From positions 186,001-250,000 of the forward strand of contig NZ_VLKR01000002.1 in the NCBI RefSeq assembly GCF_007830445.1: a stretch of DNA of 64,000 nucleotides, written 5' to 3'. The stretch is from Sphingobacterium siyangense (lineage in GTDB: Bacteria > Bacteroidota > Bacteroidia > Sphingobacteriales > Sphingobacteriaceae). Within the stretch, counting starts at the first letter, position 1. The number at the start of each line of letters is the position of its first letter. Position numbers and translations under genes: made by a program. Below the pieces are notes generated by a model. It was given only the letters and a program-made list of their open reading frames with translations. It had not been told where the DNA came from and searched no databases. Of the stretch, positions 1 through 64,000 are shown one piece after another.

Positions 1-696
1 ATATCGCTCGATAGGTCGATTGTAGGCGATGAATACGGTAACAGGGATATTTTTTAGAAGCGGTAAATCGGCATATTCTTTAAAAAAATGTTTTTCGCTG
101 ACTGCCAGCTCTCTTTTCATTTCCAATTTTACACCCTCACCAAGGTTTTTGTCGTTTATCATATCTGAAAGCATTTTTACCCAGAGTTGTTGGTAACCTA
201 TCTGGCTATTTGATGTTTCAGTAGCAATTGCGTCTTCTGTTTCTGTTAACATAAAATCGGTAGGATCGATGAGGACTAAGCCGGCAATTTCATCCGGATA
301 TTTAGCTGTAAACAGCCTAACAAAAGCTCCGCCCAGCGAATGCCCGACGAGTAAATAGGGCGGTTTAATTTCTAAAGCGGATAGGATTAAATGTAATTTG
401 TCCACGACATCTTGGTCAGATTTTAAGGATGGATCAGGATCCGAATTTCCTAAGCCATTTCTGTCATAACTGAAATACGGTATATTACTCATTAATTTGG
501 GAAAAAGGACGGAAAAATTGTTCCCGCTCATGCCGATGCCACTTTCAAAAATGACGATTGGCTCGTTGGCTTTTCTTTTTTCCAACCCCTTTACCCAATA
601 GGATGTTCGTATACCTTTAATATTAGCCGTTTCCTGCGCATACGTTTGTATGCCCCCAATGGAAACGAAGAATAGCATGATCGTCCAGGTTTTCAT
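1..696 (-). CDS. Secreted alpha/beta hydrolase (3' end outside window)
   Basis: The gene starts at the ATG complementary to 694-696 and is still open at base 1, so 232 codons are visible and the C-terminus is missing. It opens with a signal peptide (MKTWTIMLFFVSIGG, cleavage near TYAQ). It then shows the alpha/beta hydrolase fold: an oxyanion-side strand (IVIFESGIGMSG) and the nucleophile elbow GHSLGG with Ser about residue 120. The catalytic Asp and His are not certain because the end is cut. The substrate cannot be told; esterase or peptidase-like activity in the periplasm is the family expectation. Confidence 0.85.
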   Translation of the reverse strand, partial: MKTWTIMLFFVSIGGIQTYAQETANIKGIRTSYWVKGLEKRKANEPIVIFESGIGMSGNNFSVLFPKLMSNIPYFSYDRNGLGNSDPDPSLKSDQDVVDKLHLILSALEIKPPYLLVGHSLGGAFVRLFTAKYPDEIAGLVLIDPTDFMLTETEDAIATETSNSQIGYQQLWVKMLSDMINDKNLGEGVKLEMKRELAVSEKHFFKEYADLPLLKNIPVTVFIAYNRPIERY

Positions 697-736
697 ATTT
701 ATTTTAAAGTTCAAATGAAAGGATGAATTTTCGCGT

Positions 737-1363
737 TTACCGTTTATTTATTAGTCCTGCAATATGTTCTTTAAGGTCATTGGTTGATTGTAGTCCAATG
801 TCCGAAAATTGGTAATCATTTAGCATAAATTGGTGGAAGGTATCTTGTTCCAACAATATGGTTCTACCTTTTGAAAGGTTGTAAATTTTAGTGTTAATTA
901 CGCTAATATCATGGTTTTCTTGCGTAAATGCTATAAAATCAATACGATAATCATCCCGTATTAAAGTGCCCTGACCAAAATAGTCGGGGTGGTTTCTTGA
1001 GACATTTCCAGCGTAAATTTTATTCGTTTGAGCTAAAGTCATCATAGACTCCTGCGGGGTTAATTTAACGACAATATTGCAGAAAGAATAATATTCCTTG
1101 TCATGAGGAGATTTGGTTACGCTAAATGTATAAATGATATAATTATCTGCTCCGAGCGATAATGAATCTACGATCACTTTGGTTCCTAAAGCCTGATAGG
1201 GTTTGACGTGGAAGTTGAAATTTTGTAGCGGTAAAATGTTGGCCTGCGGCGGTACCTTAGTATTATCTTTTTCGAGAAAATAGTTTGAATCTTTTACTTG
1301 TCCAATACTATTTTGAGAAAAGCAAATCAAGAAGACGATCCATATTCCTATAATTCTATGCAT
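737..1363 (-). CDS. Exported protein of unknown function
   Basis: A 208-residue protein with a clear N-terminal signal peptide (MHRIIGIWIVFLICFSQNS, cleavage near IGQ), so it is probably periplasmic or surface-exposed. The remainder is a mixed polar sequence without a motif I recognise. It sits 40 bp upstream of the truncated hydrolase on the same strand, so the two could be co-transcribed. No lipobox cysteine is visible. Function unknown. Confidence 0.7.
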   Translation of the reverse strand: MHRIIGIWIVFLICFSQNSIGQVKDSNYFLEKDNTKVPPQANILPLQNFNFHVKPYQALGTKVIVDSLSLGADNYIIYTFSVTKSPHDKEYYSFCNIVVKLTPQESMMTLAQTNKIYAGNVSRNHPDYFGQGTLIRDDYRIDFIAFTQENHDISVINTKIYNLSKGRTILLEQDTFHQFMLNDYQFSDIGLQSTNDLKEHIAGLINKR

Positions 1364-1480
1364 TGTTTTTATTTTATTGGTTATCTGATCCTGTCTAAAA
1401 TAAATACATAATCATGTATCATGATAGTGCTATTCGGTCAATATAGGGTTTACCTCGGTTAGTCAATATTATTTGTCGGT

Positions 1481-1516
1481 AAGCCCACATGCTTTTGGTG
1501 TATATGGCGTGGGCTT
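1481..1516. terminator. Hairpin downstream of the DinB-like gene
   Basis: AAGCCCAC at 1481-1488 is the exact reverse complement of GTGGGCTT at 1509-1516, with a 20-nt loop. It lies 16 bp past the stop of the minus-strand gene ending at 1532. No uridine run follows, so termination is plausible but not assured. Confidence 0.45.
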
Positions 1517-1531
1517 CTTTAGGACCCTATT

Positions 1532-2089
1532 TTAATGTGTTGTAGTTAACGATAAGATATTCTTTATTTGTACAATATGCCTGGTATTGTGATGAATAAT
1601 AAAGCGAAATATATCTCCTAAACGGAGCTGTATCCAGTTGCTGAAAGATAGCCTAATGCGAATTTTAGTTAAATCTTTTGACCTTGCCTTATCGAGTAGA
1701 TGAAGTAGTCTATTTTGCTGTTCTAAAAAAACTGGAATCGGTTCGGCGCTCTGCATAAGATTTCTGGGATCCATTTTTCGAAAAGTTTTGATCTTTTTTT
1801 CCTTATCATTTGGTAAAATAGAATTAGCAAAATAGTTTCCTAAAAAACCGCTTTTGAAATCAACATTGTGGCCAAGATTGCTTTCGGATATTTTTTTTGT
1901 GATTTCAGGTAAATAGAAACTTCCGTACAGATTCAGGTGCTGTATGCATTCGAGGATATTCCAGGACCCTTCATGAGGTCTTTTACGTAATGTCTCCTGA
2001 GAAAGGGCTTCTAGGGAATTGACAAATGACATATGTTCTTGTACTTGCTTTTCCAGTTGATCAAGTAGTTCTAATGATTTACATTTCAT
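1532..2089 (-). CDS. DinB-family protein (DinB_2-like)
   Basis: 185 residues with the layout of the DinB/YfiT four-helix bundle. An N-terminal helix carries the pattern SWNILECIQHLNLYG, where the His of QHL is the first metal ligand, and the C-terminal helix carries IHHNTRHIVQIKNIL with the other two His ligands. These proteins bind a divalent metal; members include thiol-dependent transferases and many of unknown role. The gene lies next to a minus-strand Crp-type regulator, 51 bp apart, possibly one transcript. Family call fairly secure, reaction unknown. Confidence 0.75.
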   Translation of the reverse strand: MKCKSLELLDQLEKQVQEHMSFVNSLEALSQETLRKRPHEGSWNILECIQHLNLYGSFYLPEITKKISESNLGHNVDFKSGFLGNYFANSILPNDKEKKIKTFRKMDPRNLMQSAEPIPVFLEQQNRLLHLLDKARSKDLTKIRIRLSFSNWIQLRLGDIFRFIIHHNTRHIVQIKNILSLTTTH

Positions 2090-2140
2090 CTTTTTTTTGA
2101 TAAAATACTCGAAAATAAATTGGAAAAAAATTGATTTAAC

Positions 2141-2689
2141 TCAAGATTTACTGATTCTTGATAAAGTTTCGGGACTCATTCTAAGATAATTGGCGATATG
2201 CTTATTAGGAATTAGTTGAAATAATCTAGGATTTCGTTTAATGAGTCTTTCATACCTGTTTTTTGGGGAGTCCAGCAATAGATCTCGTTCTCTTTCAAGC
2301 TGCTGTAACACCAACTGTTCCAAGATAGTTATATATAAATTTGTGTTTTCTGAAGTGGAATAGATAAAATTCATAAAATCTTCCTTCTCGGCGATTAGCA
2401 TATCTGTTTTCTTTATTGCCTGAATTGCATAATCCGAGTAGCTACCATGAATAAAAGAATCCATAGCTACAATGAGATCTCCATCATATCCAAAGCGAAT
2501 AATCTGTTCATGATCTTCCTGAAAAATAGAGATTTTGATGCTGCCTTTTTTTATGAAATAAATCTTTGAATCAATCGAACCATTCATTTTAATGTATTCG
2601 TTCCTCCTAAAAGAAATTTCTTTTTTAAAGATGCGAGGTGATATGAGATCTAACAGCTTATGCATACACGTTGGATTTAATTGAATCAT
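2141..2689 (-). CDS. Crp/Fnr-family transcriptional regulator
   Basis: 182 residues. The first ~120 form a cyclic-nucleotide-binding-type beta roll (FRRNEYIKMNGSIDSKIYFI, then GSIKISIF and GYDGDLIVAMDSFI). The C-terminus is a short helix-turn-helix, IPNKHIANYLRMSPETLSRI, typical of the small Bacteroidota Crp group. The protein ends a few residues after the recognition helix, as is usual in this subgroup. No residue set proving cAMP binding can be identified. It may control the adjacent DinB-like gene. Confidence 0.82.
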   Translation of the reverse strand: MIQLNPTCMHKLLDLISPRIFKKEISFRRNEYIKMNGSIDSKIYFIKKGSIKISIFQEDHEQIIRFGYDGDLIVAMDSFIHGSYSDYAIQAIKKTDMLIAEKEDFMNFIYSTSENTNLYITILEQLVLQQLERERDLLLDSPKNRYERLIKRNPRLFQLIPNKHIANYLRMSPETLSRISKS

Positions 2690-2889
2690 TAAAGGTCTTC
2701 GAAATTAGCGATTGTATTGCTGTTTTCAAATATTGATTATTGAGCTACAAATATCGCCAAGTTTTGACCTAATATGGGTTCCAGATTTACCGGTTGAATA
2801 ATTATGTGCAGATTTACGGTATTAAATGAAAACATGGAATATGTTTTCACGATTTTACAGATTTAAATACTTAATTAAATAATTTTAGT

Positions 2890-3537
2890 GTGAAAAGAGT
2901 CCTTGTTATCCTGTTCATTTTGCTGGTTTCATTTTTAATAGCGGCGTTTTTTATCAAAGTCAATAAGAGGGAAACCTTGCTCTATAAGATACAGCAGTGG
3001 GTTACCTACGATACAGCAGATTGGGAAAATTATGAAAACAATAAACAGCTACTTGCCGCTGGGGCTACCGAAGTAACGACGACTGAAGTGGCAGCTGTAG
3101 AAGATGATCTATACCCGATTGATACAAATCGCATATCGCCAGAATTTAGGGCTTTAGAAATCGAAAAAATTAGAAAGACAGATTTTGGACGATTAGTAAT
3201 AGCGAAGTTACCACCGGATCATGAGGATGCACAAATCGCATTAATTCATCTCACGGATCGTAAATTGACCGATGTGATAATCAATCAGAAGATTAATATT
3301 AAAGTTGGAACTTGTTTTGAAAACCCAAAAACAGCAGGTAATTATCGTTGCGTGAGTTGTATGATTTTACTTTACAATCGAGAGAAGAAAAGTTGGGTGG
3401 AGGCTCCAAACGGTGAAAATTTCTTGAAAAATGCCTATGATTTTTACCAGGCGTCTGAAGGAGATATTTGGCAAGCACGCGACTTGTCCATGAGTATCCC
3501 CTATGATTATGCGCTTGTAGCAAAATATAGTAAGTAA
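2890..3537 (+). CDS. Membrane-anchored protein of unknown function
   Basis: A 215-residue protein starting at GTG; I see no in-frame ATG that keeps the hydrophobic N-terminus. Residues 3-24 (VLVILFILLVSFLIAAFFI) form one membrane anchor, leaving a ~190-residue soluble part probably outside the cytoplasmic membrane. Cys-containing motif NYRCVSCMIL is visible near residue 155. No known domain recognised. It begins a run of four plus-strand genes of unknown role (2890-5023) with short gaps. Confidence 0.6.
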   Translation: MKRVLVILFILLVSFLIAAFFIKVNKRETLLYKIQQWVTYDTADWENYENNKQLLAAGATEVTTTEVAAVEDDLYPIDTNRISPEFRALEIEKIRKTDFGRLVIAKLPPDHEDAQIALIHLTDRKLTDVIINQKINIKVGTCFENPKTAGNYRCVSCMILLYNREKKSWVEAPNGENFLKNAYDFYQASEGDIWQARDLSMSIPYDYALVAKYSK

Positions 3538-3570
3538 GATTTCTTTTAAGTAGTTAATATCAATACCGTT

Positions 3571-4329
3571 ATGTTTAAATTTTTAAGAGAATTATTGAAT
3601 GCGGCAAAGGAAGGTGTGCATGAAGCCAAAGATGAACTGACTTTGAAAGCCGAAGAGAAAAAAAGGGAGGATAGTTTAGCAATTGATAACAATATACTTC
3701 TGGATATTCCTTATGAAGAACAGTTTGGTAATGCATTAGGAGCCGCATTTAGAGTCATTGTTTTTGGGGACTGGTTTACGGTATTCGGAAGTACAGGAGA
3801 TGATGGAAATTATCCGATTCACTTATATCAATTTGGAAATTATCCCAAAATTGATCAATATAGAAGTGATTTTATCAAATTATTAAAAAGAGATTTTGGT
3901 ATAACAGATACAGACAGCTGTCTTGAAATGTTGAGCTCATATTTTACCTTACTTGGAATAGAAAAGACAGGGACCGCATTGGAAGAAAAAAACGGCAAAA
4001 TCGATACAGCCGTTTGGGATATCTCCAAAGTAGGGGTGAATGCCTTTGTTGTTGCTGTAGCAAGTCATATTACGACATCCGCAACGGACGTTGGATATCT
4101 ATCAAAACCTGTGGCATTAGATGTTCTCAAAAAGTTGTCAGTATATGCGAAAAAGCATTTTAGTGATTGGTTGCTATTTTCCGATCATTTTATGGAAGGA
4201 GAAGATCAAGTTGGGTTAAACAGTAAAATTGGGAAATCTTACTTGAAAAGGTATATTGGGTATCTTAAAGAAAAGAAAGGAAGTCCTTGGAATAATGTCG
4301 CATGGTGGAATGGTAATCATTCCGTCTGA
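3571..4329 (+). CDS. DUF1266-like protein
   Basis: 252 residues, cytoplasmic by sequence (no signal or membrane segment). The C-terminal part reads like the DUF1266 family: GYLSKPVALDVLKKLSVY, then FSDWLLFSDHFMEGE, ending in SPWNNVAW. These match the family pattern of a helix with a following SW..F...Y..G motif and a terminal PW. The N-terminal ~40 residues are a charged helix. DUF1266 proteins have no established activity. It starts 33 bp after the membrane-anchored gene, so co-transcription is likely. Assignment is from memory of the family pattern. Confidence 0.55.
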   Translation: MFKFLRELLNAAKEGVHEAKDELTLKAEEKKREDSLAIDNNILLDIPYEEQFGNALGAAFRVIVFGDWFTVFGSTGDDGNYPIHLYQFGNYPKIDQYRSDFIKLLKRDFGITDTDSCLEMLSSYFTLLGIEKTGTALEEKNGKIDTAVWDISKVGVNAFVVAVASHITTSATDVGYLSKPVALDVLKKLSVYAKKHFSDWLLFSDHFMEGEDQVGLNSKIGKSYLKRYIGYLKEKKGSPWNNVAWWNGNHSV

Positions 4330-4507
4330 GTGTTGTCTCATGTGGCCTTCACATCCACTACATTTTACGGCTTTGGATTTGCGCTATCAATTGGAACAAC
4401 AAATCGCTCAGAAAGAAATCCGCGACCATAGCTATCTCGAAAGATTAGATGCTATCGAGAAAGATGAAGGGGGAATTCCTACGTTCTATGTAATTTGTGT
4501 CAGTTAA
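4310..4507 (+). CDS. Small overlapping ORF of unknown status
   Basis: An ORF of 65 codons from the ATG at 4310, overlapping the last 20 bases of the DUF1266-like gene in another frame. The open frame extends back to 4256. Its translation contains an amphipathic helix (LDLRYQLEQQIAQKEIRDH) and ends TFYVICVS. It could be a translationally coupled small gene or the remains of a longer neighbour. No family recognised. Confidence 0.3.
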   Translation: MVIIPSECCLMWPSHPLHFTALDLRYQLEQQIAQKEIRDHSYLERLDAIEKDEGGIPTFYVICVS

Positions 4508-4528
4508 TTTCCTTTTTTATTGGAATAA

Positions 4529-5023
4529 ATGAATTTTAAAGGCATTGTTTTGGTTATCAGTTGTGTGTTGATCGTTGTCGTGTTGACACAAGTCTATAAG
4601 AAAAATGTAACTAAAAATTATATATACGGTGTTAAAAAAAGCTATGAGATGAATGATCATTTTGAAACAGATAAATTAAGAAAACTGTCGTCACGACCCT
4701 TTCTATTTGGTATAGAAGATAATCTGTTAAGTGACGAAGATTATTTTTTTGATGAAAATTATTTCTACGCTGTCGGTCGAAGAGGCGGGGCAGGTAGATC
4801 CTTTAGGTTAGTGGATATCATTGAACTTCGTAGGACATCGACTCAAATTAATAATCACTATATCTGGCAAGTTGTCGTTCAATTGGATAGTAAGGGACAG
4901 TCCATTTTCAGTTTTACGCATAACTATTCCCTCTGGAATAGAAATTTCTATGTTTTTTATCAAAAAATACGGGAACTAAATCCACATGCAATTAAATCAA
5001 AATGGAGTTTGTGGACGATGTAA
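4529..5023 (+). CDS. Small membrane-anchored protein, unknown
   Basis: 164 residues with one N-terminal hydrophobic segment (residues 5-21, GIVLVISCVLIVVVLTQVY) and a basic, aromatic-rich C-terminal domain. The latter has a beta-rich look: DYFFDENYFYAVGRRGGAGR, then FRLVDIIELRR, then YIWQVVVQL. This resembles PH-like domains, a weak impression. Last member of the 2890-5023 cluster. No function assigned. Confidence 0.55.
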   Translation: MNFKGIVLVISCVLIVVVLTQVYKKNVTKNYIYGVKKSYEMNDHFETDKLRKLSSRPFLFGIEDNLLSDEDYFFDENYFYAVGRRGGAGRSFRLVDIIELRRTSTQINNHYIWQVVVQLDSKGQSIFSFTHNYSLWNRNFYVFYQKIRELNPHAIKSKWSLWTM

Positions 5024-5233
5024 CTTATGAATTAGGAAATTAGGTGTGCCTTCGCTTATCCCCATCAGATGATTATTCACCGATGATTTTCTTTGTTTCA
5101 CCGAAATAGATTAAGAGAAGTCCCTATTGCCATCTATATTTAAGACGTTTGAACAATTCGTGTTCGAGATCTAATTAGATTACTTTGGTTCGACATTTAA
5201 TTTTTATGATTGAGATTTTATAAAGACTTTCAG

Positions 5234-6436
5234 ATGATGAGTACGTTAATTAATGCTGGTTCTCTTGTGTTTGTGTTTTGTTTCGTAATTGCAATTGGGA
5301 GGTCTCAGTCTCAGATTCCACAAGCGAAGATGCGTTTGGCTAATATGTCATCCTATTCATTATTAATGGAAAGTGCGGGGAAAAATTTGAAGGACAAGCG
5401 CTACCAAGCTGCTCTGAACGATTTTAAAGCTGCTTTTATACAGAAAGATTCGATAGGAAAATATGATTACGCCAACGCGATGGTGGCAGCGGCGAATGTA
5501 GACAGTGTGGACTTGGCAATAGCGTGGTTTGAGGAAGGAATTAAGCTGGGACTTGGAATAACTGATGATGAGTACCGGTATTTTTCATCGGCCGAGGAAT
5601 TTCAAAATTTAAAAAAACAAATTGCCTATCAAAATCAATTGGATCGGCTATCAACACAGGTAGCGCAGTTGAAAAAGCGACAAGCTGAGGCTAAACGTGA
5701 GTGGTTAAAAAAGATTCAACATAATAGTTCAAGGGGGGCAGGTGAGGTGGTCAAATCAGGCTTTGTTTTATATTGGAATCAAATGGGCGATAGTCTTGTA
5801 CCATATTTGGTCTATCTACCTGCGGAGCTTAAAGATAAAAACAACGTAAGAGCTATCGTCTACTTACATGGTGGTGTCTCAAGTGTCACTGAGTTCCAGT
5901 TCGAGGACCCAAGTGTAGCGGATGAGCCGATTTTTAAATTGGCAGATCATTTGGGATTTGTTGTAATTTATCCATTTGGAAAAAAATCGTACGGTTGGGT
6001 ACGACAACGTTCTGCCTTTCAACAGGTGTTAGCAATTACCGAAGAAGTCAAACTAAACTATTTACTGAATAGCAAAGAAATTTACCTTGGTGGAATGTCT
6101 AATGGTGGTACAGCCGTTTATTGGTTTGCCGCTCAAAGTAATACACCATTTAGTGCCTTCTTCACATTATCTGCCGATTGTGAACTCGTTATTGAGCCGA
6201 TCGATTGGGAACGGCTACACAGCGATAGACCAATATATTCTTTTCACACGGCTGACGATACCATCTATCCAATAGCGAAGATCAGTGCTGTCTACGCTAG
6301 CCGAAAATCACCGGCTTGGCATCTTCGGACACTGAAGGCTGGTGGCCATGGGTTCATTTATGACCCCGTGAAAGGCCATGAATTATTCATGCAGTGTATT
6401 ACTGAAATGCTGGAGGAAGTTCATAAAACGAGATAA
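5234..6436 (+). CDS. Secreted alpha/beta hydrolase with N-terminal helical domain
   Basis: The frame is open from a TTG at 5210, but the ATG at 5234 gives a proper signal peptide (MMSTLINAGSLVFVFCFVIA, then GRSQSQ), so I place the start there (400 residues). Residues ~45-160 form a TPR-like or coiled helical region (SLLMESAGKNLKDKRYQAAL). From ~180 the alpha/beta hydrolase fold follows: YLHGGVSS, nucleophile elbow GGMSNGG (Ser about 289), acid TADD (about 341-342) and GGHGF (His about 372). The arrangement resembles esterase/PHB-depolymerase-type or predicted-peptidase hydrolases. Substrate unknown. Confidence 0.8.
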   Translation: MMSTLINAGSLVFVFCFVIAIGRSQSQIPQAKMRLANMSSYSLLMESAGKNLKDKRYQAALNDFKAAFIQKDSIGKYDYANAMVAAANVDSVDLAIAWFEEGIKLGLGITDDEYRYFSSAEEFQNLKKQIAYQNQLDRLSTQVAQLKKRQAEAKREWLKKIQHNSSRGAGEVVKSGFVLYWNQMGDSLVPYLVYLPAELKDKNNVRAIVYLHGGVSSVTEFQFEDPSVADEPIFKLADHLGFVVIYPFGKKSYGWVRQRSAFQQVLAITEEVKLNYLLNSKEIYLGGMSNGGTAVYWFAAQSNTPFSAFFTLSADCELVIEPIDWERLHSDRPIYSFHTADDTIYPIAKISAVYASRKSPAWHLRTLKAGGHGFIYDPVKGHELFMQCITEMLEEVHKTR

Positions 6437-6550
6437 CCGATAAAGTGGTAGGGGTATAAAGAATCCAGTATCAACGTTTGATTTGTATAGAAAAAGTTGG
6501 CGTAACTAAAACCGTATTTTAATAGCTTTTGTTATCCTAAGTAAAACGTT

Positions 6551-6997
6551 ATGGGTAAATTACAATTATTGATCATGAATGTGTTGGTAGTTTTTCTGTA
6601 TGGAGCTTGTCAATTACCTCAGCGCCCGCCACAGTCCAGTACAAATGAATCTAAGCACAAGGCACAGGATTTACCTTCTAACGTAACCTTTTTTGGTGGT
6701 GGCAGATCTAAGGAAATGAGTATGGTATCAGGGAAAACGGATACTATTTTCATTTCAGTCCATCAGGCGGATTCGGTTCTTATCAAAATAAAAACTCCCA
6801 CGGATACAGCCAATGTACGAATTAGTCAGCTTTTTATGCCCGATGGTTCGGCTGATGGCCCCTTTGGCCAAGAGCTTGCCTATAGATTTAAAGATGTTGG
6901 CCAATATCATATTACGGTGAATGAGAATAAAATGATAGGGAATCATTACTCAGGGCCTTATGTAGTACAAATTGTGCCAATAGTTCAATCTTTCTAG
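6551..6997 (+). CDS. Predicted lipoprotein
   Basis: 148 residues. The N-terminus (MGKLQLLIMNVLVVFLYGAC) is a lipoprotein signal with lipobox YGAC, Cys 20. The rest is a beta-rich domain (DTIFISVHQADSVLIKI, then YHITVNENKM) reminiscent of gliding-motility or extracellular beta-sandwich proteins, without a certain family. The gene ends 1 bp from the convergent lipoprotein gene at 6999. Confidence 0.65.
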   Translation: MGKLQLLIMNVLVVFLYGACQLPQRPPQSSTNESKHKAQDLPSNVTFFGGGRSKEMSMVSGKTDTIFISVHQADSVLIKIKTPTDTANVRISQLFMPDGSADGPFGQELAYRFKDVGQYHITVNENKMIGNHYSGPYVVQIVPIVQSF

Positions 6998-6998
6998 G

Positions 6999-7448
6999 CT
7001 ACTCAACATCACCTGTGTACTTGATCGTATTATTCACGTAAAGCGCTGATTTTTTAGCATCATATTTATAGTTATCCTTTTGGTAAATGTCGTTTTCGAC
7101 TTTATCCAGGATAATGGTTTTTTTACTGTCATCAGGTAAAAATAATTCTAGCTTTGATTTATCCTCGCTAAGGACAACAAAGGCACTAATGACAGCTTTT
7201 CCTTCTTCTTTCTCCGTTGGATTTAGGCGTAAGCCAACATTGAATACCTGGATACATCCTTGTTTGATCTCACTCCAAGTTTGTCCTGCCGCGACTAAAC
7301 AACCGTGCTCATCCTTGCTGCCGCCGATCGATGGAGTTGCTTCTTCCTTACCTTGGCCAGCTGTTTCTTTGGATTCGCTGTTCTTGGGGGCATTGTTACA
7401 AGATGTAAAAGTAACAAGGCTCATGACTATAAATGCTAGTTTTCTCAT
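6999..7448 (-). CDS. Predicted lipoprotein with CxxxxGxTW..C motif
   Basis: 149 residues with lipoprotein signal MRKLAFIVMSLVTFTSC (lipobox FTSC, Cys 17), a low-complexity linker and a globular domain beginning GCLVAAGQTWSEIKQGCIQV. That paired-cysteine pattern recurs in small Bacteroidota lipoproteins of unknown function, and a disulphide between the two Cys is likely. Beta strands follow to the end. The gene converges on its neighbour with only 1 bp between stops and no obvious terminator. Confidence 0.65.
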   Translation of the reverse strand: MRKLAFIVMSLVTFTSCNNAPKNSESKETAGQGKEEATPSIGGSKDEHGCLVAAGQTWSEIKQGCIQVFNVGLRLNPTEKEEGKAVISAFVVLSEDKSKLELFLPDDSKKTIILDKVENDIYQKDNYKYDAKKSALYVNNTIKYTGDVE

Positions 7449-7752
7449 TTGAATCGGTTTTTATATATTTCATGATATTCACACAATAAATATACCACAG
7501 TCGTCTGTTTATTCTTTAATCGACCTTTTACGGTAGGCTTTCATCCTTTCCTTAGCTATAGGTGCAGCTCCGCGGTATCGCAGAAAAATGTGTGCAGCGT
7601 AAGTCAATATTGTCATAGGACAAGTCGAATTTCTGTATAGTTTATTAATATTGTGGTGCCGCGCAATGTGATCTTTTGTATCAGAACATTGGACGGAATG
7701 ATTTTAAACCAATGTAGATAGACAAAAGTATTCTTATCATTTAAAACATCCT
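7449..7752. other. Divergent intergenic region
   Basis: About 300 bp between the divergent genes at 7448 and 7753. No ORF, strong hairpin or clear TTTG/TAnnTTTG pair was found. It is AT-rich near both ends with a more GC-rich middle (7565-7600), and must hold both promoters. Confidence 0.5.
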
Positions 7753-8187
7753 ATGAAACATAAAGATCGTCCTGTCAAAAATTTGGTTTCGGTTATTTTA
7801 GTTGAAAAACAACTAGCCGATGTTTGGAAATACTGGAATGATGCTGATGCAATTATGCAATGGAATATTCCATTTGACGATTGGCACTGTCCTGCTGTTC
7901 ATATTGATTTTAGAGAGGGCGGGATGTTTAATTTTAGAATGGAACAAAAAAATAGCCGCGAGGGATTTGATTATGTAGGAGTATACGATGAGATTATTTG
8001 GATGGAGTATATTGAAAGTACCAGTGGAGGGAGAACGTGTGTTGTTGAATTTCAAGCGATTGATAACAATACGATTATCCGGGAAACTTTCGAACCTGAT
8101 ACGTTTACACCTTTGGACCTACAACAGTCTTTTACCGATGGGGTCTTGCTAAGTTTTAAAAAATTTATAGAAAACAAATCGTTGTAG
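7753..8187 (+). CDS. SRPBCC/AHSA1-family protein
   Basis: 144 residues with the START-like fold pattern of AHSA1 proteins: VEKQLADVWKYWNDADAIMQW near the N-terminus, DFREGGMFNFRME in the middle, and the closing helix FTDGVLLSFKKFIEN. These small cytosolic proteins bind hydrophobic ligands, and some resemble the Hsp90 co-chaperone Aha1 domain. It is followed after 45 bp by an alpha/beta hydrolase on the same strand. Biological role unknown. Confidence 0.8.
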   Translation: MKHKDRPVKNLVSVILVEKQLADVWKYWNDADAIMQWNIPFDDWHCPAVHIDFREGGMFNFRMEQKNSREGFDYVGVYDEIIWMEYIESTSGGRTCVVEFQAIDNNTIIRETFEPDTFTPLDLQQSFTDGVLLSFKKFIENKSL

Positions 8188-8232
8188 AAGCGTGTTGCTA
8201 CTGACAGAAATATAGACTTTATAGAATAAATT

Positions 8233-9018
8233 ATGCGTGAAATAGAATCGAAAAGCGGTTATGCACCTGCTAATGGAATAAAACTTTACTACGAAATATT
8301 CGGCACAGGAAGGCCTTTAGTATTGATTCATGGCGGAGGTTCCTCTGGATTCTCTGATTTTGAAGAGACAATAAAAAGATTGCATGATCAGTACCAGTTG
8401 ATTGTGATAGACCTGCAAAATCATGGAAGATCCGAACACAGAACCACCCCCGAAACCTTCGAGCAGGATGCGAAAGATATTTCGGCTGTTCTTGACTTCT
8501 TTTCTATCGCAAAAGCATCATTTTTTGGCTTTAGTAATGGAGCGACAACAGTTTTGAAATTTGCGACGATGTATCCGGACAAGGTGGAAAAGCTGATTGC
8601 AGCATCGGGAAATACCAAAAGAGAGGGACTTTTAGATGGTTTTTTTGAAAGTATGGAAGCTTCAACAATTAACGATATACCACCTTTTCTCAAAGAGAAC
8701 TTTATGAAGCTGAATCCAGATCCGGAGAAATTTCGAAATATGTATGAAAAAGATAGCCAGCGCATGATAAACTTTAAAGACTTCGAAACGGAATCCTTAA
8801 GGCTTTTGACCTGCCCGGTATTTTTGATAGGGGGAGACCAAGATGTTGTAAAAACGACACATCTAGCTGCCATGCAACAGCAGATTCCTCATGCCCGACT
8901 GCTTATTTTACCGGCTAATCATGGGAACTATATGATGGCTGATTTTAATGGCGATGTAAATGACCAATTGATCGATTTTACACTAGGACAAATACAGCAT
9001 TTTTTGGCACCCAATTGA
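8233..9018 (+). CDS. Alpha/beta hydrolase
   Basis: 261 residues without a signal peptide, hence cytoplasmic. Oxyanion motif HGGGSSG, strand/turn DLQNHGRSE, nucleophile elbow GFSNGA (Ser about 101), acid in GGDQDVV and catalytic His about 230 in NHGNY. This is the typical order of the proline-iminopeptidase/haloperoxidase-like branch. The substrate cannot be read from sequence. Probably co-transcribed with the AHSA1 gene 45 bp upstream. Confidence 0.85.
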   Translation: MREIESKSGYAPANGIKLYYEIFGTGRPLVLIHGGGSSGFSDFEETIKRLHDQYQLIVIDLQNHGRSEHRTTPETFEQDAKDISAVLDFFSIAKASFFGFSNGATTVLKFATMYPDKVEKLIAASGNTKREGLLDGFFESMEASTINDIPPFLKENFMKLNPDPEKFRNMYEKDSQRMINFKDFETESLRLLTCPVFLIGGDQDVVKTTHLAAMQQQIPHARLLILPANHGNYMMADFNGDVNDQLIDFTLGQIQHFLAPN

Positions 9019-9052
9019 AACCTGTTCAATCGAATAAGTTCGCGCCAAAGGT

Positions 9053-9274
9053 TTATCGATAATTACGCATATTACGTTCCATCTTACGTATGCGCTGTTC
9101 GTTTTTTCCGTCAACACGAGATGCAACCGCCCAAATGGCTGCGGGTATCCAACCCAGTATGGTCATCTGTAGGATCAAACAGAGAATGCCACTTAGAATC
9201 TTACCGCGTAAGAAAAACGATAACCAAGGAAGTAAGACTGCTATTAATATCATAAATAATAGGGTTATAAACAT
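9053..9274 (-). CDS. YqaE/Pmp3-like small membrane protein
   Basis: 73 residues with two membrane helices: MFITLLFMILIAVLLPWLSF and a second in LCLILQMTILGWIPAAIWAV. LLP...FFLRG and LGWIPAAIWA are the hallmarks of the Pmp3/UPF0057 family, linked in other organisms to membrane potential and stress. The tail is short and strongly charged (EQRIRKMERNMRNY), longer than in the minimal family. Convergent with the hydrolase at 9018. Confidence 0.75.
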   Translation of the reverse strand: MFITLLFMILIAVLLPWLSFFLRGKILSGILCLILQMTILGWIPAAIWAVASRVDGKNEQRIRKMERNMRNYR

Positions 9275-9527
9275 TAAAATACAAAAGTACGGTATTCACC
9301 ATTAAAAATCGCGAATAATATCAATTAAAGCAAATTAAGTTATTTTTTTGTTTGGTTGTAATGTGTTGATAATTAATGTGTAGTAGTTTTGTGTTGGTAG
9401 AATAGGTAAATGTTAAGAAAACTTAAAATATGCCTTCCGACAGATGAATTTTAAAATTTTAAGGAGGTGTGGCACCAATGTTGATGTTCCCCTGTCGAAT
9501 ATTTTAGATGCAGATTACATAGAATAA

Positions 9528-9743
9528 ATGACGGAAAACATGGGAAACAACAATAGTATTATTGAAAATTTAGACAGCAAATATCGTGGATATCTAGAGG
9601 ATGAGGGGAAATGGCTCAATGATGGATTTAAGAATATTTTCATCGATGGGGAACCAAGTAAAGCAAATCTGAAAACATCGGTTTATCTTATGTTACCCCA
9701 AGAGATCAGAGAATATGTCGATCAGTTGTTGCCCAACGATTGA
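9528..9743 (+). CDS. Small acidic protein, unknown
   Basis: 71 residues from the ATG at 9528 (67 if the ATG at 9540 is used). Acidic, soluble and predicted mostly helical (LDSKYRGYLEDEGKWLNDGF, later LPQEIREYVDQLL). No known family recognised. It is preceded by ~250 bp without a gene and followed by a strong hairpin. Confidence 0.5.
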   Translation: MTENMGNNNSIIENLDSKYRGYLEDEGKWLNDGFKNIFIDGEPSKANLKTSVYLMLPQEIREYVDQLLPND

Positions 9744-9770
9744 TTATAAATTATACCCGCAAATCGTTTA

Positions 9771-9821
9771 AAGTAAAAGTTTACTAGAATCAGTTTTTTC
9801 TGATTTTAGTAAACTTTACTT
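9771..9821. terminator. Long near-perfect hairpin
   Basis: Bases 9772-9793 and 9800-9820 are reverse complements apart from one G-T pair and one bulged A, around a T6 loop. It lies between the convergent genes ending at 9743 and 9854, so it can serve both. No long U-run follows. Confidence 0.6.
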
Positions 9822-9853
9822 GTTTAAACAGGGGAGAGCAGACCACATCTCCA

Positions 9854-10399
9854 TTAAATACCATATTCTTTCACGGTTTGGCAAATTTGCTCTTTTTGTT
9901 TTCGGCTTAATACGTTCAACATGGTAAGGATTTCTTTACCTTGAAAAGTCTCAAGCTCAAGTCTAGGACCCAACCAATTGCTTTCAATAATACGGATATT
10001 AACGATTTGAATGTAGGGCACGAATACCAGCGCATCCAAATCTGCTAAAGCCCACATACTCCCGGTCTTCTTTTTAATCCGTTTAAAATACAATCCTTTT
10101 TTATCTGTTCGGGCTCGGATGATCTTCCTGCTGCTCTTTAGAAGAAGGCAGCCGCCGATAATAAAAGATAAGTGGAGCAACAGCATAAATAATGAGACTA
10201 AAAAGCGAAATACATCTTTAAAGTCAAGTACCATAGCACTGAAATTCTCTTTAAATGAATCATTCGGATGATAAGCGATGAAACATGTAGATATCCCCAT
10301 TAAAATCAAGATACTACCGATGATAATGGATCGCCAATTAGGTAGGTAATAATTAATAAAGGTTTCACTGTCTGTGGCTGCTAATTTTCTCCTTTTCAT
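9854..10399 (-). CDS. Two-helix membrane protein, unknown
   Basis: 181 residues. Two membrane segments, about residues 25-43 (IIIGSILILMGISTCFIAYH) and 67-88 (FLVSLFMLLLHLSFIIGGCL), precede a ~95-residue cytoplasmic domain. Its short strands (KKGLYFKRIKK, then LVFVPYIQIVNI, then LELETFQG) resemble bacterial PH-type domains (YdbS-like). Function unknown. Confidence 0.6.
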   Translation of the reverse strand: MKRRKLAATDSETFINYYLPNWRSIIIGSILILMGISTCFIAYHPNDSFKENFSAMVLDFKDVFRFLVSLFMLLLHLSFIIGGCLLLKSSRKIIRARTDKKGLYFKRIKKKTGSMWALADLDALVFVPYIQIVNIRIIESNWLGPRLELETFQGKEILTMLNVLSRKQKEQICQTVKEYGI

Positions 10400-10646
10400 A
10401 TCTAAATATAGGGACCTTATAAATTGACCGTACAGAAGACTTACAATTCGTTCAAAAGCATTTATAATTCGACAACTGTTGTTATAAAGGCATGAAGTCT
10501 GTTTTTGAAATTATTATGAACTTGTTTATTGGTCGCATCGAAATCCATGTTACGGAAGATTGGACCACTGTACATCTGCTATCTGGATGAGGTCGACACG
10601 AAAGAGTTGCGATACATTTGCACTATAAATCAAACTATTTAATGAA

Positions 10647-11093
10647 ATGAATTATAACATTAGAAAGGCAAGTCTTGAGGATCTTGATCAAGCAGCAGCG
10701 TTATTCAATCTTTATCGGATTTTCTACAGACAGGAATCGGATTTGGAAAAAGCCAAAGAATTTTTGAGGGAGCGATTTTTGTACGGAGAGTCAGAAATCT
10801 TTTTGGCAATTCAGGGCGAACAAGCTGTTGGTTTTGTTCAGCTTTATAAATTGTTTCATTATACTAAATTGCAGCGACAGTGGTTGTTGAGTGATCTATT
10901 TGTGCATCCTGATCACCGGAGTAAAGGTCTTTCGGTTCGGCTTATAGATCGTAGTAAAGTCTGGTGTGAAGAGACTGGAGCTTGTGGTCTGATGCTTGAG
11001 ACCGAGAAAACAAATGTTATCGGTAATAGTGTTTATCCGAGGTGTGGATTTGAATACGACGGCATGCATAACTATTATCATTGGTGGCGATAA
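10647..11093 (+). CDS. GNAT-family N-acetyltransferase
   Basis: 148 residues covering a complete GNAT fold. The N-terminus (NIRKASLEDLDQAAALFNLY) and strand VGFVQLYKL precede the acetyl-CoA pyrophosphate-binding motif LFVHPDHRSKGLSVRL near residues 91-107; the C-terminal LMLETEKTNVIGNSVYPRCG is motif B. The substrate cannot be inferred. Stands alone. Confidence 0.88.
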   Translation: MNYNIRKASLEDLDQAAALFNLYRIFYRQESDLEKAKEFLRERFLYGESEIFLAIQGEQAVGFVQLYKLFHYTKLQRQWLLSDLFVHPDHRSKGLSVRLIDRSKVWCEETGACGLMLETEKTNVIGNSVYPRCGFEYDGMHNYYHWWR

Positions 11094-11097
11094 CCTT

Positions 11098-11138
11098 AAC
11101 TGGATCGTCAGGGCACTTCTGCGCCTGGCGATCCAGTT
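11098..11138. terminator. 15-bp hairpin between convergent genes
   Basis: Bases 11098-11112 (AACTGGATCGTCAGG) pair with 11124-11138 (CCTGGCGATCCAGTT) with a single G-U type mismatch and an 11-nt loop. It sits between the stops at 11093 and 11154 and can act in both directions. There is no U-tract. Confidence 0.5.
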
Positions 11139-11153
11139 GGCAACTGAGATTAA

Positions 11154-11606
11154 TTAGACGGCAAATTGTGTCAAATGATGATCCAGGTGTTTATAAAACA
11201 TGTTGTTCCACTCCCAGCTTTTCAGCTTGCCGAAAGAATGGGACTCCTTCCCATCAAAATAATTTTCGCCCAATTCCAGCGTTTTTCTAATGTAATCGAT
11301 TAACCTACGTTGCTCGATCTCGAAATCACGTCTGGATGTTACCAGAAACTCTGTAGCAGTAGGGTTATTTCTCTTATAAGGTTTTTCATTGACCACCAGA
11401 TTCTTTACAAACCATTTTAGTAGTAGTTTCTTTAATCCAGTAGGCTTAGTATGCTTGTCTTCATAGATTAATTCATAGGTCACGTTGCAGTGGGCTAACA
11501 TTTGATCGACAGTCATTTTACCCCATTGGGCACTGCTGTCTGGATTAAGATTTTGAATCCGTGCTATCACTTCATCACTCACTGTTTTGTCAAAAATATT
11601 TTTCAT
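11154..11606 (-). CDS. DUF1569-family protein (DinB superfamily)
   Basis: 150 residues matching the DUF1569 pattern: IARIQNLNPDSSAQWGKMTV, then DQMLAHCNVTYELI with the first metal His, and the C-terminal W.NMFYKHLDHHLTQF with the paired His ligands. Related to DinB/YfiT metal-binding bundles. Reaction unknown. Monocistronic by context. Confidence 0.75.
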   Translation of the reverse strand: MKNIFDKTVSDEVIARIQNLNPDSSAQWGKMTVDQMLAHCNVTYELIYEDKHTKPTGLKKLLLKWFVKNLVVNEKPYKRNNPTATEFLVTSRRDFEIEQRRLIDYIRKTLELGENYFDGKESHSFGKLKSWEWNNMFYKHLDHHLTQFAV

Positions 11607-11681
11607 AATTTAAATGCTAATTGGTTTTCAGGTTGCTGGAACTTTGGTTGGGGATGATAACGTACGAAATAATAATCTATA

Positions 11682-12881
11682 TTAATTGAAGTATAATATC
11701 ACATTTAAAGGCTCATCTTTTACAGTTACTTTCTTTTCGGTGGGCCCATTTTTATTGCTGTACCTCAAGGTATAAGACTGATTTTTTTTCACGATAAATG
11801 TTAAATAATCATTCGCATCCTGCAGTTTAGTTGCGGTCGAACCACCGCCAATTTGATCATTTCCTTGAAAGATATCTACATTGCATTTTGTTCTGCCTTC
11901 CGGTTGACATTGATCGTTACTGAGATACATGGTTACGTTTAGACGGGTGTAAGATTTGTCGTTCAATTGTTGGCTATATTGCTGATTGAATAGATCAATA
12001 TAGCGCTGGGAAACATTATCTGCATATACTTCTGTTTCGCTCCATGCTGGGAATGAGGTAGCTGCCGGTTTGTAGGAAGCCGCATAAATGGAATGTTCCT
12101 TGCTATTCGGATCGGCTTTTCCTGCGTCGGCCAAAAACCAGCTGTAATTTAGGTCTTTGTCCGGATAATATTCAGTAAAATACCATTTACCATTAATCCA
12201 TACCTCGACCCAACTGTGGTTACCACGATTGTCATGCCAGTTTGGTGTACCTGCAATCCGGGCCGGTATACCTACTGATCGCAATGCATCGATCAGTAAA
12301 ATGGATAATCCGGTACAAGATGCCATCCCTTGGCTTATCGATTCAGATGGATTTTGATCAGCTTTTTTTCGTTGGGTATTGTAATCGACTTTTACTTCAT
12401 CTCTGATATTCTTATTTATGGCTACAACGGCATCTTTTATCGTTTTGCTATTTGTTACATATTTTGAGAAACGATCGTAGAAATCACCACGCCAGTCGTC
12501 TAGATCTTCAGAAAATACACGATAGGGCAATACCTCATTTAGAAAAATAGAATCTGGAATTTCCTTTGCCCAGGAAAATGTTGATTTTGCCTGGTAAGCC
12601 TTTTCAATATTATGGATAAGATGATCACTCTTAATCGTCGTTAAGTCATTTTTAGGCATATAAGCTATGAGAAAAGCCGCGCCTTCACGCATTTCTTTGG
12701 GCAGTTTCTCTAGTACTTTCTCCAATTCATTACGATTCATGCCGGCAGCTTTTAGTGCGTTTTTGACCGGTTTTTGATACTGACTTGGTAAAGAGGAAAG
12801 CTTGAAATCTTGTGCAGATGCTTTGAAAAAAATGGCTGTAGATAAACAGCAGAAAACTAAAGAAAATACCTTTTTGAACAT
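11682..12881 (-). CDS. Secreted transglutaminase-like protein
   Basis: 399 residues with signal peptide (MFKKVFSLVFCCLSTAIFFK, cleavage near ASAQ). A transglutaminase-like core is centred on GMASCTGLS (Cys 189) and NRGNHSWVEVW (His 222). The third triad position falls around E237/D241 in WYFTEYYPDKD, so the usual W..(L)D motif is altered. The ~80 C-terminal residues form a beta-sandwich-like domain (FIVKKNQSYTLRYSN). Such proteins act as cysteine peptidases or are catalytically relaxed; the target is unknown. Confidence 0.82.
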   Translation of the reverse strand: MFKKVFSLVFCCLSTAIFFKASAQDFKLSSLPSQYQKPVKNALKAAGMNRNELEKVLEKLPKEMREGAAFLIAYMPKNDLTTIKSDHLIHNIEKAYQAKSTFSWAKEIPDSIFLNEVLPYRVFSEDLDDWRGDFYDRFSKYVTNSKTIKDAVVAINKNIRDEVKVDYNTQRKKADQNPSESISQGMASCTGLSILLIDALRSVGIPARIAGTPNWHDNRGNHSWVEVWINGKWYFTEYYPDKDLNYSWFLADAGKADPNSKEHSIYAASYKPAATSFPAWSETEVYADNVSQRYIDLFNQQYSQQLNDKSYTRLNVTMYLSNDQCQPEGRTKCNVDIFQGNDQIGGGSTATKLQDANDYLTFIVKKNQSYTLRYSNKNGPTEKKVTVKDEPLNVILYFN

Positions 12882-13329
12882 AATAATATACGCTTGCTTG
12901 TTCTTTATCTATTTAAATTAATACGATTTGTATATTTCAAACATAGATAAATTGATTTTTATATGCAAAAATACGTTTTATAGTCTGGCTCGTAACTTAG
13001 AAGCCCAATTTGCATAATTTCTTCTTTGACAGCCTGTGAGCCTCTGTTCTAGCCCGATAGCTGCCTGCATTGGGACAGAGCCGTATCACAGTCCCTGTGA
13101 ATCCGAGATGAATCCGACATTCTCTTGGAGTGACAGCCCTTTATTAAGGTGGACTCAACGTGGACCCAACGCGAACGAAGTACGACGATGTACTTTTGGA
13201 TTGCGCTGCACTTCTAAAAAGTCAAAAGGTGTTAATCCCGCACAATTTCATTTGCAAATGAATACAAATTTATTTTAGTTTGAAGATCTTTACGTCGAAG
13301 TAAAGATCATAACCCAAAAAATAATTTGA
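12882..13329. other. Intergenic region with a GC-rich, possibly repeated, segment
   Basis: About 450 bp with no convincing gene. The flanks are AT-rich, but ~13030-13250 is visibly more GC-rich than its surroundings. It contains short near-repeats (TGAATCCGAGA/TGAATCCGACA; TGGACTCAACG/TGGACCCAACG) and a hairpin-like pair (ACTTTTGGA ... TCTAAAAAGT). An 80-codon frame (13036-13278) is open but its composition and lack of start context do not look coding. It may be a dispersed intergenic repeat or a relic. Confidence 0.4.
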
Positions 13330-14127
13330 ATGACAATTCCGATGAAGCCGTTTCATTTTCTATATTATAGTGTATGCTGTCTGATCCTTTTATCTGGTAT
13401 GCTGTATTCCTGTCAATCGCAAAATCCGGATCGGGTGATACTTGAAAAATTGGATAGGACCTTTAATGCATCCAAATTTTATGGCCCCAAAATAAAAAGG
13501 AGCGAAGAGTTGCTGCATGCGGACGTTAAAAGTATGGATAAGAAAGAGTTGAAAGAAGTCTTTGAAACCGCCATATTTAAAAAGGATACGCTTGCTATTT
13601 TTAATTCAGAAGGGAGTCTGCCAACATTATTTTATATCGAATCTACCGCAGCTTGGGGAACACGGAAATTAAAGCCAGTTAAAGATTTCGGTTATCGTTA
13701 TACAACTGTTTCTTATAATGAAGAAAAAGATACCGTAGCGATATTAAACGGAATTTCTTTTCCAGCCTTGACTGTGGCGGAGGATAAAAATGGTGAATTT
13801 GCTTATCTATATGCACTGAAGACTTCAAAAAATAAAGATGATTTTCAAAATATCTACAACTATCTACAGAAGACGTTTACAAAATTGAAGCTTCAAGATG
13901 ATGCGGGAAGTGGTATAAAAGGTTGGGAAAATAAAGACTTTTACTATTTTTTGCATAAAAAAAATAGAAGGGAAGAACAGATTTTTTCGTTTGGAGAAGA
14001 TGAAGACGACAAGCCGACGACTACAGACATCACCGATATCCGTTTGGAAATTTATTCTAAAATTTACATCCAAAATATGCAAAAAGAGCAGGTTTACTTA
14101 CCGGATTATATTCCCATTATCAAATGA
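13330..14127 (+). CDS. Predicted lipoprotein, unknown
   Basis: 265 residues; ATG at 13330 and ATG at 13342 both keep the lipoprotein signal (HFLYYSVCCLILLSGMLYSC, lipobox LYSC). The mature part is soluble, rich in Lys/Asp/Glu, with alternating strands (YRYTTVSYNEEKDTVAILNG, and LRLEIYSKIYIQ-like end). No family recognised. It probably sits in the inner leaflet of the outer membrane. An acyltransferase-3 gene follows 105 bp downstream. Confidence 0.65.
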   Translation: MTIPMKPFHFLYYSVCCLILLSGMLYSCQSQNPDRVILEKLDRTFNASKFYGPKIKRSEELLHADVKSMDKKELKEVFETAIFKKDTLAIFNSEGSLPTLFYIESTAAWGTRKLKPVKDFGYRYTTVSYNEEKDTVAILNGISFPALTVAEDKNGEFAYLYALKTSKNKDDFQNIYNYLQKTFTKLKLQDDAGSGIKGWENKDFYYFLHKKNRREEQIFSFGEDEDDKPTTTDITDIRLEIYSKIYIQNMQKEQVYLPDYIPIIK

Positions 14128-14232
14128 CAGATGTAGATAATTGGTAACCGTCAAACTTGTTACAAACCTGCATAAGCGAATTTGTTTATATTTACTTCCT
14201 TGTAAAAAAATCAATCAAATCGTTTTATTTTT

Positions 14233-15372
14233 ATGTCAGATACTCAAATACCGACTTCCGCCTATGCAGATACCAAACCACACTATGCTGTACTTGATGG
14301 GTTACGTGGGGTCGCAGCTATTACCGTGGTTTGCTTTCATATTTTTGAAGCCTTTGCAACAAGCCATTTAGATCAGCGAATTAATCATGGTTATTTGGCG
14401 GTCGACTTTTTCTTTATGCTTTCAGGGTTTGTCGTGGGCTATGCTTATGATGATCGCTGGAAGACGATGACAACAAAAGAATTTATAAAACGAAGAATAA
14501 TACGTTTACATCCGATGGTTGTTATGGGAGCGATCATTGGAGCAGTTATGTTCTATTTTCAGGGTTGTTCTGTTTGGGATGTGACAAAAGTGACATTTTC
14601 TTCGCTGGCAATCGCAACCCTATTGAATGCTTTGTTAATTCCTGCGATTCCTGGACATGAGGTGAGAGGGCTTGGGGAGATGTTTCCATTAAATGGACCA
14701 AGCTGGTCGTTGTTTTTTGAATACATCGGTAATATCCTGTATGCATTGGTCATTCGAAGATTTTCGACCAAAGCATTAGCCGGACTCGTTATTTTATTCG
14801 GAATAGGTTTGGCTGCATTTGCGATATTGGGACCCTTGGGAGATATATGTGCTGGTTTTTCACTCACAGGAACAGAATTTACGGCAGGTTCACTTCGTCT
14901 TTTATTTTCTTTTACAGCGGGCCTGTTTCTATCGAGGATATTTAAATCTTTACAGATCAAGGGGGCATTTTGGATTTGTAGTTTGATCTTAGTACCTCTT
15001 TTGGCTATGCCGCGCATTGGCGGGGCTGAGCATTTATGGATGAATGGTCTGTACGACACGTTATGTTGTGTTGTTGTTTTCCCTTTGCTTGTTGTTTTAG
15101 GAGCATCTGGCAAGGGAGAAAGCGGTATTACAAGTTGGCTTTGCAAGTTTTTAGGCGATATATCCTATCCTTTGTATATGGTACATTATCCCTTTATTTA
15201 TCTATACTATGCTTGGGTCAAGAATGAAAATCTGAGTTTTGAAGAATCTCTGCCAGGAGCAGCAGCTGTTGTGATCGGAAGTATTGTGCTTGCATACGGC
15301 TGTTTGAAGTTATACGATATACCCGTACGGCGATATCTGTCAAAACGATTTCTAAGATCAAAAGGGAAATAG
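14233..15372 (+). CDS. Acyltransferase-3 family membrane protein
   Basis: 379 residues with about ten membrane helices. The N-terminus has the family signature: LDGLRGVAAITVVCFHIFEA (with the conserved His), then GYLAVDFFFMLSGFVVGYAY and FIKRRIIRLHPM (the R..R..P motif). The end is DISYPLYMVHYPFIYLYYAW, also family-typical. These integral membrane enzymes transfer acyl groups to exported sugars or glycolipids (OafA/NodX type); the acceptor is unknown because no glycan genes are adjacent. Confidence 0.9.
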   Translation: MSDTQIPTSAYADTKPHYAVLDGLRGVAAITVVCFHIFEAFATSHLDQRINHGYLAVDFFFMLSGFVVGYAYDDRWKTMTTKEFIKRRIIRLHPMVVMGAIIGAVMFYFQGCSVWDVTKVTFSSLAIATLLNALLIPAIPGHEVRGLGEMFPLNGPSWSLFFEYIGNILYALVIRRFSTKALAGLVILFGIGLAAFAILGPLGDICAGFSLTGTEFTAGSLRLLFSFTAGLFLSRIFKSLQIKGAFWICSLILVPLLAMPRIGGAEHLWMNGLYDTLCCVVVFPLLVVLGASGKGESGITSWLCKFLGDISYPLYMVHYPFIYLYYAWVKNENLSFEESLPGAAAVVIGSIVLAYGCLKLYDIPVRRYLSKRFLRSKGK

Positions 15373-15404
15373 CCACCGGCAAACTAATCCTATATTCATT
15401 ATAA

Positions 15405-15437
15405 AATAAAAAAACACCAATTTATGGTGTTTTTTTA
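15405..15437. terminator. Rho-independent terminator
   Basis: AAAAAACACCA and TGGTGTTTTTTT (about 15408-15436) pair around a short AATTTA loop and end in T7. It is placed after the acyltransferase gene and before the convergent gene at 15507. Confidence 0.85.
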
Positions 15438-15506
15438 TGCATATTACGTAGGACAGTGACCTGTACATAAAGAAAATATCTTGTCATGTTAAATAACGCT
15501 TGAATG

Positions 15507-16022
15507 TCAGTCTTTTTCAAAAAAAACGTTGTTATATTTCGACGAATAAAATACCAAATAAAAGCCTAAAGGACTTCGGTACACCGTTGGATCTGACGCA
15601 AGAATATGATGAGTGGGAGAGTCCATACACAGCTTTAAGCGTGCGGATTCATAAGGACTTACTGTTTCGATCTTGCCCTTGTAAACTTTGGATATTTTAC
15701 CTGCGCTTACGACGTTGAAATAAATCGAATCGTTATCCTTTATGATAAAATTATGGCTATCATATTGCCAGTCAGTTTGTTTTCCTGGGAATAGGTCACG
15801 TTTTATATGATAAGTCCCATAATAATCTTCTTTTTTTAAGATTTTTGGGCTAGCTATCCATTGAAAAAGTTGAGACAAAGAAAAAAGTAGAATTGCGCCA
15901 CCGATGAGAGATAAAATTGCGTAACCAAAGAAGCGTCTTTCTGTGAAAATTCCGCATAACATTAAAATTACCAGCAGTGGTAGAAAAATAAAAACAATGA
16001 AAAAATTGGCCCCAAATCCCAT
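15507..16022 (-). CDS. Membrane protein with extracytoplasmic domain, unknown
   Basis: The frame is open from 16055, but the ATG at 16022 gives a cleaner start (MGFGANFFIVFIFLPLL), 171 residues. Two membrane segments (residues ~6-25 and ~35-58) are followed by a ~110-residue soluble domain (YYGTYHIKRDLFPGKQTDWQ, then FIIKDNDSIYFNVV). The latter is beta-rich and of the kind found in small Bacteroidota proteins of unknown function. No assignment. Confidence 0.6.
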   Translation of the reverse strand: MGFGANFFIVFIFLPLLVILMLCGIFTERRFFGYAILSLIGGAILLFSLSQLFQWIASPKILKKEDYYGTYHIKRDLFPGKQTDWQYDSHNFIIKDNDSIYFNVVSAGKISKVYKGKIETVSPYESARLKLCMDSPTHHILASDPTVYRSPLGFYLVFYSSKYNNVFFEKD

Positions 16023-16111
16023 TTTATAAATTGTTGTGGCTTCGAAGAAAACCAAATGGATTTTCTTTTACTCCTCTTATAGAAACCTACTTTCTAAATT
16101 GAAAGTTTTAA

Positions 16112-16795
16112 CTAAAGTAGCCCCATAGCTACCAAATCCAACACAGTATACCTTCTATTGTCCAATTTATTCTTGACACATGCTTCAAGAATTTTTTTGA
16201 CACCATTTGAATAGGAATCATGTCCGAGGACCTTGGTCTCAATTTTAATTTCATCATTTTTATCTTTGATCACAATCTGATGGTAGGCATGTTTCTCTAA
16301 GTAGGCAACGGGAATATTTATTTTATAAGCTTGTGTTTTCGCATCGCGAATAGAGACAACACGTTCATGAGCGACATGTAAAGAGTTGGCGATATGATAA
16401 GCTGTACCTGGTTCAGTATTCTTGGAGGCCTGATGAGACTCCATAATAGATATTTCATAGTCTTTGAAATTATGACCAAATTGTTGAAGCATATGGAGCG
16501 TTTTTAGCAAAAGTATGGAGGTATTCGGGCAAATGATAAGTGGAAAAGCAGTCTCGAGCTTTTCGGTCTCTAGGCCCGTCGAAAGTTCAATTAATACCGA
16601 GCCCGTACGTGCGCAAAAATCAAGACAATCTTGTAACTCCCGGCCCGATCCGGCATGTATAACAATAGATGGAGACGTCGTTGTAATGGATGGTTGCCAA
16701 GGTGAAATTTCTACACAGGGAATGGAATAATCGGCTTCCAATATTGCGTTTGCCAGTTTTCCTGATCCTACTACAAAGGCTTTTTTTGTATTCAT
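16112..16795 (-). CDS. DapB-like (dihydrodipicolinate reductase-related) protein
   Basis: 227 residues. The N-terminal Rossmann turn is GSGKLANAI. The middle carries EISIMESHQASKNTEPGTAY, which aligns with the DapB motif E.HH..K.D.PSGTA, but the His pair and the catalytic Lys are altered. IRDAKTQAYKINIP and YHQIVIKDKND correspond to the later strands. Shorter than true DapB (~240-270) and with a degraded active site, so it may act on another substrate or be non-catalytic. No lysine-pathway genes are nearby. Confidence 0.6.
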   Translation of the reverse strand: MNTKKAFVVGSGKLANAILEADYSIPCVEISPWQPSITTTSPSIVIHAGSGRELQDCLDFCARTGSVLIELSTGLETEKLETAFPLIICPNTSILLLKTLHMLQQFGHNFKDYEISIMESHQASKNTEPGTAYHIANSLHVAHERVVSIRDAKTQAYKINIPVAYLEKHAYHQIVIKDKNDEIKIETKVLGHDSYSNGVKKILEACVKNKLDNRRYTVLDLVAMGLL

Positions 16796-16935
16796 ATTGC
16801 TTGTTTTATCACACCATCCGCTATCCTTTTAACTGTGAATCGATAAAAAGATACCGGATGAATTTGTAAAGAAGTAAAGGTTGTGCTTGAGTGAGGTAAG
16901 TTACAAAAATAGACTGTAAAATTTAGTCTTTGCTA

Positions 16936-17991
16936 TTACGGAATTATTCTTTTTTCACGCATTTCGTCAAAGAGTTGATAAAACATTTGTTCAGTATCGA
17001 TAAATTCATGGAAGCCGAGTCGTCTCGCCTTTGTGCCGTCGGCAAAAAAATCATAATCCCAAGAAAAGACAAAGTCGCCAAAAGTCCAAGCTGAAACCTG
17101 CGCATAGTTATAGCTTAATGCATGCTTTTCTTTTAATTTTTGCCATACAGGTTCCTTATCTGCCATCATCGTTTCGAGTGATAGCGGGATCGGGTCAGCA
17201 CTTTGCATATCAAAATAGGCTGCTAATTTGGGCCATAGTTCCTTCCAGCGGAAGAGATCGCCATTGTTAATGTTGAAGGCTTGATTGGCCGCTTGTGGAT
17301 TGGTCGAGGCCCATACCGTTGCTTTGGCTAATAGTGTTGAATCGGTCATTTCCATCAATGTCTGAAAAGCGCCAATTTTTCCTGGAAACCGAAGCGGAAT
17401 ACCGAGTTCTTTTGAGATAGATGCATATACAGCAATGAGCAACGCTAGATTCATCGGATTATTGGGAGCCGTTCCACCAACAACGGACGGACGGATCGCC
17501 GACCAAGTCCATTTCTTACCTTTTTGCAGTTGTTCGAGGTATTGCTGTTGACTGGTATTGAATTCAGGCGGCATATGTCCGGCATCTGATTCTTTGGCCG
17601 GTGTCTTGAAAGGGCCCAAATGAGCACCGTATACTTTATACCCCTGCATTAAGCTGATGTGTTGAAGATTACTTGCTATTGGTTCCACCACAGTCAAAAC
17701 ATTGCTTAGCATTCTCATATTGGGCTCTACCAGCTCAGCCCAGGTCGGTCTATCCTGATATGCAACATAGTAAATATGAGTCCCTGCATCCAAGTTGCCT
17801 AGTTTTTTGATACAATCGGCTATATCTAATAAATCTACAGCGATAAAACGCACCTTATTCCGATCGGCATTTGTTCGTCTTGATAAACCTATAATTTCCC
17901 ATTCTTCCGTCTTTTCAAGGTAGTCTATGAGATTGTTGCCTATGACGCCATTGGCACCCACAACTAAAGCTGTGTTTTTTCTAGTCTTCAT
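16936..17991 (-). CDS. PRISE-like NAD(P)-dependent SDR reductase/epimerase
   Basis: 351 residues. N-terminal nucleotide-binding turn VVGANGVIGNNL (residues ~10-21). The active-site region reads ISLMQGYKVYGAHLGPF followed by KTPAKESD, the extended-SDR variant found in progesterone 5-beta-reductase/iridoid-synthase-like enzymes. The conserved WSAIRPSVVGG follows. These reduce activated C=C bonds using NADPH. A divergent AraC-type gene starts 73 bp away (18065) and is a likely regulator. Confidence 0.78.
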   Translation of the reverse strand: MKTRKNTALVVGANGVIGNNLIDYLEKTEEWEIIGLSRRTNADRNKVRFIAVDLLDIADCIKKLGNLDAGTHIYYVAYQDRPTWAELVEPNMRMLSNVLTVVEPIASNLQHISLMQGYKVYGAHLGPFKTPAKESDAGHMPPEFNTSQQQYLEQLQKGKKWTWSAIRPSVVGGTAPNNPMNLALLIAVYASISKELGIPLRFPGKIGAFQTLMEMTDSTLLAKATVWASTNPQAANQAFNINNGDLFRWKELWPKLAAYFDMQSADPIPLSLETMMADKEPVWQKLKEKHALSYNYAQVSAWTFGDFVFSWDYDFFADGTKARRLGFHEFIDTEQMFYQLFDEMREKRIIP

Positions 17992-18064
17992 CTTTGTCTA
18001 TTATTTATAAAGCCAAAGTTAGTTGGAAGCCTAGTGGGGTTTAATGTAAAAATCCAACATAATT

Positions 18065-18868
18065 ATGTATATTTCTGAAATGAAACGTTATCGTCAGTTT
18101 GAACCGGTGCTTATTTCAGGATTTAAGATGCTCGAATGGAACCATCCTGAACACAATCACAATCATTACGAGTTTATTTTTATTCGGGAGGGTTCAGGAC
18201 GACATATCGTTAATGGACATTCATTTCCCTACGGGGCAGGAACGATCTTTCTACTTGGGCCAGATGATCAGCATTATTTTGAAATCGAACAACTCACACA
18301 TTTTGTTTATCTTAAATTTACCGACGCCTACCTTGGTCGTGACACTTCGGGTGCTACGCCCGCAATACAACAGCTGGAATATATCATAAAAAGTAGAGAA
18401 ACCCATCAGATGGGGTTTCAATTAGCGGGGGAAGATAAGATGGTGATAGAACAGATCTTTGATATACTCCTTTTATTTAAGAAAGATCAAATCGGAAATC
18501 AGGAACTTATTTGGTTGCAATTATTCAGCATTGCACATGTTCTGCAGCGAAATATGCCTGAATTGCGTAGTAGTAGTACCAAAAGTCGCGATCTGCAGGC
18601 TATGTTTTGCTATATTCATAAAAATATTTACGATCCCAACTGTCTGCGGATACAAATGATGGCGGAGCACTTTAACATTGCTAACGATTATCTCGGTATT
18701 TATTTTAAACGTCAGGCGGGAATTACCTTACGGGACTATATTCAAAACTACCGCAGTACATTGATACGTCAAAGAATAGCAACAGGAAGAGTTACCTTAA
18801 AGGAAATTGCTGTTGAATTTGGGCTGACCGATGTAAGTCACCTGACGAAGATTATACATAAAACGTAG
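18065..18868 (+). CDS. AraC-family regulator, probably frameshifted at its C-terminus
   Basis: 267 residues: an N-terminal cupin-type sensor domain (HPEHNHNHYEFIFIREGSGR, then GTIFLLGPDDQHYFE) and a C-terminal AraC DNA-binding domain (RIQMMAEHFNIANDYLGIYF, then LKEIAVEFGLTDVSHLTKII). The second helix-turn-helix stops right after its recognition helix, lacking the usual closing ..SP..YR segment. Skipping one A in the AAAA run at 18860-18863 opens a frame to 18911 reading KRSPFPSKSIEIKFNL, a plausible missing end. Divergent from the SDR gene. Confidence 0.75.
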   Translation: MYISEMKRYRQFEPVLISGFKMLEWNHPEHNHNHYEFIFIREGSGRHIVNGHSFPYGAGTIFLLGPDDQHYFEIEQLTHFVYLKFTDAYLGRDTSGATPAIQQLEYIIKSRETHQMGFQLAGEDKMVIEQIFDILLLFKKDQIGNQELIWLQLFSIAHVLQRNMPELRSSSTKSRDLQAMFCYIHKNIYDPNCLRIQMMAEHFNIANDYLGIYFKRQAGITLRDYIQNYRSTLIRQRIATGRVTLKEIAVEFGLTDVSHLTKIIHKT

Positions 18869-19117
18869 CCCATTTCCATCGAAAAGCATTGAAATCAAAT
18901 TTAATCTATAATATTTATCCCGTAGAAGATAAAAATGCAATAAAAATATGGAGAAACGGTATGAACCTTTTACCACCTAACCCTACAGAAATGAATAAAA
19001 TTGAACCTGTGGAGCGAATTCTATTGCTGGATTAGGAAAATGGCGCCAATAACGCCTAGCGAAAAAATTTGGCTGGGGGAGTTGATTTTTCGACATTTTT
19101 TGTAGATTTGTCGAGTA

Positions 19118-19705
19118 ATGACAGGTCAACAGGAAAATATTAAAGAGGAAATTATCTTATCATCCATGAAAGTGTTTGAAACATATGGATTTGCAAGGGT
19201 TTCTATGCAGGATATTTCAAAAGCTTGTGGAAAGGGGCGGAGCACCTTATATTACTATTTTACCAGTAAAATGGATGTCTTTGATGCAATTGCTGAGTAT
19301 CTATGTCAGCAAGTGTTTGAGGTCGCGAGTAAAACTTATAACAGGGACGCTTCACTGGAAGATAATTTAGTCGGTTTTTTACAAGCAAAACTACGTCAGA
19401 TTAATTTAATTACGAAACGTTTTCATCTCGCATTCGAAGATATGAAATCCGATCCAGCCTTGATGGTTTCGAAAACACGTTATATGCTGGACGACGAGAT
19501 TAAGTTGATTCGTGAAATGATTGAATTAGCCGTTAGGAAAGAAGAAATTCAGGCCTTAGAGGAAAAGGATATCCTGTTTTTATCCGAAATGTTAGTGACA
19601 ACATCACGTTGTTTTGAGCAGGAAGTTTTACTTTTTGATCGTTTTCCAGATTTTGAAGCTAGGCTTTCCTGGTTGACAAGTATATGTGTTAAGGGGTTGC
19701 GCTAA
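19118..19705 (+). CDS. TetR/AcrR-family transcriptional regulator
   Basis: 195 residues. The N-terminal TetR helix-turn-helix is complete: ILSSMKVFETYGFARVSMQD, then ISKACGKGRSTLYYYFTSKM. The C-terminal ligand/dimer domain is helical and of no recognised subtype. Two small unknown genes follow on the same strand (19859, 20160) and are candidate targets; no operator could be assigned. Confidence 0.88.
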   Translation: MTGQQENIKEEIILSSMKVFETYGFARVSMQDISKACGKGRSTLYYYFTSKMDVFDAIAEYLCQQVFEVASKTYNRDASLEDNLVGFLQAKLRQINLITKRFHLAFEDMKSDPALMVSKTRYMLDDEIKLIREMIELAVRKEEIQALEEKDILFLSEMLVTTSRCFEQEVLLFDRFPDFEARLSWLTSICVKGLR

Positions 19706-19858
19706 CAATTAGGCAGTGTAGCGCGAAGTAATTATTTTGAACAGTAAGGATGTAGATTTATTGTTCTTTTTTTTGAAGCTTGTTTCGACAAAAATACAAA
19801 ATATGTCTATTTTGATTGGTCGATTCTTTTTATACAGACAATAAACAGGATTACAACT

Positions 19859-20152
19859 ATGGTGTTAAATGCGAAAGTAGGAAAGTCGGTAAATAGCTTT
19901 GCATCAGAAAGATGCGTTTTGGTCATGGTGGAGACAGAGGAAACAATCCGCCCTGAAATGATGGGATTGTTGGATCCAGATATTGATTGTTATTTATTAA
20001 TACACAACGATGTGGAGCGCTTGGATAGCCTAGCTCTTGCGCTGGAAAATGAAAATAAAAAGGTTCGACTAGCCCGAGATTTTGAGGAACTGAAACAGAT
20101 GCGTTTTTTGAACCACCCATTACAACAAATTGCCGTTAAAATTTTGAAATAA
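19859..20152 (+). CDS. Small protein, unknown
   Basis: 97 residues, soluble, with alternating strand/helix pattern (CVLVMVETEETIRPEMMGLL, then DCYLLIHNDVERLDSLALAL). Not recognised. Only 7 bp separate it from the next small gene, so the two form an operon. Its position after a TetR gene suggests local control, an inference only. Confidence 0.55.
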   Translation: MVLNAKVGKSVNSFASERCVLVMVETEETIRPEMMGLLDPDIDCYLLIHNDVERLDSLALALENENKKVRLARDFEELKQMRFLNHPLQQIAVKILK

Positions 20153-20159
20153 TCTAAAT

Positions 20160-20390
20160 ATGTATAAAGTTGTTTATTCTTTATCTCGTAAGCTGAAGTG
20201 GAAAGCCAGCGAGATTTATCATTTTCTCTATCAAAGTTTCCCGGAGATAAAAAATATTGATTTATTGTTGGATGACCAGCAATTTTTGCTTGTCCTTCGG
20301 ATTAGCACCCGATTGGAATTTTCTATTCTGAATATATGCCAGAAGCAGGGCTTGGCAATGCAATTTGTACAGGTCGAGGATACTGATTAG
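20160..20390 (+). CDS. Small protein, unknown, second gene of pair
   Basis: 76 residues, basic N-terminus (MYKVVYSLSRKLKWKASEIY) and acidic end (VQVEDTD). Predicted alpha/beta; no membrane segment or known motif. Overlap-like spacing (7 bp) with the gene at 19859 points to linked function, which I cannot identify. Confidence 0.55.
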   Translation: MYKVVYSLSRKLKWKASEIYHFLYQSFPEIKNIDLLLDDQQFLLVLRISTRLEFSILNICQKQGLAMQFVQVEDTD

Positions 20391-20632
20391 GTTTTCCGAT
20401 TTACAAAGCTAGCCTATTAGAGATGTTCAGGCATGATACGATGAGCCGTAAAGAAATATCAATTTGAGCTTTATAGCAAAATCATTCTGAAAGTTACTTT
20501 TTACTTTTGATATCGTTCCTTCAAAACATTTTTCACATCCATTGGTTAATTTTATCGTGCGGATGGAATCTGTGTTGCATCATAGGAATTTTATGCATTT
20601 ATTTAAAACAGAAAACAACAATTTTATCAAGT

Positions 20633-21688
20633 ATGAGTACATTTTCAATTAGAGCTTTTGGAACAAGCGCACCAACGGCTGATCTAAAACAGATGGATAT
20701 TGAACGCCGTGAAGTGACGGATAAAGATGTCGAGATTGATATCTTATTTTGTGGAGTTTGCCATTCGGATTTACATACAGCGCGAAATGAATGGGGCGGA
20801 ACCGTTTATCCGAATGTACCCGGTCATGAAATTGTGGGTCGAATTACTAAAGTTGGATCCGCTGTAACCAAGTTTAAAGTTGGTGATTTGGCCGGCGTAG
20901 GCTGTATGGTCGATAGTTGTCGCGAATGTGAAAGTTGTAAGGAAGGATTGGAACAGTATTGTGAAAATGGAAATATCCAAACATACAACGGACACGATAA
21001 GCACCTTAATAAACAGACATTTGGTGGTTATTCTGAACGTGTTGTAGTAGATCAGGATTTTGTGCTCCACATTCCTGAAAATTTGGATCTCGCAGCGACA
21101 GCACCTTTATTATGTGCTGGAATTACCACTTATTCACCTTTGAGGCATTGGAATGTGGGACCAGGAAAAAAAGTTGGTATAGTGGGTATCGGTGGCTTGG
21201 GACACATGGGAGTCAAAATCGCGAAAGCAATGGGAGCGCAGGTCGTTGTTATTACAACGTCTGCTTCTAAAGTTGATGACGCCAAACGTTTGGGTGCTGA
21301 CGAAGTGATCTTGTCAACTGATGTAGAACAAATGAAGGAACATGCAGGAACATTACATTTCATTTTGGACTGTGTTTCGGCACAACATGATATCAATGCC
21401 TATTTAAGTTTATTGAAACGAGATGGTTCTTTGACTCTCGTTGGTGCTCCGGAGCATCCACTTCCTGTGGCTCCTTTTAGTCTGATTCCAACACGTAAGA
21501 GTTTTTCAGGTTCTATGATCGGAGGGATAGCCGAAACACAGGAGATGCTTGATTTTTGTGGTAAACACAATATTATATCCGATATAGAGCTGATTAAAAT
21601 GCAGGATATCAATCATGCCTATGATAGACTATTGAAAAGCGATGTTAAATACAGGTTTGTTATTGACATGGCGAGTTTGAAAAACTAG
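20633..21688 (+). CDS. Zinc-dependent alcohol dehydrogenase, YahK/cinnamyl type
   Basis: The frame is open from 20507, but homology starts at the ATG at 20633 (351 residues). Catalytic zinc ligands are in FCGVCHSDLH and PGHEIVG, and the structural-zinc Cys cluster in DSCRECESCKEGLEQYC. The NADP-binding turn is GIGGLGHMGVKIAKAMG. This is the NADPH-dependent aldehyde reductase branch (YahK/AdhA-like), reducing various aldehydes. A TAnnTTTG-type -7 element (TACTTTTG, 20502-20509) lies upstream without a clear -33 partner. A strong terminator follows. Confidence 0.92.
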   Translation: MSTFSIRAFGTSAPTADLKQMDIERREVTDKDVEIDILFCGVCHSDLHTARNEWGGTVYPNVPGHEIVGRITKVGSAVTKFKVGDLAGVGCMVDSCRECESCKEGLEQYCENGNIQTYNGHDKHLNKQTFGGYSERVVVDQDFVLHIPENLDLAATAPLLCAGITTYSPLRHWNVGPGKKVGIVGIGGLGHMGVKIAKAMGAQVVVITTSASKVDDAKRLGADEVILSTDVEQMKEHAGTLHFILDCVSAQHDINAYLSLLKRDGSLTLVGAPEHPLPVAPFSLIPTRKSFSGSMIGGIAETQEMLDFCGKHNIISDIELIKMQDINHAYDRLLKSDVKYRFVIDMASLKN

Positions 21689-21708
21689 CACAAGAAAATT
21701 ATTCAATG

Positions 21709-21757
21709 CTGAACCATCAAGGGGAATTTCGAGTACCTTTGATGGTTCAGTTTGTTT
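21709..21757 (+). terminator. Terminator of the alcohol dehydrogenase gene
   Basis: CTGAACCATCAA (21709-21720) pairs perfectly with TTGATGGTTCAG (21739-21750), followed by TTTGTTTA. Confidence 0.85.
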
Positions 21758-21847
21758 ATATAGGTATTTTCACCTAATTATTGAGCTAACCTTTTACCCT
21801 TTAAAATTGTTAATATGGGGTAGTGAAGTCAACTATTGGTCGTTTTT

Positions 21848-23146
21848 ATGGAAAAAAATAAAATTATTGTGTTTTGGTTTCGTCGGGATCTACGTCTGGA
21901 TGATAATGCTGGGCTTACTCGCGCCTTAGCTTCGGGCTATCCTGTATTGCCTATATTCATATTTGACGAGGATATTCTAATGCAATTGGAGGATAGGAGG
22001 GATCGACGTCTTCATTACATCCATCAGGCTTTAATCCGTATAAATACCATACTCGGAGAAAGTGGAGCAACTTTGAATACGTTCTATGGTAAACCTATCG
22101 CTATCTACAGGGAGTTGATTGAAAAATTCGATGTGCAGGGAATCTATTGTAATCGGGATTATGAACCGAAAGCAATTCGTCGGGACAAAGAGATTTTCGA
22201 GCTTTGTACAGCTATGGGAATTCCTTTCAAAGCTGTGAAAGATCAGGTTATTTTCGATAAAGGAGATATTTTAAAGAATGATGGAACACCCTATACGGTT
22301 TATACGCCGTATGCAAAAAAATGGCGGGAGAAATTACGTCCTGAGGACCATCTTTCCAATACCTACACAACGGGATTTTTCTTTCAGCAGAACCATCAGC
22401 AGATTATTTCTTTGGCGAATTTAGGATTTTTGGAGACTGACCTTATTTTTGAAGAACCAGAGCTGAATGCGACGATTATTGACCATTATGATACCACCCG
22501 CGATTATCCGGCATTAATGGGCACAACCAAATTGGGGATCGCACTTCGTTTTGGAACAATCAGTGTTCGTCAATGTGTTACTTTTGCTTTAAAACACAAT
22601 GCGACCTGGTTGTCTGAATTGATCTGGCGTGAATTTTTTATGCAGATACTCTATCACTATCCACATGTTGTTACGGAGTCCTTTAGAAAGCAATACGATG
22701 CCATACAATGGCGAAACGACGAAGTTGAATTCCAGCAATGGTGCAACGGAGAGACCGGATATCCTATGGTCGATGCGGGTATGCGCCAATTGAATAGTTC
22801 GGGTTATATGCACAATCGCGTACGAATGGTCGTAGCCAGTTTTCTTTGTAAGCATCTTTTGATTGACTGGAGATGGGGGGAGGCCTACTTTGCACAAAAA
22901 CTAAATGATTATGAGCTGTCAGCCAACAATGGTAACTGGCAATGGGCCGCAGGCAGTGGTTGTGACGCAGCCCCGTATTTTAGGGTTTTTAATCCGACGC
23001 TCCAGGCTGAGAAGTTCGATAAAAATCAGGAATATATAAAACAATGGGTTCCTGAATTAAACACTTTAGACTATTGTAAGCCTATTGTTGACCATCAGTT
23101 TGCCCGTGATCGTGCGATAAAGACCTACGCAAAGGCGTTGAAATAA
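21848..23146 (+). CDS. Cryptochrome/DNA photolyase family protein
   Basis: The frame extends to a TTG at 21836, but the ATG at 21848 fits the family start (MEKNKIIVFWFRRDLRLDDN). 432 residues, the length of class I photolyases. The N-terminal alpha/beta antenna domain is followed by the FAD domain: LGIALRFGTISVRQ, then LSELIWREFFMQIL, GYPMVDAGMRQLNSSGYMHN (with R and N near FAD) and LSANNGNWQWAAGSGCDAAP. It most likely repairs cyclobutane pyrimidine dimers using light; the antenna pigment cannot be told. Confidence 0.93.
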   Translation: MEKNKIIVFWFRRDLRLDDNAGLTRALASGYPVLPIFIFDEDILMQLEDRRDRRLHYIHQALIRINTILGESGATLNTFYGKPIAIYRELIEKFDVQGIYCNRDYEPKAIRRDKEIFELCTAMGIPFKAVKDQVIFDKGDILKNDGTPYTVYTPYAKKWREKLRPEDHLSNTYTTGFFFQQNHQQIISLANLGFLETDLIFEEPELNATIIDHYDTTRDYPALMGTTKLGIALRFGTISVRQCVTFALKHNATWLSELIWREFFMQILYHYPHVVTESFRKQYDAIQWRNDEVEFQQWCNGETGYPMVDAGMRQLNSSGYMHNRVRMVVASFLCKHLLIDWRWGEAYFAQKLNDYELSANNGNWQWAAGSGCDAAPYFRVFNPTLQAEKFDKNQEYIKQWVPELNTLDYCKPIVDHQFARDRAIKTYAKALK

Positions 23147-23150
23147 TGGT

Positions 23151-23211
23151 ATTGAATGTCTGCTCCTTACGAGCGGTTTTAAGGACCAACAAGTAGGAGC
23201 GGACATTCAAT
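23151..23211. terminator. Long bidirectional hairpin
   Basis: Bases 23151-23170 and 23193-23211 are reverse complements with one bulge and one G-U type mismatch, loop 22 nt. It is placed between convergent stops at 23146 and 23222. Confidence 0.65.
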
Positions 23212-23221
23212 GTATCTAATT

Positions 23222-24007
23222 TTATTGATCTAAAAACTCGGCAACAAATGCGTCAAATGCCTGTGGATTTTCGGCTTGAACCCAGTGACCGGCATTGGGA
23301 ATTGTTTTAAACACGGCATTAGGAAATTGTTCCCTGATCTTAATTTTATCTTCAGGTAATATATATCTTGATTTCTCTCCAGGTAGAAATAATGTGGGAC
23401 CGTTGAATATTCCCGATTTTACCCCGACAGTGATGAACTCCGTATATTTATTTTTTAAAACATCCAGATTAAAGCGCCAATCTAATTTCCGATCTTCTCT
23501 GATATATACATTTTTCAATAAAAATTGGATAACTCCCGGATCACTCAAATAGTGTTCAATCTTTACTTGTACATCTTTCCTGTTATCCAGTGTTGTGATA
23601 TCCACAGCAGATAGCGCATCGAAGATATCCTCGTGATTTGGCGGATAAGCTTTTGGGGCTATATCAGCGATGATCAGTTTTTCAATTTTTCCGGGATGAT
23701 CAATAGCAAATTGCATCGCTACTTTTCCGCCCAAAGAATGGCCCAATAGGAGGACTTTATCTGCTCCAATGGATGTTATATAGGCCAGCAGATCTTCTAC
23801 CATAACTTCCACCGACATATCTTCACTATGGAAACTTCGTCCGTGATTACGAAGATCGAGTAAATGTACCTGTCTTTTCTCTCCGAAACTACGACCAAAG
23901 GATCCCCAGTTGTCTGCCATACCAAAAAGCCCATGCAGAACAATTAATGGAGTGCCACCGTTATCTGCGCCATATATTTTGCTGTGTTGTAATTCTTTCA
24001 ATGCCAT
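23222..24007 (-). CDS. Alpha/beta fold hydrolase, YbfF-like esterase
   Basis: The frame is open from 24103, but the ATG at 24007 gives the family start (MALKELQHSKIYG) and 261 residues, the usual length. HGLFGMADNWG (oxyanion loop), DLRNHGRSFHS, nucleophile elbow GHSLGGKVAM and the final His in NAGHWVQAENP mark the YbfF/acyl-CoA-type esterase branch. Cytoplasmic, with no signal peptide from this start. Single gene. Confidence 0.87.
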   Translation of the reverse strand: MALKELQHSKIYGADNGGTPLIVLHGLFGMADNWGSFGRSFGEKRQVHLLDLRNHGRSFHSEDMSVEVMVEDLLAYITSIGADKVLLLGHSLGGKVAMQFAIDHPGKIEKLIIADIAPKAYPPNHEDIFDALSAVDITTLDNRKDVQVKIEHYLSDPGVIQFLLKNVYIREDRKLDWRFNLDVLKNKYTEFITVGVKSGIFNGPTLFLPGEKSRYILPEDKIKIREQFPNAVFKTIPNAGHWVQAENPQAFDAFVAEFLDQ

Positions 24008-24228
24008 GCTATCTATTATTGCAATTATCACCTCTCTGTGATCTGTATATGCAGCGAAGTTAGCTTTTGTTGGTGATTTTTTGATCGAAATTATGTAAAA
24101 CATTTACATCACTTCCTAGTTGATCCCATCTTGTCGCTCTTATCAAAATGGTAGTATTTGGTGATTTATTGGTAGTTCATCGCCGCCATGTCCACCTTAA
24201 TTTTGTGTAAACTTAATTCATAAAATAG

Positions 24229-24783
24229 ATGAGCAATAGCGCGTTAATAGTCATTGATATTCAAAATGAGTATTTTGAAGATGGCGGAATGGAACTTGTC
24301 GATCCGTTGAAAGCAGGTAAGAATGCAAGAAGAGTGATCGACCAATTTAGGCGAAGAAAATTGCCAGTGGTTCATATCCAACATATTTCTTCAGATCCCA
24401 AAGCAATGCCATTCTTTATTGATGGTACAAGAGCTGCCGAAATTCATGAAAGCGTAAGTCCAATGCCAAATGAGCTTGTCATACGTAAACATTTTCCCAA
24501 CAGCTTTAGAGAGACAGAATTATTGGATTACCTTCGCAAAAATAAGATCGAGGAACTTGTTGTCGTAGGCATGATGACCCATATGTGTATTGATGCCACG
24601 GTACGTGCTGCTGTCGATTTGGGCTTTCCATGTACGGTAATTGATGATGCCTGTGCGACGCGCGATCTTGAGATCAATGGCTTAGTAGTTGGTACACTGG
24701 AGGTTCAGCATGCCTTTCTCGCTGCATTGGCATTCTTTTATGCGGAGGTTCAGGACACCGAGACGTACTTGGAACGCCATTGA
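24229..24783 (+). CDS. Isochorismatase-family cysteine hydrolase
   Basis: 184 residues with the catalytic triad Asp10 (ALIVIDIQNEY), Lys87 (VIRKHFPNSF) and Cys120 (GMMTHMCIDATVRAA), plus the cis-peptide region before the Cys. These hydrolases act on amides such as nicotinamide or ureidomalonate-like compounds; the specificity pocket is not diagnostic. Single gene, convergent with an AraC gene. Confidence 0.88.
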   Translation: MSNSALIVIDIQNEYFEDGGMELVDPLKAGKNARRVIDQFRRRKLPVVHIQHISSDPKAMPFFIDGTRAAEIHESVSPMPNELVIRKHFPNSFRETELLDYLRKNKIEELVVVGMMTHMCIDATVRAAVDLGFPCTVIDDACATRDLEINGLVVGTLEVQHAFLAALAFFYAEVQDTETYLERH

Positions 24784-24865
24784 TTTCAATGAAAGTTGGG
24801 CCATGTGGTTGCCGATCTGCACGGCTCGATTTTCATAACGTCAATTTGTATATGTAATTCAACAT

Positions 24866-25720
24866 CTATTTTTTGAATTCCTGAATAAATGCACCAATGG
24901 TTTTTCCAGTTTGAGTTTTGAAAAACCGCATTAAATGATTGGGTTCTGAAAAGTTAAGGTCAAAAGCAATTTGATTAACGGAATGGTCAGAATGGATAAG
25001 AAGGTCCTGAATCTCGAATAGTAAACGCTGCCGAAGTAGGTGTGTCGCTGTGGTATTAAACTGTGCTTTAACGGCCTGATTTAACGTAATCCTACTTATT
25101 CCCATGAGTGTCGCATATTCGTTTACCCGTTGTTTTTCCCGAATGAACTGTTCCATAAGTTCTTTAAATTGATAGGCGAAGTTATTTTCCGCTTTTTGGT
25201 TTGGCAGCTTATTCAAGCGGGCATATTTTCGGTTTAAAGTCTGCAATAGGTAATAAAGTAAAGAACGGATAATATGGGCACTATCTGCTTGGGTTTCGAT
25301 AAGTTCAAGTTTAATTTCGGCAAGAAGACCACAGAATTTTGACATATGTGTGTCATCTGCTATAATTTGGGGAACATAACTAAGCTGGTAGAAATATAAT
25401 AGTTTATATGTGAATAGTTTATCTGAAAAGAAATCATTCAAAAAGTCTTCCTGAAAAATCAATGTTGTAAATTCAAGGTGTTCTGGATCCAGTTCCCAGG
25501 TATGTTTTTGAAAAGCCGAAATAAAGATGATTGAATTGTCGGACAAGGAGAGGATCTCTTGCCCCAATATTAATCTACCTTTGGCTTTTTTGAAAAATAG
25601 AATTTCAAAAAAATCTTTATGGTAAGTATCTTGATGTGTATAATCCGTTTCTTTTTCATTGAGCACATTCAACAAAAACTCAACACCGCATTCACCCTTA
25701 TGGAATTTTATTGTTCTCAA
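24866..25720 (-). CDS. AraC-family transcriptional regulator
   Basis: 284 residues. N-terminal cupin-type domain (HKDFFEILFFKKAKGRLILG, then NSIIFISAFQKHTWELD). The C-terminal AraC domain is complete: VNEYATLMGISRITLNQAVK for the first helix-turn-helix, and VNQIAFDLNFSEPNHLMRFF with KTQTGKTIGAFIQEF as the second and its closing segment. It makes a useful contrast to the shortened AraC protein at 18065. Target unknown. Confidence 0.9.
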   Translation of the reverse strand: MRTIKFHKGECGVEFLLNVLNEKETDYTHQDTYHKDFFEILFFKKAKGRLILGQEILSLSDNSIIFISAFQKHTWELDPEHLEFTTLIFQEDFLNDFFSDKLFTYKLLYFYQLSYVPQIIADDTHMSKFCGLLAEIKLELIETQADSAHIIRSLLYYLLQTLNRKYARLNKLPNQKAENNFAYQFKELMEQFIREKQRVNEYATLMGISRITLNQAVKAQFNTTATHLLRQRLLFEIQDLLIHSDHSVNQIAFDLNFSEPNHLMRFFKTQTGKTIGAFIQEFKK

Positions 25721-26234
25721 TCTAGATTACTTTAATGAACCAAAAATACTAAACTTTATACGTTACACCAGCCTAAATACAAATATTATCGTACCGTTTT
25801 AGTCTCATGTTCATTGCCGCAACTAAGCAGGGAATAAGGATTGGAGGCGAAGTGTTTGAATGGTAAAAAGGTTTTCTGTTATTGGGTATTTTTCAAAACA
25901 GTAATCAAAACAGTAATCAGAACAGTTCATGGAGAATAGATGAGTTGGGGGGGATGTTATGAGAGAAGCTGAATTTTGAAAATGGAAATAAAATTTTTGG
26001 TAAAAGTGATTTTCATCACTTTTTTGTTGGGAAGAATACGCTACATTTACTGCCGTAGCCATTTATCCAGTAAGATTAGTCTTTGGTATCGACAAAAATT
26101 ATTTAGCCATAAAAATATATTATTTGGGGGTTTTCTCGTTATGAGAGGCCCCTTAATTTTTATAACAACCTCTAGTTCTGAGATGAAGGGACTATGTACG
26201 CCACCGCAAGCTTGAAGTCTTGTTTTAAAGAAAA
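25721..26234. other. Gene-poor region with short tandem repeats and a hairpin
   Basis: About 510 bp without a convincing gene. It holds 2.5 copies of a 12-bp unit (AAAACAGTAATC at 25895-25906 and 25907-25918, then AGAACAGT) and a hairpin AAAAGTGA/TCACTTTT with a 6-nt loop at 26002-26023 followed by TT. Two short overlapping frames on opposite strands (25823-26062 and 25976-26215) run through these structures and do not look coding. Confidence 0.5.
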
Positions 26235-26278
26235 TAGGTCTTTTCGACAGCTTTCAATAACTTGTTCGAAAAGACCTA
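26235..26278 (-). terminator. Terminator of the methionine aminopeptidase gene
   Basis: Perfect 13-bp inverted repeat TAGGTCTTTTCGA (26235-26247) and its complement (26266-26278), followed on the minus strand by a TTTTCTTT run. Confidence 0.8.
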
Positions 26279-26299
26279 TAGGTGTCTTCTTATTCCTGC

Positions 26300-27061
26300 T
26301 TAGTAAATTGCATTCTGTGCCGTTAATATAACAGGAGCGCCATCGGTAATGAGAATTGTATGTTCATGTTGCGCCATGAATCCACCTTTGTCCCCAACCA
26401 TTGTCCAGCCGTCGTTGAGTTCGGTCGCGTATGTGGAGGTCGTTGAAATAAAGGTTTCAATAGCAACAACGGTATTTTTTCGAAATCTTCGTTGGTCGAA
26501 GCGATTTTTATAGTTAAGCAATTCATCGGGTTCCTCATGCAGACTTTTTCCTACACCATGTCCGCCAAGGTTCTTGATGACTTTATAGCCTCTTTTTTTC
26601 GCTTCAGTTTCTATTAGATGCCCAATATCGGCTATTTTCACACCACCACGAATATTATTGATTGCTTTTTGAAGAATTTCTTTTGATGCTTTTACCAATT
26701 TTTCGTGTTGAAATATGTCCTTTCCTATAACAAAAGAACAACCATTATCAGCCCAATACCCATCCAGTTCGGCAGATACATCGATATTGATCAAATCACC
26801 TTCTTGTAGTAGCCTTTCCGCGGTAGGTATTCCGTGGCAAAACTCGTTGTTTATACTGATACAGGTGTAGCCCGGGAAACCATAGGTAAGAGCAGGAGCA
26901 GAATTTGCACCCATGCTTTTTAATATTTCGGCTCCATATTCGTCAAGCTCTTTCGTGGACATACCCACTTGAGCATGTGCTATCATAGCTTTTAAGGTGA
27001 TGGCAACGGCATCGCTCGCTTTTTGTATGCCTGTTAGTTCTGTTTCATTCGTTATAGACAT
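26300..27061 (-). CDS. map: Methionine aminopeptidase, type I
   Basis: 253 residues, the compact type I form. All five metal ligands are visible: Asp94 and Asp105 in INIDVSAELDGYWADNG, His168 in LGGHGVGKSLHEEP, Glu202 in VAIETFIS and Glu233 in AQHEHTILITDG; His76 sits in NEFCHGIP. It removes initiator methionine from nascent proteins in the cytoplasm. It stands alone, outside the ribosomal-protein operon where map often lies, so it may be a second copy. Confidence 0.92.
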   Translation of the reverse strand: MSITNETELTGIQKASDAVAITLKAMIAHAQVGMSTKELDEYGAEILKSMGANSAPALTYGFPGYTCISINNEFCHGIPTAERLLQEGDLINIDVSAELDGYWADNGCSFVIGKDIFQHEKLVKASKEILQKAINNIRGGVKIADIGHLIETEAKKRGYKVIKNLGGHGVGKSLHEEPDELLNYKNRFDQRRFRKNTVVAIETFISTTSTYATELNDGWTMVGDKGGFMAQHEHTILITDGAPVILTAQNAIY

Positions 27062-27396
27062 CGCTGATGTTTTTATTGTGGAGCAGGTGAGCTCTGTTTT
27101 TTATTTTGTTATTTATAACTACCGGGAACAATGATTAAAGGTCATTTTGTTTTAATCGGATATAAACCAGTACAAAGGTCTTAATAAATTTGAATAAAAT
27201 AGGCATTTGCTTGCGATTACAAGTAAATATACTGTGTTTGGGCATTAAAAGTCTAGTAACAAATGCCGAAAAGCATTGTGTTTTTGTCCTAGTTTTTATT
27301 GTTTTAGTCCTTTGTTTTGATGTTTAGACATTTATTTTTTTATGTATCTTTACATAACTTTATGATGTTGCTATTGATCATTTAAATTAGAATAAA
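27062..27396. other. Divergent intergenic region
   Basis: 335 bp between map (minus) and the nitroreductase gene (plus). A TATCTTTA element at 27345-27352, with TTTTG at 27315-27319 upstream, is a weak promoter candidate for the plus-strand gene (25-bp spacer, longer than usual). Nothing else is evident. Confidence 0.4.
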
Positions 27397-28032
27397 ATGG
27401 CTTTATTAGATACCCTAGCATGGCGTTATGCCACAAAAAAATACGACCCTACAAGAAAGGTCGCTCAGGAAGATGTGGATAAGATTTTGGAGGCAGCACG
27501 TATGGCTCCGAGCTCGTCTGGACTTCAACAGTTCCGTGTGATTGTGATTACGAATCAGGAATTAAAAGAAAAAATTGTACCTGTGGCTTGGGGGCAACAA
27601 ATTGTTGCTGATAGCTCACATTTATTGGTCTTCGCTGGATGGGATAGCTATACGGACGAACGTATTGATAATACCTTCGACAAGATGAATGCGTTGAGAG
27701 GTTTACCTTTAGACACCACTGACGAGTATAAAAATAGATTGAAAGCACAGTTATCGAGCCTATCCGGTGAGCAACAAGCAGCCCATGCGGCTAAACAAGC
27801 CTATATTGCTTTTGGTCTGGCAATTGCTCAGGCTGCAGAATTAGGCGTTGATGCAACTCCAATGGAGGGTTTTTCAAATGCCGAATTGGATGAACTTCTT
27901 GGTTTAGATAAACTGGGATTGAAGAGTGCAGTTATGCTTCCTTTAGGCTATCGGATGGAAGAACAAGATTGGTTGCTGAAGCTGAAAAAATTTAGACTTC
28001 CGAAAGAGGAATTTTTGATTGAACTCGCATAA
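27397..28032 (+). CDS. Nitroreductase-family NAD(P)H-dependent oxidoreductase
   Basis: 211 residues with the NfsB-like pattern: RYATKKYDPTRKVAQEDVDK, ARMAPSSSGLQQFRVIVI (FMN phosphate contacts), YIAFGLAIAQAAELGVDATP and PMEGFSNAELDELLG. The C-terminal PLGYR.E.QDW is typical too. An FMN-dependent, dimeric cytoplasmic enzyme reducing nitro compounds or quinones. Single gene ending at a strong terminator. Confidence 0.9.
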   Translation: MALLDTLAWRYATKKYDPTRKVAQEDVDKILEAARMAPSSSGLQQFRVIVITNQELKEKIVPVAWGQQIVADSSHLLVFAGWDSYTDERIDNTFDKMNALRGLPLDTTDEYKNRLKAQLSSLSGEQQAAHAAKQAYIAFGLAIAQAAELGVDATPMEGFSNAELDELLGLDKLGLKSAVMLPLGYRMEEQDWLLKLKKFRLPKEEFLIELA

Positions 28033-28049
28033 ATTGCAGAACAGTATTA

Positions 28050-28087
28050 AAAAAAGCGTTTCAACACTTGGTTGAAACGCTTTTTTT
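28050..28087. terminator. Rho-independent terminator
   Basis: AAAAAGCGTTTCAAC (from 28051) pairs with GTTGAAACGCTTTTT around ACTTG, ending in T7. It can also serve the convergent gene at 28120. Confidence 0.92.
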
Positions 28088-28119
28088 ATAGTTGCCTCCA
28101 ACTTACATAGGGACCGTCT

Positions 28120-30358
28120 TTATAGACTACATAAGTTTACTGTTTGCCCCTTTTTTAGTTTCACATATTGTATGGTGTTATCTTTCTGTAAGGTCTTTTT
28201 CGTACTGACATGCATGAGCGTCTTGGGTTCAAAAATTCGAAAGGTACCATCTTCGGTCGCAGTTATTTTCAGCATAACGATTTTATCTCCTTTTTTCTCA
28301 GCGCTTACGATAAATCCGCCCATCGTTCTTAAATTTTTGAAAGATGCTGTTGCCCATTCAGCAGGTAAGGCTGGAAAGATTTCTACATAGTTATTCTTGC
28401 TCTGAATAAGCAATTCGTGTATTCCTTGCGCAAATGCAAAGTTGCCTTCCAACGTAAATGGTCGATACGTAAAGTCTGAATATTGCCCACCTTTCTGGTC
28501 GCCATTCAGATGAAAGGAATTGGTGGAACAAAAGTTCTGTGCAAATTTTTGAAGATTGCTAACGGCTTCCTTTCCTTGTTTAGCTCGCGCGTGTAAACAA
28601 GCCATCCATGCAAAGGAATAACCTACCCACGCACGGGTACCCAGTTTTTCAATATGATCTAGGGAACTTTCGATGAGCTCTTTTTCCTGCGGATTATTGA
28701 TGTCTAATAAATCCAATGGATAAATTGCCATATAGGGAGACATATGCCGATGGGAATGTTTCATTGGAAGATTTACAGCAACTTGTAGTCCGGTTTTATC
28801 CGTCGCATAATGAGGTAGTTGGGCCTTACATTTTAACCAAGCTTGCGCTTCTTGCGGTTTTCCCATTGCTGTGCTCACCTCAGTAGCAGCCTGGAATAGA
28901 AAATGCGCTAAGCTAAGGTCGAAATTGGTCCAGTTGTCAAACCACGCTGATACACTATTGTCGTTGTATTCGGGACTGCTACTCAAAGGCAGGTAACGGA
29001 GTCCATTTTTTAATGTGGTTATATTCTTAAGGTAAGTCGCAGACTCAATGATATAGGGATAGGCTTGTTCTCTTAGAAAGGTTTTATCCATACTATATTT
29101 CCATTGCCAATAAAAATGTTGGGCCGCCCATGCACCAATCGTAGGAGAAAGAGAATACTGAATCCATCCACCCATAGGGTCTCCATTTAAAGTAAGGACA
29201 CCGGGTACATTCAGCCCATCGACACCGAAATATTGCTTTGTAAAGTCGCGGTTTTTTTTGCGGATCTTCCAGAGCCAATCTGTATAGCTTTTGGCTTCGG
29301 CTAATCTATTCCCCGAATAGGCTGGCCAATAGCTCAATTGGGTGTTAAGGTCATTGTGAAAGTCTCCTTTCCAAGGGGGGGAGGCCACCATTATCTGCCG
29401 TCCAGACGGCCTGAAGCGTAATTGCTGGAGCGCCTTCTCTTGCGACAGCACCGAGCTTGTACATATCAAGATAATATTGCTTTTCAAGATTTTTTTCAGG
29501 AATAGTTATACTTGATTTGGACCAATAGTTTGACCACCAATGCAAATGGCTTACTTGTTCTTCGGTGTATTTTTTGAGGGAAAGTTCAGAAGGGTTTGCC
29601 CTTTGATCGTTGACGATTGTCCAATATCCAATCAGTTTTTTAGCTGATATTTTTTCCCATCTCAATACAACTTCAAAAAAATGATTGTCATAAGTTTTTT
29701 GGTGCAGCACTTCGTAATTGCTGGTTCTGGTTATATTTCCTTGCTTATATCCTAATCTTGCTAAATCTTGACCTTCTACAACGCTTTTGTTTTCATCTTT
29801 GTTTGCGCTATTTTCATATTGATGGGGAATTAATTGAGGAACAAGTTCACTCACATTGTTTCCTGTAATTTCAAAATAGCCAAAGGGTTTATAGGCGTGT
29901 ATGAAGGTTCTTAATATCCGACCATCTTTGAATTTAAGAATATTGGTGGCCTGTTCCAGGTCAAGTACGTTCGAAACGACAGGGCCAAATTTCGCTAAGT
30001 CAAAGAACAGCGACGCTGCTGGAAGCTTGGTGGGATAGGGGGATCTATCGTAAGGAGCGTCTCCCCACTCTTGTACAATGCCATAGCTGTTGTTTTTTAT
30101 TTGTTGTTGGACCCAATTGAAATTGTGGTTTTCTATTGCAAAGGACTTTCTTTCATCCCATAGATCTGCGCGATCAAGTGAAAATCGAATCGTATTATCT
30201 TTTTTCCAAATCAGTGCACCCAATTGACCATTTCCCAACGGAATGGCTTCATCCCACCGCGAAGCTAACTGATCGAAATGGAGGTTGTTGTCCGGTGTCG
30301 GTTGACCGAAAGAGAACACTGTAAACGAACAGAAGAGTATTAAATAAAGATATTTCAT
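28120..30358 (-). pseudogene. Six-hairpin glycosidase (GH95-like) split by a frameshift in a C7 tract
   Basis: Two overlapping frames together cover one ~745-residue secreted glycosidase. The 5' frame (from 30358) has a signal peptide (MKYLYLILFCSFTVFSFG) and an N-terminal beta domain beginning WDEAIPLGNGQLGALIW, then LDRADLWDER; it runs through ITLQAVWTADNGGLPP and goes out of frame. The 3' frame resumes SPPWKGDFHNDLNTQLSYWP and continues through the (alpha/alpha)6 barrel to 28120. The switch point is the G7 run (plus strand) at 29375-29381; six bases would restore LPPWKGD. The fold and the WN..PPW and LNT..YWP motifs resemble GH95. The first Asn of the GH95 N-x-N pair reads Asp here, so specificity is uncertain. 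Confidence 0.85.
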
Positions 30359-30876
30359 AATTGAAAGGGTTAGCTTGTAAATTTAAAACTCTGGAAGGGG
30401 AGATACTGACACTATTGTTACTTTTTTGCATACTATTTTATCTATGCGATGCCCTTGAGCCTGTTGAAATCATTTTAATAGCAGATTTAGCGGTGGTTGT
30501 ATGCAGTGCAGAAAACTAAAAAAGTTAATTCGTATCGAAATTGTTATACTTTTTGATTCGAATAAATATGTCGCAAAAGTGTTGTTTTATTGTCTGCTGT
30601 TTAACCAAGGAAAGTACGTTATGCTGTCTTAAATCAACCTTTTGAGCAGGTGGGTCTATAGTGTCCAGAAAATCTCGCAAGGGCAAGGGGTAATATTGTT
30701 TATGTTTCTGTTAATCTAGTTTTAGTATAATCCAGTGTTGTTCTCTAATTTTATCCTACTCGAAACGAGCACATTTATGGAATAGTTTCGGCTCCACTTA
30801 ACGAAGAAAATAATCATTATTCATTTCGTTTAGTGCATAAACCTAAAATAATACAGAATAGATATATCCCCAGGCT
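30359..30876. other. Long divergent regulatory region
   Basis: About 520 bp between the split glycosidase and the cytochrome/DUF1501 operon. No ORF of substance and no copy of the GntR operator found at 42.4/44.8 kb. AT-rich throughout; no unambiguous TTTG/TAnnTTTG pair was identified. It must contain at least the operon promoter. Confidence 0.5.
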
Positions 30877-33633
30877 ATGAAAAAAAAGATTTTGGTGCTA
30901 ATATTATTGGCGCTTGTGCTTATTGGTACAAGCATTTTGACTTTTGGAAAAAAAGAGCCAGTTGATTTTAGCGCTGATGTTAAACCGATATTGAATAAAC
31001 ATTGTATCACGTGCCATGGTGGGGTTAAAAAAAATGGTGGTTTAAGTTTTCTTTTTGAAAATGAGGCATTCGCCAAAGCCGAGTCAGGCAAATCAGCAAT
31101 TATTCGTGGCGATGGCGAACACAGTGAACTGGTAAAGAGACTGATTTCCGATGATCCTGAATTGCGTATGCCTTACAATGCCCCTAAACTGAATGACGAT
31201 GAAATTGATATACTCAAAAGATGGATCGATGAAGGAGCTAAGTGGGGAGAGCATTGGGCCTATACAACACCTAAGGAAACGGAGGTCCCTAAACCTTTTT
31301 CGTTGCTCAGTATATTTGGTGTAAAGCCCAAAGGGGTGAACAATACGATAGATTTTTTTGTTTTGGATAAGATGAAGGAGAAGAAATTGTCCTTTGCAGA
31401 TGAAGCCGATAAAGCATTGTTGCTCCGAAGAGTGTATTTGGATCTAATTGGTATCCCACCCTCGTTGGCGGAGATTCAAGCCTTTGAAGCAGACCAGCGT
31501 GATGATGCTTATACCCGGCGGGTAGACAGTCTGTTGGCTTCTCAGAAATATGGCGAAAAGTGGGCGAGTTGGTGGTTGGATATGGCACGATATGCCGATA
31601 CGAAGGGCTACGAAAAGGATGGCTCGCGCACGATATGGACTTATCGGGACTGGGTCATCAAGGCCTTAAACAAGGACATGCCTTATGATGAATTTACGAT
31701 TGAACAGCTTGCCGGGGATTTGCTGCCGGAGCCAACCAAGGATCAGCTTATCGCAACCGCCTTCCATCGCAATACCATGAATAATGATGAAGGCGGGACC
31801 GATAGCGAGGAATTTCGGATGGCTGCGGTTTTGGATCGTTTAAATACAACTTATCAAGTATGGTTGAGTACGACCTTCGAATGCGTGCAATGTCATAGTC
31901 ATACTTATGATCCGTTTAAATTTGAAGAATATTATAAATCGTTAGCTTTTTTTAACAACACCAGAGATGAAGATACCCAAGGTGATCATCCTAAACTGCG
32001 TTTTTATACTACACAGGATGAAAAGCGAATTGACAGTATAAAGAGGTGGTTGTCGACGACAGGAAATGCAAGCTTGGTAAAATCAACAGATCTATTCCTT
32101 CACACCCTTGAGCCCAAAGTCCATGCGCATTACAGCGACCAAATAGTAGATGGTGCGCTTTATGATACGAAATGGTTGGGGGTGCGAACTGGAGGATCGG
32201 CTCGATTAAGGGCAATAAACCTGGATAATAAACAGCAATTCTTCATGAATTTCTGGACAGGTGCGGTAGGTGGAAAATTGGAAATTCACTTGGATAAACT
32301 TAGCGGACCAATACTTGCCGTTATTGATTTGCCGAGTACGAATGGAAGACAGGTTATTCAGTCTCCCATAAGTGCGACTCGTGGTGTACATGACTTATAT
32401 CTGGTTTTCAAGAATCCATCTGTCGCTCATGGACAGCCGATCTGCATGATTGAATGGTTTGCATTTCGCGAGAACTTTGCACATGAAAAGTCACTGGATA
32501 ATATGAATTTTCAAAAGACTTTTCTCCAGTTGGTCAATATGCAACCTGAGGGGGTACCAATCATGATTGAAAATCCCAAAGACATGCATCGTAAGACCAA
32601 TGTATTTATACGCGGTAACCGCCTGTCGCTAGGTGCGGAAGTGCAGCCCACGGTTCCGGCATCACTGAATAGTTTCCCTAAGGGGGCTCAACGCAATCGC
32701 TTGGGTTTTGCGCAGTGGATTGTCAGCAAGGAAAACCCATTGACAGCGCGAACTTTAGTTAATCGCGTATGGGCTCAACTATTTGGTCGGGGGCTTGTTG
32801 AACCATTGGGAGATATGGGCACACAGAGTATTCCACCGATTCACCGAGAATTACTAGATTATCTTGCCCTAGATCTGATGAATACCAAAAAGTGGAGTAT
32901 AAAAAAATTGATCCGCGAGATGGTATTATCCGGAACTTATAAGCAGTCCTCTAGCTTGAACAATTCCAATTTTGAAATGGATCCACAGAATTATTATTTG
33001 GCAAGGGGACCTCGCTTTAGATTATCTGCCGAACAGATTCGTGATCAGGCTTTAGCCGTAAGTGGATTGCTCAGCAATAAAATGTACGGACCAAGTGTAA
33101 TGCCATACCAACCGGATGGGGTATGGATGACTGTATATAGCGGTGAGTCCTGGGTGAAAAGTGCTGGAGAAGATCAATACCGAAGAGGCATCTATACGTT
33201 TTTAAAGCGTACGAGTCCTTATCCTTCCTTTGTTTCTTTCGATGCTTCTAGTCGGGAGGTTTGTTTGGTCGACCGTATCCGTACCAATACACCGCTACAA
33301 GCGCTCGCTACATTAAACGATCCTGTTTACCTCGAAGCGGCTAAACATTTGGGGGCTATTATGGAAAAGGAGGGAAATGGAAACCTTAGAAATGGTATCC
33401 GTGTCGGTTATAAACGTGCAATGTTGAAGGATGCCGATGAAAAGAAACTCAAAGAGCTGGAACATCTTTATCAAAAAGCGTTGATTGATTTCAGCAAAAA
33501 GCCTGATTCGACAGCCAAATTTTTGAATGAAGATTTAGCAAAAAGCAATGTAAAGGTCCTGCCTTCAAAAGCTGCCTACATGCTTGTTGCCAATGCCGTG
33601 TTGAATCTGGACGAATTTTTAACGAAATCATAA
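30877..33633 (+). CDS. PSCyt1-DUF1549-DUF1553 protein (Planctomycete-type cytochrome c)
   Basis: 918 residues. An N-terminal anchor/signal (ILVLILLALVLIGTSILTFG) is followed by a PSCyt1 domain with heme-c motif CITCH (Cys43, Cys46, His47) and the distal RMPYNAPKL. DUF1549 follows (WASWWLDMARYADTKGYEKD), including a second CxxCH, ECVQCHSHTYDP (Cys336-His340), as is usual in that family. The C-terminal DUF1553 (NRVWAQLFGRGLVEPLGDMG, then LSAEQIRDQAL) completes the protein. Probably periplasmic and redox-active, with undetermined substrate. First gene of a four-gene operon. Confidence 0.9.
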   Translation: MKKKILVLILLALVLIGTSILTFGKKEPVDFSADVKPILNKHCITCHGGVKKNGGLSFLFENEAFAKAESGKSAIIRGDGEHSELVKRLISDDPELRMPYNAPKLNDDEIDILKRWIDEGAKWGEHWAYTTPKETEVPKPFSLLSIFGVKPKGVNNTIDFFVLDKMKEKKLSFADEADKALLLRRVYLDLIGIPPSLAEIQAFEADQRDDAYTRRVDSLLASQKYGEKWASWWLDMARYADTKGYEKDGSRTIWTYRDWVIKALNKDMPYDEFTIEQLAGDLLPEPTKDQLIATAFHRNTMNNDEGGTDSEEFRMAAVLDRLNTTYQVWLSTTFECVQCHSHTYDPFKFEEYYKSLAFFNNTRDEDTQGDHPKLRFYTTQDEKRIDSIKRWLSTTGNASLVKSTDLFLHTLEPKVHAHYSDQIVDGALYDTKWLGVRTGGSARLRAINLDNKQQFFMNFWTGAVGGKLEIHLDKLSGPILAVIDLPSTNGRQVIQSPISATRGVHDLYLVFKNPSVAHGQPICMIEWFAFRENFAHEKSLDNMNFQKTFLQLVNMQPEGVPIMIENPKDMHRKTNVFIRGNRLSLGAEVQPTVPASLNSFPKGAQRNRLGFAQWIVSKENPLTARTLVNRVWAQLFGRGLVEPLGDMGTQSIPPIHRELLDYLALDLMNTKKWSIKKLIREMVLSGTYKQSSSLNNSNFEMDPQNYYLARGPRFRLSAEQIRDQALAVSGLLSNKMYGPSVMPYQPDGVWMTVYSGESWVKSAGEDQYRRGIYTFLKRTSPYPSFVSFDASSREVCLVDRIRTNTPLQALATLNDPVYLEAAKHLGAIMEKEGNGNLRNGIRVGYKRAMLKDADEKKLKELEHLYQKALIDFSKKPDSTAKFLNEDLAKSNVKVLPSKAAYMLVANAVLNLDEFLTKS

Positions 33634-33793
33634 ATATGGACTGAAACTTCTGAATAAGGGCTTTCGTATGAAAACGAAGTCTTTTGTTAAGAAGGTTAAG
33701 GACTATGAAATAATAAGAATATAAACCGAAATGAGCTAAAGCTGCAGACTAAAAATTTAGCGACACAGCCCGTTCATATGTAATGATAGTCAG

Positions 33794-35293
33794 ATGAAAG
33801 ATCTAAATAAGCTAATAAAAGAAGCGCAACAATTTGAATTGCAGGCTGTCACAAGAAGACATTTCCTAAAGGATTGTGTGGCAGGTATCGGAGGTATTGC
33901 TTTGGGTAGTTTGCTGACGAGTTGTAATGGATGGGGACAGTCAAAATCAGCAGAAAAGTTGGATCTGAATGCTCTCAATCCGCTGGTACCCAAACCTCCT
34001 CATTTCCCAGGTAAGGCTAAAAGTGTAATTTATCTGCATATGGCCGGTGCTCCGTCGCAATTGGAGTTATTTGATTACAAGCCTGCATTGCAGAAATTAC
34101 ATAATCAACCTTGCCCGGAGTCCTTACTCGCAGGAAAGAAATTTGCCTTTATTCGTGGGGTTCCAAAAATGTTGGGGCCACAGGCTACTTTTAAACAGTA
34201 TGGAGCAAGTGGAGCTTGGGTATCAGATCATTTGCCTCACTTTAGTAAAGTTGTTGATGAAGTGAGTTTTCTGAAGGCCGTGCATACCGATCAGTTCAAT
34301 CACGGTCCAGCGCAATTGTTTATGCATACGGGAAGTGCCCGTCTCGGCCGGCCAAGCATTGGTTCATGGGTAACTTATGGCCTGGGATCTGAAAATAGCA
34401 ATTTACCCGGATTTGTTGTGTTAACATCGGGAGGTAAAACACCGGATGCAGGAAAAAGTGTCTGGGGAAGTGGATTTTTACCATCGGTATACCAGGGCGT
34501 TCAATGTCGTTCAAAAGGTGATCCCGTATTATATATTGCCGATCCTGAAGGGATGGGAAGGGATATGAAGCGTGATTTGATTGATGCCATAAATAACGTC
34601 AACAAAACAGAATACGATACCTTTAGAGACCCAGAAACCTTGTCGCGGATTGCACAATATGAGATGGCTTATAAAATGCAGGTTGCAGTTCCTGAAGTGA
34701 TGGACATCAATAATGAACCTGCTTATATTCACGAATTGTACGGAACTGAGCCGGGTAAAGAATCGTTTGCCAATAATTGCCTCTTGGCTCGGAAACTCGT
34801 AGAACAGGGGGTACGATTCGTTCAGTTATTTGATTGGGGTTGGGACAGTCACGGTACAAATCCCGCAGATTCGATTGATCTTGGCTTTAAAAATAAATGC
34901 CGGGAGATAGATCGACCAATGACCGCATTGATTATGGATCTAAAACAACGTGGTTTGCTGGAAGAAACACTAGTCGTGTGGGGAGGGGAATTTGGACGTA
35001 CACCGATGCAAGAAAATAGGGACAACAGCGATATGCCATTCCTGGGACGCGATCATCATACAGACGCCTATACCATCTGGATGGCAGGCGGGGGAGTTCG
35101 TAATGGCATAAGTTACGGTCAAACCGATGATATCGGGTTCGCGGGGGTAGAGGGGCGCAGTTCTGTACACGATGTCCATGCGACTATGCTCCACCTTTTG
35201 GGTTTTGATCATGAGAAATTTACTTACGATTTTCAAGGAAGGCCATTCCGATTGACAGATGTGGAGGGTGAACTTATTCAAGCTATAATTTAA
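33794..35293 (+). CDS. DUF1501 protein with Tat-lipoprotein signal
   Basis: 499 residues. The N-terminus carries a twin-arginine motif (TRRHFLK, Arg21-Arg22) and a lipobox (LLTSC, Cys44), so a folded protein is likely exported by Tat and lipidated. The body has the DUF1501 pattern of the alkaline-phosphatase/sulfatase superfamily: VIYLHMAGAPSQLELFD, DWGWDSHG, LVVWGGEFGRTPMQE and GRDHHTDAYTIWMAGGG, where metal-binding Asp/His would lie. In Planctomycetes DUF1501 genes pair with DUF1549/1553 genes, as here. Reaction unknown. Confidence 0.9.
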   Translation: MKDLNKLIKEAQQFELQAVTRRHFLKDCVAGIGGIALGSLLTSCNGWGQSKSAEKLDLNALNPLVPKPPHFPGKAKSVIYLHMAGAPSQLELFDYKPALQKLHNQPCPESLLAGKKFAFIRGVPKMLGPQATFKQYGASGAWVSDHLPHFSKVVDEVSFLKAVHTDQFNHGPAQLFMHTGSARLGRPSIGSWVTYGLGSENSNLPGFVVLTSGGKTPDAGKSVWGSGFLPSVYQGVQCRSKGDPVLYIADPEGMGRDMKRDLIDAINNVNKTEYDTFRDPETLSRIAQYEMAYKMQVAVPEVMDINNEPAYIHELYGTEPGKESFANNCLLARKLVEQGVRFVQLFDWGWDSHGTNPADSIDLGFKNKCREIDRPMTALIMDLKQRGLLEETLVVWGGEFGRTPMQENRDNSDMPFLGRDHHTDAYTIWMAGGGVRNGISYGQTDDIGFAGVEGRSSVHDVHATMLHLLGFDHEKFTYDFQGRPFRLTDVEGELIQAII

Positions 35294-35297
35294 AAAT

Positions 35298-36170
35298 ATG
35301 AAACAATTTCTAGTATTAATTTTATTTATGAGCAGTTTTCTATCCATGACTGCCCAGCAGTTACACATTAAATATTATTGCACCAATTGGGGAAATAGCG
35401 ATTCCTGGGATGCGTTCTGTCTCCGGGTGAAAAATGCTGGTTACGATGGTGTTGAATCCTGGTTGCCTGGTAGTCCAAATGAGCGCAAGGAGATGATTGA
35501 TGCATTACATAAATATGGATTGAGTTTAGGATTGCTTTCAGGCGGATCAGGCGGAACTTACGAGGAATATAAACAAAGTTTTAAGCGTAATTTGGATGAA
35601 GCAGCACAGCTGAAACCCGATTATATCAATTGCCATACAGGTAAAGATTATTACTCGTTTGAGCAGAATAAAACATTGATTGAGCTTGCTGATGCAGCTA
35701 AAAATAAGTACCATATCCCCGTTTATCATGAGACTCATCGCGGAAGATTTAGTTTTGCAGCTCATGTGACAAAGGAATATTTAGAGAAGATTCCGACCTT
35801 ACAACTTGCATTGGATATCTCGCATTGGTGCAATGTGCACGAATCAATGCTTTCTGATCAGCCCGAGGCTGTAACAAAAGCGCTTTCCAGAACGGAGCAC
35901 ATTCATGCACGAATTGGGCATCCTGAAGGACCGCAAGTCAATGACCCTGCGGCTCCTGAATGGAAGAGTATTGTTGCGCAACATTTGACCTGGTGGGATA
36001 AAGTTGTTGCTAAGCACAAGGAAAATGGCATGAAGTTATTGACCATAACGACCGAGTTTGGTCCAGCGGGTTATTTACCCACATTACCATTTACACAACA
36101 ACCGGTGGCCGATCAATGGTCAATCAATGTTTATATGTTGCATTTACTCAAAGACAGATATAAAGAATGA
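35298..36170 (+). CDS. Secreted sugar phosphate isomerase/epimerase-like TIM barrel
   Basis: 290 residues with signal peptide (MKQFLVLILFMSSFLSMTAQ). The barrel has AP-endonuclease-2/xylose-isomerase-like motifs: AGYDGVESWLPG, INCHTGKDYYS, VYHETHRGR, LALDISHWCNVHES, HIHARIGHPEGPQ and TITTEFGPAGY. Glu, Asp and His residues in these loops would bind a divalent metal. It begins 4 bp after the DUF1501 stop and overlaps the next start by 4 bases (ATGA). Acting outside the cytoplasm, it more likely handles free or oxidised sugars than phosphates. Confidence 0.85.
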   Translation: MKQFLVLILFMSSFLSMTAQQLHIKYYCTNWGNSDSWDAFCLRVKNAGYDGVESWLPGSPNERKEMIDALHKYGLSLGLLSGGSGGTYEEYKQSFKRNLDEAAQLKPDYINCHTGKDYYSFEQNKTLIELADAAKNKYHIPVYHETHRGRFSFAAHVTKEYLEKIPTLQLALDISHWCNVHESMLSDQPEAVTKALSRTEHIHARIGHPEGPQVNDPAAPEWKSIVAQHLTWWDKVVAKHKENGMKLLTITTEFGPAGYLPTLPFTQQPVADQWSINVYMLHLLKDRYKE

Positions 36171-37579
36171 TAGTTTTCTTTGATGAATTATTGGGCTTTT
36201 TGGGACTATTTCACCCGCTTTTGGTCCATTTACCGATCGGCATATTATTGTTGGCTTTTGTTATGGCAATTAGGACTCGGTTTAAAGGCGGTGATATGTA
36301 TTTGCCTGCTATTAAGCTCTCCTTATTCCTAGGGACTATCGCTGCTATAGTAGCTGCTTTATCGGGTTATCTGCTTTCACGAAATGGAGGTTATGAGGAG
36401 GATGTCCTGAGCTATCACAAGTGGCTGGGAATTGCCGTGGCTATCAGTGGTTTATGGCTTTGGTTTCTTTATCGTAAAGAATCTTCTGGTGCATTTCGCT
36501 TTTGGCTTTTTTTCATCCTGGTGCTCTTAATTGGGGTGACCGGACACTACGGTGGAACACTGACACATGGAAAGGGTTACTTTGTGGAAGCGATGCCAGT
36601 AGCACTTAAAAAGCTGTTTAAAGCGGAAGAAGATAAAGAGGAGGTTTTTATCGTTCAAAATGCGCAGGAAGCAGAAGCCTATAAGGGAATTATTCAACCT
36701 ATTCTAAAACAGCGTTGTCAAAGCTGCCACGGGCAAAGAAAGCAGGAAGGGGGGCTGGCATTGGATACAAAAGAGAATTTGTTAAAAGGAGGAGAGAACG
36801 GTACAGTACTAAATGCAAATGATTCGAAAAAGAGTGAATTATATGCCCGATTGGTGTTGCCCGAGGGACATAAGAAACGTATGCCCCCTAAAGGCCGTAC
36901 ACCGATAACTGCTGATCAGATAAAATTGATTGCCTGGTGGATTGATCAAGGAGCCAATTTTGATAAAAAAGTGCATGAAATACCACAAACGGAGGAAATA
37001 GCTCATTTGTTGAAAAAATTGGAAACAGGAGAAAAAGAGGAGTCTGCTGTATTGTATGCTGATCTACCAGCAGCACCTTCTTTGCCAAAAGATAAAGTTG
37101 ATGCTTGGCAGGCTAAGGGGATTAAGATCATCCAAGTTGCAAGAGATAATAACTTCGTGTTGGTTAATGCGATTAATTATCCTCAATTTAATGACAAGGA
37201 CCTACAGGAGTTGTTGGCCATTAAGGATAATATTGTACAGCTGAAATTAGGAAATACGGCTGTTACAGATCTTGCTTTTTCAACACTTTCGGCAATGCCA
37301 ATTCTTTCCCGTCTACATCTGGAAAATACAAAAATTTCCGATGCTGGATTGAGCCAGCTGAAAGGCCTGTCAAAATTAACGTACTTGAATCTGACAGGCA
37401 CAAAAGTTACATCAAAAGGTCTATCAAAACTGAACGAGCTTCCGAGTTTAAAGAACCTCTATCTCTATAAGACGCTAAATCAGGAAGTCGCTGCAATAAA
37501 GCAGTTGAATGCTAAGATTAAGGCAGATACTGGTAATTATAGTTTGCCTTTTATTGAAACCGATACAATCAGGTTTTGA
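36167..37579 (+). CDS. DUF2231 membrane - PSCyt1 cytochrome - leucine-rich-repeat fusion
   Basis: 470 residues in three parts. Residues ~8-130 hold four membrane helices of the DUF2231 type (LGLFHPLLVHLPIGILLLAF). Residues ~170-270 are a PSCyt1 heme-c domain (CQSCHGQ, Cys184-His188; methionine ligand region KRMPPKGRTP). Residues ~345-450 are leucine-rich repeats (LKLGNTAVTDLAFSTL, LHLENTKISDAGLSQL, LNLTGTKVTSKGLSKL). It could link periplasmic electron flow to the membrane, with the LRR as a docking surface. It overlaps the preceding gene by 4 bp. Confidence 0.88.
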   Translation: MIVFFDELLGFLGLFHPLLVHLPIGILLLAFVMAIRTRFKGGDMYLPAIKLSLFLGTIAAIVAALSGYLLSRNGGYEEDVLSYHKWLGIAVAISGLWLWFLYRKESSGAFRFWLFFILVLLIGVTGHYGGTLTHGKGYFVEAMPVALKKLFKAEEDKEEVFIVQNAQEAEAYKGIIQPILKQRCQSCHGQRKQEGGLALDTKENLLKGGENGTVLNANDSKKSELYARLVLPEGHKKRMPPKGRTPITADQIKLIAWWIDQGANFDKKVHEIPQTEEIAHLLKKLETGEKEESAVLYADLPAAPSLPKDKVDAWQAKGIKIIQVARDNNFVLVNAINYPQFNDKDLQELLAIKDNIVQLKLGNTAVTDLAFSTLSAMPILSRLHLENTKISDAGLSQLKGLSKLTYLNLTGTKVTSKGLSKLNELPSLKNLYLYKTLNQEVAAIKQLNAKIKADTGNYSLPFIETDTIRF

Positions 37580-37678
37580 GCTGTTATTGGACCTGGCGGC
37601 TACACGATGAAAATCCGCGATCCAAATGGAATGCTCTTGTACAATTTAACAACTTGGCGACATAGACAAGTAATTTAA
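37580..37678 (+). pseudogene. C-terminal fragment of a VOC/glyoxalase-fold protein
   Basis: Immediately after the stop of the DUF2231 gene, and in the same frame, 32 codons read AVIGPGGYTMKIRDPNGMLL then YNLTTWRHRQVI and stop. GPGG...IRDPNG.LL is the closing strand of vicinal-oxygen-chelate (glyoxalase/bleomycin-resistance) domains. No start codon, N-terminal half or RBS precedes it. It is best explained as a gene relic at the operon's right boundary. Confidence 0.6.
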
Positions 37679-37871
37679 GGAAAATAAACAGGATATTTTA
37701 GCGGATAGGAAACGAGTATACAAAGGAGAATGCGGAAAAGGCTTTAGCGTAATATAAAATAGGAATGCTAAGGTGACGATTTCAAATAAAACCTTCATGA
37801 CTTCGTAGACACCAACAGCAATGAAAGCAAACTGAAGGTTCTTTCTGGCCAATAAGATTAGACACTTTCAG

Positions 37872-37908
37872 AAAAAAGAGCAGCAGGAAATTTCCTGCTG
37901 CTCTTTTT
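37872..37908. terminator. Strong bidirectional terminator
   Basis: A perfect inverted repeat centred at ~37890: AAAAAGAGCAGCAGGAAA followed by its complement TTTCCTGCTGCTCTTTTT. It follows the plus-strand operon and the minus-strand gene ending at 37928. Confidence 0.93.
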
Positions 37909-37927
37909 ACATCGCGATAAGCTGTTT

Positions 37928-39226
37928 TTATTTCGTGCCAGCATGTTCTAGTAATTCGATAGCATCGTAAAGCACGCCTGCTTCACCTCTAAAAGTTCCT
38001 GAACCTTCTGGTTTATTATCTTTTGTGTACCATTCATAAAAACCTTTATTTTTGATAACACGGGCAAGCATCGGCTGTATTTGCTCATAAGCTTCCTGTT
38101 GAAAACCATTTTTAACGAGCTGCTGAATCATACGCCCACCGAACCAGGTCCAGTCCCCACCATTTTGATAACCATACGGATACATGCCCTTGTTTTTAAA
38201 TGAACCTGCAGGATAAGTTGGGTACACGGTGAGTCCAATTGTTGCCGCACCAGCGTCTTTTACATTTTTAATCATTTTATCCAATGAAACTTTTATTTGC
38301 TCTTTGCTGAGTAAATTTGCCTCAATAGCGATAGCTGTTCCTCCATGATAATAGATTTGATTTTCATCAAAATCAGCCGAAAATGGAGAGCCTTTGATAT
38401 AAATATGGGGAATAAACTTTTGGTTCTTTTCATCCCAAAGGTGTTTCATGGTGTTACTTGCTATGGAAGCTCTGATTTTTCCCCATTTTTCTTTTTTCTC
38501 AGGAAGTAGATCCATGTAGTTGTCAAGGGCGATCAAAAACATCGCATTGTCGTAGATGTCCAAAGCAATATGCGAATTTTCATCTAGATGTACACCCCAG
38601 TCATGCTCGGGTTGAACGTCGCCCCAATCAACCGTGGTTGCACCCCAAAGTAAACCATAAGTATCATTATAACGTTTGTCCAATAAAAATTGCAAAGCAT
38701 GTTCCATGCGATCCTTTACAGTTGCATCACCAATTTTTTCATTGAGAAAAGCTTTGTCTTTAGTAGCAACGATATATTTGTGTACCGCTTGAATTAAAGA
38801 AGATTCCTGGTCTGTTTCAACGGTGTTTTTATGTGCAGCATAATCAGGAGCCAAGGAGCTGGTGATTGTGTAATAGTCCGATACGCCATTTTTTAAGCTG
38901 GACTTTTTGACAAAACCGTCGGCAATATTACCATCAGAACCTTGTAGTTTAAAGAACAAAGCCAATTGATCTTTGATCTGTTCATGGGGATGTACTTTTG
39001 TTGCTAAGGTGATAAATGTGTTGTAATCTCTAATCCATACCTCACTGTATCCATCCCCCGCATTGAATCCGCTTTTGATGATGTTCGTAGCCATATCTTT
39101 GACAATATGGAAACTGCTATCTTTTTGGATGCTGTCTTGTAAATTGTTCGTAGAAACTTTACTGCCCGCGTTTTGGCAGGACAGTAATAGGAGCGATGAA
39201 GATAATGCAAAAAATATAGTTCTCAT
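37928..39226 (-). CDS. Exported (alpha/alpha)6 glycosidase-like protein A (lipoprotein)
   Basis: 432 residues with lipoprotein signal (MRTIFFALSSSLLLLSC, Cys17). Conserved blocks shared with the paralogue at 43300: SEVWIRDYNTFI, NTVETDQESSLIQ, LLWGATTVDWGDVQP, DIYDNAMFLIAL, YYHGGTAIAIEANLL, GLTVYPTYPAGSF, YQNGGDWTWFGGRMIQQLV. The pattern is that of six-hairpin glycosidases; the W.RD and ETD motifs are reminiscent of GH125 but do not match it well, so I leave the family open. Last gene of the MFS-ManA-glycosidase transcript (30-bp gap), hence probably acting on mannose-containing glycans. Confidence 0.75.
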   Translation of the reverse strand: MRTIFFALSSSLLLLSCQNAGSKVSTNNLQDSIQKDSSFHIVKDMATNIIKSGFNAGDGYSEVWIRDYNTFITLATKVHPHEQIKDQLALFFKLQGSDGNIADGFVKKSSLKNGVSDYYTITSSLAPDYAAHKNTVETDQESSLIQAVHKYIVATKDKAFLNEKIGDATVKDRMEHALQFLLDKRYNDTYGLLWGATTVDWGDVQPEHDWGVHLDENSHIALDIYDNAMFLIALDNYMDLLPEKKEKWGKIRASIASNTMKHLWDEKNQKFIPHIYIKGSPFSADFDENQIYYHGGTAIAIEANLLSKEQIKVSLDKMIKNVKDAGAATIGLTVYPTYPAGSFKNKGMYPYGYQNGGDWTWFGGRMIQQLVKNGFQQEAYEQIQPMLARVIKNKGFYEWYTKDNKPEGSGTFRGEAGVLYDAIELLEHAGTK

Positions 39227-39256
39227 TGTGCTGTTTGTTTATAATAAATGGTTTGA

Positions 39257-41011
39257 TTAACATTTGGATTCTTTGACAAAAGATTGGATAACCTTGGCCT
39301 TACCGTTTCCTAAATTACGCAATGTATAGGACCCAGCAGCAGCAGGAACGGCAAAAGTCTCGGCATAATGGAAGACCCTTTTCATGCCATTTGCTGTCGT
39401 CAGCTCAATTGCCTCGCCCTCGACAAGCATCATGATATGACACTGTCCCTGCGTTTCAATCGAAACATTCTGATCGAATTCGTATCTAAAAACATCGTAG
39501 AAATGATCTTCATGCGTTGGCAAATGTATTCTTGTTGTTTGCGCATCAAGGACTTTTTCACTGGGCTGAGATAGCAGTGTGTTTTTTACGACATCACCTT
39601 TCCGGCTAAAATTGAGGTTAGCGAATGCTCTATCGATATTTAATGGACGTGGTTTCCCATCTAAATCGGGACGCACCCAGTCGTACATTTTAAAGGTATA
39701 ATTATAAGGTGTTGCACTGATTTCGAGTACGAGATTGTTCACGCCGGAAGAATGTACGGTACCATGTGGAATCAAATATAACTGGTGTTTCTTGGATTCG
39801 AATTTTTGAACGTATTGCTCGATATCCATAGCTATTCCGCTATGGAAGCTCTCTTCTAAAGCTGAGCGAAATTTGTCTGCATCAATTGTTTGCTGAAAGC
39901 CCAGATACACTTGCGCGTCTTCTTTTCTATCAACGATATAATATGATTCGTCCTGTGTGAAGTTTTCTCCAAATTCTGCTTTTGCATAAGCTGGACTGGG
40001 GTGACATTGAATGGATAGGTTGCCGCCATCAAAGGTATCCAGGAAATTGAAGCGTATTGGGAATTCAACATCGAAACGTTGCTGTGCATGACCGAGTACA
40101 TTGGCACTTTCTTGAAACATCAATTGATCGAATGAAATTTCGAGAGTATGTCCATCTGCTTCGAGCAAAATACCATTTTCTGGGACAATCATTTCGAAGG
40201 ACCACGCATAGTTTTTGACATCCTGATCGATGCCTGTAAGGTGCTCTTTCATCCATTGTCCACCCCATACTCCGGGTTCAAAAGTTGGTCGTACGCGGAA
40301 GTAATTTTTGGACATGGCTTGCAAAGTATTGTGTAGATCTTTCCCTGTAATCCATGGTAAGTTGTGTGATGATTGTTGATCGGCAAGAATTTCGACACGG
40401 GACAAGATGGATCTTTTATGTCGGTTCAATATTTCCCAGTCGACAAAATAATAACGCTTATAGGTTTCCTTTTGATTGGTTTGTGTTGAACAGCCTAAAT
40501 TTAAAGCTTCGCCCGCCCGCATGCGTTGAATAAGCACATTTTTGGGCAGATCAATAAACATCAGTTGACTAGACGTATCGACTAATGATGCGCCAGGACC
40601 ATAAAAGATGGTATATTCACCTTGTTTTGAATTGGAGTTCGCTAATATTGTTTGAAAATCCGTTAGCTTTTTAGTATCAAAGTATTCAATGAGCTGAATC
40701 CCGGCCTTTTTTCCGAACAATGGGTCTTTGCCGCCTAGGTAGGGGGAGACAATATCCTGGATGGCTGATTCCGATTTTAAGGCAGAATCCATCGCAATAA
40801 ATCGTGTGGCTATGCCCTGTTTTTCAAATTCTTGCTTTAGGTTGGGGATGATTGTGCCCCAGTTAACACCTACAAAACCATCAATGCTATGTATATTATG
40901 TGTAATGAGATGTGCAACAAGATCTTGGTAAGAATTTGATAAGGATCCTTGAACTGGAAACGTCGGTGCGATTTCGTACTGAAAAGGTTTTGTTTGAGTA
41001 TTAGAATACAT
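39257..41011 (-). CDS. Class I mannose-6-phosphate isomerase with degenerate kinase-like N-terminal half
   Basis: 584 residues. The C-terminal ~330 are a ManA-type cupin: FEPGVWGGQWM, SIQCHPSPAYAKAEF, QDESYYIVD, LYLIPHGTVHSSG and NYTFKMYDWVRPD, with the QxH, E and H zinc ligands in place. The first ~230 residues resemble a uridine-kinase fold (IDGFVGVNWGTIIPNLK where GxxxxGK(S/T) should be), but the P-loop Lys is gone. It should interconvert mannose-6-P and fructose-6-P. It lies 54 bp after the porter gene and before the glycosidase. Confidence 0.82.
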   Translation of the reverse strand: MYSNTQTKPFQYEIAPTFPVQGSLSNSYQDLVAHLITHNIHSIDGFVGVNWGTIIPNLKQEFEKQGIATRFIAMDSALKSESAIQDIVSPYLGGKDPLFGKKAGIQLIEYFDTKKLTDFQTILANSNSKQGEYTIFYGPGASLVDTSSQLMFIDLPKNVLIQRMRAGEALNLGCSTQTNQKETYKRYYFVDWEILNRHKRSILSRVEILADQQSSHNLPWITGKDLHNTLQAMSKNYFRVRPTFEPGVWGGQWMKEHLTGIDQDVKNYAWSFEMIVPENGILLEADGHTLEISFDQLMFQESANVLGHAQQRFDVEFPIRFNFLDTFDGGNLSIQCHPSPAYAKAEFGENFTQDESYYIVDRKEDAQVYLGFQQTIDADKFRSALEESFHSGIAMDIEQYVQKFESKKHQLYLIPHGTVHSSGVNNLVLEISATPYNYTFKMYDWVRPDLDGKPRPLNIDRAFANLNFSRKGDVVKNTLLSQPSEKVLDAQTTRIHLPTHEDHFYDVFRYEFDQNVSIETQGQCHIMMLVEGEAIELTTANGMKRVFHYAETFAVPAAAGSYTLRNLGNGKAKVIQSFVKESKC

Positions 41012-41065
41012 ATTGATGTAATTTTTTATTGCAAATGAATGATGTTGAAGTAAATAGCTTTTTGC

Positions 41066-42403
41066 TTACTTGTTTGTTGATTTTTTGTTGTGTTTTTCAA
41101 TCCAGAATTTTTCGATCTCCTCCAAAGGTTTGCCCTTCGTTTCTGGAAGAAATCCAAGTACAACAAGGAATGCGATGGCACAGAAAAATGCAAACAACCA
41201 GAACGTATAGCGGGCGCCCCAGGAAGCGAGAAGAATAGGCGTTAGTTGCCCCACGATCGCATCGGAAATCCACATCACCATAATACTGATACCCATGGCA
41301 CGAGCCCGGATGGCATTAGGGAAAATTTCGGCTGCGACGACAAATTTTAGTGGGCCAATGGAAAAAGCAAAGAAAAATAAGAATGAAAGTATCGCGATAA
41401 TCAATGCGATATTATTGACTTGACCTTGATTAAAAAGATAACCAGTAACCAGCAAACTCACGGTAGCACCCACAGTTCCCAAAAGATATAAGGGACGTCT
41501 GCCCCAATTATCAACCTTCCAGATTGCGAAGAAAGTAAATAGCACATTGGCGGCTCCAAAGAATAACTGGGCATGATAGGAATTGTTTAATGAAATACCT
41601 GATTCAAGCAATATGCTCGGACCATAATAAACAATTGCGTTGATTCCACTGAGCTGTGAAAATAAAGGGAGGAATAAGCCCAATAGAAAGGCCTTGCGAT
41701 AAATAGGAGAGAACAGATCACGTAGATTTCCTTTCGAGGAAACATGGCTGACCTCTTGCATATCCGATAGTCCTAATGTGGCACTGATCGCTGCAACTTC
41801 AGTGTCTCGTCCATTTTTAGAAAGCCAACGCGGACTTTCAGGAATAAAGTAAACTCCAATGCATAACAATAAAGCCGGTATTGCGCCAACTAAAAACATA
41901 GTTCGCCACAGTTCATTTTGCTGGGCGGAGGTATATTCAAGAATCAGGTAATTGCTGATATAGGCAAATAAGATACCGAATGTAATAGCGAGCTGGTAAC
42001 AGGTGACTGATCTTCCTCTAAATTTGCTTGGCGATATTTCCGCGAGATATAAGGGCACAACAATTGAGGCTATCCCAACACCCAGGCCCCCAATGCTTCT
42101 ACTCGCAATCAATATGCTGTAAGAAGGACTGAATCCACAGCCAATTGCTGAGAATAAAAAAAGCAGGGCCGCAGTAACAAAGGCTGGTTTTCGGCCGTAT
42201 TTATCTGTTAATGGTCCTGTGAAAAATACACCAACAATACAGCCTAGCAAAGCTGAACTGACAAAAACGCCCTCTTGAGCAGGAGATAGCCCGAAAAATT
42301 GCTTCACCAACGGCAAAGCACCGGCAATTACAGCCATATCGAAACCGAAAAGGAGTCCTCCAAGTGAAACGATACATAAAATGATGATAAATCTCTTTGA
42401 CAT
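41066..42403 (-). CDS. MFS sugar porter (XylE/GLUT type)
   Basis: 445 residues, twelve membrane helices. Sugar-porter signatures: LGGLLFGFDMAVIAGALPLV in helix 1, GPLTDKYGRKPAF after helix 2, RSIGGLGVGIASIVVPLYLA, PESPRWL before the central loop, LFLPLFSQLSGINAIVYYGP (the QLSGIN specificity motif) and the final LPETKG. A proton-coupled hexose or pentose importer; context favours mannose. First gene of a minus-strand operon, with promoter 42434-42465 and an operator across the start site. Confidence 0.93.
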   Translation of the reverse strand: MSKRFIIILCIVSLGGLLFGFDMAVIAGALPLVKQFFGLSPAQEGVFVSSALLGCIVGVFFTGPLTDKYGRKPAFVTAALLFLFSAIGCGFSPSYSILIASRSIGGLGVGIASIVVPLYLAEISPSKFRGRSVTCYQLAITFGILFAYISNYLILEYTSAQQNELWRTMFLVGAIPALLLCIGVYFIPESPRWLSKNGRDTEVAAISATLGLSDMQEVSHVSSKGNLRDLFSPIYRKAFLLGLFLPLFSQLSGINAIVYYGPSILLESGISLNNSYHAQLFFGAANVLFTFFAIWKVDNWGRRPLYLLGTVGATVSLLVTGYLFNQGQVNNIALIIAILSFLFFFAFSIGPLKFVVAAEIFPNAIRARAMGISIMVMWISDAIVGQLTPILLASWGARYTFWLFAFFCAIAFLVVLGFLPETKGKPLEEIEKFWIEKHNKKSTNK

Positions 42404-42418
42404 CTGCGGTTTATATTA

Positions 42419-42434
42419 GTATGTATATACATAC
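42419..42434. promoter_or_regulatory. Perfect 16-bp palindromic operator, probable GntR site
   Basis: GTATGTATATACATAC is its own reverse complement. On the minus strand it starts at the last base of the -7 element of the porter promoter and spans the predicted start of transcription. Related 16-mers, 13/16 identical, lie at 44785-44800 and 44928-44943. Confidence 0.8.
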
Positions 42435-42465
42435 AAACATATGTCTATTTTTTTAATTATGCAAA
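42434..42465 (-). promoter_or_regulatory. Promoter of the MFS-ManA-glycosidase operon
   Basis: Minus strand: TTTG (42465-42462), 20-bp spacer, TATGTTTG (42441-42434). Exact match to the Bacteroidota consensus TTTG/TAnnTTTG. Transcription should start around 42427, inside the palindrome. Confidence 0.8.
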
Positions 42466-42493
42466 AAATCTTATTTTAGCACAAGCAATCCAA

Positions 42494-43231
42494 ATGATGA
42501 ATTTAAAAATAGATCATAAAAGTCCTGTTCCGCTGCATATACAAGCTGAGAATTTGTTACGCGAATTAATTAAGCAGCCTGAATATATAGAGGGGAAATT
42601 ATTACCCAATGAAATTGAATTAGCAAAAAGATTGGCAATTTCCCGTTCTACTTTGCGTTTAGCGATCAATAAACTGGTATATGAGGAGCTGCTAATTAGA
42701 AAGAAGGGGATAGGAACGAAGGTGGCTAGTTCTAAATTCAGTTCAAAATCCAAAAATTGGTTGAGTTTCTCACAAGAGATGAAAAATCGTGGGATTGAGG
42801 TGAAGAATTTTGAACTTCACGTCAGCTGGGTTGTTCCGGATAAAGCTGTTTCGAAGTTTTTTAATGTAGATGAGGATCAGAAGCTGTTAAAACTAGAACG
42901 TCTGAGAGGAAAGAAAGATGACCCATTTGTTTATTTTATCTCTTATTTCCATCCACGTATAGGTTTAAACGGCGATGAAGATTTTAAGCGGCCTCTATAT
43001 GAAATCTTAGAAGCCGATTATCATGTCGTTGCAGATCTTTCTCAGGAAGAACTGGATGCAATGGCTGCAAATAAATTTATAGCGGATAAATTGGAGATTA
43101 ATATCGGTGATCCTATTTTGTCCCGCAAGCGGTTTGTATTTGACCAATCTGGAAAGCCAATTGAATATAATTTAGGGTTCTACCGTGCGGAAAGTTTTAC
43201 CTATACTGTTGAAAGCAGAAGAGATTATTAA
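42494..43231 (+). CDS. GntR-family regulator with UTRA domain
   Basis: 245 residues. N-terminal winged helix: VPLHIQAENLLRELIKQPEY, LLPNEIELAKRLAISRSTLR, LAINKLVYEELLIRKKGIGT. The UTRA effector domain starts near residue 95 and ends PIEYNLGFYRAESFTYTVES. UTRA domains usually bind phosphorylated sugars, fitting a sugar-use repressor. Two ATGs are adjacent at 42494 and 42497. Divergent from the sugar porter with the palindrome between them, so it probably controls the locus and itself. Confidence 0.9.
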   Translation: MMNLKIDHKSPVPLHIQAENLLRELIKQPEYIEGKLLPNEIELAKRLAISRSTLRLAINKLVYEELLIRKKGIGTKVASSKFSSKSKNWLSFSQEMKNRGIEVKNFELHVSWVVPDKAVSKFFNVDEDQKLLKLERLRGKKDDPFVYFISYFHPRIGLNGDEDFKRPLYEILEADYHVVADLSQEELDAMAANKFIADKLEINIGDPILSRKRFVFDQSGKPIEYNLGFYRAESFTYTVESRRDY

Positions 43232-43234
43232 GTG

Positions 43235-43275
43235 ATTCACACATCCTTTTTGAATGGATAATAGGATGTGTGAAT
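43235..43275. terminator. Hairpin between GntR and glycosidase B genes
   Basis: ATTCACACATCCT (43235-43247) pairs perfectly with AGGATGTGTGAAT (43263-43275), loop 15 nt, between convergent stops. Confidence 0.75.
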
Positions 43276-43299
43276 AGCTCATTTATTTATTCTTTTCTT

Positions 43300-44631
43300 T
43301 TAATGATTCTTTTCTACGGTAGTTTCTGCCCAGTTTTCTAAGAGCGCTATTGCTTTACTGAGCACTCCTGCTGAACCTTTGAATTTTCCTGATCCGCTAG
43401 GGACGTTATTTTGACCATACCATTCGTAAAATCCTTTGTTTTTCACAACCCGATCGATCATCGGTTGAAGTTCTGCATAGGCTTCTTGATAAAAACCGTT
43501 TGAAACGAGTTGCTGGATCATCCGTCCGCCGAACCAAGTCCAATCACCACCATTTTGGTATTGGTAAGGCTGAGCCATTCCTCCGATGAAAAATCCAACC
43601 GGATAGGTCGGGTATAAGGTCAATCCAATACTCGGCATGCCAGATAACCGCACGTTTTCCAGCATTTGCGTATTAACTGTTTTTATTTCTGAAAGGGAAA
43701 GTAACCCGGCTTCTATCGCGATGGCGGTGCCCCCATGATAATGAATCGTATTTTCATCAAATCCTTTTGGGATAGGAGATGTCTTAGGGTAGATATGAGG
43801 GATGAATTTTTGTTTTTTTTTATCCCATAAATGACGTCTACTGTTTGTTTCGAGACTCTTTTTTAATCCCTTCCATTCTGTCACCTTCGGAGAGTTGGGC
43901 TGAATATCAATCAATGTCTGCAATGCAATAATAAACATCGCATTATCATAAATATCGATCGCCTCATTGGAGAGCTCATTCCAGTCACAACCAAAGCTAT
44001 CGTTGGGTTGTACATCTCCCCAATCTGCGGTCATCGCACCCCAAAGCAATTGATACTTGTGGTTGAACCGTTCTCTTTTCAAATAATCCAACATGAGTTG
44101 GATTCGATCTTTGACGGAAATTCCACCAATATTCTCCTCCAGGATACTGTAATCCTTTGTGTTCCGGATATATTTACCGAGCAGTTGGATGAGTGACGTT
44201 TCCTGGTCTGTTTCTACTGTATTTTTAAATCCAACATGGCCGGGCGCATTTTCTGAATAATAAGGTGTGTCATCGTGCCAGGTAAAATCCTTCTTAAGGA
44301 CATAGCCGTCTACCATTTCACCATTGGGCTGTTGCATCTGAAAGAATACTAAAATGGCCCCCCTAATGTCCGCTTGGGACCGCTCTTCCAAGGCGGTTTC
44401 AATAAATGTATTGAGATCCCTGGCCCAAATCTGTGAGTAGCCACTTCCAGCATTGAAACCTTCTTTGATGACCTCGCGGGCAAGACTGTCGACATATTTT
44501 AAGTTTTGATCCGCTAGAATGCTTTTTGCCAACTTAAGTTGAGTTATACCGTCGGGTTTTGTTTGTTGTGCTGATAGTTGGGTTCCCAGTAACAGAAGTA
44601 TTAGACTAAAAAATGGGGTGTTTTTTTTCAT
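43300..44631 (-). CDS. Exported (alpha/alpha)6 glycosidase-like protein B
   Basis: The frame is open from 44664, but the ATG at 44631 gives the signal peptide (MKKNTPFFSLILLLLGTQLS, cleavage after AQ) and 443 residues. It is a close paralogue of the protein at 37928: SQIWARDLNTFIETAL, NTVETDQETSLIQLL, LLWGAMTADWGDVQP, DIYDNAMFIIAL, IHYHGGTAIAIEAGLL, GLTLYPTYPVGFF, YQNGGDWTWFGGRMIQQLV, KNKGFYEWYGQNN. It lacks the lipobox of paralogue A, so it is secreted rather than anchored. Its promoter carries the second GntR-type operator. Likely another step in mannoside breakdown. Confidence 0.75.
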   Translation of the reverse strand: MKKNTPFFSLILLLLGTQLSAQQTKPDGITQLKLAKSILADQNLKYVDSLAREVIKEGFNAGSGYSQIWARDLNTFIETALEERSQADIRGAILVFFQMQQPNGEMVDGYVLKKDFTWHDDTPYYSENAPGHVGFKNTVETDQETSLIQLLGKYIRNTKDYSILEENIGGISVKDRIQLMLDYLKRERFNHKYQLLWGAMTADWGDVQPNDSFGCDWNELSNEAIDIYDNAMFIIALQTLIDIQPNSPKVTEWKGLKKSLETNSRRHLWDKKKQKFIPHIYPKTSPIPKGFDENTIHYHGGTAIAIEAGLLSLSEIKTVNTQMLENVRLSGMPSIGLTLYPTYPVGFFIGGMAQPYQYQNGGDWTWFGGRMIQQLVSNGFYQEAYAELQPMIDRVVKNKGFYEWYGQNNVPSGSGKFKGSAGVLSKAIALLENWAETTVEKNH

Positions 44632-44784
44632 TGTGGTTTTATTGTAATTAATTAGGCTTGACAAGTGTATCTGTCAATAATTTGTATCTATTTCAGGGTT
44701 AATTTTCATCTACTTCAGGGTTTTGATCGAAGATCAGCCGTCTGATGTGTATTTTTTTTGAATTTATTTACTGGTTATATTTTA

Positions 44785-44807
44785 GTATGTATGTACAATC
44801 AAAGTTA
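44785..44807 (-). promoter_or_regulatory. Promoter and operator of glycosidase B
   Basis: Minus strand -7 element TAACTTTG (44807-44800) is directly followed by the operator-like 16-mer whose plus-strand form is GTATGTATGTACAATC (44785-44800). It shares 13 of 16 bases with the palindrome at 42419. The overlap of one base with the -7 element is the same as at the porter promoter. The -33 region is weak. Confidence 0.7.
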
Positions 44808-44927
44808 TGGAAAAATGTCAGTATTTAAGCTTTGATAACGCTTTATTTGATTAGTATTTAAAATTTTACAAATTTAGGTGTTGTGGGCCCTCTTTTTTCG
44901 TAGTTAAATTGAGTAAGAAAATGGAGT

Positions 44928-44963
44928 TCATGTTTATACATACTCTATTTTTTTGTAAGTTTG
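44928..44963 (+). promoter_or_regulatory. Promoter and operator of the GH92 gene
   Basis: TAAGTTTG (44956-44963) is a perfect -7 element. The -33 position falls inside TCATGTTTATACATAC (44928-44943), which matches the 42419 palindrome in 13 of 16 bases. A bound repressor would cover the -33 region. The ATG of GH92 is at 44986. Confidence 0.65.
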
Positions 44964-44985
44964 CTGTAGAACCTAATTGAGAACA

Positions 44986-47316
44986 ATGGTAAAGCGTATC
45001 ATTTATTATTTTTGTAGTTTATTTGTTAGTACGGCAGCTGTTTTTGCACAGCAGAAAACAGATTTGACCGTTTTTGTAAAACCTAATATCGGATCCGTCC
45101 ATAGCCGGTATTTCTTTTATACACCAGCAGCAGTGCCTTTTGGAATGGCTAAGCTCGCTCCGAGCACAAATGGAAGCTATGGGAACAAGTCAGGCTGGGA
45201 AGCTGTGGGGTACGATGATAGGCATGGGTCAATAGAAGGATTCGCTAATTTTCACGAATTCCAGGTAGGTGGAGTGGTATTTGCACCATCCGTTGGAAAA
45301 TTGAAGACAACCCCTGGTCACCTTGATCGTCCACAAAGCGGCTATCGTTCTGCTTTCGATAAGAAAGATGAGTTTGCTACTTCTGGCTATTACCGCGTCA
45401 AGTTAAAAGATTATAATATACTTGCGGAGCTCACTGCGACCAAGCGCGTCGGTTTTCATCGGTATACTTTTCCAAAAACTGAAGAAGCCAACCTTATTTT
45501 CGATATTGGCCATGTTATGGGGGAAAGTGGTCCGGTCGTTGATGCTGAAGTGAATTATGACAAACAGCACGTCTGGGGATATGTGGTTACCAACCCTGTA
45601 TACGTACAAAAATATCAGCAGGGTGCTCAAGTTAAGATGTTTTTCTTCGCGGAGATAAACAAACAGCCTAAATCTTTTGGGACATTTAGAGATTCCACGA
45701 CTTTCGATCAACATAGTCGTATAAAGGGAAAAGGGGCTGGCTTGTTCCTGAAATTTGATACCCAGGTAGGGGAATCTATCGAAGTCAAGACCGGTTTGTC
45801 TTATACATCTGTGGAAAATGCGCAGCTGAATTTGCTTAAAGAAGCAAAAGATATGTCGTTTGATGCGGCAAAGAAAAATGCCTTGCAAACCTGGAATAGT
45901 GAACTGGGAAGAATTTTGGTGGAAGGGGGCAAAGTGGACGACCGCATTAAATTTTATACTGGATTGTATCATGCTTTACTTGGTCGTGGGCTTGCAAGCG
46001 ACGTCAATGGTGCATATCCCAAAAATGATGGCTCGGTAGGGCAGATTACCTTAAATAAACAAGGGCAACCTATTCATCATCATTATAATACCGATGCGAT
46101 CTGGGGTGCATTTTGGAATTTGACACAGTTGTGGTCCATTGCTTATCCGGACTATTACAACGACTGGATTCAGAGTCAATTGTTGGTTTATCGCGATGCA
46201 GGTTGGTTAGGAGACGGTATTGCCAACAGTAAATACGTTTCCGGTGTGGGAACTAATTTCACAGGTTTGGCAATTGCATCGGCGTATAATGTGGGTATTC
46301 GTGACTATGATCTGAATCTTGCCTATGCTGCGGTGCGTAAAAATGAATTGGAAGCGAAGGACCGCCTGCCTGGGGCAGGAAAATTAGATGTAGGAGTTTT
46401 CGTTCGCAAGGGCTATTCACCCTATATAAAAGATGATAATGGTAGTCCCGAATTAATGACCAATGGATCTCCTTTTGGTGCTTCGCATACCTTGGAATAT
46501 GCTTTTTCTGCTGCTGCCGCCGCACAATTTGCAAAATCATTGGGGCATCAAAAAGACTACATTAAATTTCAGGAATTATCCGATGGATGGCGCAATCTGT
46601 ACGATACCACGACGAAGTTTATGCGACCAAAGGATAGTACTGGACGATTTATTTCAAACTTTAACCCGTATGAACCATGGCGTGGATTTCAGGAGGGAAA
46701 TGCTTGGCAGTATACCTTCTATGTTCCGCATGTCCCACAGGAATTGGTTAAACTGGTTGGAAAGGACCTGTTTAATCAACGGTTGGATAGTATTTTTACG
46801 GTGTCGCAGAAGAATGTGTTTGGAGGCGGTACACAAATTGACGCTTTCGCAGGGATTGAAAGTCTTTATAATCATGGTAATCAACCGAACCTGCATATCT
46901 CCTGGCTGTTCTATTTTTCTGGTAGACCTGATTTAAGTCAGAAATGGGTACGGGCAATTTGCAATGAGTTTTATGGTAATGATGCAATACATGGCTATGG
47001 CTACGGACAAGACGAAGACCAAGGACAGCTTGGAGCATGGTATGTCTTGTCGAGTATCGGTCTATTCGATGTGCGAAGTCTCACCACCGAGAAGCCCGCG
47101 CTTCAGATTGGCTCGCCACTTTTCGATCGGGTAACGATACAATTACCGGAGAAATTAAGAAAAAATAAATTTATCATTCAGGTGAAGAAGGAGCAACCCA
47201 ATAGTTATATTGTTGATCAGGTTCGGTTGAATAACCGCCTGTGGAAAGGTTGGCAGCTTCCTTTTGAACGCCTGGTAGAAGGTGGGATTTTAGATGTCAA
47301 GTTGAAAGGCAACTAA
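44986..47316 (+). CDS. GH92-family alpha-mannosidase
   Basis: The frame opens at a TTG (44977), but the ATG at 44986 gives a good signal peptide (MVKRIIYYFCSLFVSTAAVF, then AQQ). 776 residues, usual for GH92. An N-terminal beta-sandwich (FFYTPAAVPFGMAKLAPST, then FHEFQVGGVVFAPS) precedes the (alpha/alpha)6 domain: YNTDAIWGAFWNLTQLW, EGNAWQYTFYVPH, GNQPNLHISWLF and GQDEDQGQLGAWYVLSSIG. The last blocks correspond to the calcium- and catalytic-residue region of GH92 exo-alpha-mannosidases, with some departures from the usual GNDD. Exported, probably periplasmic. Confidence 0.88.
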   Translation: MVKRIIYYFCSLFVSTAAVFAQQKTDLTVFVKPNIGSVHSRYFFYTPAAVPFGMAKLAPSTNGSYGNKSGWEAVGYDDRHGSIEGFANFHEFQVGGVVFAPSVGKLKTTPGHLDRPQSGYRSAFDKKDEFATSGYYRVKLKDYNILAELTATKRVGFHRYTFPKTEEANLIFDIGHVMGESGPVVDAEVNYDKQHVWGYVVTNPVYVQKYQQGAQVKMFFFAEINKQPKSFGTFRDSTTFDQHSRIKGKGAGLFLKFDTQVGESIEVKTGLSYTSVENAQLNLLKEAKDMSFDAAKKNALQTWNSELGRILVEGGKVDDRIKFYTGLYHALLGRGLASDVNGAYPKNDGSVGQITLNKQGQPIHHHYNTDAIWGAFWNLTQLWSIAYPDYYNDWIQSQLLVYRDAGWLGDGIANSKYVSGVGTNFTGLAIASAYNVGIRDYDLNLAYAAVRKNELEAKDRLPGAGKLDVGVFVRKGYSPYIKDDNGSPELMTNGSPFGASHTLEYAFSAAAAAQFAKSLGHQKDYIKFQELSDGWRNLYDTTTKFMRPKDSTGRFISNFNPYEPWRGFQEGNAWQYTFYVPHVPQELVKLVGKDLFNQRLDSIFTVSQKNVFGGGTQIDAFAGIESLYNHGNQPNLHISWLFYFSGRPDLSQKWVRAICNEFYGNDAIHGYGYGQDEDQGQLGAWYVLSSIGLFDVRSLTTEKPALQIGSPLFDRVTIQLPEKLRKNKFIIQVKKEQPNSYIVDQVRLNNRLWKGWQLPFERLVEGGILDVKLKGN

Positions 47317-47327
47317 ATTTAAGCAAT

Positions 47328-47357
47328 AAAAAAATAGCCCCATTCGGGGCTATTTTC
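47328..47357. terminator. Bidirectional terminator
   Basis: AAAATAGCCCC and GGGGCTATTTT pair around ATTC (about 47331-47356), between convergent stops at 47316 and 47382. Confidence 0.9.
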
Positions 47358-47381
47358 AAGGTAGGTTGGTTTGTTGATTGC

Positions 47382-48563
47382 CTACGCGATTTCAGCAATA
47401 AAATTGCCCTCTTGATCCAAATCGGCTTTGTGAGCTGCGATTTGTTGAAGATTAATATGTCCTATGACATATTTGAAATCTGGTGCGTAATATCGTTCTG
47501 TGATTTCACTGAAATTTAACTTTTCAATCAGCGTATCATCGGTGTATCTCAAATAAACCTTAATTAAATAATCTTGGCTATAATTTAATGTGCTGGATTC
47601 TAAATGTTTTTTATATTCATAACGGTATCCATAGCGCAGGGCAGCGATATCCGATAGTACAGCAGAACCCGTAGGGTGGCCACCGGCTCCTTTACCATAG
47701 AAAAATTGTTCGTCTGCAAAGGCCGCTTTTACCAATACACCATTGTTCTCATTTTCTACATTATAGAGCATGCTGTCTTTGCCTACTAGGCGTGGTAATA
47801 CATAAAGTACAACTTTGTTGCCGTCGATTTCTTTTGCTGTTGGTATCAATTTGATCTTGAGGTTCTTTTCTTTAGCAAAACGAATATCTTGCTGTCCCAA
47901 TTTGTCAATACCAATATTAAAGACATCGTCTGGTTTGACATAGATCCCGTACGCATGGGAAGCAACAATACATACTTTAAATTTTGGGTCAAATCCACCT
48001 ACATCAAGGGTAGGATCTGTCTCTGCAAAACCAAGTTCTTGCGCTTTCTTTAAAGCATCTGTATATTGCTGGTTTTCATTGAAAACTTTAGATAAAATAT
48101 AGTTGGAAGATCCATTAAAAATACCGCTGACAGAATGAAGTAATTCATTGTCATAGTACTCTTCTAAATTCCGTATAATGGGAATACTTCCGCAAACGGC
48201 ACCTTCGTACAATAAACTGGTGCCGTATTCATGTTGAATATCAACCAGCTCTTCCAAATGGCTGGCAATCATTTTTTTATTGGCAGATACCACATTTTTT
48301 CCCGATTTCAAGGCACGAACAGTTAGTTGATAGGCTGCTTCGGCATCATCTATTAGTTCGACAACAGTATTAATTTCTGGGTCACCTAAAATTGTTTCGG
48401 CATCGGTAGAAAATAGATCTGCTGGTAGCGAGCGCTTTTTATCTCCGTTTTTAATGACAAATTTTTTGATTTCCAGATTAAGATTTTTGGTTTTGATGAT
48501 ATCGTAAAGACCTTGGCCTACTACACCAAACCCAAACATCCCTATTGTTAATTTATTACTCAT
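47382..48563 (-). CDS. hom: Homoserine dehydrogenase
   Basis: 393 residues. NAD(P)-binding turn GMFGFGVVGQGLYDII (residues ~8-23), then VVELIDDAEAAYQLTVRALK, GKNVVSANKKMIA, EGAVCGSIPIIRNLEEYYDN, GIFNGSSNYILSKVF and GFAETDPTLDVGGFDPKFK; the catalytic Lys and the substrate-binding Glu/Asp lie in these last blocks. No C-terminal ACT domain is visible, so feedback by threonine through ACT is unlikely. It makes homoserine from aspartate semialdehyde for the two genes upstream in the same transcript (gap 37 bp). Confidence 0.92.
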   Translation of the reverse strand: MSNKLTIGMFGFGVVGQGLYDIIKTKNLNLEIKKFVIKNGDKKRSLPADLFSTDAETILGDPEINTVVELIDDAEAAYQLTVRALKSGKNVVSANKKMIASHLEELVDIQHEYGTSLLYEGAVCGSIPIIRNLEEYYDNELLHSVSGIFNGSSNYILSKVFNENQQYTDALKKAQELGFAETDPTLDVGGFDPKFKVCIVASHAYGIYVKPDDVFNIGIDKLGQQDIRFAKEKNLKIKLIPTAKEIDGNKVVLYVLPRLVGKDSMLYNVENENNGVLVKAAFADEQFFYGKGAGGHPTGSAVLSDIAALRYGYRYEYKKHLESSTLNYSQDYLIKVYLRYTDDTLIEKLNFSEITERYYAPDFKYVIGHINLQQIAAHKADLDQEGNFIAEIA

Positions 48564-48600
48564 ATCTCTTCTTAAATTCTCTTATATATTATTTATTCTC

Positions 48601-49644
48601 TTATACTAATTCGTTGATGTATTCTTTTTGTTCCCGCAGAAAGCTGCTGATGATTTTCGTGAGTTTTTTTGTTTCGATCAAAAACCCATCGTGGCCATAA
48701 GTAGATTCGATCTCCTGATAGTGGGCATTCGGAATATGTTGAGCGATGAATTGTTGCTCTTGTGGAGGAAACAACAAATCTGTATTGACGCTCAGCACTA
48801 AAGTTGGACAGTCGATGCTCGCTAAAGCGGATTCGATAGATTTTCTTCCACGACCTAAATTATGGCTGTCCATTGCTTTGGTTAGGAAGTAATAGCTGTA
48901 CGCATTATAGCGTTTTACCAATTTTTCACCCTGATAGTTTTGATAGGAGGATGCTTTATAATGATCGAGTTTTTCGTTATCATCCTCCTTTTGTGTGTTG
49001 GCATACGTTGTATAGTTGCGGTAAGACAACAGTGCCATAGCGCGTGCAACTTTTAAACCCTTAGCTCCGCCATCGGGATGATTCGCATAAAAGGTTCGAT
49101 CAGTAGTAATGGCAAGACGTTGACTTTCATTGAATGCAATACCCCATGGTGAATGGACGGCATTTGTTCCAACGACGATTAGATGGTTGATGGCTATACT
49201 GCGTGATACGGCCCATTCCAATGCTTGTTGACCGCCCAATGAGCCCCCAATAAGGAGCTCTATTTGTTTGATATCCAGGTGGTCTGCAAGAAATTGATGT
49301 GCTTTGATCAAATCTCTTACTGTAAATTCAGGAAAAGATAGGTAGTAAGGCTGTCCAGTAGCTGGGTTTACAGATAGCGGATTACTGCTATTATATGCTG
49401 ATCCTATGACATTGGCGCAGATAATATAATAATCGTTTGAATCAAATAATTCACCTGTTCCAAAAAGACCTGACCACCAATCCAGTACATCTGCATTGGC
49501 CGTTAGTGCATGGCAAACCCAGATCACATTACTGCGATCAGCGTTGGGTTTGCCAAATGTTTCATAACTGATTTGTAAATCAGTAAGCTCTCTTCCATTT
49601 TCAAATACAAAAGGCTCCGGGTGCAGATAAATATGCTTACTCAT
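48601..49644 (-). CDS. metX: Homoserine O-acetyltransferase
   Basis: 347 residues, alpha/beta hydrolase fold. WVCHALTANADVLDWW (oxyanion side), LLIGGSLGGQQALEW with nucleophile Ser135, acid in LVLSVNTDLLFPP and His in TYGHDGFLIE. The sequence is the standard MetX layout. It acetylates homoserine with acetyl-CoA to feed MetY. Middle gene of the metY-metX-hom operon (gaps 32 and 37 bp). Confidence 0.95.
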   Translation of the reverse strand: MSKHIYLHPEPFVFENGRELTDLQISYETFGKPNADRSNVIWVCHALTANADVLDWWSGLFGTGELFDSNDYYIICANVIGSAYNSSNPLSVNPATGQPYYLSFPEFTVRDLIKAHQFLADHLDIKQIELLIGGSLGGQQALEWAVSRSIAINHLIVVGTNAVHSPWGIAFNESQRLAITTDRTFYANHPDGGAKGLKVARAMALLSYRNYTTYANTQKEDDNEKLDHYKASSYQNYQGEKLVKRYNAYSYYFLTKAMDSHNLGRGRKSIESALASIDCPTLVLSVNTDLLFPPQEQQFIAQHIPNAHYQEIESTYGHDGFLIETKKLTKIISSFLREQKEYINELV

Positions 49645-49676
49645 TTTACGTTTAAGTTTAAGCCGAAAAAATCTGA

Positions 49677-50993
<1,317 letters not shown>

Positions 50994-51000
50994 TCAGATT

Positions 51001-51042
51001 TTAAGGGTTCAAAAAGAAATTGCTAAGTAAAAAGAGAAGCAT
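51001..51042 (-). CDS. 13-codon leader ORF with perfect Shine-Dalgarno
   Basis: Minus strand: AAGGAGGTG (51054-51046), 3-nt spacer TGT, then ATG at 51042; the peptide is MLLFLLSNFFLNP and stops at 51001, 13 nt before the metY ATG. A full Shine-Dalgarno is rare in this phylum, and metY itself has none. Translation of this ORF could load ribosomes for metY by coupling. Reading is from sequence; coupling is inferred. Confidence 0.6.
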   Translation of the reverse strand: MLLFLLSNFFLNP

Positions 51043-51097
51043 ACACACCTCCTTGAAGGGTCTGTTAAATCTTTATCCAAGAAAAAGGAAATGATTC

Positions 51098-51232
51098 TTA
51101 ACAAGCGTGGAAGTGCATATGCATACGCATTCGCATCAATACAGTTGTATGATGGCTTACACTTTCGCTTATCGTGCGGCTCACTTGTGTTGAACCTGAA
51201 TTTTTAATGGACTTCAGTAGTTTAATAATCAT
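51098..51232 (-). CDS. 44-residue Met/His-rich leader peptide
   Basis: An ORF that starts 11 nt past the 3' strand of the SAM-I aptamer, ATG complementary to 51230-51232, stop at 51098. The first half is ordinary (MIIKLLKSIKNSGSTQVSRT). The end, residues 31-44, reads VLMRMRMHMHFHAC, with four Met in seven residues and a terminal Cys. A run of methionine codons just downstream of a methionine-pathway riboswitch is what a translational attenuator would look like. It could also be a conserved small protein with metal-binding His/Met/Cys. Confidence 0.65.
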   Translation of the reverse strand: MIIKLLKSIKNSGSTQVSRTISESVSHHTTVLMRMRMHMHFHAC

Positions 51233-51242
51233 TGTCTTATGT

Positions 51243-51356
51243 TATTTATATGCTCCAAAACGATATTGTTTTGGACAGGAATTGGCACCTTTTCAAACAA
51301 ATTGAAGGTTGCCAGTGGGTCATTGAGCCAGTCTCTCGCCACTTCTTTATAAATCA
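51243..51356 (-). ncRNA. SAM-I (S-box) riboswitch
   Basis: Minus-strand RNA shows the S-box order. P1 5' strand ATTTATA pairs with TATAAAT at the 3' end. AAGAAGTGGCGAGAGACTGG and GACCCACTGGCAACC form P2 with the conserved core; CCTTCAATTTGTTTGAAAAGG is the P3 region with GGTGCCAATTCCTG after it. CCAAAAC/GTTTTGG forms P4 (about 51253-51275). The aptamer binds S-adenosylmethionine. It lies ~50 nt after the predicted start of the metY-metX-hom transcript. No intrinsic terminator with a U-run follows, suggesting translational rather than transcriptional control. Confidence 0.88.
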
Positions 51357-51409
51357 AGACCTACTGATTAAGGGAGGTGTTGATTAGAAATCTTCTTTCG
51401 AAGACGATA

Positions 51410-51440
51410 CAAATATAAACTCTTTTTTTATTAAAGCAAA
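51410..51440 (-). promoter_or_regulatory. Promoter of the met operon leader
   Basis: Minus strand: TTTG (51440-51437), 19-bp spacer, TATATTTG (51417-51410). Full match to the Bacteroidota vegetative consensus. It predicts a start near 51403 and a ~415-nt leader. Confidence 0.82.
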
Positions 51441-51536
51441 AGAAAAGCTGTTTTTTAGTTAAAGGAATTTTGAATAACATACGGATCGGATCGCATATTG
51501 TTCGATGAAACTTGATAAGTAACTGCCAATCGGGTA

Positions 51537-53564
51537 TTATGATTTCTTTAAGTTGATCCGTTCTGCAATTTGATTTAAATCTGTTAAAAGAGGTTTAAGT
51601 GCATCAATTCTACTATGGATATCATACGTCAGGTGGCGATTCGTCTTTTTGCTTAACGATAGCGAAAGACCCACCAAATGGGAGTTGACCTGATAAGAGA
51701 GTGCCTGAAAATGGTGTATATGTGACCAATCCATCCATTTGTGTTCGGGTTCTTTTTTCATTTGATTGATAGCGTCTGAAAACAGGGCCATGGCAGTCTG
51801 CGCTTTTTTGCGAGCCAGCCGTATATCAAACGAACTTTGTCTCTCGTCCGACAGACGGTTATTGATGATCTGGAAATAATGTTCGTTGTAAAGAGATACC
51901 TCTTTTGCCAGCTGAACCATGCCTGTGCTCTGGCGTACAGGGATCAAGAAATAACCTGCTATAGCCAAGAATGCTCCAATAAGTGTAAAAAGCATTCGGC
52001 TGCCTAAAATGAGATTGATATTGCCTTCAAACAAATTGAGTGCAATCACAATTCCCAAGGTAATAAAGATGACACTGACCATATAATTAGATCGATTGAA
52101 TAAAAAGAATCCGAAAAGACCTAATGCAGCTATGGTAAGAAGAGCCGGGAGAAAATGAATAGCAATTAAGCAGAATATGCCAACGATTATACCCGAGAAT
52201 GTGCCTACAATACGCTCTATATTACGCTTTTTTGTCATTGAAAATGCTGGTCTGGCAACAATAGCGATCGTCAGTAAGATCCAATAGGTATATTTAAAAT
52301 CTAAAAATAAAATACCGATCAATGCGCCTGTTCCAAAAAGAAGAGCCATCCGAACGGCAAATCGAAAAAGCGGGTTATTCAGATGGAGTTTACTTTTTAG
52401 ATCAGCAAGATTGCGCAAAGGTCGATTGATAAATTGTTGGTACTCACTGCTGTCAATCTTATCCTGGATTTCCTGATTTTGATAAAAAGCCACCTGAATT
52501 CGGTTGAGCACTTCAATAATTGCTTCGATGTTGCTTATGATCGAATATAATATACTTTTTGCTTGACCGGCCTGCTCTTCTTGAATTTCTTTTAAATCCT
52601 GTAAGAGGGCATTAATTTTAAAGTTATTGTGATATAATTGATGTGCATACCGAAACCTCTTGTTAGGTTGTGAAAAGCTATCAATTTCTAAAGCTAATAA
52701 TTTGATTGTTTGACGGATTAAAGGGAGGCTGCCCGTGTCTGCAAGGTTTTTGCGAATCGCATCATAGTCGTGATCAAGTGCAATAATTAACTCATGGAGG
52801 TCAATTAACCCATAAACTTGACTGAGCCAATAATTGCTTTTATGCCACTGTTGGCTTATGATTTTTTTTTCTCGAAAAAGAAGGGACCTGATTTGTTCCT
52901 GCTGTTCGCTGATCTGGCCATGAATTTTGCCTACGCGACTGTACGTTATATTCAAAGGAATATCGGGATCGTAAGACTGGGATCGTATCAATAGAAATTG
53001 GGATAATCCATGAAAACCATTGGCCATCGCATGTTTTAGCGAGCGATAAGGTTGTATATAGGCCTGTAAAAGGCTAAAAAAGTAATATATAATGGATCCT
53101 GTTGTAATCTGTAAACTAACTGCAAGGGGGTGTTGCGGGGCCATTCCGATCACAAAACTCATGAGAATCAATGTCATGTTTCCAATTGCAGCATAACGAG
53201 CTCCAAAAATACCGTATAACGTACATATAAAACCGGCCGCCGCTAGCAATATAACCAAGGGCCAATGATACGGAAATACAATCGCTGTAAACAATGATGC
53301 AACGAAAAAGGTGGGAATACATACGAGAGCAGAAGAAAGTTTATCCTTTCTGTTTCCAGGAGGATCTGTGAGTGTTGTTAATAACGATCCGACACCGATT
53401 CCAATTGCCGTGCTCGCTTGCGCTCCCAATAAGTAGATCGCTAAACTTGGCAAGATGCTGATGGAAACATTACGTAATGCGTCTCCAGAATGCTCGCCAT
53501 GCATAAATCGTATCATAAGGATATAAATACGGTAGAATCTTTTCTTCAATGATACAGTGCTCAT
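51537..53564 (-). CDS. FUSC-family (YccS/YhfK-like) inner-membrane protein
   Basis: 675 residues. Two membrane bundles (residues ~25-175 and ~395-530) are separated by a ~220-residue helical cytoplasmic region, the FUSC/YccS plan. The second bundle contains YWILLTIAIVARPAFSMTKK then RIVGTFSGIIVGI, the hallmark of aromatic-acid-exporter-type FUSC domains. The start at 53564 follows an AT-rich region. Family members are presumed efflux components for aromatic or toxic acids; no partner membrane-fusion gene is adjacent. Confidence 0.85.
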   Translation of the reverse strand: MSTVSLKKRFYRIYILMIRFMHGEHSGDALRNVSISILPSLAIYLLGAQASTAIGIGVGSLLTTLTDPPGNRKDKLSSALVCIPTFFVASLFTAIVFPYHWPLVILLAAAGFICTLYGIFGARYAAIGNMTLILMSFVIGMAPQHPLAVSLQITTGSIIYYFFSLLQAYIQPYRSLKHAMANGFHGLSQFLLIRSQSYDPDIPLNITYSRVGKIHGQISEQQEQIRSLLFREKKIISQQWHKSNYWLSQVYGLIDLHELIIALDHDYDAIRKNLADTGSLPLIRQTIKLLALEIDSFSQPNKRFRYAHQLYHNNFKINALLQDLKEIQEEQAGQAKSILYSIISNIEAIIEVLNRIQVAFYQNQEIQDKIDSSEYQQFINRPLRNLADLKSKLHLNNPLFRFAVRMALLFGTGALIGILFLDFKYTYWILLTIAIVARPAFSMTKKRNIERIVGTFSGIIVGIFCLIAIHFLPALLTIAALGLFGFFLFNRSNYMVSVIFITLGIVIALNLFEGNINLILGSRMLFTLIGAFLAIAGYFLIPVRQSTGMVQLAKEVSLYNEHYFQIINNRLSDERQSSFDIRLARKKAQTAMALFSDAINQMKKEPEHKWMDWSHIHHFQALSYQVNSHLVGLSLSLSKKTNRHLTYDIHSRIDALKPLLTDLNQIAERINLKKS

Positions 53565-53907
53565 TAATCAGTTTACTAATTTTCTGTGTAAAAATACAAA
53601 TATTATGCTTAATATTTTTTGTATACAATTTATTTGTTTTGATTTTTGTTTATTTTTTGAATTTTTATTTTGATTCGATGTGCTTTTCTTGCGCTGTGCT
53701 TTTTGGAGATTCAAGATTAGCTGGGATGATTGTATCGGCTTTAGCATCGATCAGTGAGGGATATGGTTTACCGATGTTATTTGGTTGTCTACCGAGTGAA
53801 TCGGACGATCTATCTATTTCTACTAGTCAACGTGTAATGAATACACGAGGTTTGTTGTCATTATTATGAAGTTGACTATCTAATCGATAGCCTAAAGAAA
53901 TTACATT
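53565..53907. other. Divergent intergenic region
   Basis: About 340 bp. A plus-strand frame is open across most of it (to 53869), overlapping the first codons of the FUSC gene in antisense, but its hydrophobic first half comes from AT-rich DNA. I do not call it. No promoter for the receptor gene could be fixed. Confidence 0.45.
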
Positions 53908-56358
53908 ATGAAACCACAAAAAATTAAATTGCTCTTATTTTCTCTTATTTTATTCCTGTTTTCTATTGCCGGACCCGTTTCAGCACAGTCTGACGGCGGA
54001 AGATTACGTACAGTCGTTGTTGGACAAGACAACCAGCCTATTGTGGCTGCAAATATTTCACTATTTCGGAAGCCCAATGATATCTTGTTAAAAGGAACTT
54101 TATCCAACGAAAATGGAGAAATTGTGTTATCTGCGATTCCCGAGGGCAAGTATAGCCTACAGGTGTCCACGGTAGGGTATGCTATTTATCGTTCTGCTGA
54201 AATGGTTGTAAGTACGGGAGATCTCAAGGTGCTGGATACGATTCGTTTACAAATGGAAAGTAAAGTGTTGAGTGAGGCACAGGTGATCGGTAAGAAGCCA
54301 TTGATTGAAAGTCATCTCGATAAAGTTGTCCTCAATGTCGAAAACAGTATTTTGGCAACAGGGAATAACGCATTGGAGCTCCTGCAAAAGGTTCCAGGAG
54401 TAACTTTAGACAACAAAAAGATCAATCTACGTGGAAAAAGTAATGTGATTATCATGATTGATGGTAAGCCTACTTATCTTTCTGCTGATGAAATATCGCG
54501 ATTATTGGAAAATACGGCTTCCAATGCAATAGCGTCGATCGAAGTACTGACCAATCCACCCGCAAAATATGATGCCGCAGGGAATGCAGGAATCATTAAT
54601 ATTAAGACAAAGAAGAATACGCAATTTGGAAGTAATGTTAGTTTAAACCTCAATTTAGGGCAAGGTAAATATACAAAGGCGGATGGTGGCTTTCTAATAA
54701 ACCATCGTAACAATTGGGTAAACTTATTTTCTTCTTATAACTACGCAAATGCCTTAGGATTTAATGATTTAGATATCGATAGGGCTGTAGATACCAAAAC
54801 CGGGACGACTTTTTTTAATTCGGATTCTTATTCGAAATTCCGTTATCGAGGCCATAATTTCAAATTTGCGGCAGATTTTAACCTGGGGAAAGAGGAGGTT
54901 ATTGGATTTGTGGTTAACGGTAACGTAAGTAATGGCCATTCAACACGCGAGGGAAGCAATCTGATCGCCTCTCAAAAAGGAAAGCTTGATTCGATTGTAT
55001 TAGGAAGCAATTTGTCAGATTTTAAATACCATTACCTCACTTATAATCTTAACTATAAAAAGACATTTGATACCTTAGGGACTGAATTGACCATTAATGG
55101 GGATTATTCATATTCGAAAAATAATGACAATAGCACTGTTGGAAACCGTTTTTTGGACGCAAATTGGGCGGAATTTAAATCACCGAATATTTTCCGGAAT
55201 GATATGCTTTCTAAGACAAAAATATTAGTTTTTAAAACCGATTTTGCGCATCCTTTTAATAAAACGACGAAACTTGAGGCGGGCCTAAAATATAGCCGCG
55301 TAAAAACAGATAATAATTTGTTGTATGAAGATCAGTATCAGCAAGGCGAGTTTGTGCCAAATAATGGTCAAAGTAATCAGTTTTTGTATAATGAAAATAT
55401 AGCTGCAGCTTATTTCAGCCTAAATAAATCGTTCGGAAAGTTTTCGGTACAAACTGGACTGCGTGTTGAAAATACGAGCTCCCTGGGAAATTCAGTTACG
55501 CTAGGGCAACAAACAAAACGGACCTATACCGATTTTTTCCCATCAATATTTGTACAGCAACAGATTAATGATAATCACAAGCTTGGTGCGAGTTATAGCA
55601 GGCGTATTGACCGCCCTGATTATGGGTCATTGAATCCCTTTGTGTATTATTTGGATCAATACACGTATCAGTATGGCAACCCTTATTTAAATCCACAATA
55701 TACTAATTCGTATGAAGTAAATTATACTTTTAAAGATCGCTATTTATTGAGTTTGGGCTACAAGAGGACCAACGATGCCATCACCCAGGTCATAGAAAGC
55801 AATTCGGAGACCAAAGCTATTGCACAGACAGACCGAAACCTGGCTTATTTTGATTATTACAACATGAATGTCAATATACCAGTTAAGCTTTTTAAATGGT
55901 GGAGTATTTCTAACAATGCCAGCGCTTTTTATAATAAGTTTAGTTTTGATGAGCACTCCGGAGCGCAACGCCAATTGGAAAAGTTATCTTTCCAGGTAAG
56001 TTCCAATCATGATATTCGAATTGGGGAAACAACAAATCTGGAGCTGACAGCCAATTATTTTTCGCCAGCAGTTTATGGGGTATTTAGTTTTCAGTCTTAC
56101 TATGGTATCGATCTAGGGGCTGGAAAAACATTTCTCGACAAAAAATTGAATGTGAAGTTGGCTGTAAATGATGTGTTGAATACAAGAGGTCAGCGCAGAT
56201 TGTCGAGTTATCAGGAAAATGGATACTATCGTATACGAAATGGATATGATAGTCGGGTTATCCGATTGTCAGTTTCTTATCGTTTTGGTAATATGAATAT
56301 TAAGTCAGTCAATAAGAAGGCTGGTAATAATGATGAAGATAATCGATTAAAAAAATAG
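53908..56358 (+). CDS. TonB-linked outer-membrane beta-barrel protein
   Basis: 816 residues with signal peptide (LLLFSLILFLFSIAGPVSAQ). An N-terminal carboxypeptidase-regulatory-like domain (VGQDNQPIVAANISLFRKPN, then GKYSLQVSTVGYAIY) is followed by a plug region (LELLQKVPGVTLDNKKINLR, VIIMIDGKPTYLS, IEVLTNPPAKYDAAGNAGII) and a long C-terminal barrel of the OMP_b-brl_3 kind (YSRRIDRPDYGSLNPF). No SusD partner is adjacent, so the cargo is unknown; siderophore or peptide uptake are possibilities. Ends at a very strong palindromic terminator. Confidence 0.9.
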   Translation: MKPQKIKLLLFSLILFLFSIAGPVSAQSDGGRLRTVVVGQDNQPIVAANISLFRKPNDILLKGTLSNENGEIVLSAIPEGKYSLQVSTVGYAIYRSAEMVVSTGDLKVLDTIRLQMESKVLSEAQVIGKKPLIESHLDKVVLNVENSILATGNNALELLQKVPGVTLDNKKINLRGKSNVIIMIDGKPTYLSADEISRLLENTASNAIASIEVLTNPPAKYDAAGNAGIINIKTKKNTQFGSNVSLNLNLGQGKYTKADGGFLINHRNNWVNLFSSYNYANALGFNDLDIDRAVDTKTGTTFFNSDSYSKFRYRGHNFKFAADFNLGKEEVIGFVVNGNVSNGHSTREGSNLIASQKGKLDSIVLGSNLSDFKYHYLTYNLNYKKTFDTLGTELTINGDYSYSKNNDNSTVGNRFLDANWAEFKSPNIFRNDMLSKTKILVFKTDFAHPFNKTTKLEAGLKYSRVKTDNNLLYEDQYQQGEFVPNNGQSNQFLYNENIAAAYFSLNKSFGKFSVQTGLRVENTSSLGNSVTLGQQTKRTYTDFFPSIFVQQQINDNHKLGASYSRRIDRPDYGSLNPFVYYLDQYTYQYGNPYLNPQYTNSYEVNYTFKDRYLLSLGYKRTNDAITQVIESNSETKAIAQTDRNLAYFDYYNMNVNIPVKLFKWWSISNNASAFYNKFSFDEHSGAQRQLEKLSFQVSSNHDIRIGETTNLELTANYFSPAVYGVFSFQSYYGIDLGAGKTFLDKKLNVKLAVNDVLNTRGQRRLSSYQENGYYRIRNGYDSRVIRLSVSYRFGNMNIKSVNKKAGNNDEDNRLKK

Positions 56359-56404
56359 GAGCTACTGTTGTATGGGGAGAGAAGGAGCGAGAGATAGCGA
56401 AGGT

Positions 56405-56458
56405 TTCCCTAAAACAAAAAGAGCCTGCGATATCGCAGGCTCTTTTTGTTTTAGGGAA
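56405..56458. terminator. Perfect 54-bp palindromic terminator
   Basis: Bases 56405-56458 form an uninterrupted inverted repeat centred on GCGATATCGC, with AAAAAGAGCCTGC/GCAGGCTCTTTTT inside. It is shared by the convergent receptor and glutamine synthetase genes. Confidence 0.93.
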
Positions 56459-56464
56459 GTTATC

Positions 56465-58654
56465 TTAACTTAAAAATAAGATCTCTCTCAATTTTGGAAG
56501 AGGCCATTTTTTGTCATCAACAATTTTCTCCAATTTGTTGACATGATAACGGATCACATCGAAATATGGTTTAACCGATTCATCGTAAGCGATTGATCTT
56601 TCACGTACGTCATCAATTTGGTTTGCTTTTTTACGTTCCTGACGCATTGCTTCAGCTTGCTCCAGAATGGTATTTACGTGTGTTGAAATACGTTCTACAA
56701 AGTTCAATTGAGAGCTGAACGCCGCCTGCGCTAGACCAAGGTCTTTCAATCCTTTGACATTTTCAATCAATTCGTTTTGATAAATGAAACATGCAGGAGC
56801 AATTTGGTTGTTAACCATCTCTTCGATGACACGCGCCTCAATTTGTAATTTTTTATAGAAGTTTTCAAGCAAGATTTCGTGGCGAGCTTCTGATTCACGT
56901 TTAGTATAAATACCTAGTGATTCAAACAGGGCTAAAGATTCTTCTTTTACATAAACATCTAATGCTTTAGGCGTAGATTTGATGTTAGAAAGACCACGTG
57001 CCTCAGCTTCTTTTTCCCACTCTTCGCTATATCCATTGCCTTCGAAACGGATTGCTTTTGAATCTTTGATGTATTTGCGGACAACATTTAAGATCGCAAG
57101 ATCCTTTTTAATGCCTTTTTTGATTTGTTTATCTACTTCCGTTTTGAACTCGATCAATTGTGCTGCAACGATTGCATTCAACACAGTCATCGGTAAAGCA
57201 GAGTTTGCAGAAGAACCAACAGCACGGAATTCAAACTTGTTACCAGTAAAAGCAAATGGTGAGGTACGGTTCCGGTCTGTATTGTCCAATTTTAACTCAG
57301 GAACTTTAGGGATACCATGCCATAAGTTTGCCTCTGCTTTTACTTTTTTAGCAACACGAGCAGATTCAACTTCTTCCAAAAGCTCATCCAATTGAGAGCC
57401 TAAGAAAATTGAAATAATTGCTGGTGGAGCCTCATTTGCACCTAGGCGGTGATCGTTGCTTGCACTAGCGATAGAAGCGCGCATCAAATCAGCATATTCA
57501 TAAACAGCTTTAATGGTGTTGACAAAGAAAGTCAAGAACATCAAATTGTTTTTAGGCGTTTTTCCAGGAGATAATAAATTTACACCGGTATTTGTGATTA
57601 AAGACCAGTTGTTGTGTTTACCAGATCCGTTGACACCGGAGTATGGTTTTTCATGCAACAATACTTTGAAGTTGTGTCTTAAAGCAACTTGTTCCATGAC
57701 ATTCATCAACAATTGGTTGTGATCGATAGCCAAGTTGATTTCTTCGTACATTGGAGCACATTCAAATTGAGAAGGTGCAACTTCGTTGTGACGAGTCTTT
57801 AAAGGAATACCTAATTTTAAAGCTTCATTTTCCAAATCCACCATGTAAGCTAATACACGCTCTGGAATCGCACCAAAATAGTGGTCTTCCAATTGTTGGC
57901 CTTTTGCCGACATATGGCCAAATAACGTACGGCCAGTTAACTGAAGATCTGGGCGAGCATTATATAAGGAAAGGTCAACCAAGAAATACTCTTGTTCGAT
58001 ACCAAGAGAAGCGTTTACTTTAGTGACCGATTTATCAAAATATTGAGCAACATCTGTTGCAGCTTTATCTACTGCGTTGATCGCTTTCAATAAAGGAGCT
58101 TTATAGTCTAATGATTCACCAGTATAGGAAACAAAAACTGTTGGAATACATAATGTTTTACCAGCGCCTGTTTCGTAAATGAAGGCAGGAGAAGATGGAT
58201 CCCAAGCTGTATAACCTCTAGCTTCGAAGGTGTTACGGATACCACCATTTGGGAAAGAAGATGCATCGGGCTCTTGTTGAACTAATGCGTCAGCTGTAAA
58301 TTTTTCAATTGCTTCACCGTTTTCGTCTGGCTCAAAAAAAGCATCATGTTTTTCAGCAGTCGAACCTGTTAGCGGTTGAAACCAGTGTGTGTAGTGAGAA
58401 ACGCCGTGGTTAAGTGCCCAAGTTTTCATGGCCTGTGAAATGTGTTCCGCCAAATCTCTTGAAATAATCTGTCCCTCTTCAATGGATGCAACTAACTCCT
58501 TGTATGAATTTTTAGGAAGGTAGTCTTTCATTTTGTTTACGGAAAAAACATTCTTTCCGTAGATGTCAGTTGCTTTTTTAGTTTCAACTTTTTCAAATGA
58601 AGCAATTTGGCGTGAGCCTGCTGCTTCTACTGCTTTGAATCTTAGGTTCGACAT
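56465..58654 (-). CDS. glnN: Glutamine synthetase type III
   Basis: 729 residues, the large GSIII form typical of Bacteroidota. It starts MSNLRFKAVEAAGSRQIASF. Diagnostic blocks: WFQPLTGSTAEKHDAFFEPD, FPNGGIRNTFEARGYTAWDP, NASLGIEQEYFLVDLSLYNA, KTRHNEVAPSQFECAPMYEE and VNGSGKHNNWSLITNTGVNL. Glu/His residues in these bind the two metals. It makes glutamine from glutamate, ammonia and ATP. Monocistronic; a TATTTTTG -7 element lies upstream at 58705-58698 (minus). Confidence 0.95.
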   Translation of the reverse strand: MSNLRFKAVEAAGSRQIASFEKVETKKATDIYGKNVFSVNKMKDYLPKNSYKELVASIEEGQIISRDLAEHISQAMKTWALNHGVSHYTHWFQPLTGSTAEKHDAFFEPDENGEAIEKFTADALVQQEPDASSFPNGGIRNTFEARGYTAWDPSSPAFIYETGAGKTLCIPTVFVSYTGESLDYKAPLLKAINAVDKAATDVAQYFDKSVTKVNASLGIEQEYFLVDLSLYNARPDLQLTGRTLFGHMSAKGQQLEDHYFGAIPERVLAYMVDLENEALKLGIPLKTRHNEVAPSQFECAPMYEEINLAIDHNQLLMNVMEQVALRHNFKVLLHEKPYSGVNGSGKHNNWSLITNTGVNLLSPGKTPKNNLMFLTFFVNTIKAVYEYADLMRASIASASNDHRLGANEAPPAIISIFLGSQLDELLEEVESARVAKKVKAEANLWHGIPKVPELKLDNTDRNRTSPFAFTGNKFEFRAVGSSANSALPMTVLNAIVAAQLIEFKTEVDKQIKKGIKKDLAILNVVRKYIKDSKAIRFEGNGYSEEWEKEAEARGLSNIKSTPKALDVYVKEESLALFESLGIYTKRESEARHEILLENFYKKLQIEARVIEEMVNNQIAPACFIYQNELIENVKGLKDLGLAQAAFSSQLNFVERISTHVNTILEQAEAMRQERKKANQIDDVRERSIAYDESVKPYFDVIRYHVNKLEKIVDDKKWPLPKLREILFLS

Positions 58655-58697
58655 TTGTATTTTGTAGTTAAATTACAGTTTTGTTGATTTTGTTTTT

Positions 58698-58705
58698 CAA
58701 AAATA
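58698..58705 (-). promoter_or_regulatory. Candidate -7 element of glnN
   Basis: TATTTTTG on the minus strand fits TAnnTTTG, 43 bp before the start codon. A TTTCA sequence about 20 bp upstream is a weak -33. Confidence 0.45.
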
Positions 58706-58782
58706 TTGTGTTTTTATTGAAAACTGAAATTTTTTTTGATGTTTTTTGTGAAATAATTCAAAAATTATGGTTTTTAGCTAAT

Positions 58783-58818
58783 AAAAAAGGTGTGATTTAT
58801 ATAAATCACACCTTTTTT
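58783..58818 (-). terminator. Terminator of the S9 peptidase gene
   Basis: AAAAAAGGTGTGATTTAT and its exact complement form an 18-bp perfect stem ending in T6, 12 bp past the minus-strand stop at 58830. Confidence 0.9.
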
Positions 58819-58829
58819 ATTGTTTTGTG

Positions 58830-61649
58830 TTATAATTCAAATCCCCAGTCTATTCCTTTTTCGGTGGCAGGTACTCCTTTCTTCATCCAGGCAGGGGCGG
58901 GGGCACCTTTTAGGAAATGATCGAAGAATTGCTGCTCGCGAATTTGTATATCCTTGCGGTTTTGTCGGAGTATGAGGTTATGCTCATCACCATTATAATT
59001 CAGCATCCATACGGGTTTGTTTAATCGGCGCAATGCAGTAAACATTTCAATGCCTTGATACCATGGCACGGCCCCGTCATTGTCATTGGCCATAATGACA
59101 ACAGGAGTTTTAACTTTATCTAAATGGAATAAAGGTGAATTTTCGATGTACAGTTCCGGAGCTTCCCATAGCGTTTTTCCGATGCGGCTCTGTGTATGTT
59201 CGTATTGGAATTGACGCGACATACCGGTCTGCCAGCGTATTCCGCCATAGGCAGATGTCATGTTGACAACAGGAGCACCAGTCCAAGCTGCAGCATACAT
59301 ATTGGTCCGTGTAATGAGGTGAGCAACTTGATAGCCGCCCCAACTTTGACCCTGTATTCCCATCTTCGTACTATCAACCCATGCATTCTGAGCGAGGTAT
59401 TTCATCCCCGAATTGATGTATTCTTCAGCTGATTGACCAGGGTGACCTGTTTTGTAGCTTATATTTGGTGCAAATACAAGGTATTCGTTACTTACAAAAT
59501 AGGGGATGTTCAAACGTGATGGCGTAGGAGCAGGAGGTTGATATGTATATAATCCATCGGAAAGCTTTTCATAGAAATAAGCTATAATGGGATATTTTTT
59601 TGCAGGATCAAAATTTTCTGGTTTATAAAGAATTCCCTCAGCCTGATTTCCTTCAGGCGTTGTCCAATGAACAAGTTCTGCTGTACCCCAATTGTAATTA
59701 GCCTGTTGGGGGTTAATATTGGATAGCTGTAATTCGTCTTTGAACTTGATGGTATTGGTATAGATATTCGGTGAATTCATATAATCCTCTTTACTGTACA
59801 GGATCGTTTGTTGATCTGCAGAAGAGCTGATATTCTTGAACGCTTTTGCCTCTACCAAAAGACTTTTAGGATCGCTATGCTGTCCCTTGAACTGGTAGAA
59901 ACCAGACTCTTTGGTTTTATTGTCAAAAGACGTTAGAAAACCACCCTTTTTATAGTCAAGTGTAGTGGCTTGTTCGCGATCCTCTTCTCTTTTTAAAGGC
60001 AAGTAGCGGAAAGTTGTCTGTGATGCAGCTCCATAGCCGTTCGTCAAGATGGATTTGCTGGAACCGTCCAAGTTAAAATACCAGATATCATATCTCGAAT
60101 TGACGTAAATCCCTTTAAAGTCTGGGCTCCATGCTGCCATGCCGTATCCTTGTGCTGAGGTAGGCATATCATTTTCTTCGTCCGCAAAGGACGCAGGTAT
60201 ACCGTCGTTTAGAACTGTCTTTTTCTTTGAACTAACCTGATAGGAATTCCAGGTTCCTTTATCTTGGTCGAAATATACGATGTATTTTGCGTCAGGACTT
60301 AAGATTGCATTTCCCGAAAAGTCTGAAAGGATTAACTCTTTATTTCCTGTTTTTGTCGAAACCAGATAGATGTCATCTCTTGTTCTACCTTCCCATTGGC
60401 TTGCGATGCGCTTGCCAAAATCAGTACGCGCTAAGATATACTCTTCATTTCCGTCCGGTGTAAGTGCGGTGGAGTTGAATGTTTGATCCGTCAGGGGGAT
60501 AATGTTACGGTTGTATTTGGGGTAAGTGACCGCTAAGAAGTTTCTTGCAAGGTCTTTCTTTAAATTTACCAACTGCATGGGTTGTAAATAATCGTCTTGC
60601 CAGTTCCAAACGTCTACTTTAGCATGCTCAAAATCAACCAAAGTGGTGTCTTTAACACGCGGTATTGGTGCTATGCCGAAAAATAACTTCTCTCCATTTT
60701 TGCTGAAACGGATATCCCCATCCCCGCTAACAGCCCAGTTTTTAGGTATACCATTGCTGGTTTTTGTTGCAAGATATTGGGCTGTATCTATACCATTTGA
60801 ATAGTAATATAAATTATAATTTTTCAGCAATGCCTTTTCATTGGAGAGATCCCCTAGATAAGCGAGCTGATTGCCTGATTCATCAAATTTGAAATTTTTA
60901 TAATTGCCTTTTCCATTTGATATTTTTTTAAGCTTTTTAGTTGCTATTTCGTAGAGGTAGACTCCAGATTCTTTTGACAGGCTATCTTTCGAATCCGTTT
61001 TTTTTGAAAAAACAATTTTTGATCCGTTTTTATTCCATTCGTATTGATCTACGGATGAAAATTGTACCGAATCACCGGAATTTAAATCATATAAAGCAAG
61101 CGTTGCAACCGTTTTTTTCTTTTTATCGCTGCTTTTCTTTGCTGATGTGGCATCATTAACCGCTTTTGTTTCAGATTTCTCATTTATTTCCTTGTCGAAA
61201 AGAAAAGAGACGAAATTGTTGTTTTGATCGGCAATTTTGTAGGATTTTACCTGCGCAAATTTGACAAGGGATGAAGTTGTTAAATTGTAGATCGCCAATG
61301 AATCTTTTGGGAGTTCTTCGGCTTTCTTCTTTTTGATTTTGGCTTCTCGGGTTACGGCAAATGGCGCTTTGACCAAACTTAGCAGATGGTTTTCGGTATC
61401 TGTCAGTTTTCCATTATATCCACGGGGAATTTGAATGAGTTCTTTGTTTTCTTTGGTTTTTAGAAAAAGCTTATTATCGCCTTCTTGTGGAACGACCTGG
61501 AACAGGACAAATTTTCCCGATTTACTGATATAGGGCGATGATACGCTTTGCCAACTATCATATACCGTATGATCCAATGGTTTCTTTTGTGCATGGGCAG
61601 CGAATGCTGCCAGAAAACAAAATGGAATACAGATACTTTTCTTATTCAT
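58830..61649 (-). CDS. S9-family serine peptidase (prolyl oligopeptidase-like), exported
   Basis: 939 residues with signal peptide (MNKKSICIPFCFLAAFAAHA). The long N-terminal part is a WD-like beta-propeller (repeats such as KNGSKIVFSKK and SPDAKYIVYFD). The C-terminal ~260 residues are the peptidase domain: YKPENFDPAKKYPIIAYFYE, nucleophile GIQGQSWGGYQ, acid in MANDNDGAVPW and His in YNGDEHNL. A Lys/Glu/Ser-rich insert interrupts the propeller near residue 170. It should cleave short peptides in the periplasm. Single gene with its own terminator. Confidence 0.92.
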   Translation of the reverse strand: MNKKSICIPFCFLAAFAAHAQKKPLDHTVYDSWQSVSSPYISKSGKFVLFQVVPQEGDNKLFLKTKENKELIQIPRGYNGKLTDTENHLLSLVKAPFAVTREAKIKKKKAEELPKDSLAIYNLTTSSLVKFAQVKSYKIADQNNNFVSFLFDKEINEKSETKAVNDATSAKKSSDKKKKTVATLALYDLNSGDSVQFSSVDQYEWNKNGSKIVFSKKTDSKDSLSKESGVYLYEIATKKLKKISNGKGNYKNFKFDESGNQLAYLGDLSNEKALLKNYNLYYYSNGIDTAQYLATKTSNGIPKNWAVSGDGDIRFSKNGEKLFFGIAPIPRVKDTTLVDFEHAKVDVWNWQDDYLQPMQLVNLKKDLARNFLAVTYPKYNRNIIPLTDQTFNSTALTPDGNEEYILARTDFGKRIASQWEGRTRDDIYLVSTKTGNKELILSDFSGNAILSPDAKYIVYFDQDKGTWNSYQVSSKKKTVLNDGIPASFADEENDMPTSAQGYGMAAWSPDFKGIYVNSRYDIWYFNLDGSSKSILTNGYGAASQTTFRYLPLKREEDREQATTLDYKKGGFLTSFDNKTKESGFYQFKGQHSDPKSLLVEAKAFKNISSSADQQTILYSKEDYMNSPNIYTNTIKFKDELQLSNINPQQANYNWGTAELVHWTTPEGNQAEGILYKPENFDPAKKYPIIAYFYEKLSDGLYTYQPPAPTPSRLNIPYFVSNEYLVFAPNISYKTGHPGQSAEEYINSGMKYLAQNAWVDSTKMGIQGQSWGGYQVAHLITRTNMYAAAWTGAPVVNMTSAYGGIRWQTGMSRQFQYEHTQSRIGKTLWEAPELYIENSPLFHLDKVKTPVVIMANDNDGAVPWYQGIEMFTALRRLNKPVWMLNYNGDEHNLILRQNRKDIQIREQQFFDHFLKGAPAPAWMKKGVPATEKGIDWGFEL

Positions 61650-61743
61650 ATTTTAAACCTTTTTGTCGCAATTTATTCATAAAAAATAAATAAACATCGA
61701 TTTTTTGGTATATTCATTGTTACGTAAACATAAAAAACTGGTT

Positions 61744-62481
61744 ATGAAATCATCATCCGCTGTTATTATTTCGATTATAATGGGCGCTGTGCTCTTGCTT
61801 GGCACCTGGATATTGGGTACAGCTTATCGTTATAAGTTTAAATCGACGCAGACAATCACTGTTAATGGTAATGCCAAAAAAGATTTCGAATCTGATCTAG
61901 TCAACTGGAGTGCTACTTTTAGCCGAAAGAATTATGAATTGAGTGCTGCTTCAGCACAACTGGCCACAGATCGTGATTTGGTGCGGGATTTTTTAGTGCA
62001 ACAAGGGGTTAAAGCCGACGAAATCCGTTTCGAGGCCGTTAATATTGCCAAAGATTTCGAATATCATACAGATGGAAAGGGGAATGGTTATAATACTTTT
62101 TCCGGTTATACATTATCGCAGGCCGTAAGTGTCGAATCCAAAGACTTAAATAAAGTGGACAATGCGTCACGAGAAATATCGACATTAATTTCCAAAGGGA
62201 TAGAACTTAGCTCCAGCACCCCCAATTATTATTACTCCAAGCTAGAGGATCTGAAATTAGAACTTATTTCACAGGCTTCAAAAAATGCACATCAACGTGC
62301 AGAAAATATTGCAAAGGAATCGAATGCCGGATTAGGTAATCTGGTAAAGGCCGATCTCGGAATTTTTCAGATAACAGGACAAAACGACAACGAAGAGTAC
62401 TCTTCTGGCGGTGCATTTAATACAACCTCAAGAAAAAAAACAGCTAATATCACGGTTAAAGCAAGTTTTTTGAGTAACTAA
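61744..62481 (+). CDS. SIMPL-domain (DUF541) protein, membrane-anchored
   Basis: The frame is open from a TTG at 61705, but the ATG at 61744 begins the anchor (SAVIISIIMGAVLLLGTWIL), giving 245 residues. The rest is a SIMPL/DUF541 domain: ITVNGNAKKDFESDLVNWSA, VRDFLVQQGVKADEIRFEAV, GYTLSQAVSVESKDLNKV and AHQRAENIAKESNAGLGNLV. SIMPL proteins are periplasmic and of unsettled role, linked to oxidative stress and envelope homeostasis. It is divergent from the S9 peptidase gene. Confidence 0.87.
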   Translation: MKSSSAVIISIIMGAVLLLGTWILGTAYRYKFKSTQTITVNGNAKKDFESDLVNWSATFSRKNYELSAASAQLATDRDLVRDFLVQQGVKADEIRFEAVNIAKDFEYHTDGKGNGYNTFSGYTLSQAVSVESKDLNKVDNASREISTLISKGIELSSSTPNYYYSKLEDLKLELISQASKNAHQRAENIAKESNAGLGNLVKADLGIFQITGQNDNEEYSSGGAFNTTSRKKTANITVKASFLSN

Positions 62482-62568
62482 TGAAAAATTATTCGACTGA
62501 ATTTCAGTTCTATATTGGTTTTCATTGAAAATTTGTTCAAAAAGTTTTCTCCTTTTCAATAAAAAACC

Positions 62569-62576
62569 TACTTTTG
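62569..62576 (+). promoter_or_regulatory. -7 element of the tRNA-Leu gene
   Basis: TACTTTTG fits TAnnTTTG and lies 19 bp before the mature tRNA 5' end; a GTTTTC sequence ~20 bp upstream is the likely -33 region. Confidence 0.6.
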
Positions 62577-62595
62577 CATCATCCCAAACGGATAT

Positions 62596-62675
62596 GCCCG
62601 GATGGCGGAATTGGTAGACGCGCTGGTCTCAAACACCAGTGGGAAACCGTGCCGGTTCGACTCCGGCTCCGGGTA
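62596..62675 (+). tRNA. tRNA-Leu (anticodon CAA)
   Basis: Acceptor strands GCCCGGA and TCCGGGT (one G-U pair), D-arm with GGTAGAC, anticodon stem CTGGT/ACCAG with loop CTCAAAC (anticodon CAA), a long class II variable arm (GTGGGAAACCGT region) and T-arm GCCGGTTCGACTCCGGC. Discriminator A at 62675; the CCA end is not encoded. A terminator follows directly. Confidence 0.95.
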
Positions 62676-62677
62676 CT

Positions 62678-62713
62678 AAAAGCCTCTTTACTTACTGTAA
62701 AGAGGCTTTTTTT
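62678..62713 (+). terminator. Terminator of the tRNA-Leu gene
   Basis: AAAAGCCTCTTTAC pairs with GTAAAGAGGCTTTT around TTACT, ending in T7. Confidence 0.93.
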
Positions 62714-62840
62714 GTTCGTCTATGCTGCATCTGACCTGAAGATCGCCTCAAGTTCCGGATTATGGCTAATCAAGGTAGGTACTAAAACAGATACATCCTA
62801 ATATCAACTTATATCTAATAACAATTTTCAATCAATCTTT

Positions 62841-62928
62841 AGACAGTGATCAGTCAGTGCTTATTCAATTTGTACTGAATAATCACTGAACAATCACTGA
62901 GCAAGCACTGAATAAGCACTGTCTTAAG
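62841..62928. repeat. 11-bp tandem array, ACTGAATAATC type
   Basis: Consecutive 11-mers from 62874: ACTGAATAATC, ACTGAACAATC, ACTGAGCAAGC, ACTGAATAAGC, then the diverged ACTGTCTTAAG. Two 11-mers before (AGACAGTGATC, AGTCAGTGCTT; 62841-62862) are related to the reverse complement. As a result AGTGCTTATTCA (left) and TGAATAAGCACT (right) can form a large stem. No gene covers it. Confidence 0.75.
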
Positions 62929-62976
62929 ATCTAATTTGGTCACTACTTGATTCTAAGTTGCTGCAGCTATTGCTTG

Positions 62977-63141
62977 TTCTTTGGTGTTTCTTCGCTTATT
63001 GTAGCTACTTTCATTAGACCTTCCTCGGTATTCGTTTGCCGTTTCTTTGGTGTTTCTTTGGTATTTCTTTGTTTATTCTTTGGTATTTTAACGATAAAAC
63101 AGCAATAAAACAGCAATAAAATAGCACAGAAACGGTAACGA
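62977..63141. repeat. 11-bp periodic tract, TTCTTTGGTGT then AACAGCAATAA type
   Basis: Cut into 11-mers from 62977, units nearly always begin with TT: TTCTTTGGTGT, TTCTTCGCTTA, TTGTAGCTACT, TTCATTAGACC, TTCCTCGGTAT, TCGTTTGCCGT, TTCTTTGGTGT, TTCTTTGGTAT, TTCTTTGTTTA, TTCTTTGGTAT. The phase then continues with TTTAACGATAA, AACAGCAATAA twice, AATAGCACAGA and AACGGTAACGA. So the same period persists while the unit changes from T-led to A-led. Confidence 0.7.
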
Positions 63142-63282
63142 AGGTGTAATCTTGACCCAGACTTGTACATAAGAAAGATAAATTGACTACCGTAGAATTG
63201 GTAATAAGATGGGCTTTTTTTTATAAACGTTCTTTAATCTGAATATTCTTGTTTAAATTGGAAATACCAAATATAAACTTGG

Positions 63283-64000
63283 ATGAAAACAGTTTTTTTA
63301 TCGCTGGCACTGCTGTGTTTTTTCATTACTCATGGGCAAGTAGGGTTTGTCTTAAACGGGAAAAAGAATGTTAAAATTCCTTTTCTTTTCGTACATAACC
63401 TGGTGATTATACCTGTACAGGTAAATGGATATATGATGAACTTCCTGTTGGATACGGGGGTTAAAGAAACCATGATATTTGGCGAAACATTAAAGTCAAT
63501 TGATAGCGCTGTTTTTGTTAATAAATTTCAGGGATTGGGCAGGGAAGAGGGGTTGGATGGCTATTTATCCATACATAATCAGGTGAATATTGCTGGGGTA
63601 TATGAAGATTTAGACCAACCGATCTATATTCTTCAAAATGCGCATATTGATATCTCTACCCGGATAGGAGTAGAAGTTAATGGAATTATGGGAAGTCGCT
63701 TTTTTGAAAACCAAATGATAGAAATGGATTTTCAAAAACATCGTATTACCTTATATGCCAAGGCTAACCGGCCCAAGGGACTTGACAAGATGCAGCGTTT
63801 GCCGCTGGATATTTTAAATAGTCGTCCCTATACTGCGGTTGCTTTTAAACAGGGGAGTGTTTCTATTGATGGTCGCGTATTGATTGATATGGGAAATAGC
63901 GATGCCTTAATGCTAATTCCTTCAAAGTTAAATAATTTTGATATTAAGCCTCCATTTATTGATGACTACATTGGGCAGGGGTTTAACGGTGAGATTTATG
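63283..64000 (+). CDS. Retropepsin-like aspartic protease (3' end outside window)
   Basis: Starts at ATG 63283 with a signal peptide (MKTVFLSLALLCFFITHG) and is still open at 64000 (239 codons visible). Two retropepsin-type half-sites are seen: NFLLDTGVKETMI (catalytic Asp about residue 57) and VLIDMGNSDALML (second Asp about residue 202). Between them GIMGSRFFENQMIEMDFQ is also family-typical. Bacteroidota versions often continue into a PDZ domain, which would lie beyond the window. Periplasmic or surface location is likely. Confidence 0.85.
   Translation, partial: MKTVFLSLALLCFFITHGQVGFVLNGKKNVKIPFLFVHNLVIIPVQVNGYMMNFLLDTGVKETMIFGETLKSIDSAVFVNKFQGLGREEGLDGYLSIHNQVNIAGVYEDLDQPIYILQNAHIDISTRIGVEVNGIMGSRFFENQMIEMDFQKHRITLYAKANRPKGLDKMQRLPLDILNSRPYTAVAFKQGSVSIDGRVLIDMGNSDALMLIPSKLNNFDIKPPFIDDYIGQGFNGEIY

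Follow-up and report, generated by a model that had tools for sequence, protein, structure and literature searches.

A conserved open reading frame in series with a SAM-I riboswitch suggests a two-input leader of the metY operon in Sphingobacterium

The metY operon of Sphingobacterium siyangense is preceded by a SAM-I riboswitch aptamer and, directly past it, by a short open reading frame (ORF) that recurs in the metY leaders of the genus. The comparison of these leaders lends good support to a conserved leader peptide that looks translated and is coupled to SAM-I. As to its role, we give slightly better than even chances to a leader with two inputs, in which SAM would act through the P1 helix at the start of the leader ORF and the charging of Cys and Met tRNAs would be read by the translating ribosome. 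This reading and the rivals weighed below are based on sequence comparison and on folding computations.

The locus lies on the minus strand of the window, i.e., of the whole stretch of 64,000 nucleotides that was analyzed (Table 1). The order given in a preliminary description of this DNA, with promoter, SAM-I aptamer, 44-codon ORF, and metY following one another, is borne out, and its 11-nucleotide gap before the start codon is one shorter when counted from the 3' end of the Rfam match to the ATG. The Bacteroidota promoter consensus is TTTG/TAnnTTTG, and the candidate promoter was read by eye; the sole match of a sigma-70 scan, whose scope does not include this promoter type, lay elsewhere and was below chance. 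The aptamer match spans positions 1-108 of the 108 of the covariance model, which identifies it by sequence as a member of the SAM-I family. A loose-threshold Rfam scan of positions 50980-51420 gave nothing besides RF00162 above its gathering score, and a two-ligand tandem riboswitch was rejected on this ground. Upstream, a YccS/YhfK-like transporter gene (51537-53564, minus strand; under the curated cut-off) ends about 180 bases before the aptamer. The genes 3' of the leader ORF follow in the order metY, metX, hom, and both scores of the metX-like gene (TIGR01392 and PRK00175) are under the curated cut-offs. Two more SAM-I aptamers of the same genome, which precede metE-like and metF-like genes, lack an ORF of this kind. 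The leader peptide, which ends in VLMRMRMHMHFHAC followed by TAA, matched no family in NCBIfam and Pfam (one NCBIfam match, E 0.036, is far under its cut-off). Among the 558 ATG ORFs of 15-60 amino acids in the window, it is the only one with at least four Met in the last 14 residues.

Table 1. Features of the metY leader and operon in the window
Feature	Positions	Strand	Details
Candidate promoter	51410..51440	(-)	TTTG 51440-51437 and TATATTTG 51417-51410, read by eye
SAM-I (S-box) riboswitch aptamer, RF00162	51243..51355	(-)	88.4 bits vs gathering score 44.4
A-rich spacer, P1 to leader start codon	51233..51242	(-)	10 nt in the window
Leader peptide ORF	51098..51232	(-)	ATG start, 44 codons, MIIKLLKSIKNSGSTQVSRTISESVSHHTTVLMRMRMHMHFHAC, stop TAA
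CGA-AUG-CGT core (Arg34-Met35-Arg36)	51125..51133	(-)	matches [C/R]M[C/R] family motif
Terminator 5' arm GCATATGCACTTCC, inside tail codons	51109..51122	(-)	
Inner hairpin	51063..51103	(-)	TGTTAA 51103-51098 (with stop codon) pairs with TTAACA 51068-51063
Terminator 3' arm GGAGGTGTGTATGC	51039..51052	(-)	
T-rich tract TTCTCTTTTTA, 3' of stem	51028..51038	(-)	
metY, O-acetylhomoserine sulfhydrylase	49677..50987	(-)	TIGR01326 674.3 bits, cut-off 495.1
metX-like homoserine O-acetyltransferase	48601..49644	(-)	TIGR01392 343.9 bits (cut-off 500), PRK00175 312.9 (cut-off 331)
Homoserine dehydrogenase (hom)	47382..48563	(-)	PRK06349 317.9 bits, cut-off 205

The conservation of the ORF was assessed in the metY leaders of 92 of 93 genomes of the genus; the 93rd, which has one weak aptamer match, was left out. 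Counts refer to sequences distinct in their first 200 bases, with close relatives counted apart, and the strict ORF rule (an ATG at most about 22 bases past the aptamer, at least 15 codons, an end before the gene) is blind to the tail. An ORF of at least 15 codons is present in all 77 distinct SAM-I leaders of metY in the genus, a count that excludes L024 (on a short contig). L097, a metY leader without the Cys tail, was left out of the counts. The ORF starts 7-12 nucleotides past the aptamer, with a spacing of 8-10 in 74 of the 77, which bears out, for the genus, the conservation of the frame that the preliminary description had proposed to test. The start context is A-rich in these leaders, and Bacteroidota rarely use Shine-Dalgarno starts. 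Among 94 control SAM-I leaders of metH/E/F/BC/X genes, the ORF is found in three and a Cys/Met tail in none. The controls exclude 38 leaders of other genes and three of OsmC-like genes, in which a tail with at least three Cys occurs in one and two cases, respectively. In view of these controls, the ORF is a feature of metY leaders in this family and some others, not of SAM-I itself.

The same arrangement extends beyond the genus. We retrieved 80 named metY loci, with a SAM-I core detected by a simple pattern in 66 (60 distinct). The strict start rule finds the ORF in 52 of the 60 and the tail too in 50; in seven of the eight loci that fail the rule, a Cys-tailed ORF starts 1-4 nucleotides before the estimated end of the aptamer. 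Two named loci, L104 and L106, are without such a tail. In the class sample (295 genomes, 88 SAM-I places), the ORF is present in seven of eight metY leaders and the tail in five among the best 150 matches; in the phylum sample (296 genomes, 70 SAM-I places), again among the best 150 matches, the figures are 9 of 35 and none, and in L127 a Cys ORF lies further downstream. Four other families of the class have the metY form, with the tails MMCCCCCCM (L127), SSYCCCC (L289), SSCCHCMCC (L323), and MACCCR (L329). The Cys ORF is within 13 nucleotides of the aptamer in L289 and L323, 92 nucleotides away in L329, and 146 in L127, which fails the strict start rule. The form is also found in metagenome-assembled genomes named Adhaeribacter and Cytophagales (L086, L103).

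Conservation resides in the uninterrupted frame, the distance of the start from the aptamer, and the core of the tail. Over the whole peptide, the synonymous fraction is 0.263 against an expected 0.205 +/- 0.018 (p 0.0025, 29 disjoint pairs). Hence, the coding-type substitution pattern that had been proposed as a check is significant, but the codon-level constraint is weak. Such a weak signal is what could be expected if the element acted as RNA only, the ORF being incidental to a conserved structure. Yet the ORF is intact in 77 of 77 leaders, with its start at a fixed distance and in A-rich surroundings, and the clades have the tail core in common but not the structure, which makes an RNA-only element hardly credible.

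The last 14 residues of the window's peptide comprise four Met, three His, and one Cys, the last being the terminal residue. At least one Met is present in this region in 77 of the 77 genus leaders and the motif [C/R]M[C/R] in 71. For Cys, the counts are 69 with at least one, 30 with at least two, 12 with at least three, and 8 with none, and in shuffled leaders Cys is found in the last 14 residues of 0.375 of the longest ORFs. At least three Cys are found in 58 of the 179 distinct metY leaders of all taxa examined. The tails of Pedobacter and Mucilaginibacter are Cys runs with Met inside (CICMCCCC, CMCMCCCCC, TMCMCCCIR); many Sphingobacterium peptides have Cys slightly upstream and end in RMR, and those of the window's clade end in RMRMHMH..C. 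The Cys codons of the other clades are both TGT and TGC. Per 14 residues, 102 representatives (drawn from 139 ORFs that were chosen by their tail pattern, six of them probably not leaders) have 2.7 Cys in the tail vs 0.18 in the body and 1.6 Met vs 0.05. His shows no tail enrichment in these representatives (0.32 vs 0.35).

How general, then, is the run of Met codons that gave rise to the idea of a sensor? Tails with at least four Met are found in 20 of the 77 genus leaders, all from the window's clade. This clade was chosen by the pattern RMR[MTE]H[MT]H, which fixes its R, M, and H columns by selection, and choosing it by the word TGTGTATGC of the terminator 3' arm returns the identical 20 leaders. 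Within it, the first Met is kept in 20 of 20 leaders, the third in 17, and the fourth in 14, the variable positions changing to Thr or Glu, and all 20 end with a Cys codon. Of the Met run that was to be conserved, the single core Met thus stands in 77 of 77, but the later positions do not. What the family has in common is the core CGA-AUG-YGN ([C/R]M[C/R]), with Cys close by; the Met/His run is a variant found in the window's clade. The proposal of two serial signals of one pathway keeps its basis, a conserved ORF in series with SAM-I and sulfur amino acids in its tail, but loses the Met run as a general sensor. Cys, which had been named in passing as a possible signal, gains weight from its presence in 69 of 77 genus tails and from the Cys runs of Pedobacter and Mucilaginibacter.

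A sensor specific for Met, in which the Met codons would respond to charged Met-tRNA and Cys would have no role of its own, has in its favor that Met is steadier than Cys in the genus (77 vs 69 of 77 leaders, and at least four Met in 20). Tandems of SAM-I and a T-box for Met show that nature pairs SAM and Met-tRNA signals (PMC9481103). Outside the window's clade, however, there is about one core Met, and the tails of Pedobacter and Mucilaginibacter are Cys runs; within the clade, two of the four Met vary to Thr or Glu, and the changes to Thr preserve the pairing of the terminator. We consider this alternative rather unlikely, although the sparseness of Cys in the genus led us to weigh it up and the two-input reading down. 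A nascent peptide could also sense a soft metal or the oxidation of thiols, since Cys, His, and Met are metal ligands. CruR, a copper-sensing leader peptide, is a precedent for the reading of metals, eight of the last 14 residues in the window are of these three kinds, and SAM-I/Cys leaders also stand before a gene of the OsmC type and before an operon that includes a redoxin gene. The lack of overall His enrichment in the tails argues against it, as does the genomic setting, which is clearest for methionine synthesis and sulfatase genes, and we judge it very improbable.

In the window, the tail codons are part of a terminator-like structure, in which GCATATGCACTTCC pairs with GGAGGTGTGTATGC, followed by TTCTCTTTTTA. 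The 98-nucleotide stretch folds at -26.1 kcal/mol (z -3.7); a simple terminator scan with a loop limit of 8 is blind to this stem. A terminator-like stem is present in 20 of 20 leaders of the window's clade, the shuffled rate being 0.13. Across the 20 leaders, the first 11 stem positions form standard pairs in all 220 cells of the pairing table despite variation of the codon arm at three positions, the constancy of the 3' arm being by construction as it was located by the word TGTGTATGC. This is conserved pairing and not covariation proper, because the changes are one-sided. The changes of Met to Thr (ATG to ACG) convert a U-G pair to a C-G pair, and since they keep the terminator pairing, His need not be a signal.

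The folding computations suggest that the terminator of the window's clade is dependent on the position of the ribosome. With a ribosome-sized mask whose A site is on any of the last ten codons, the terminator value is at most 0.11 in 20 of 20 clade leaders, a result that is partly trivial because the mask covers the terminator arm; once the mask is moved back to 18 or 24 codons before the end, the medians reach 0.99, with minima of 0.59 and 0.31. Without a mask, the clade has a median of 0.68 (range 0.01-1.0) and the window sequence 0.02-0.17, a low value that is due to a competing fold, which is not uniform across the clade. Hence, equilibrium folding does not support for the window's leader the simple scheme in which the lack of translation means OFF.

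A general intrinsic terminator 3' of the ORF was rejected. The RMR clade has a terminator-like stem in 9 of 55 leaders, somewhat more than expected from its shuffled rate (0.06), and the remaining leaders have one in 9 of 58, just as expected from theirs (0.145). In 49 of the 55 leaders of the RMR clade, a helix begins at the third base of the UAG stop codon, without a general T-tract, and one of its pairs exchanges U-A and C-G; RNAalifold gave next to nothing for the RMR-clade (-0.5 kcal/mol) and Mucilaginibacter (-0.05 kcal/mol) sets. As the hairpin that follows the stop codon in the other clades is mostly without a T-tract, the final step there is probably translational or Rho-dependent.

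The Arg codon that precedes the core Met raises an additional question. It is CGA in 85 of 85 RMR/RMC metY leaders (51133-51131 in the window), against a background of 16 CGA among 231 Arg codons in the metY genes of 19 Sphingobacterium loci, and the Arg codon after the core Met uses all four CGN. Seven hand-picked leaders of other genes have CGA as well; four leader-like ORFs from the unpicked pattern set have CGA twice, CGT once, and CGC once. Among 44 representatives, no conserved complement to the CGAAUGCG core was consistent within the leader. The two-input model leaves the CGA before Met unexplained. This codon points to a constraint at the level of nucleotides or codons, and with it to translation-coupled antitermination without amino acid sensing: SAM would set the rate of translation, any ribosome would disrupt the hairpin, and the tail would be shaped by pairing or by a codon effect. 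The fixed spacing of the start after P1 fits such a mechanism, and so does the identity of tail codons and terminator arm in the window's clade. On the other hand, the Cys codons of the other clades are both TGT and TGC, and Cys tails recur before other genes, so that we regard it as improbable.

For the two-input reading, the first input would be SAM, bound by the SAM-I aptamer. The full-length aptamer match and the methionine synthesis genes agree with the SAM-I family; the difference is that the nearest downstream start is here that of the leader ORF, not of metY, with no room for a terminator in between. As the ORF begins 7-12 nucleotides past P1, too close for a terminator in between, SAM most likely acts at the start of the leader ORF. 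In SAM-I, the 3' strand of P1 can include the ribosome site (PMC2258182), and such a site would here belong to the leader ORF. On this basis, we infer that SAM closes P1 over the initiation region, so that high SAM would result in less translation of the leader peptide. The second input would be the supply of charged sulfur amino acid tRNA, which the ribosome would sense while translating the C-terminal tail, as suggested by the composition and conservation of this tail. The amino acid would most clearly be Cys across the family, and Met together with the last Cys in the window's clade. The tails are best read as a means by which the ribosome senses the charging of Cys and Met tRNAs, and the case for Cys looks clearer in Pedobacter and Mucilaginibacter than in Sphingobacterium. 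A ribosome slowed on the last ten codons, which in the window's clade overlap with the terminator's 5' arm, would block the stem, allowing the transcription of metY-metX-hom; with a ribosome that is not slowed, the computed geometry lets the stem form, and transcription would stop.

Canestrari et al. reportedly described mycobacterial cysteine leader peptides in 2020, leaderless ones to go by the title. We rejected this poly-Cys leaderless attenuator as a class for the window's ORF, which has a SAM-I aptamer 5' of it and a tail with one Cys and no Cys run. The cysteine leader peptides of Actinobacteria are encoded by short ORFs that precede sulfur genes and carry Cys codons close to the stop (PMC1262725). 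The passages of that paper on these leaders mention no riboswitch, and on Mycobacterium they report no conserved terminator hairpin; in the present case, the ORF is linked to SAM-I, carries the CGA-AUG-YGN core, and precedes metY. In uORFC-8-2, before cysS of Rhodobacterales, the Cys codons lie in a stem, and a U run suggests an intrinsic terminator (PMC8632094); the lineage (Alphaproteobacteria), the gene, the two Cys codons, and, as far as the excerpt goes, the lack of a riboswitch set it apart. The tandem of SAM-I and T-box-Met (PMC9481103) resembles the metY leader in that one leader reads SAM and an amino acid tRNA in series, but the tRNA is read by RNA there and by a translating ribosome here; the terms "leader peptide" and "uORF" are absent from the main text as available. 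In Mycobacterium tuberculosis, B12 riboswitches and a translated uORF likewise set gene expression together (PMC11260477). This case differs by its route of termination-reinitiation at ppe2, and the abstract mentions no amino acid run. The cyanobacterial Downstream-peptide motif similarly has a short conserved ORF immediately 3' of an aptamer that is a riboswitch candidate, but this ORF is, in the section on the motif, not an attenuator of a further gene, and the phylum and the presumed ligand are others (PMC2864571).

Compared with leader-peptide attenuators as a class, a conserved short ORF between candidate promoter and structural gene is found (77 of 77), codons for amino acids of the pathway lie near its stop in the window and the genus, and the terminator is found by computation in the window's clade and not in the other clades. 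Riboswitch and leader peptide are each of a known kind, and the combination is apparently unreported: the open-licence literature, as far as its accessible text goes, yielded no paper that couples SAM-I with a leader peptide. The view that Bacteroidota have no described leader-peptide system is too strong, as the transcriptome of Flavobacterium psychrophilum gave, in the part of PMC9723704 that treats them, strong clues for leader peptides upstream of amino acid operons.

Similar leaders were found before other genes. Three genomes of the genus (L208, L212, L214) have SAM-I and, 9 nucleotides on, a short Cys ORF ahead of an OsmC-like gene (PF02566 in L421), and other Cys leaders precede genes for a PhyH protein and a serine carboxypeptidase. 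SAM-I and a Cys/Met leader also stand before TonB-receptor genes (L225, L324/L420, L387/L416). In L420 and L387/L416, the receptor is paired with SusD, and one of the three loci has a redoxin gene; the uptake of a sulfur compound may be governed here by both signals. Two leaders, L127 and L324 (the latter before a TonB-receptor gene), have a clear intrinsic terminator, a perfect stem followed by a T-run, between the aptamer and the Cys ORF, and the SAM-I and leader modules look physically separate and arranged in series.

Cys leaders without an RF00162 match were found before a TonB receptor in the genome of the window and before a SusC/SusD-sulfatase operon in a relative. The former (L381, at G000:C5:12134-12148; L414:1-300) is a candidate leader ending in KKRMCC, followed by AAAAGGGAAGCC-GA-GGCTTCCCTTTT, a perfect inverted repeat with a T-run, and by the gene of a TonB-dependent receptor. 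The pattern scan of this genome gave three matches, of which L381 is the one that is a short ORF before a gene, vs four in the reversed control; as the pattern is not enriched over this control, L381 as a second leader peptide is a lead only. Across the family, 30 of the matches listed were examined, many of which are coding or due to chance. In the relative, the leader-like peptide MKIYMHFSLPHRMCCCC (PHRMCCCC; L384/L415, minus strand) precedes a TonB/SusC-type receptor (PF00593/PF07715), SusD (PF07980), and two sulfatases (PF00884), a context that looks like the control of organosulfate scavenging by sulfur starvation. We suggest tentatively, at a little less than even chances, that leaders of this kind form a sulfur-starvation family of Bacteroidota, defined by the CGA-AUG-YGN core and Cys codons and placed before metY, SusC/SusD-sulfatase, TonB-receptor, and OsmC-like genes. 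In the metY leaders, the peptide would serve as the expression platform of SAM-I, with SAM gating a sensor of Cys/Met charging, and the whole would be a nested riboswitch-attenuator that reads two ends of one pathway.

If the two-input reading is true, the target of the aptamer is the sensor ORF itself, and one leader weighs SAM against the supply of sulfur amino acids. With more than 100 distinct leaders and their natural variants (Cys run, RMR, Met/His), ribosome-based control in Bacteroidota becomes testable, and the CGA-AUG-YGN core with Cys provides a handle for finding a sulfur regulon in this phylum.
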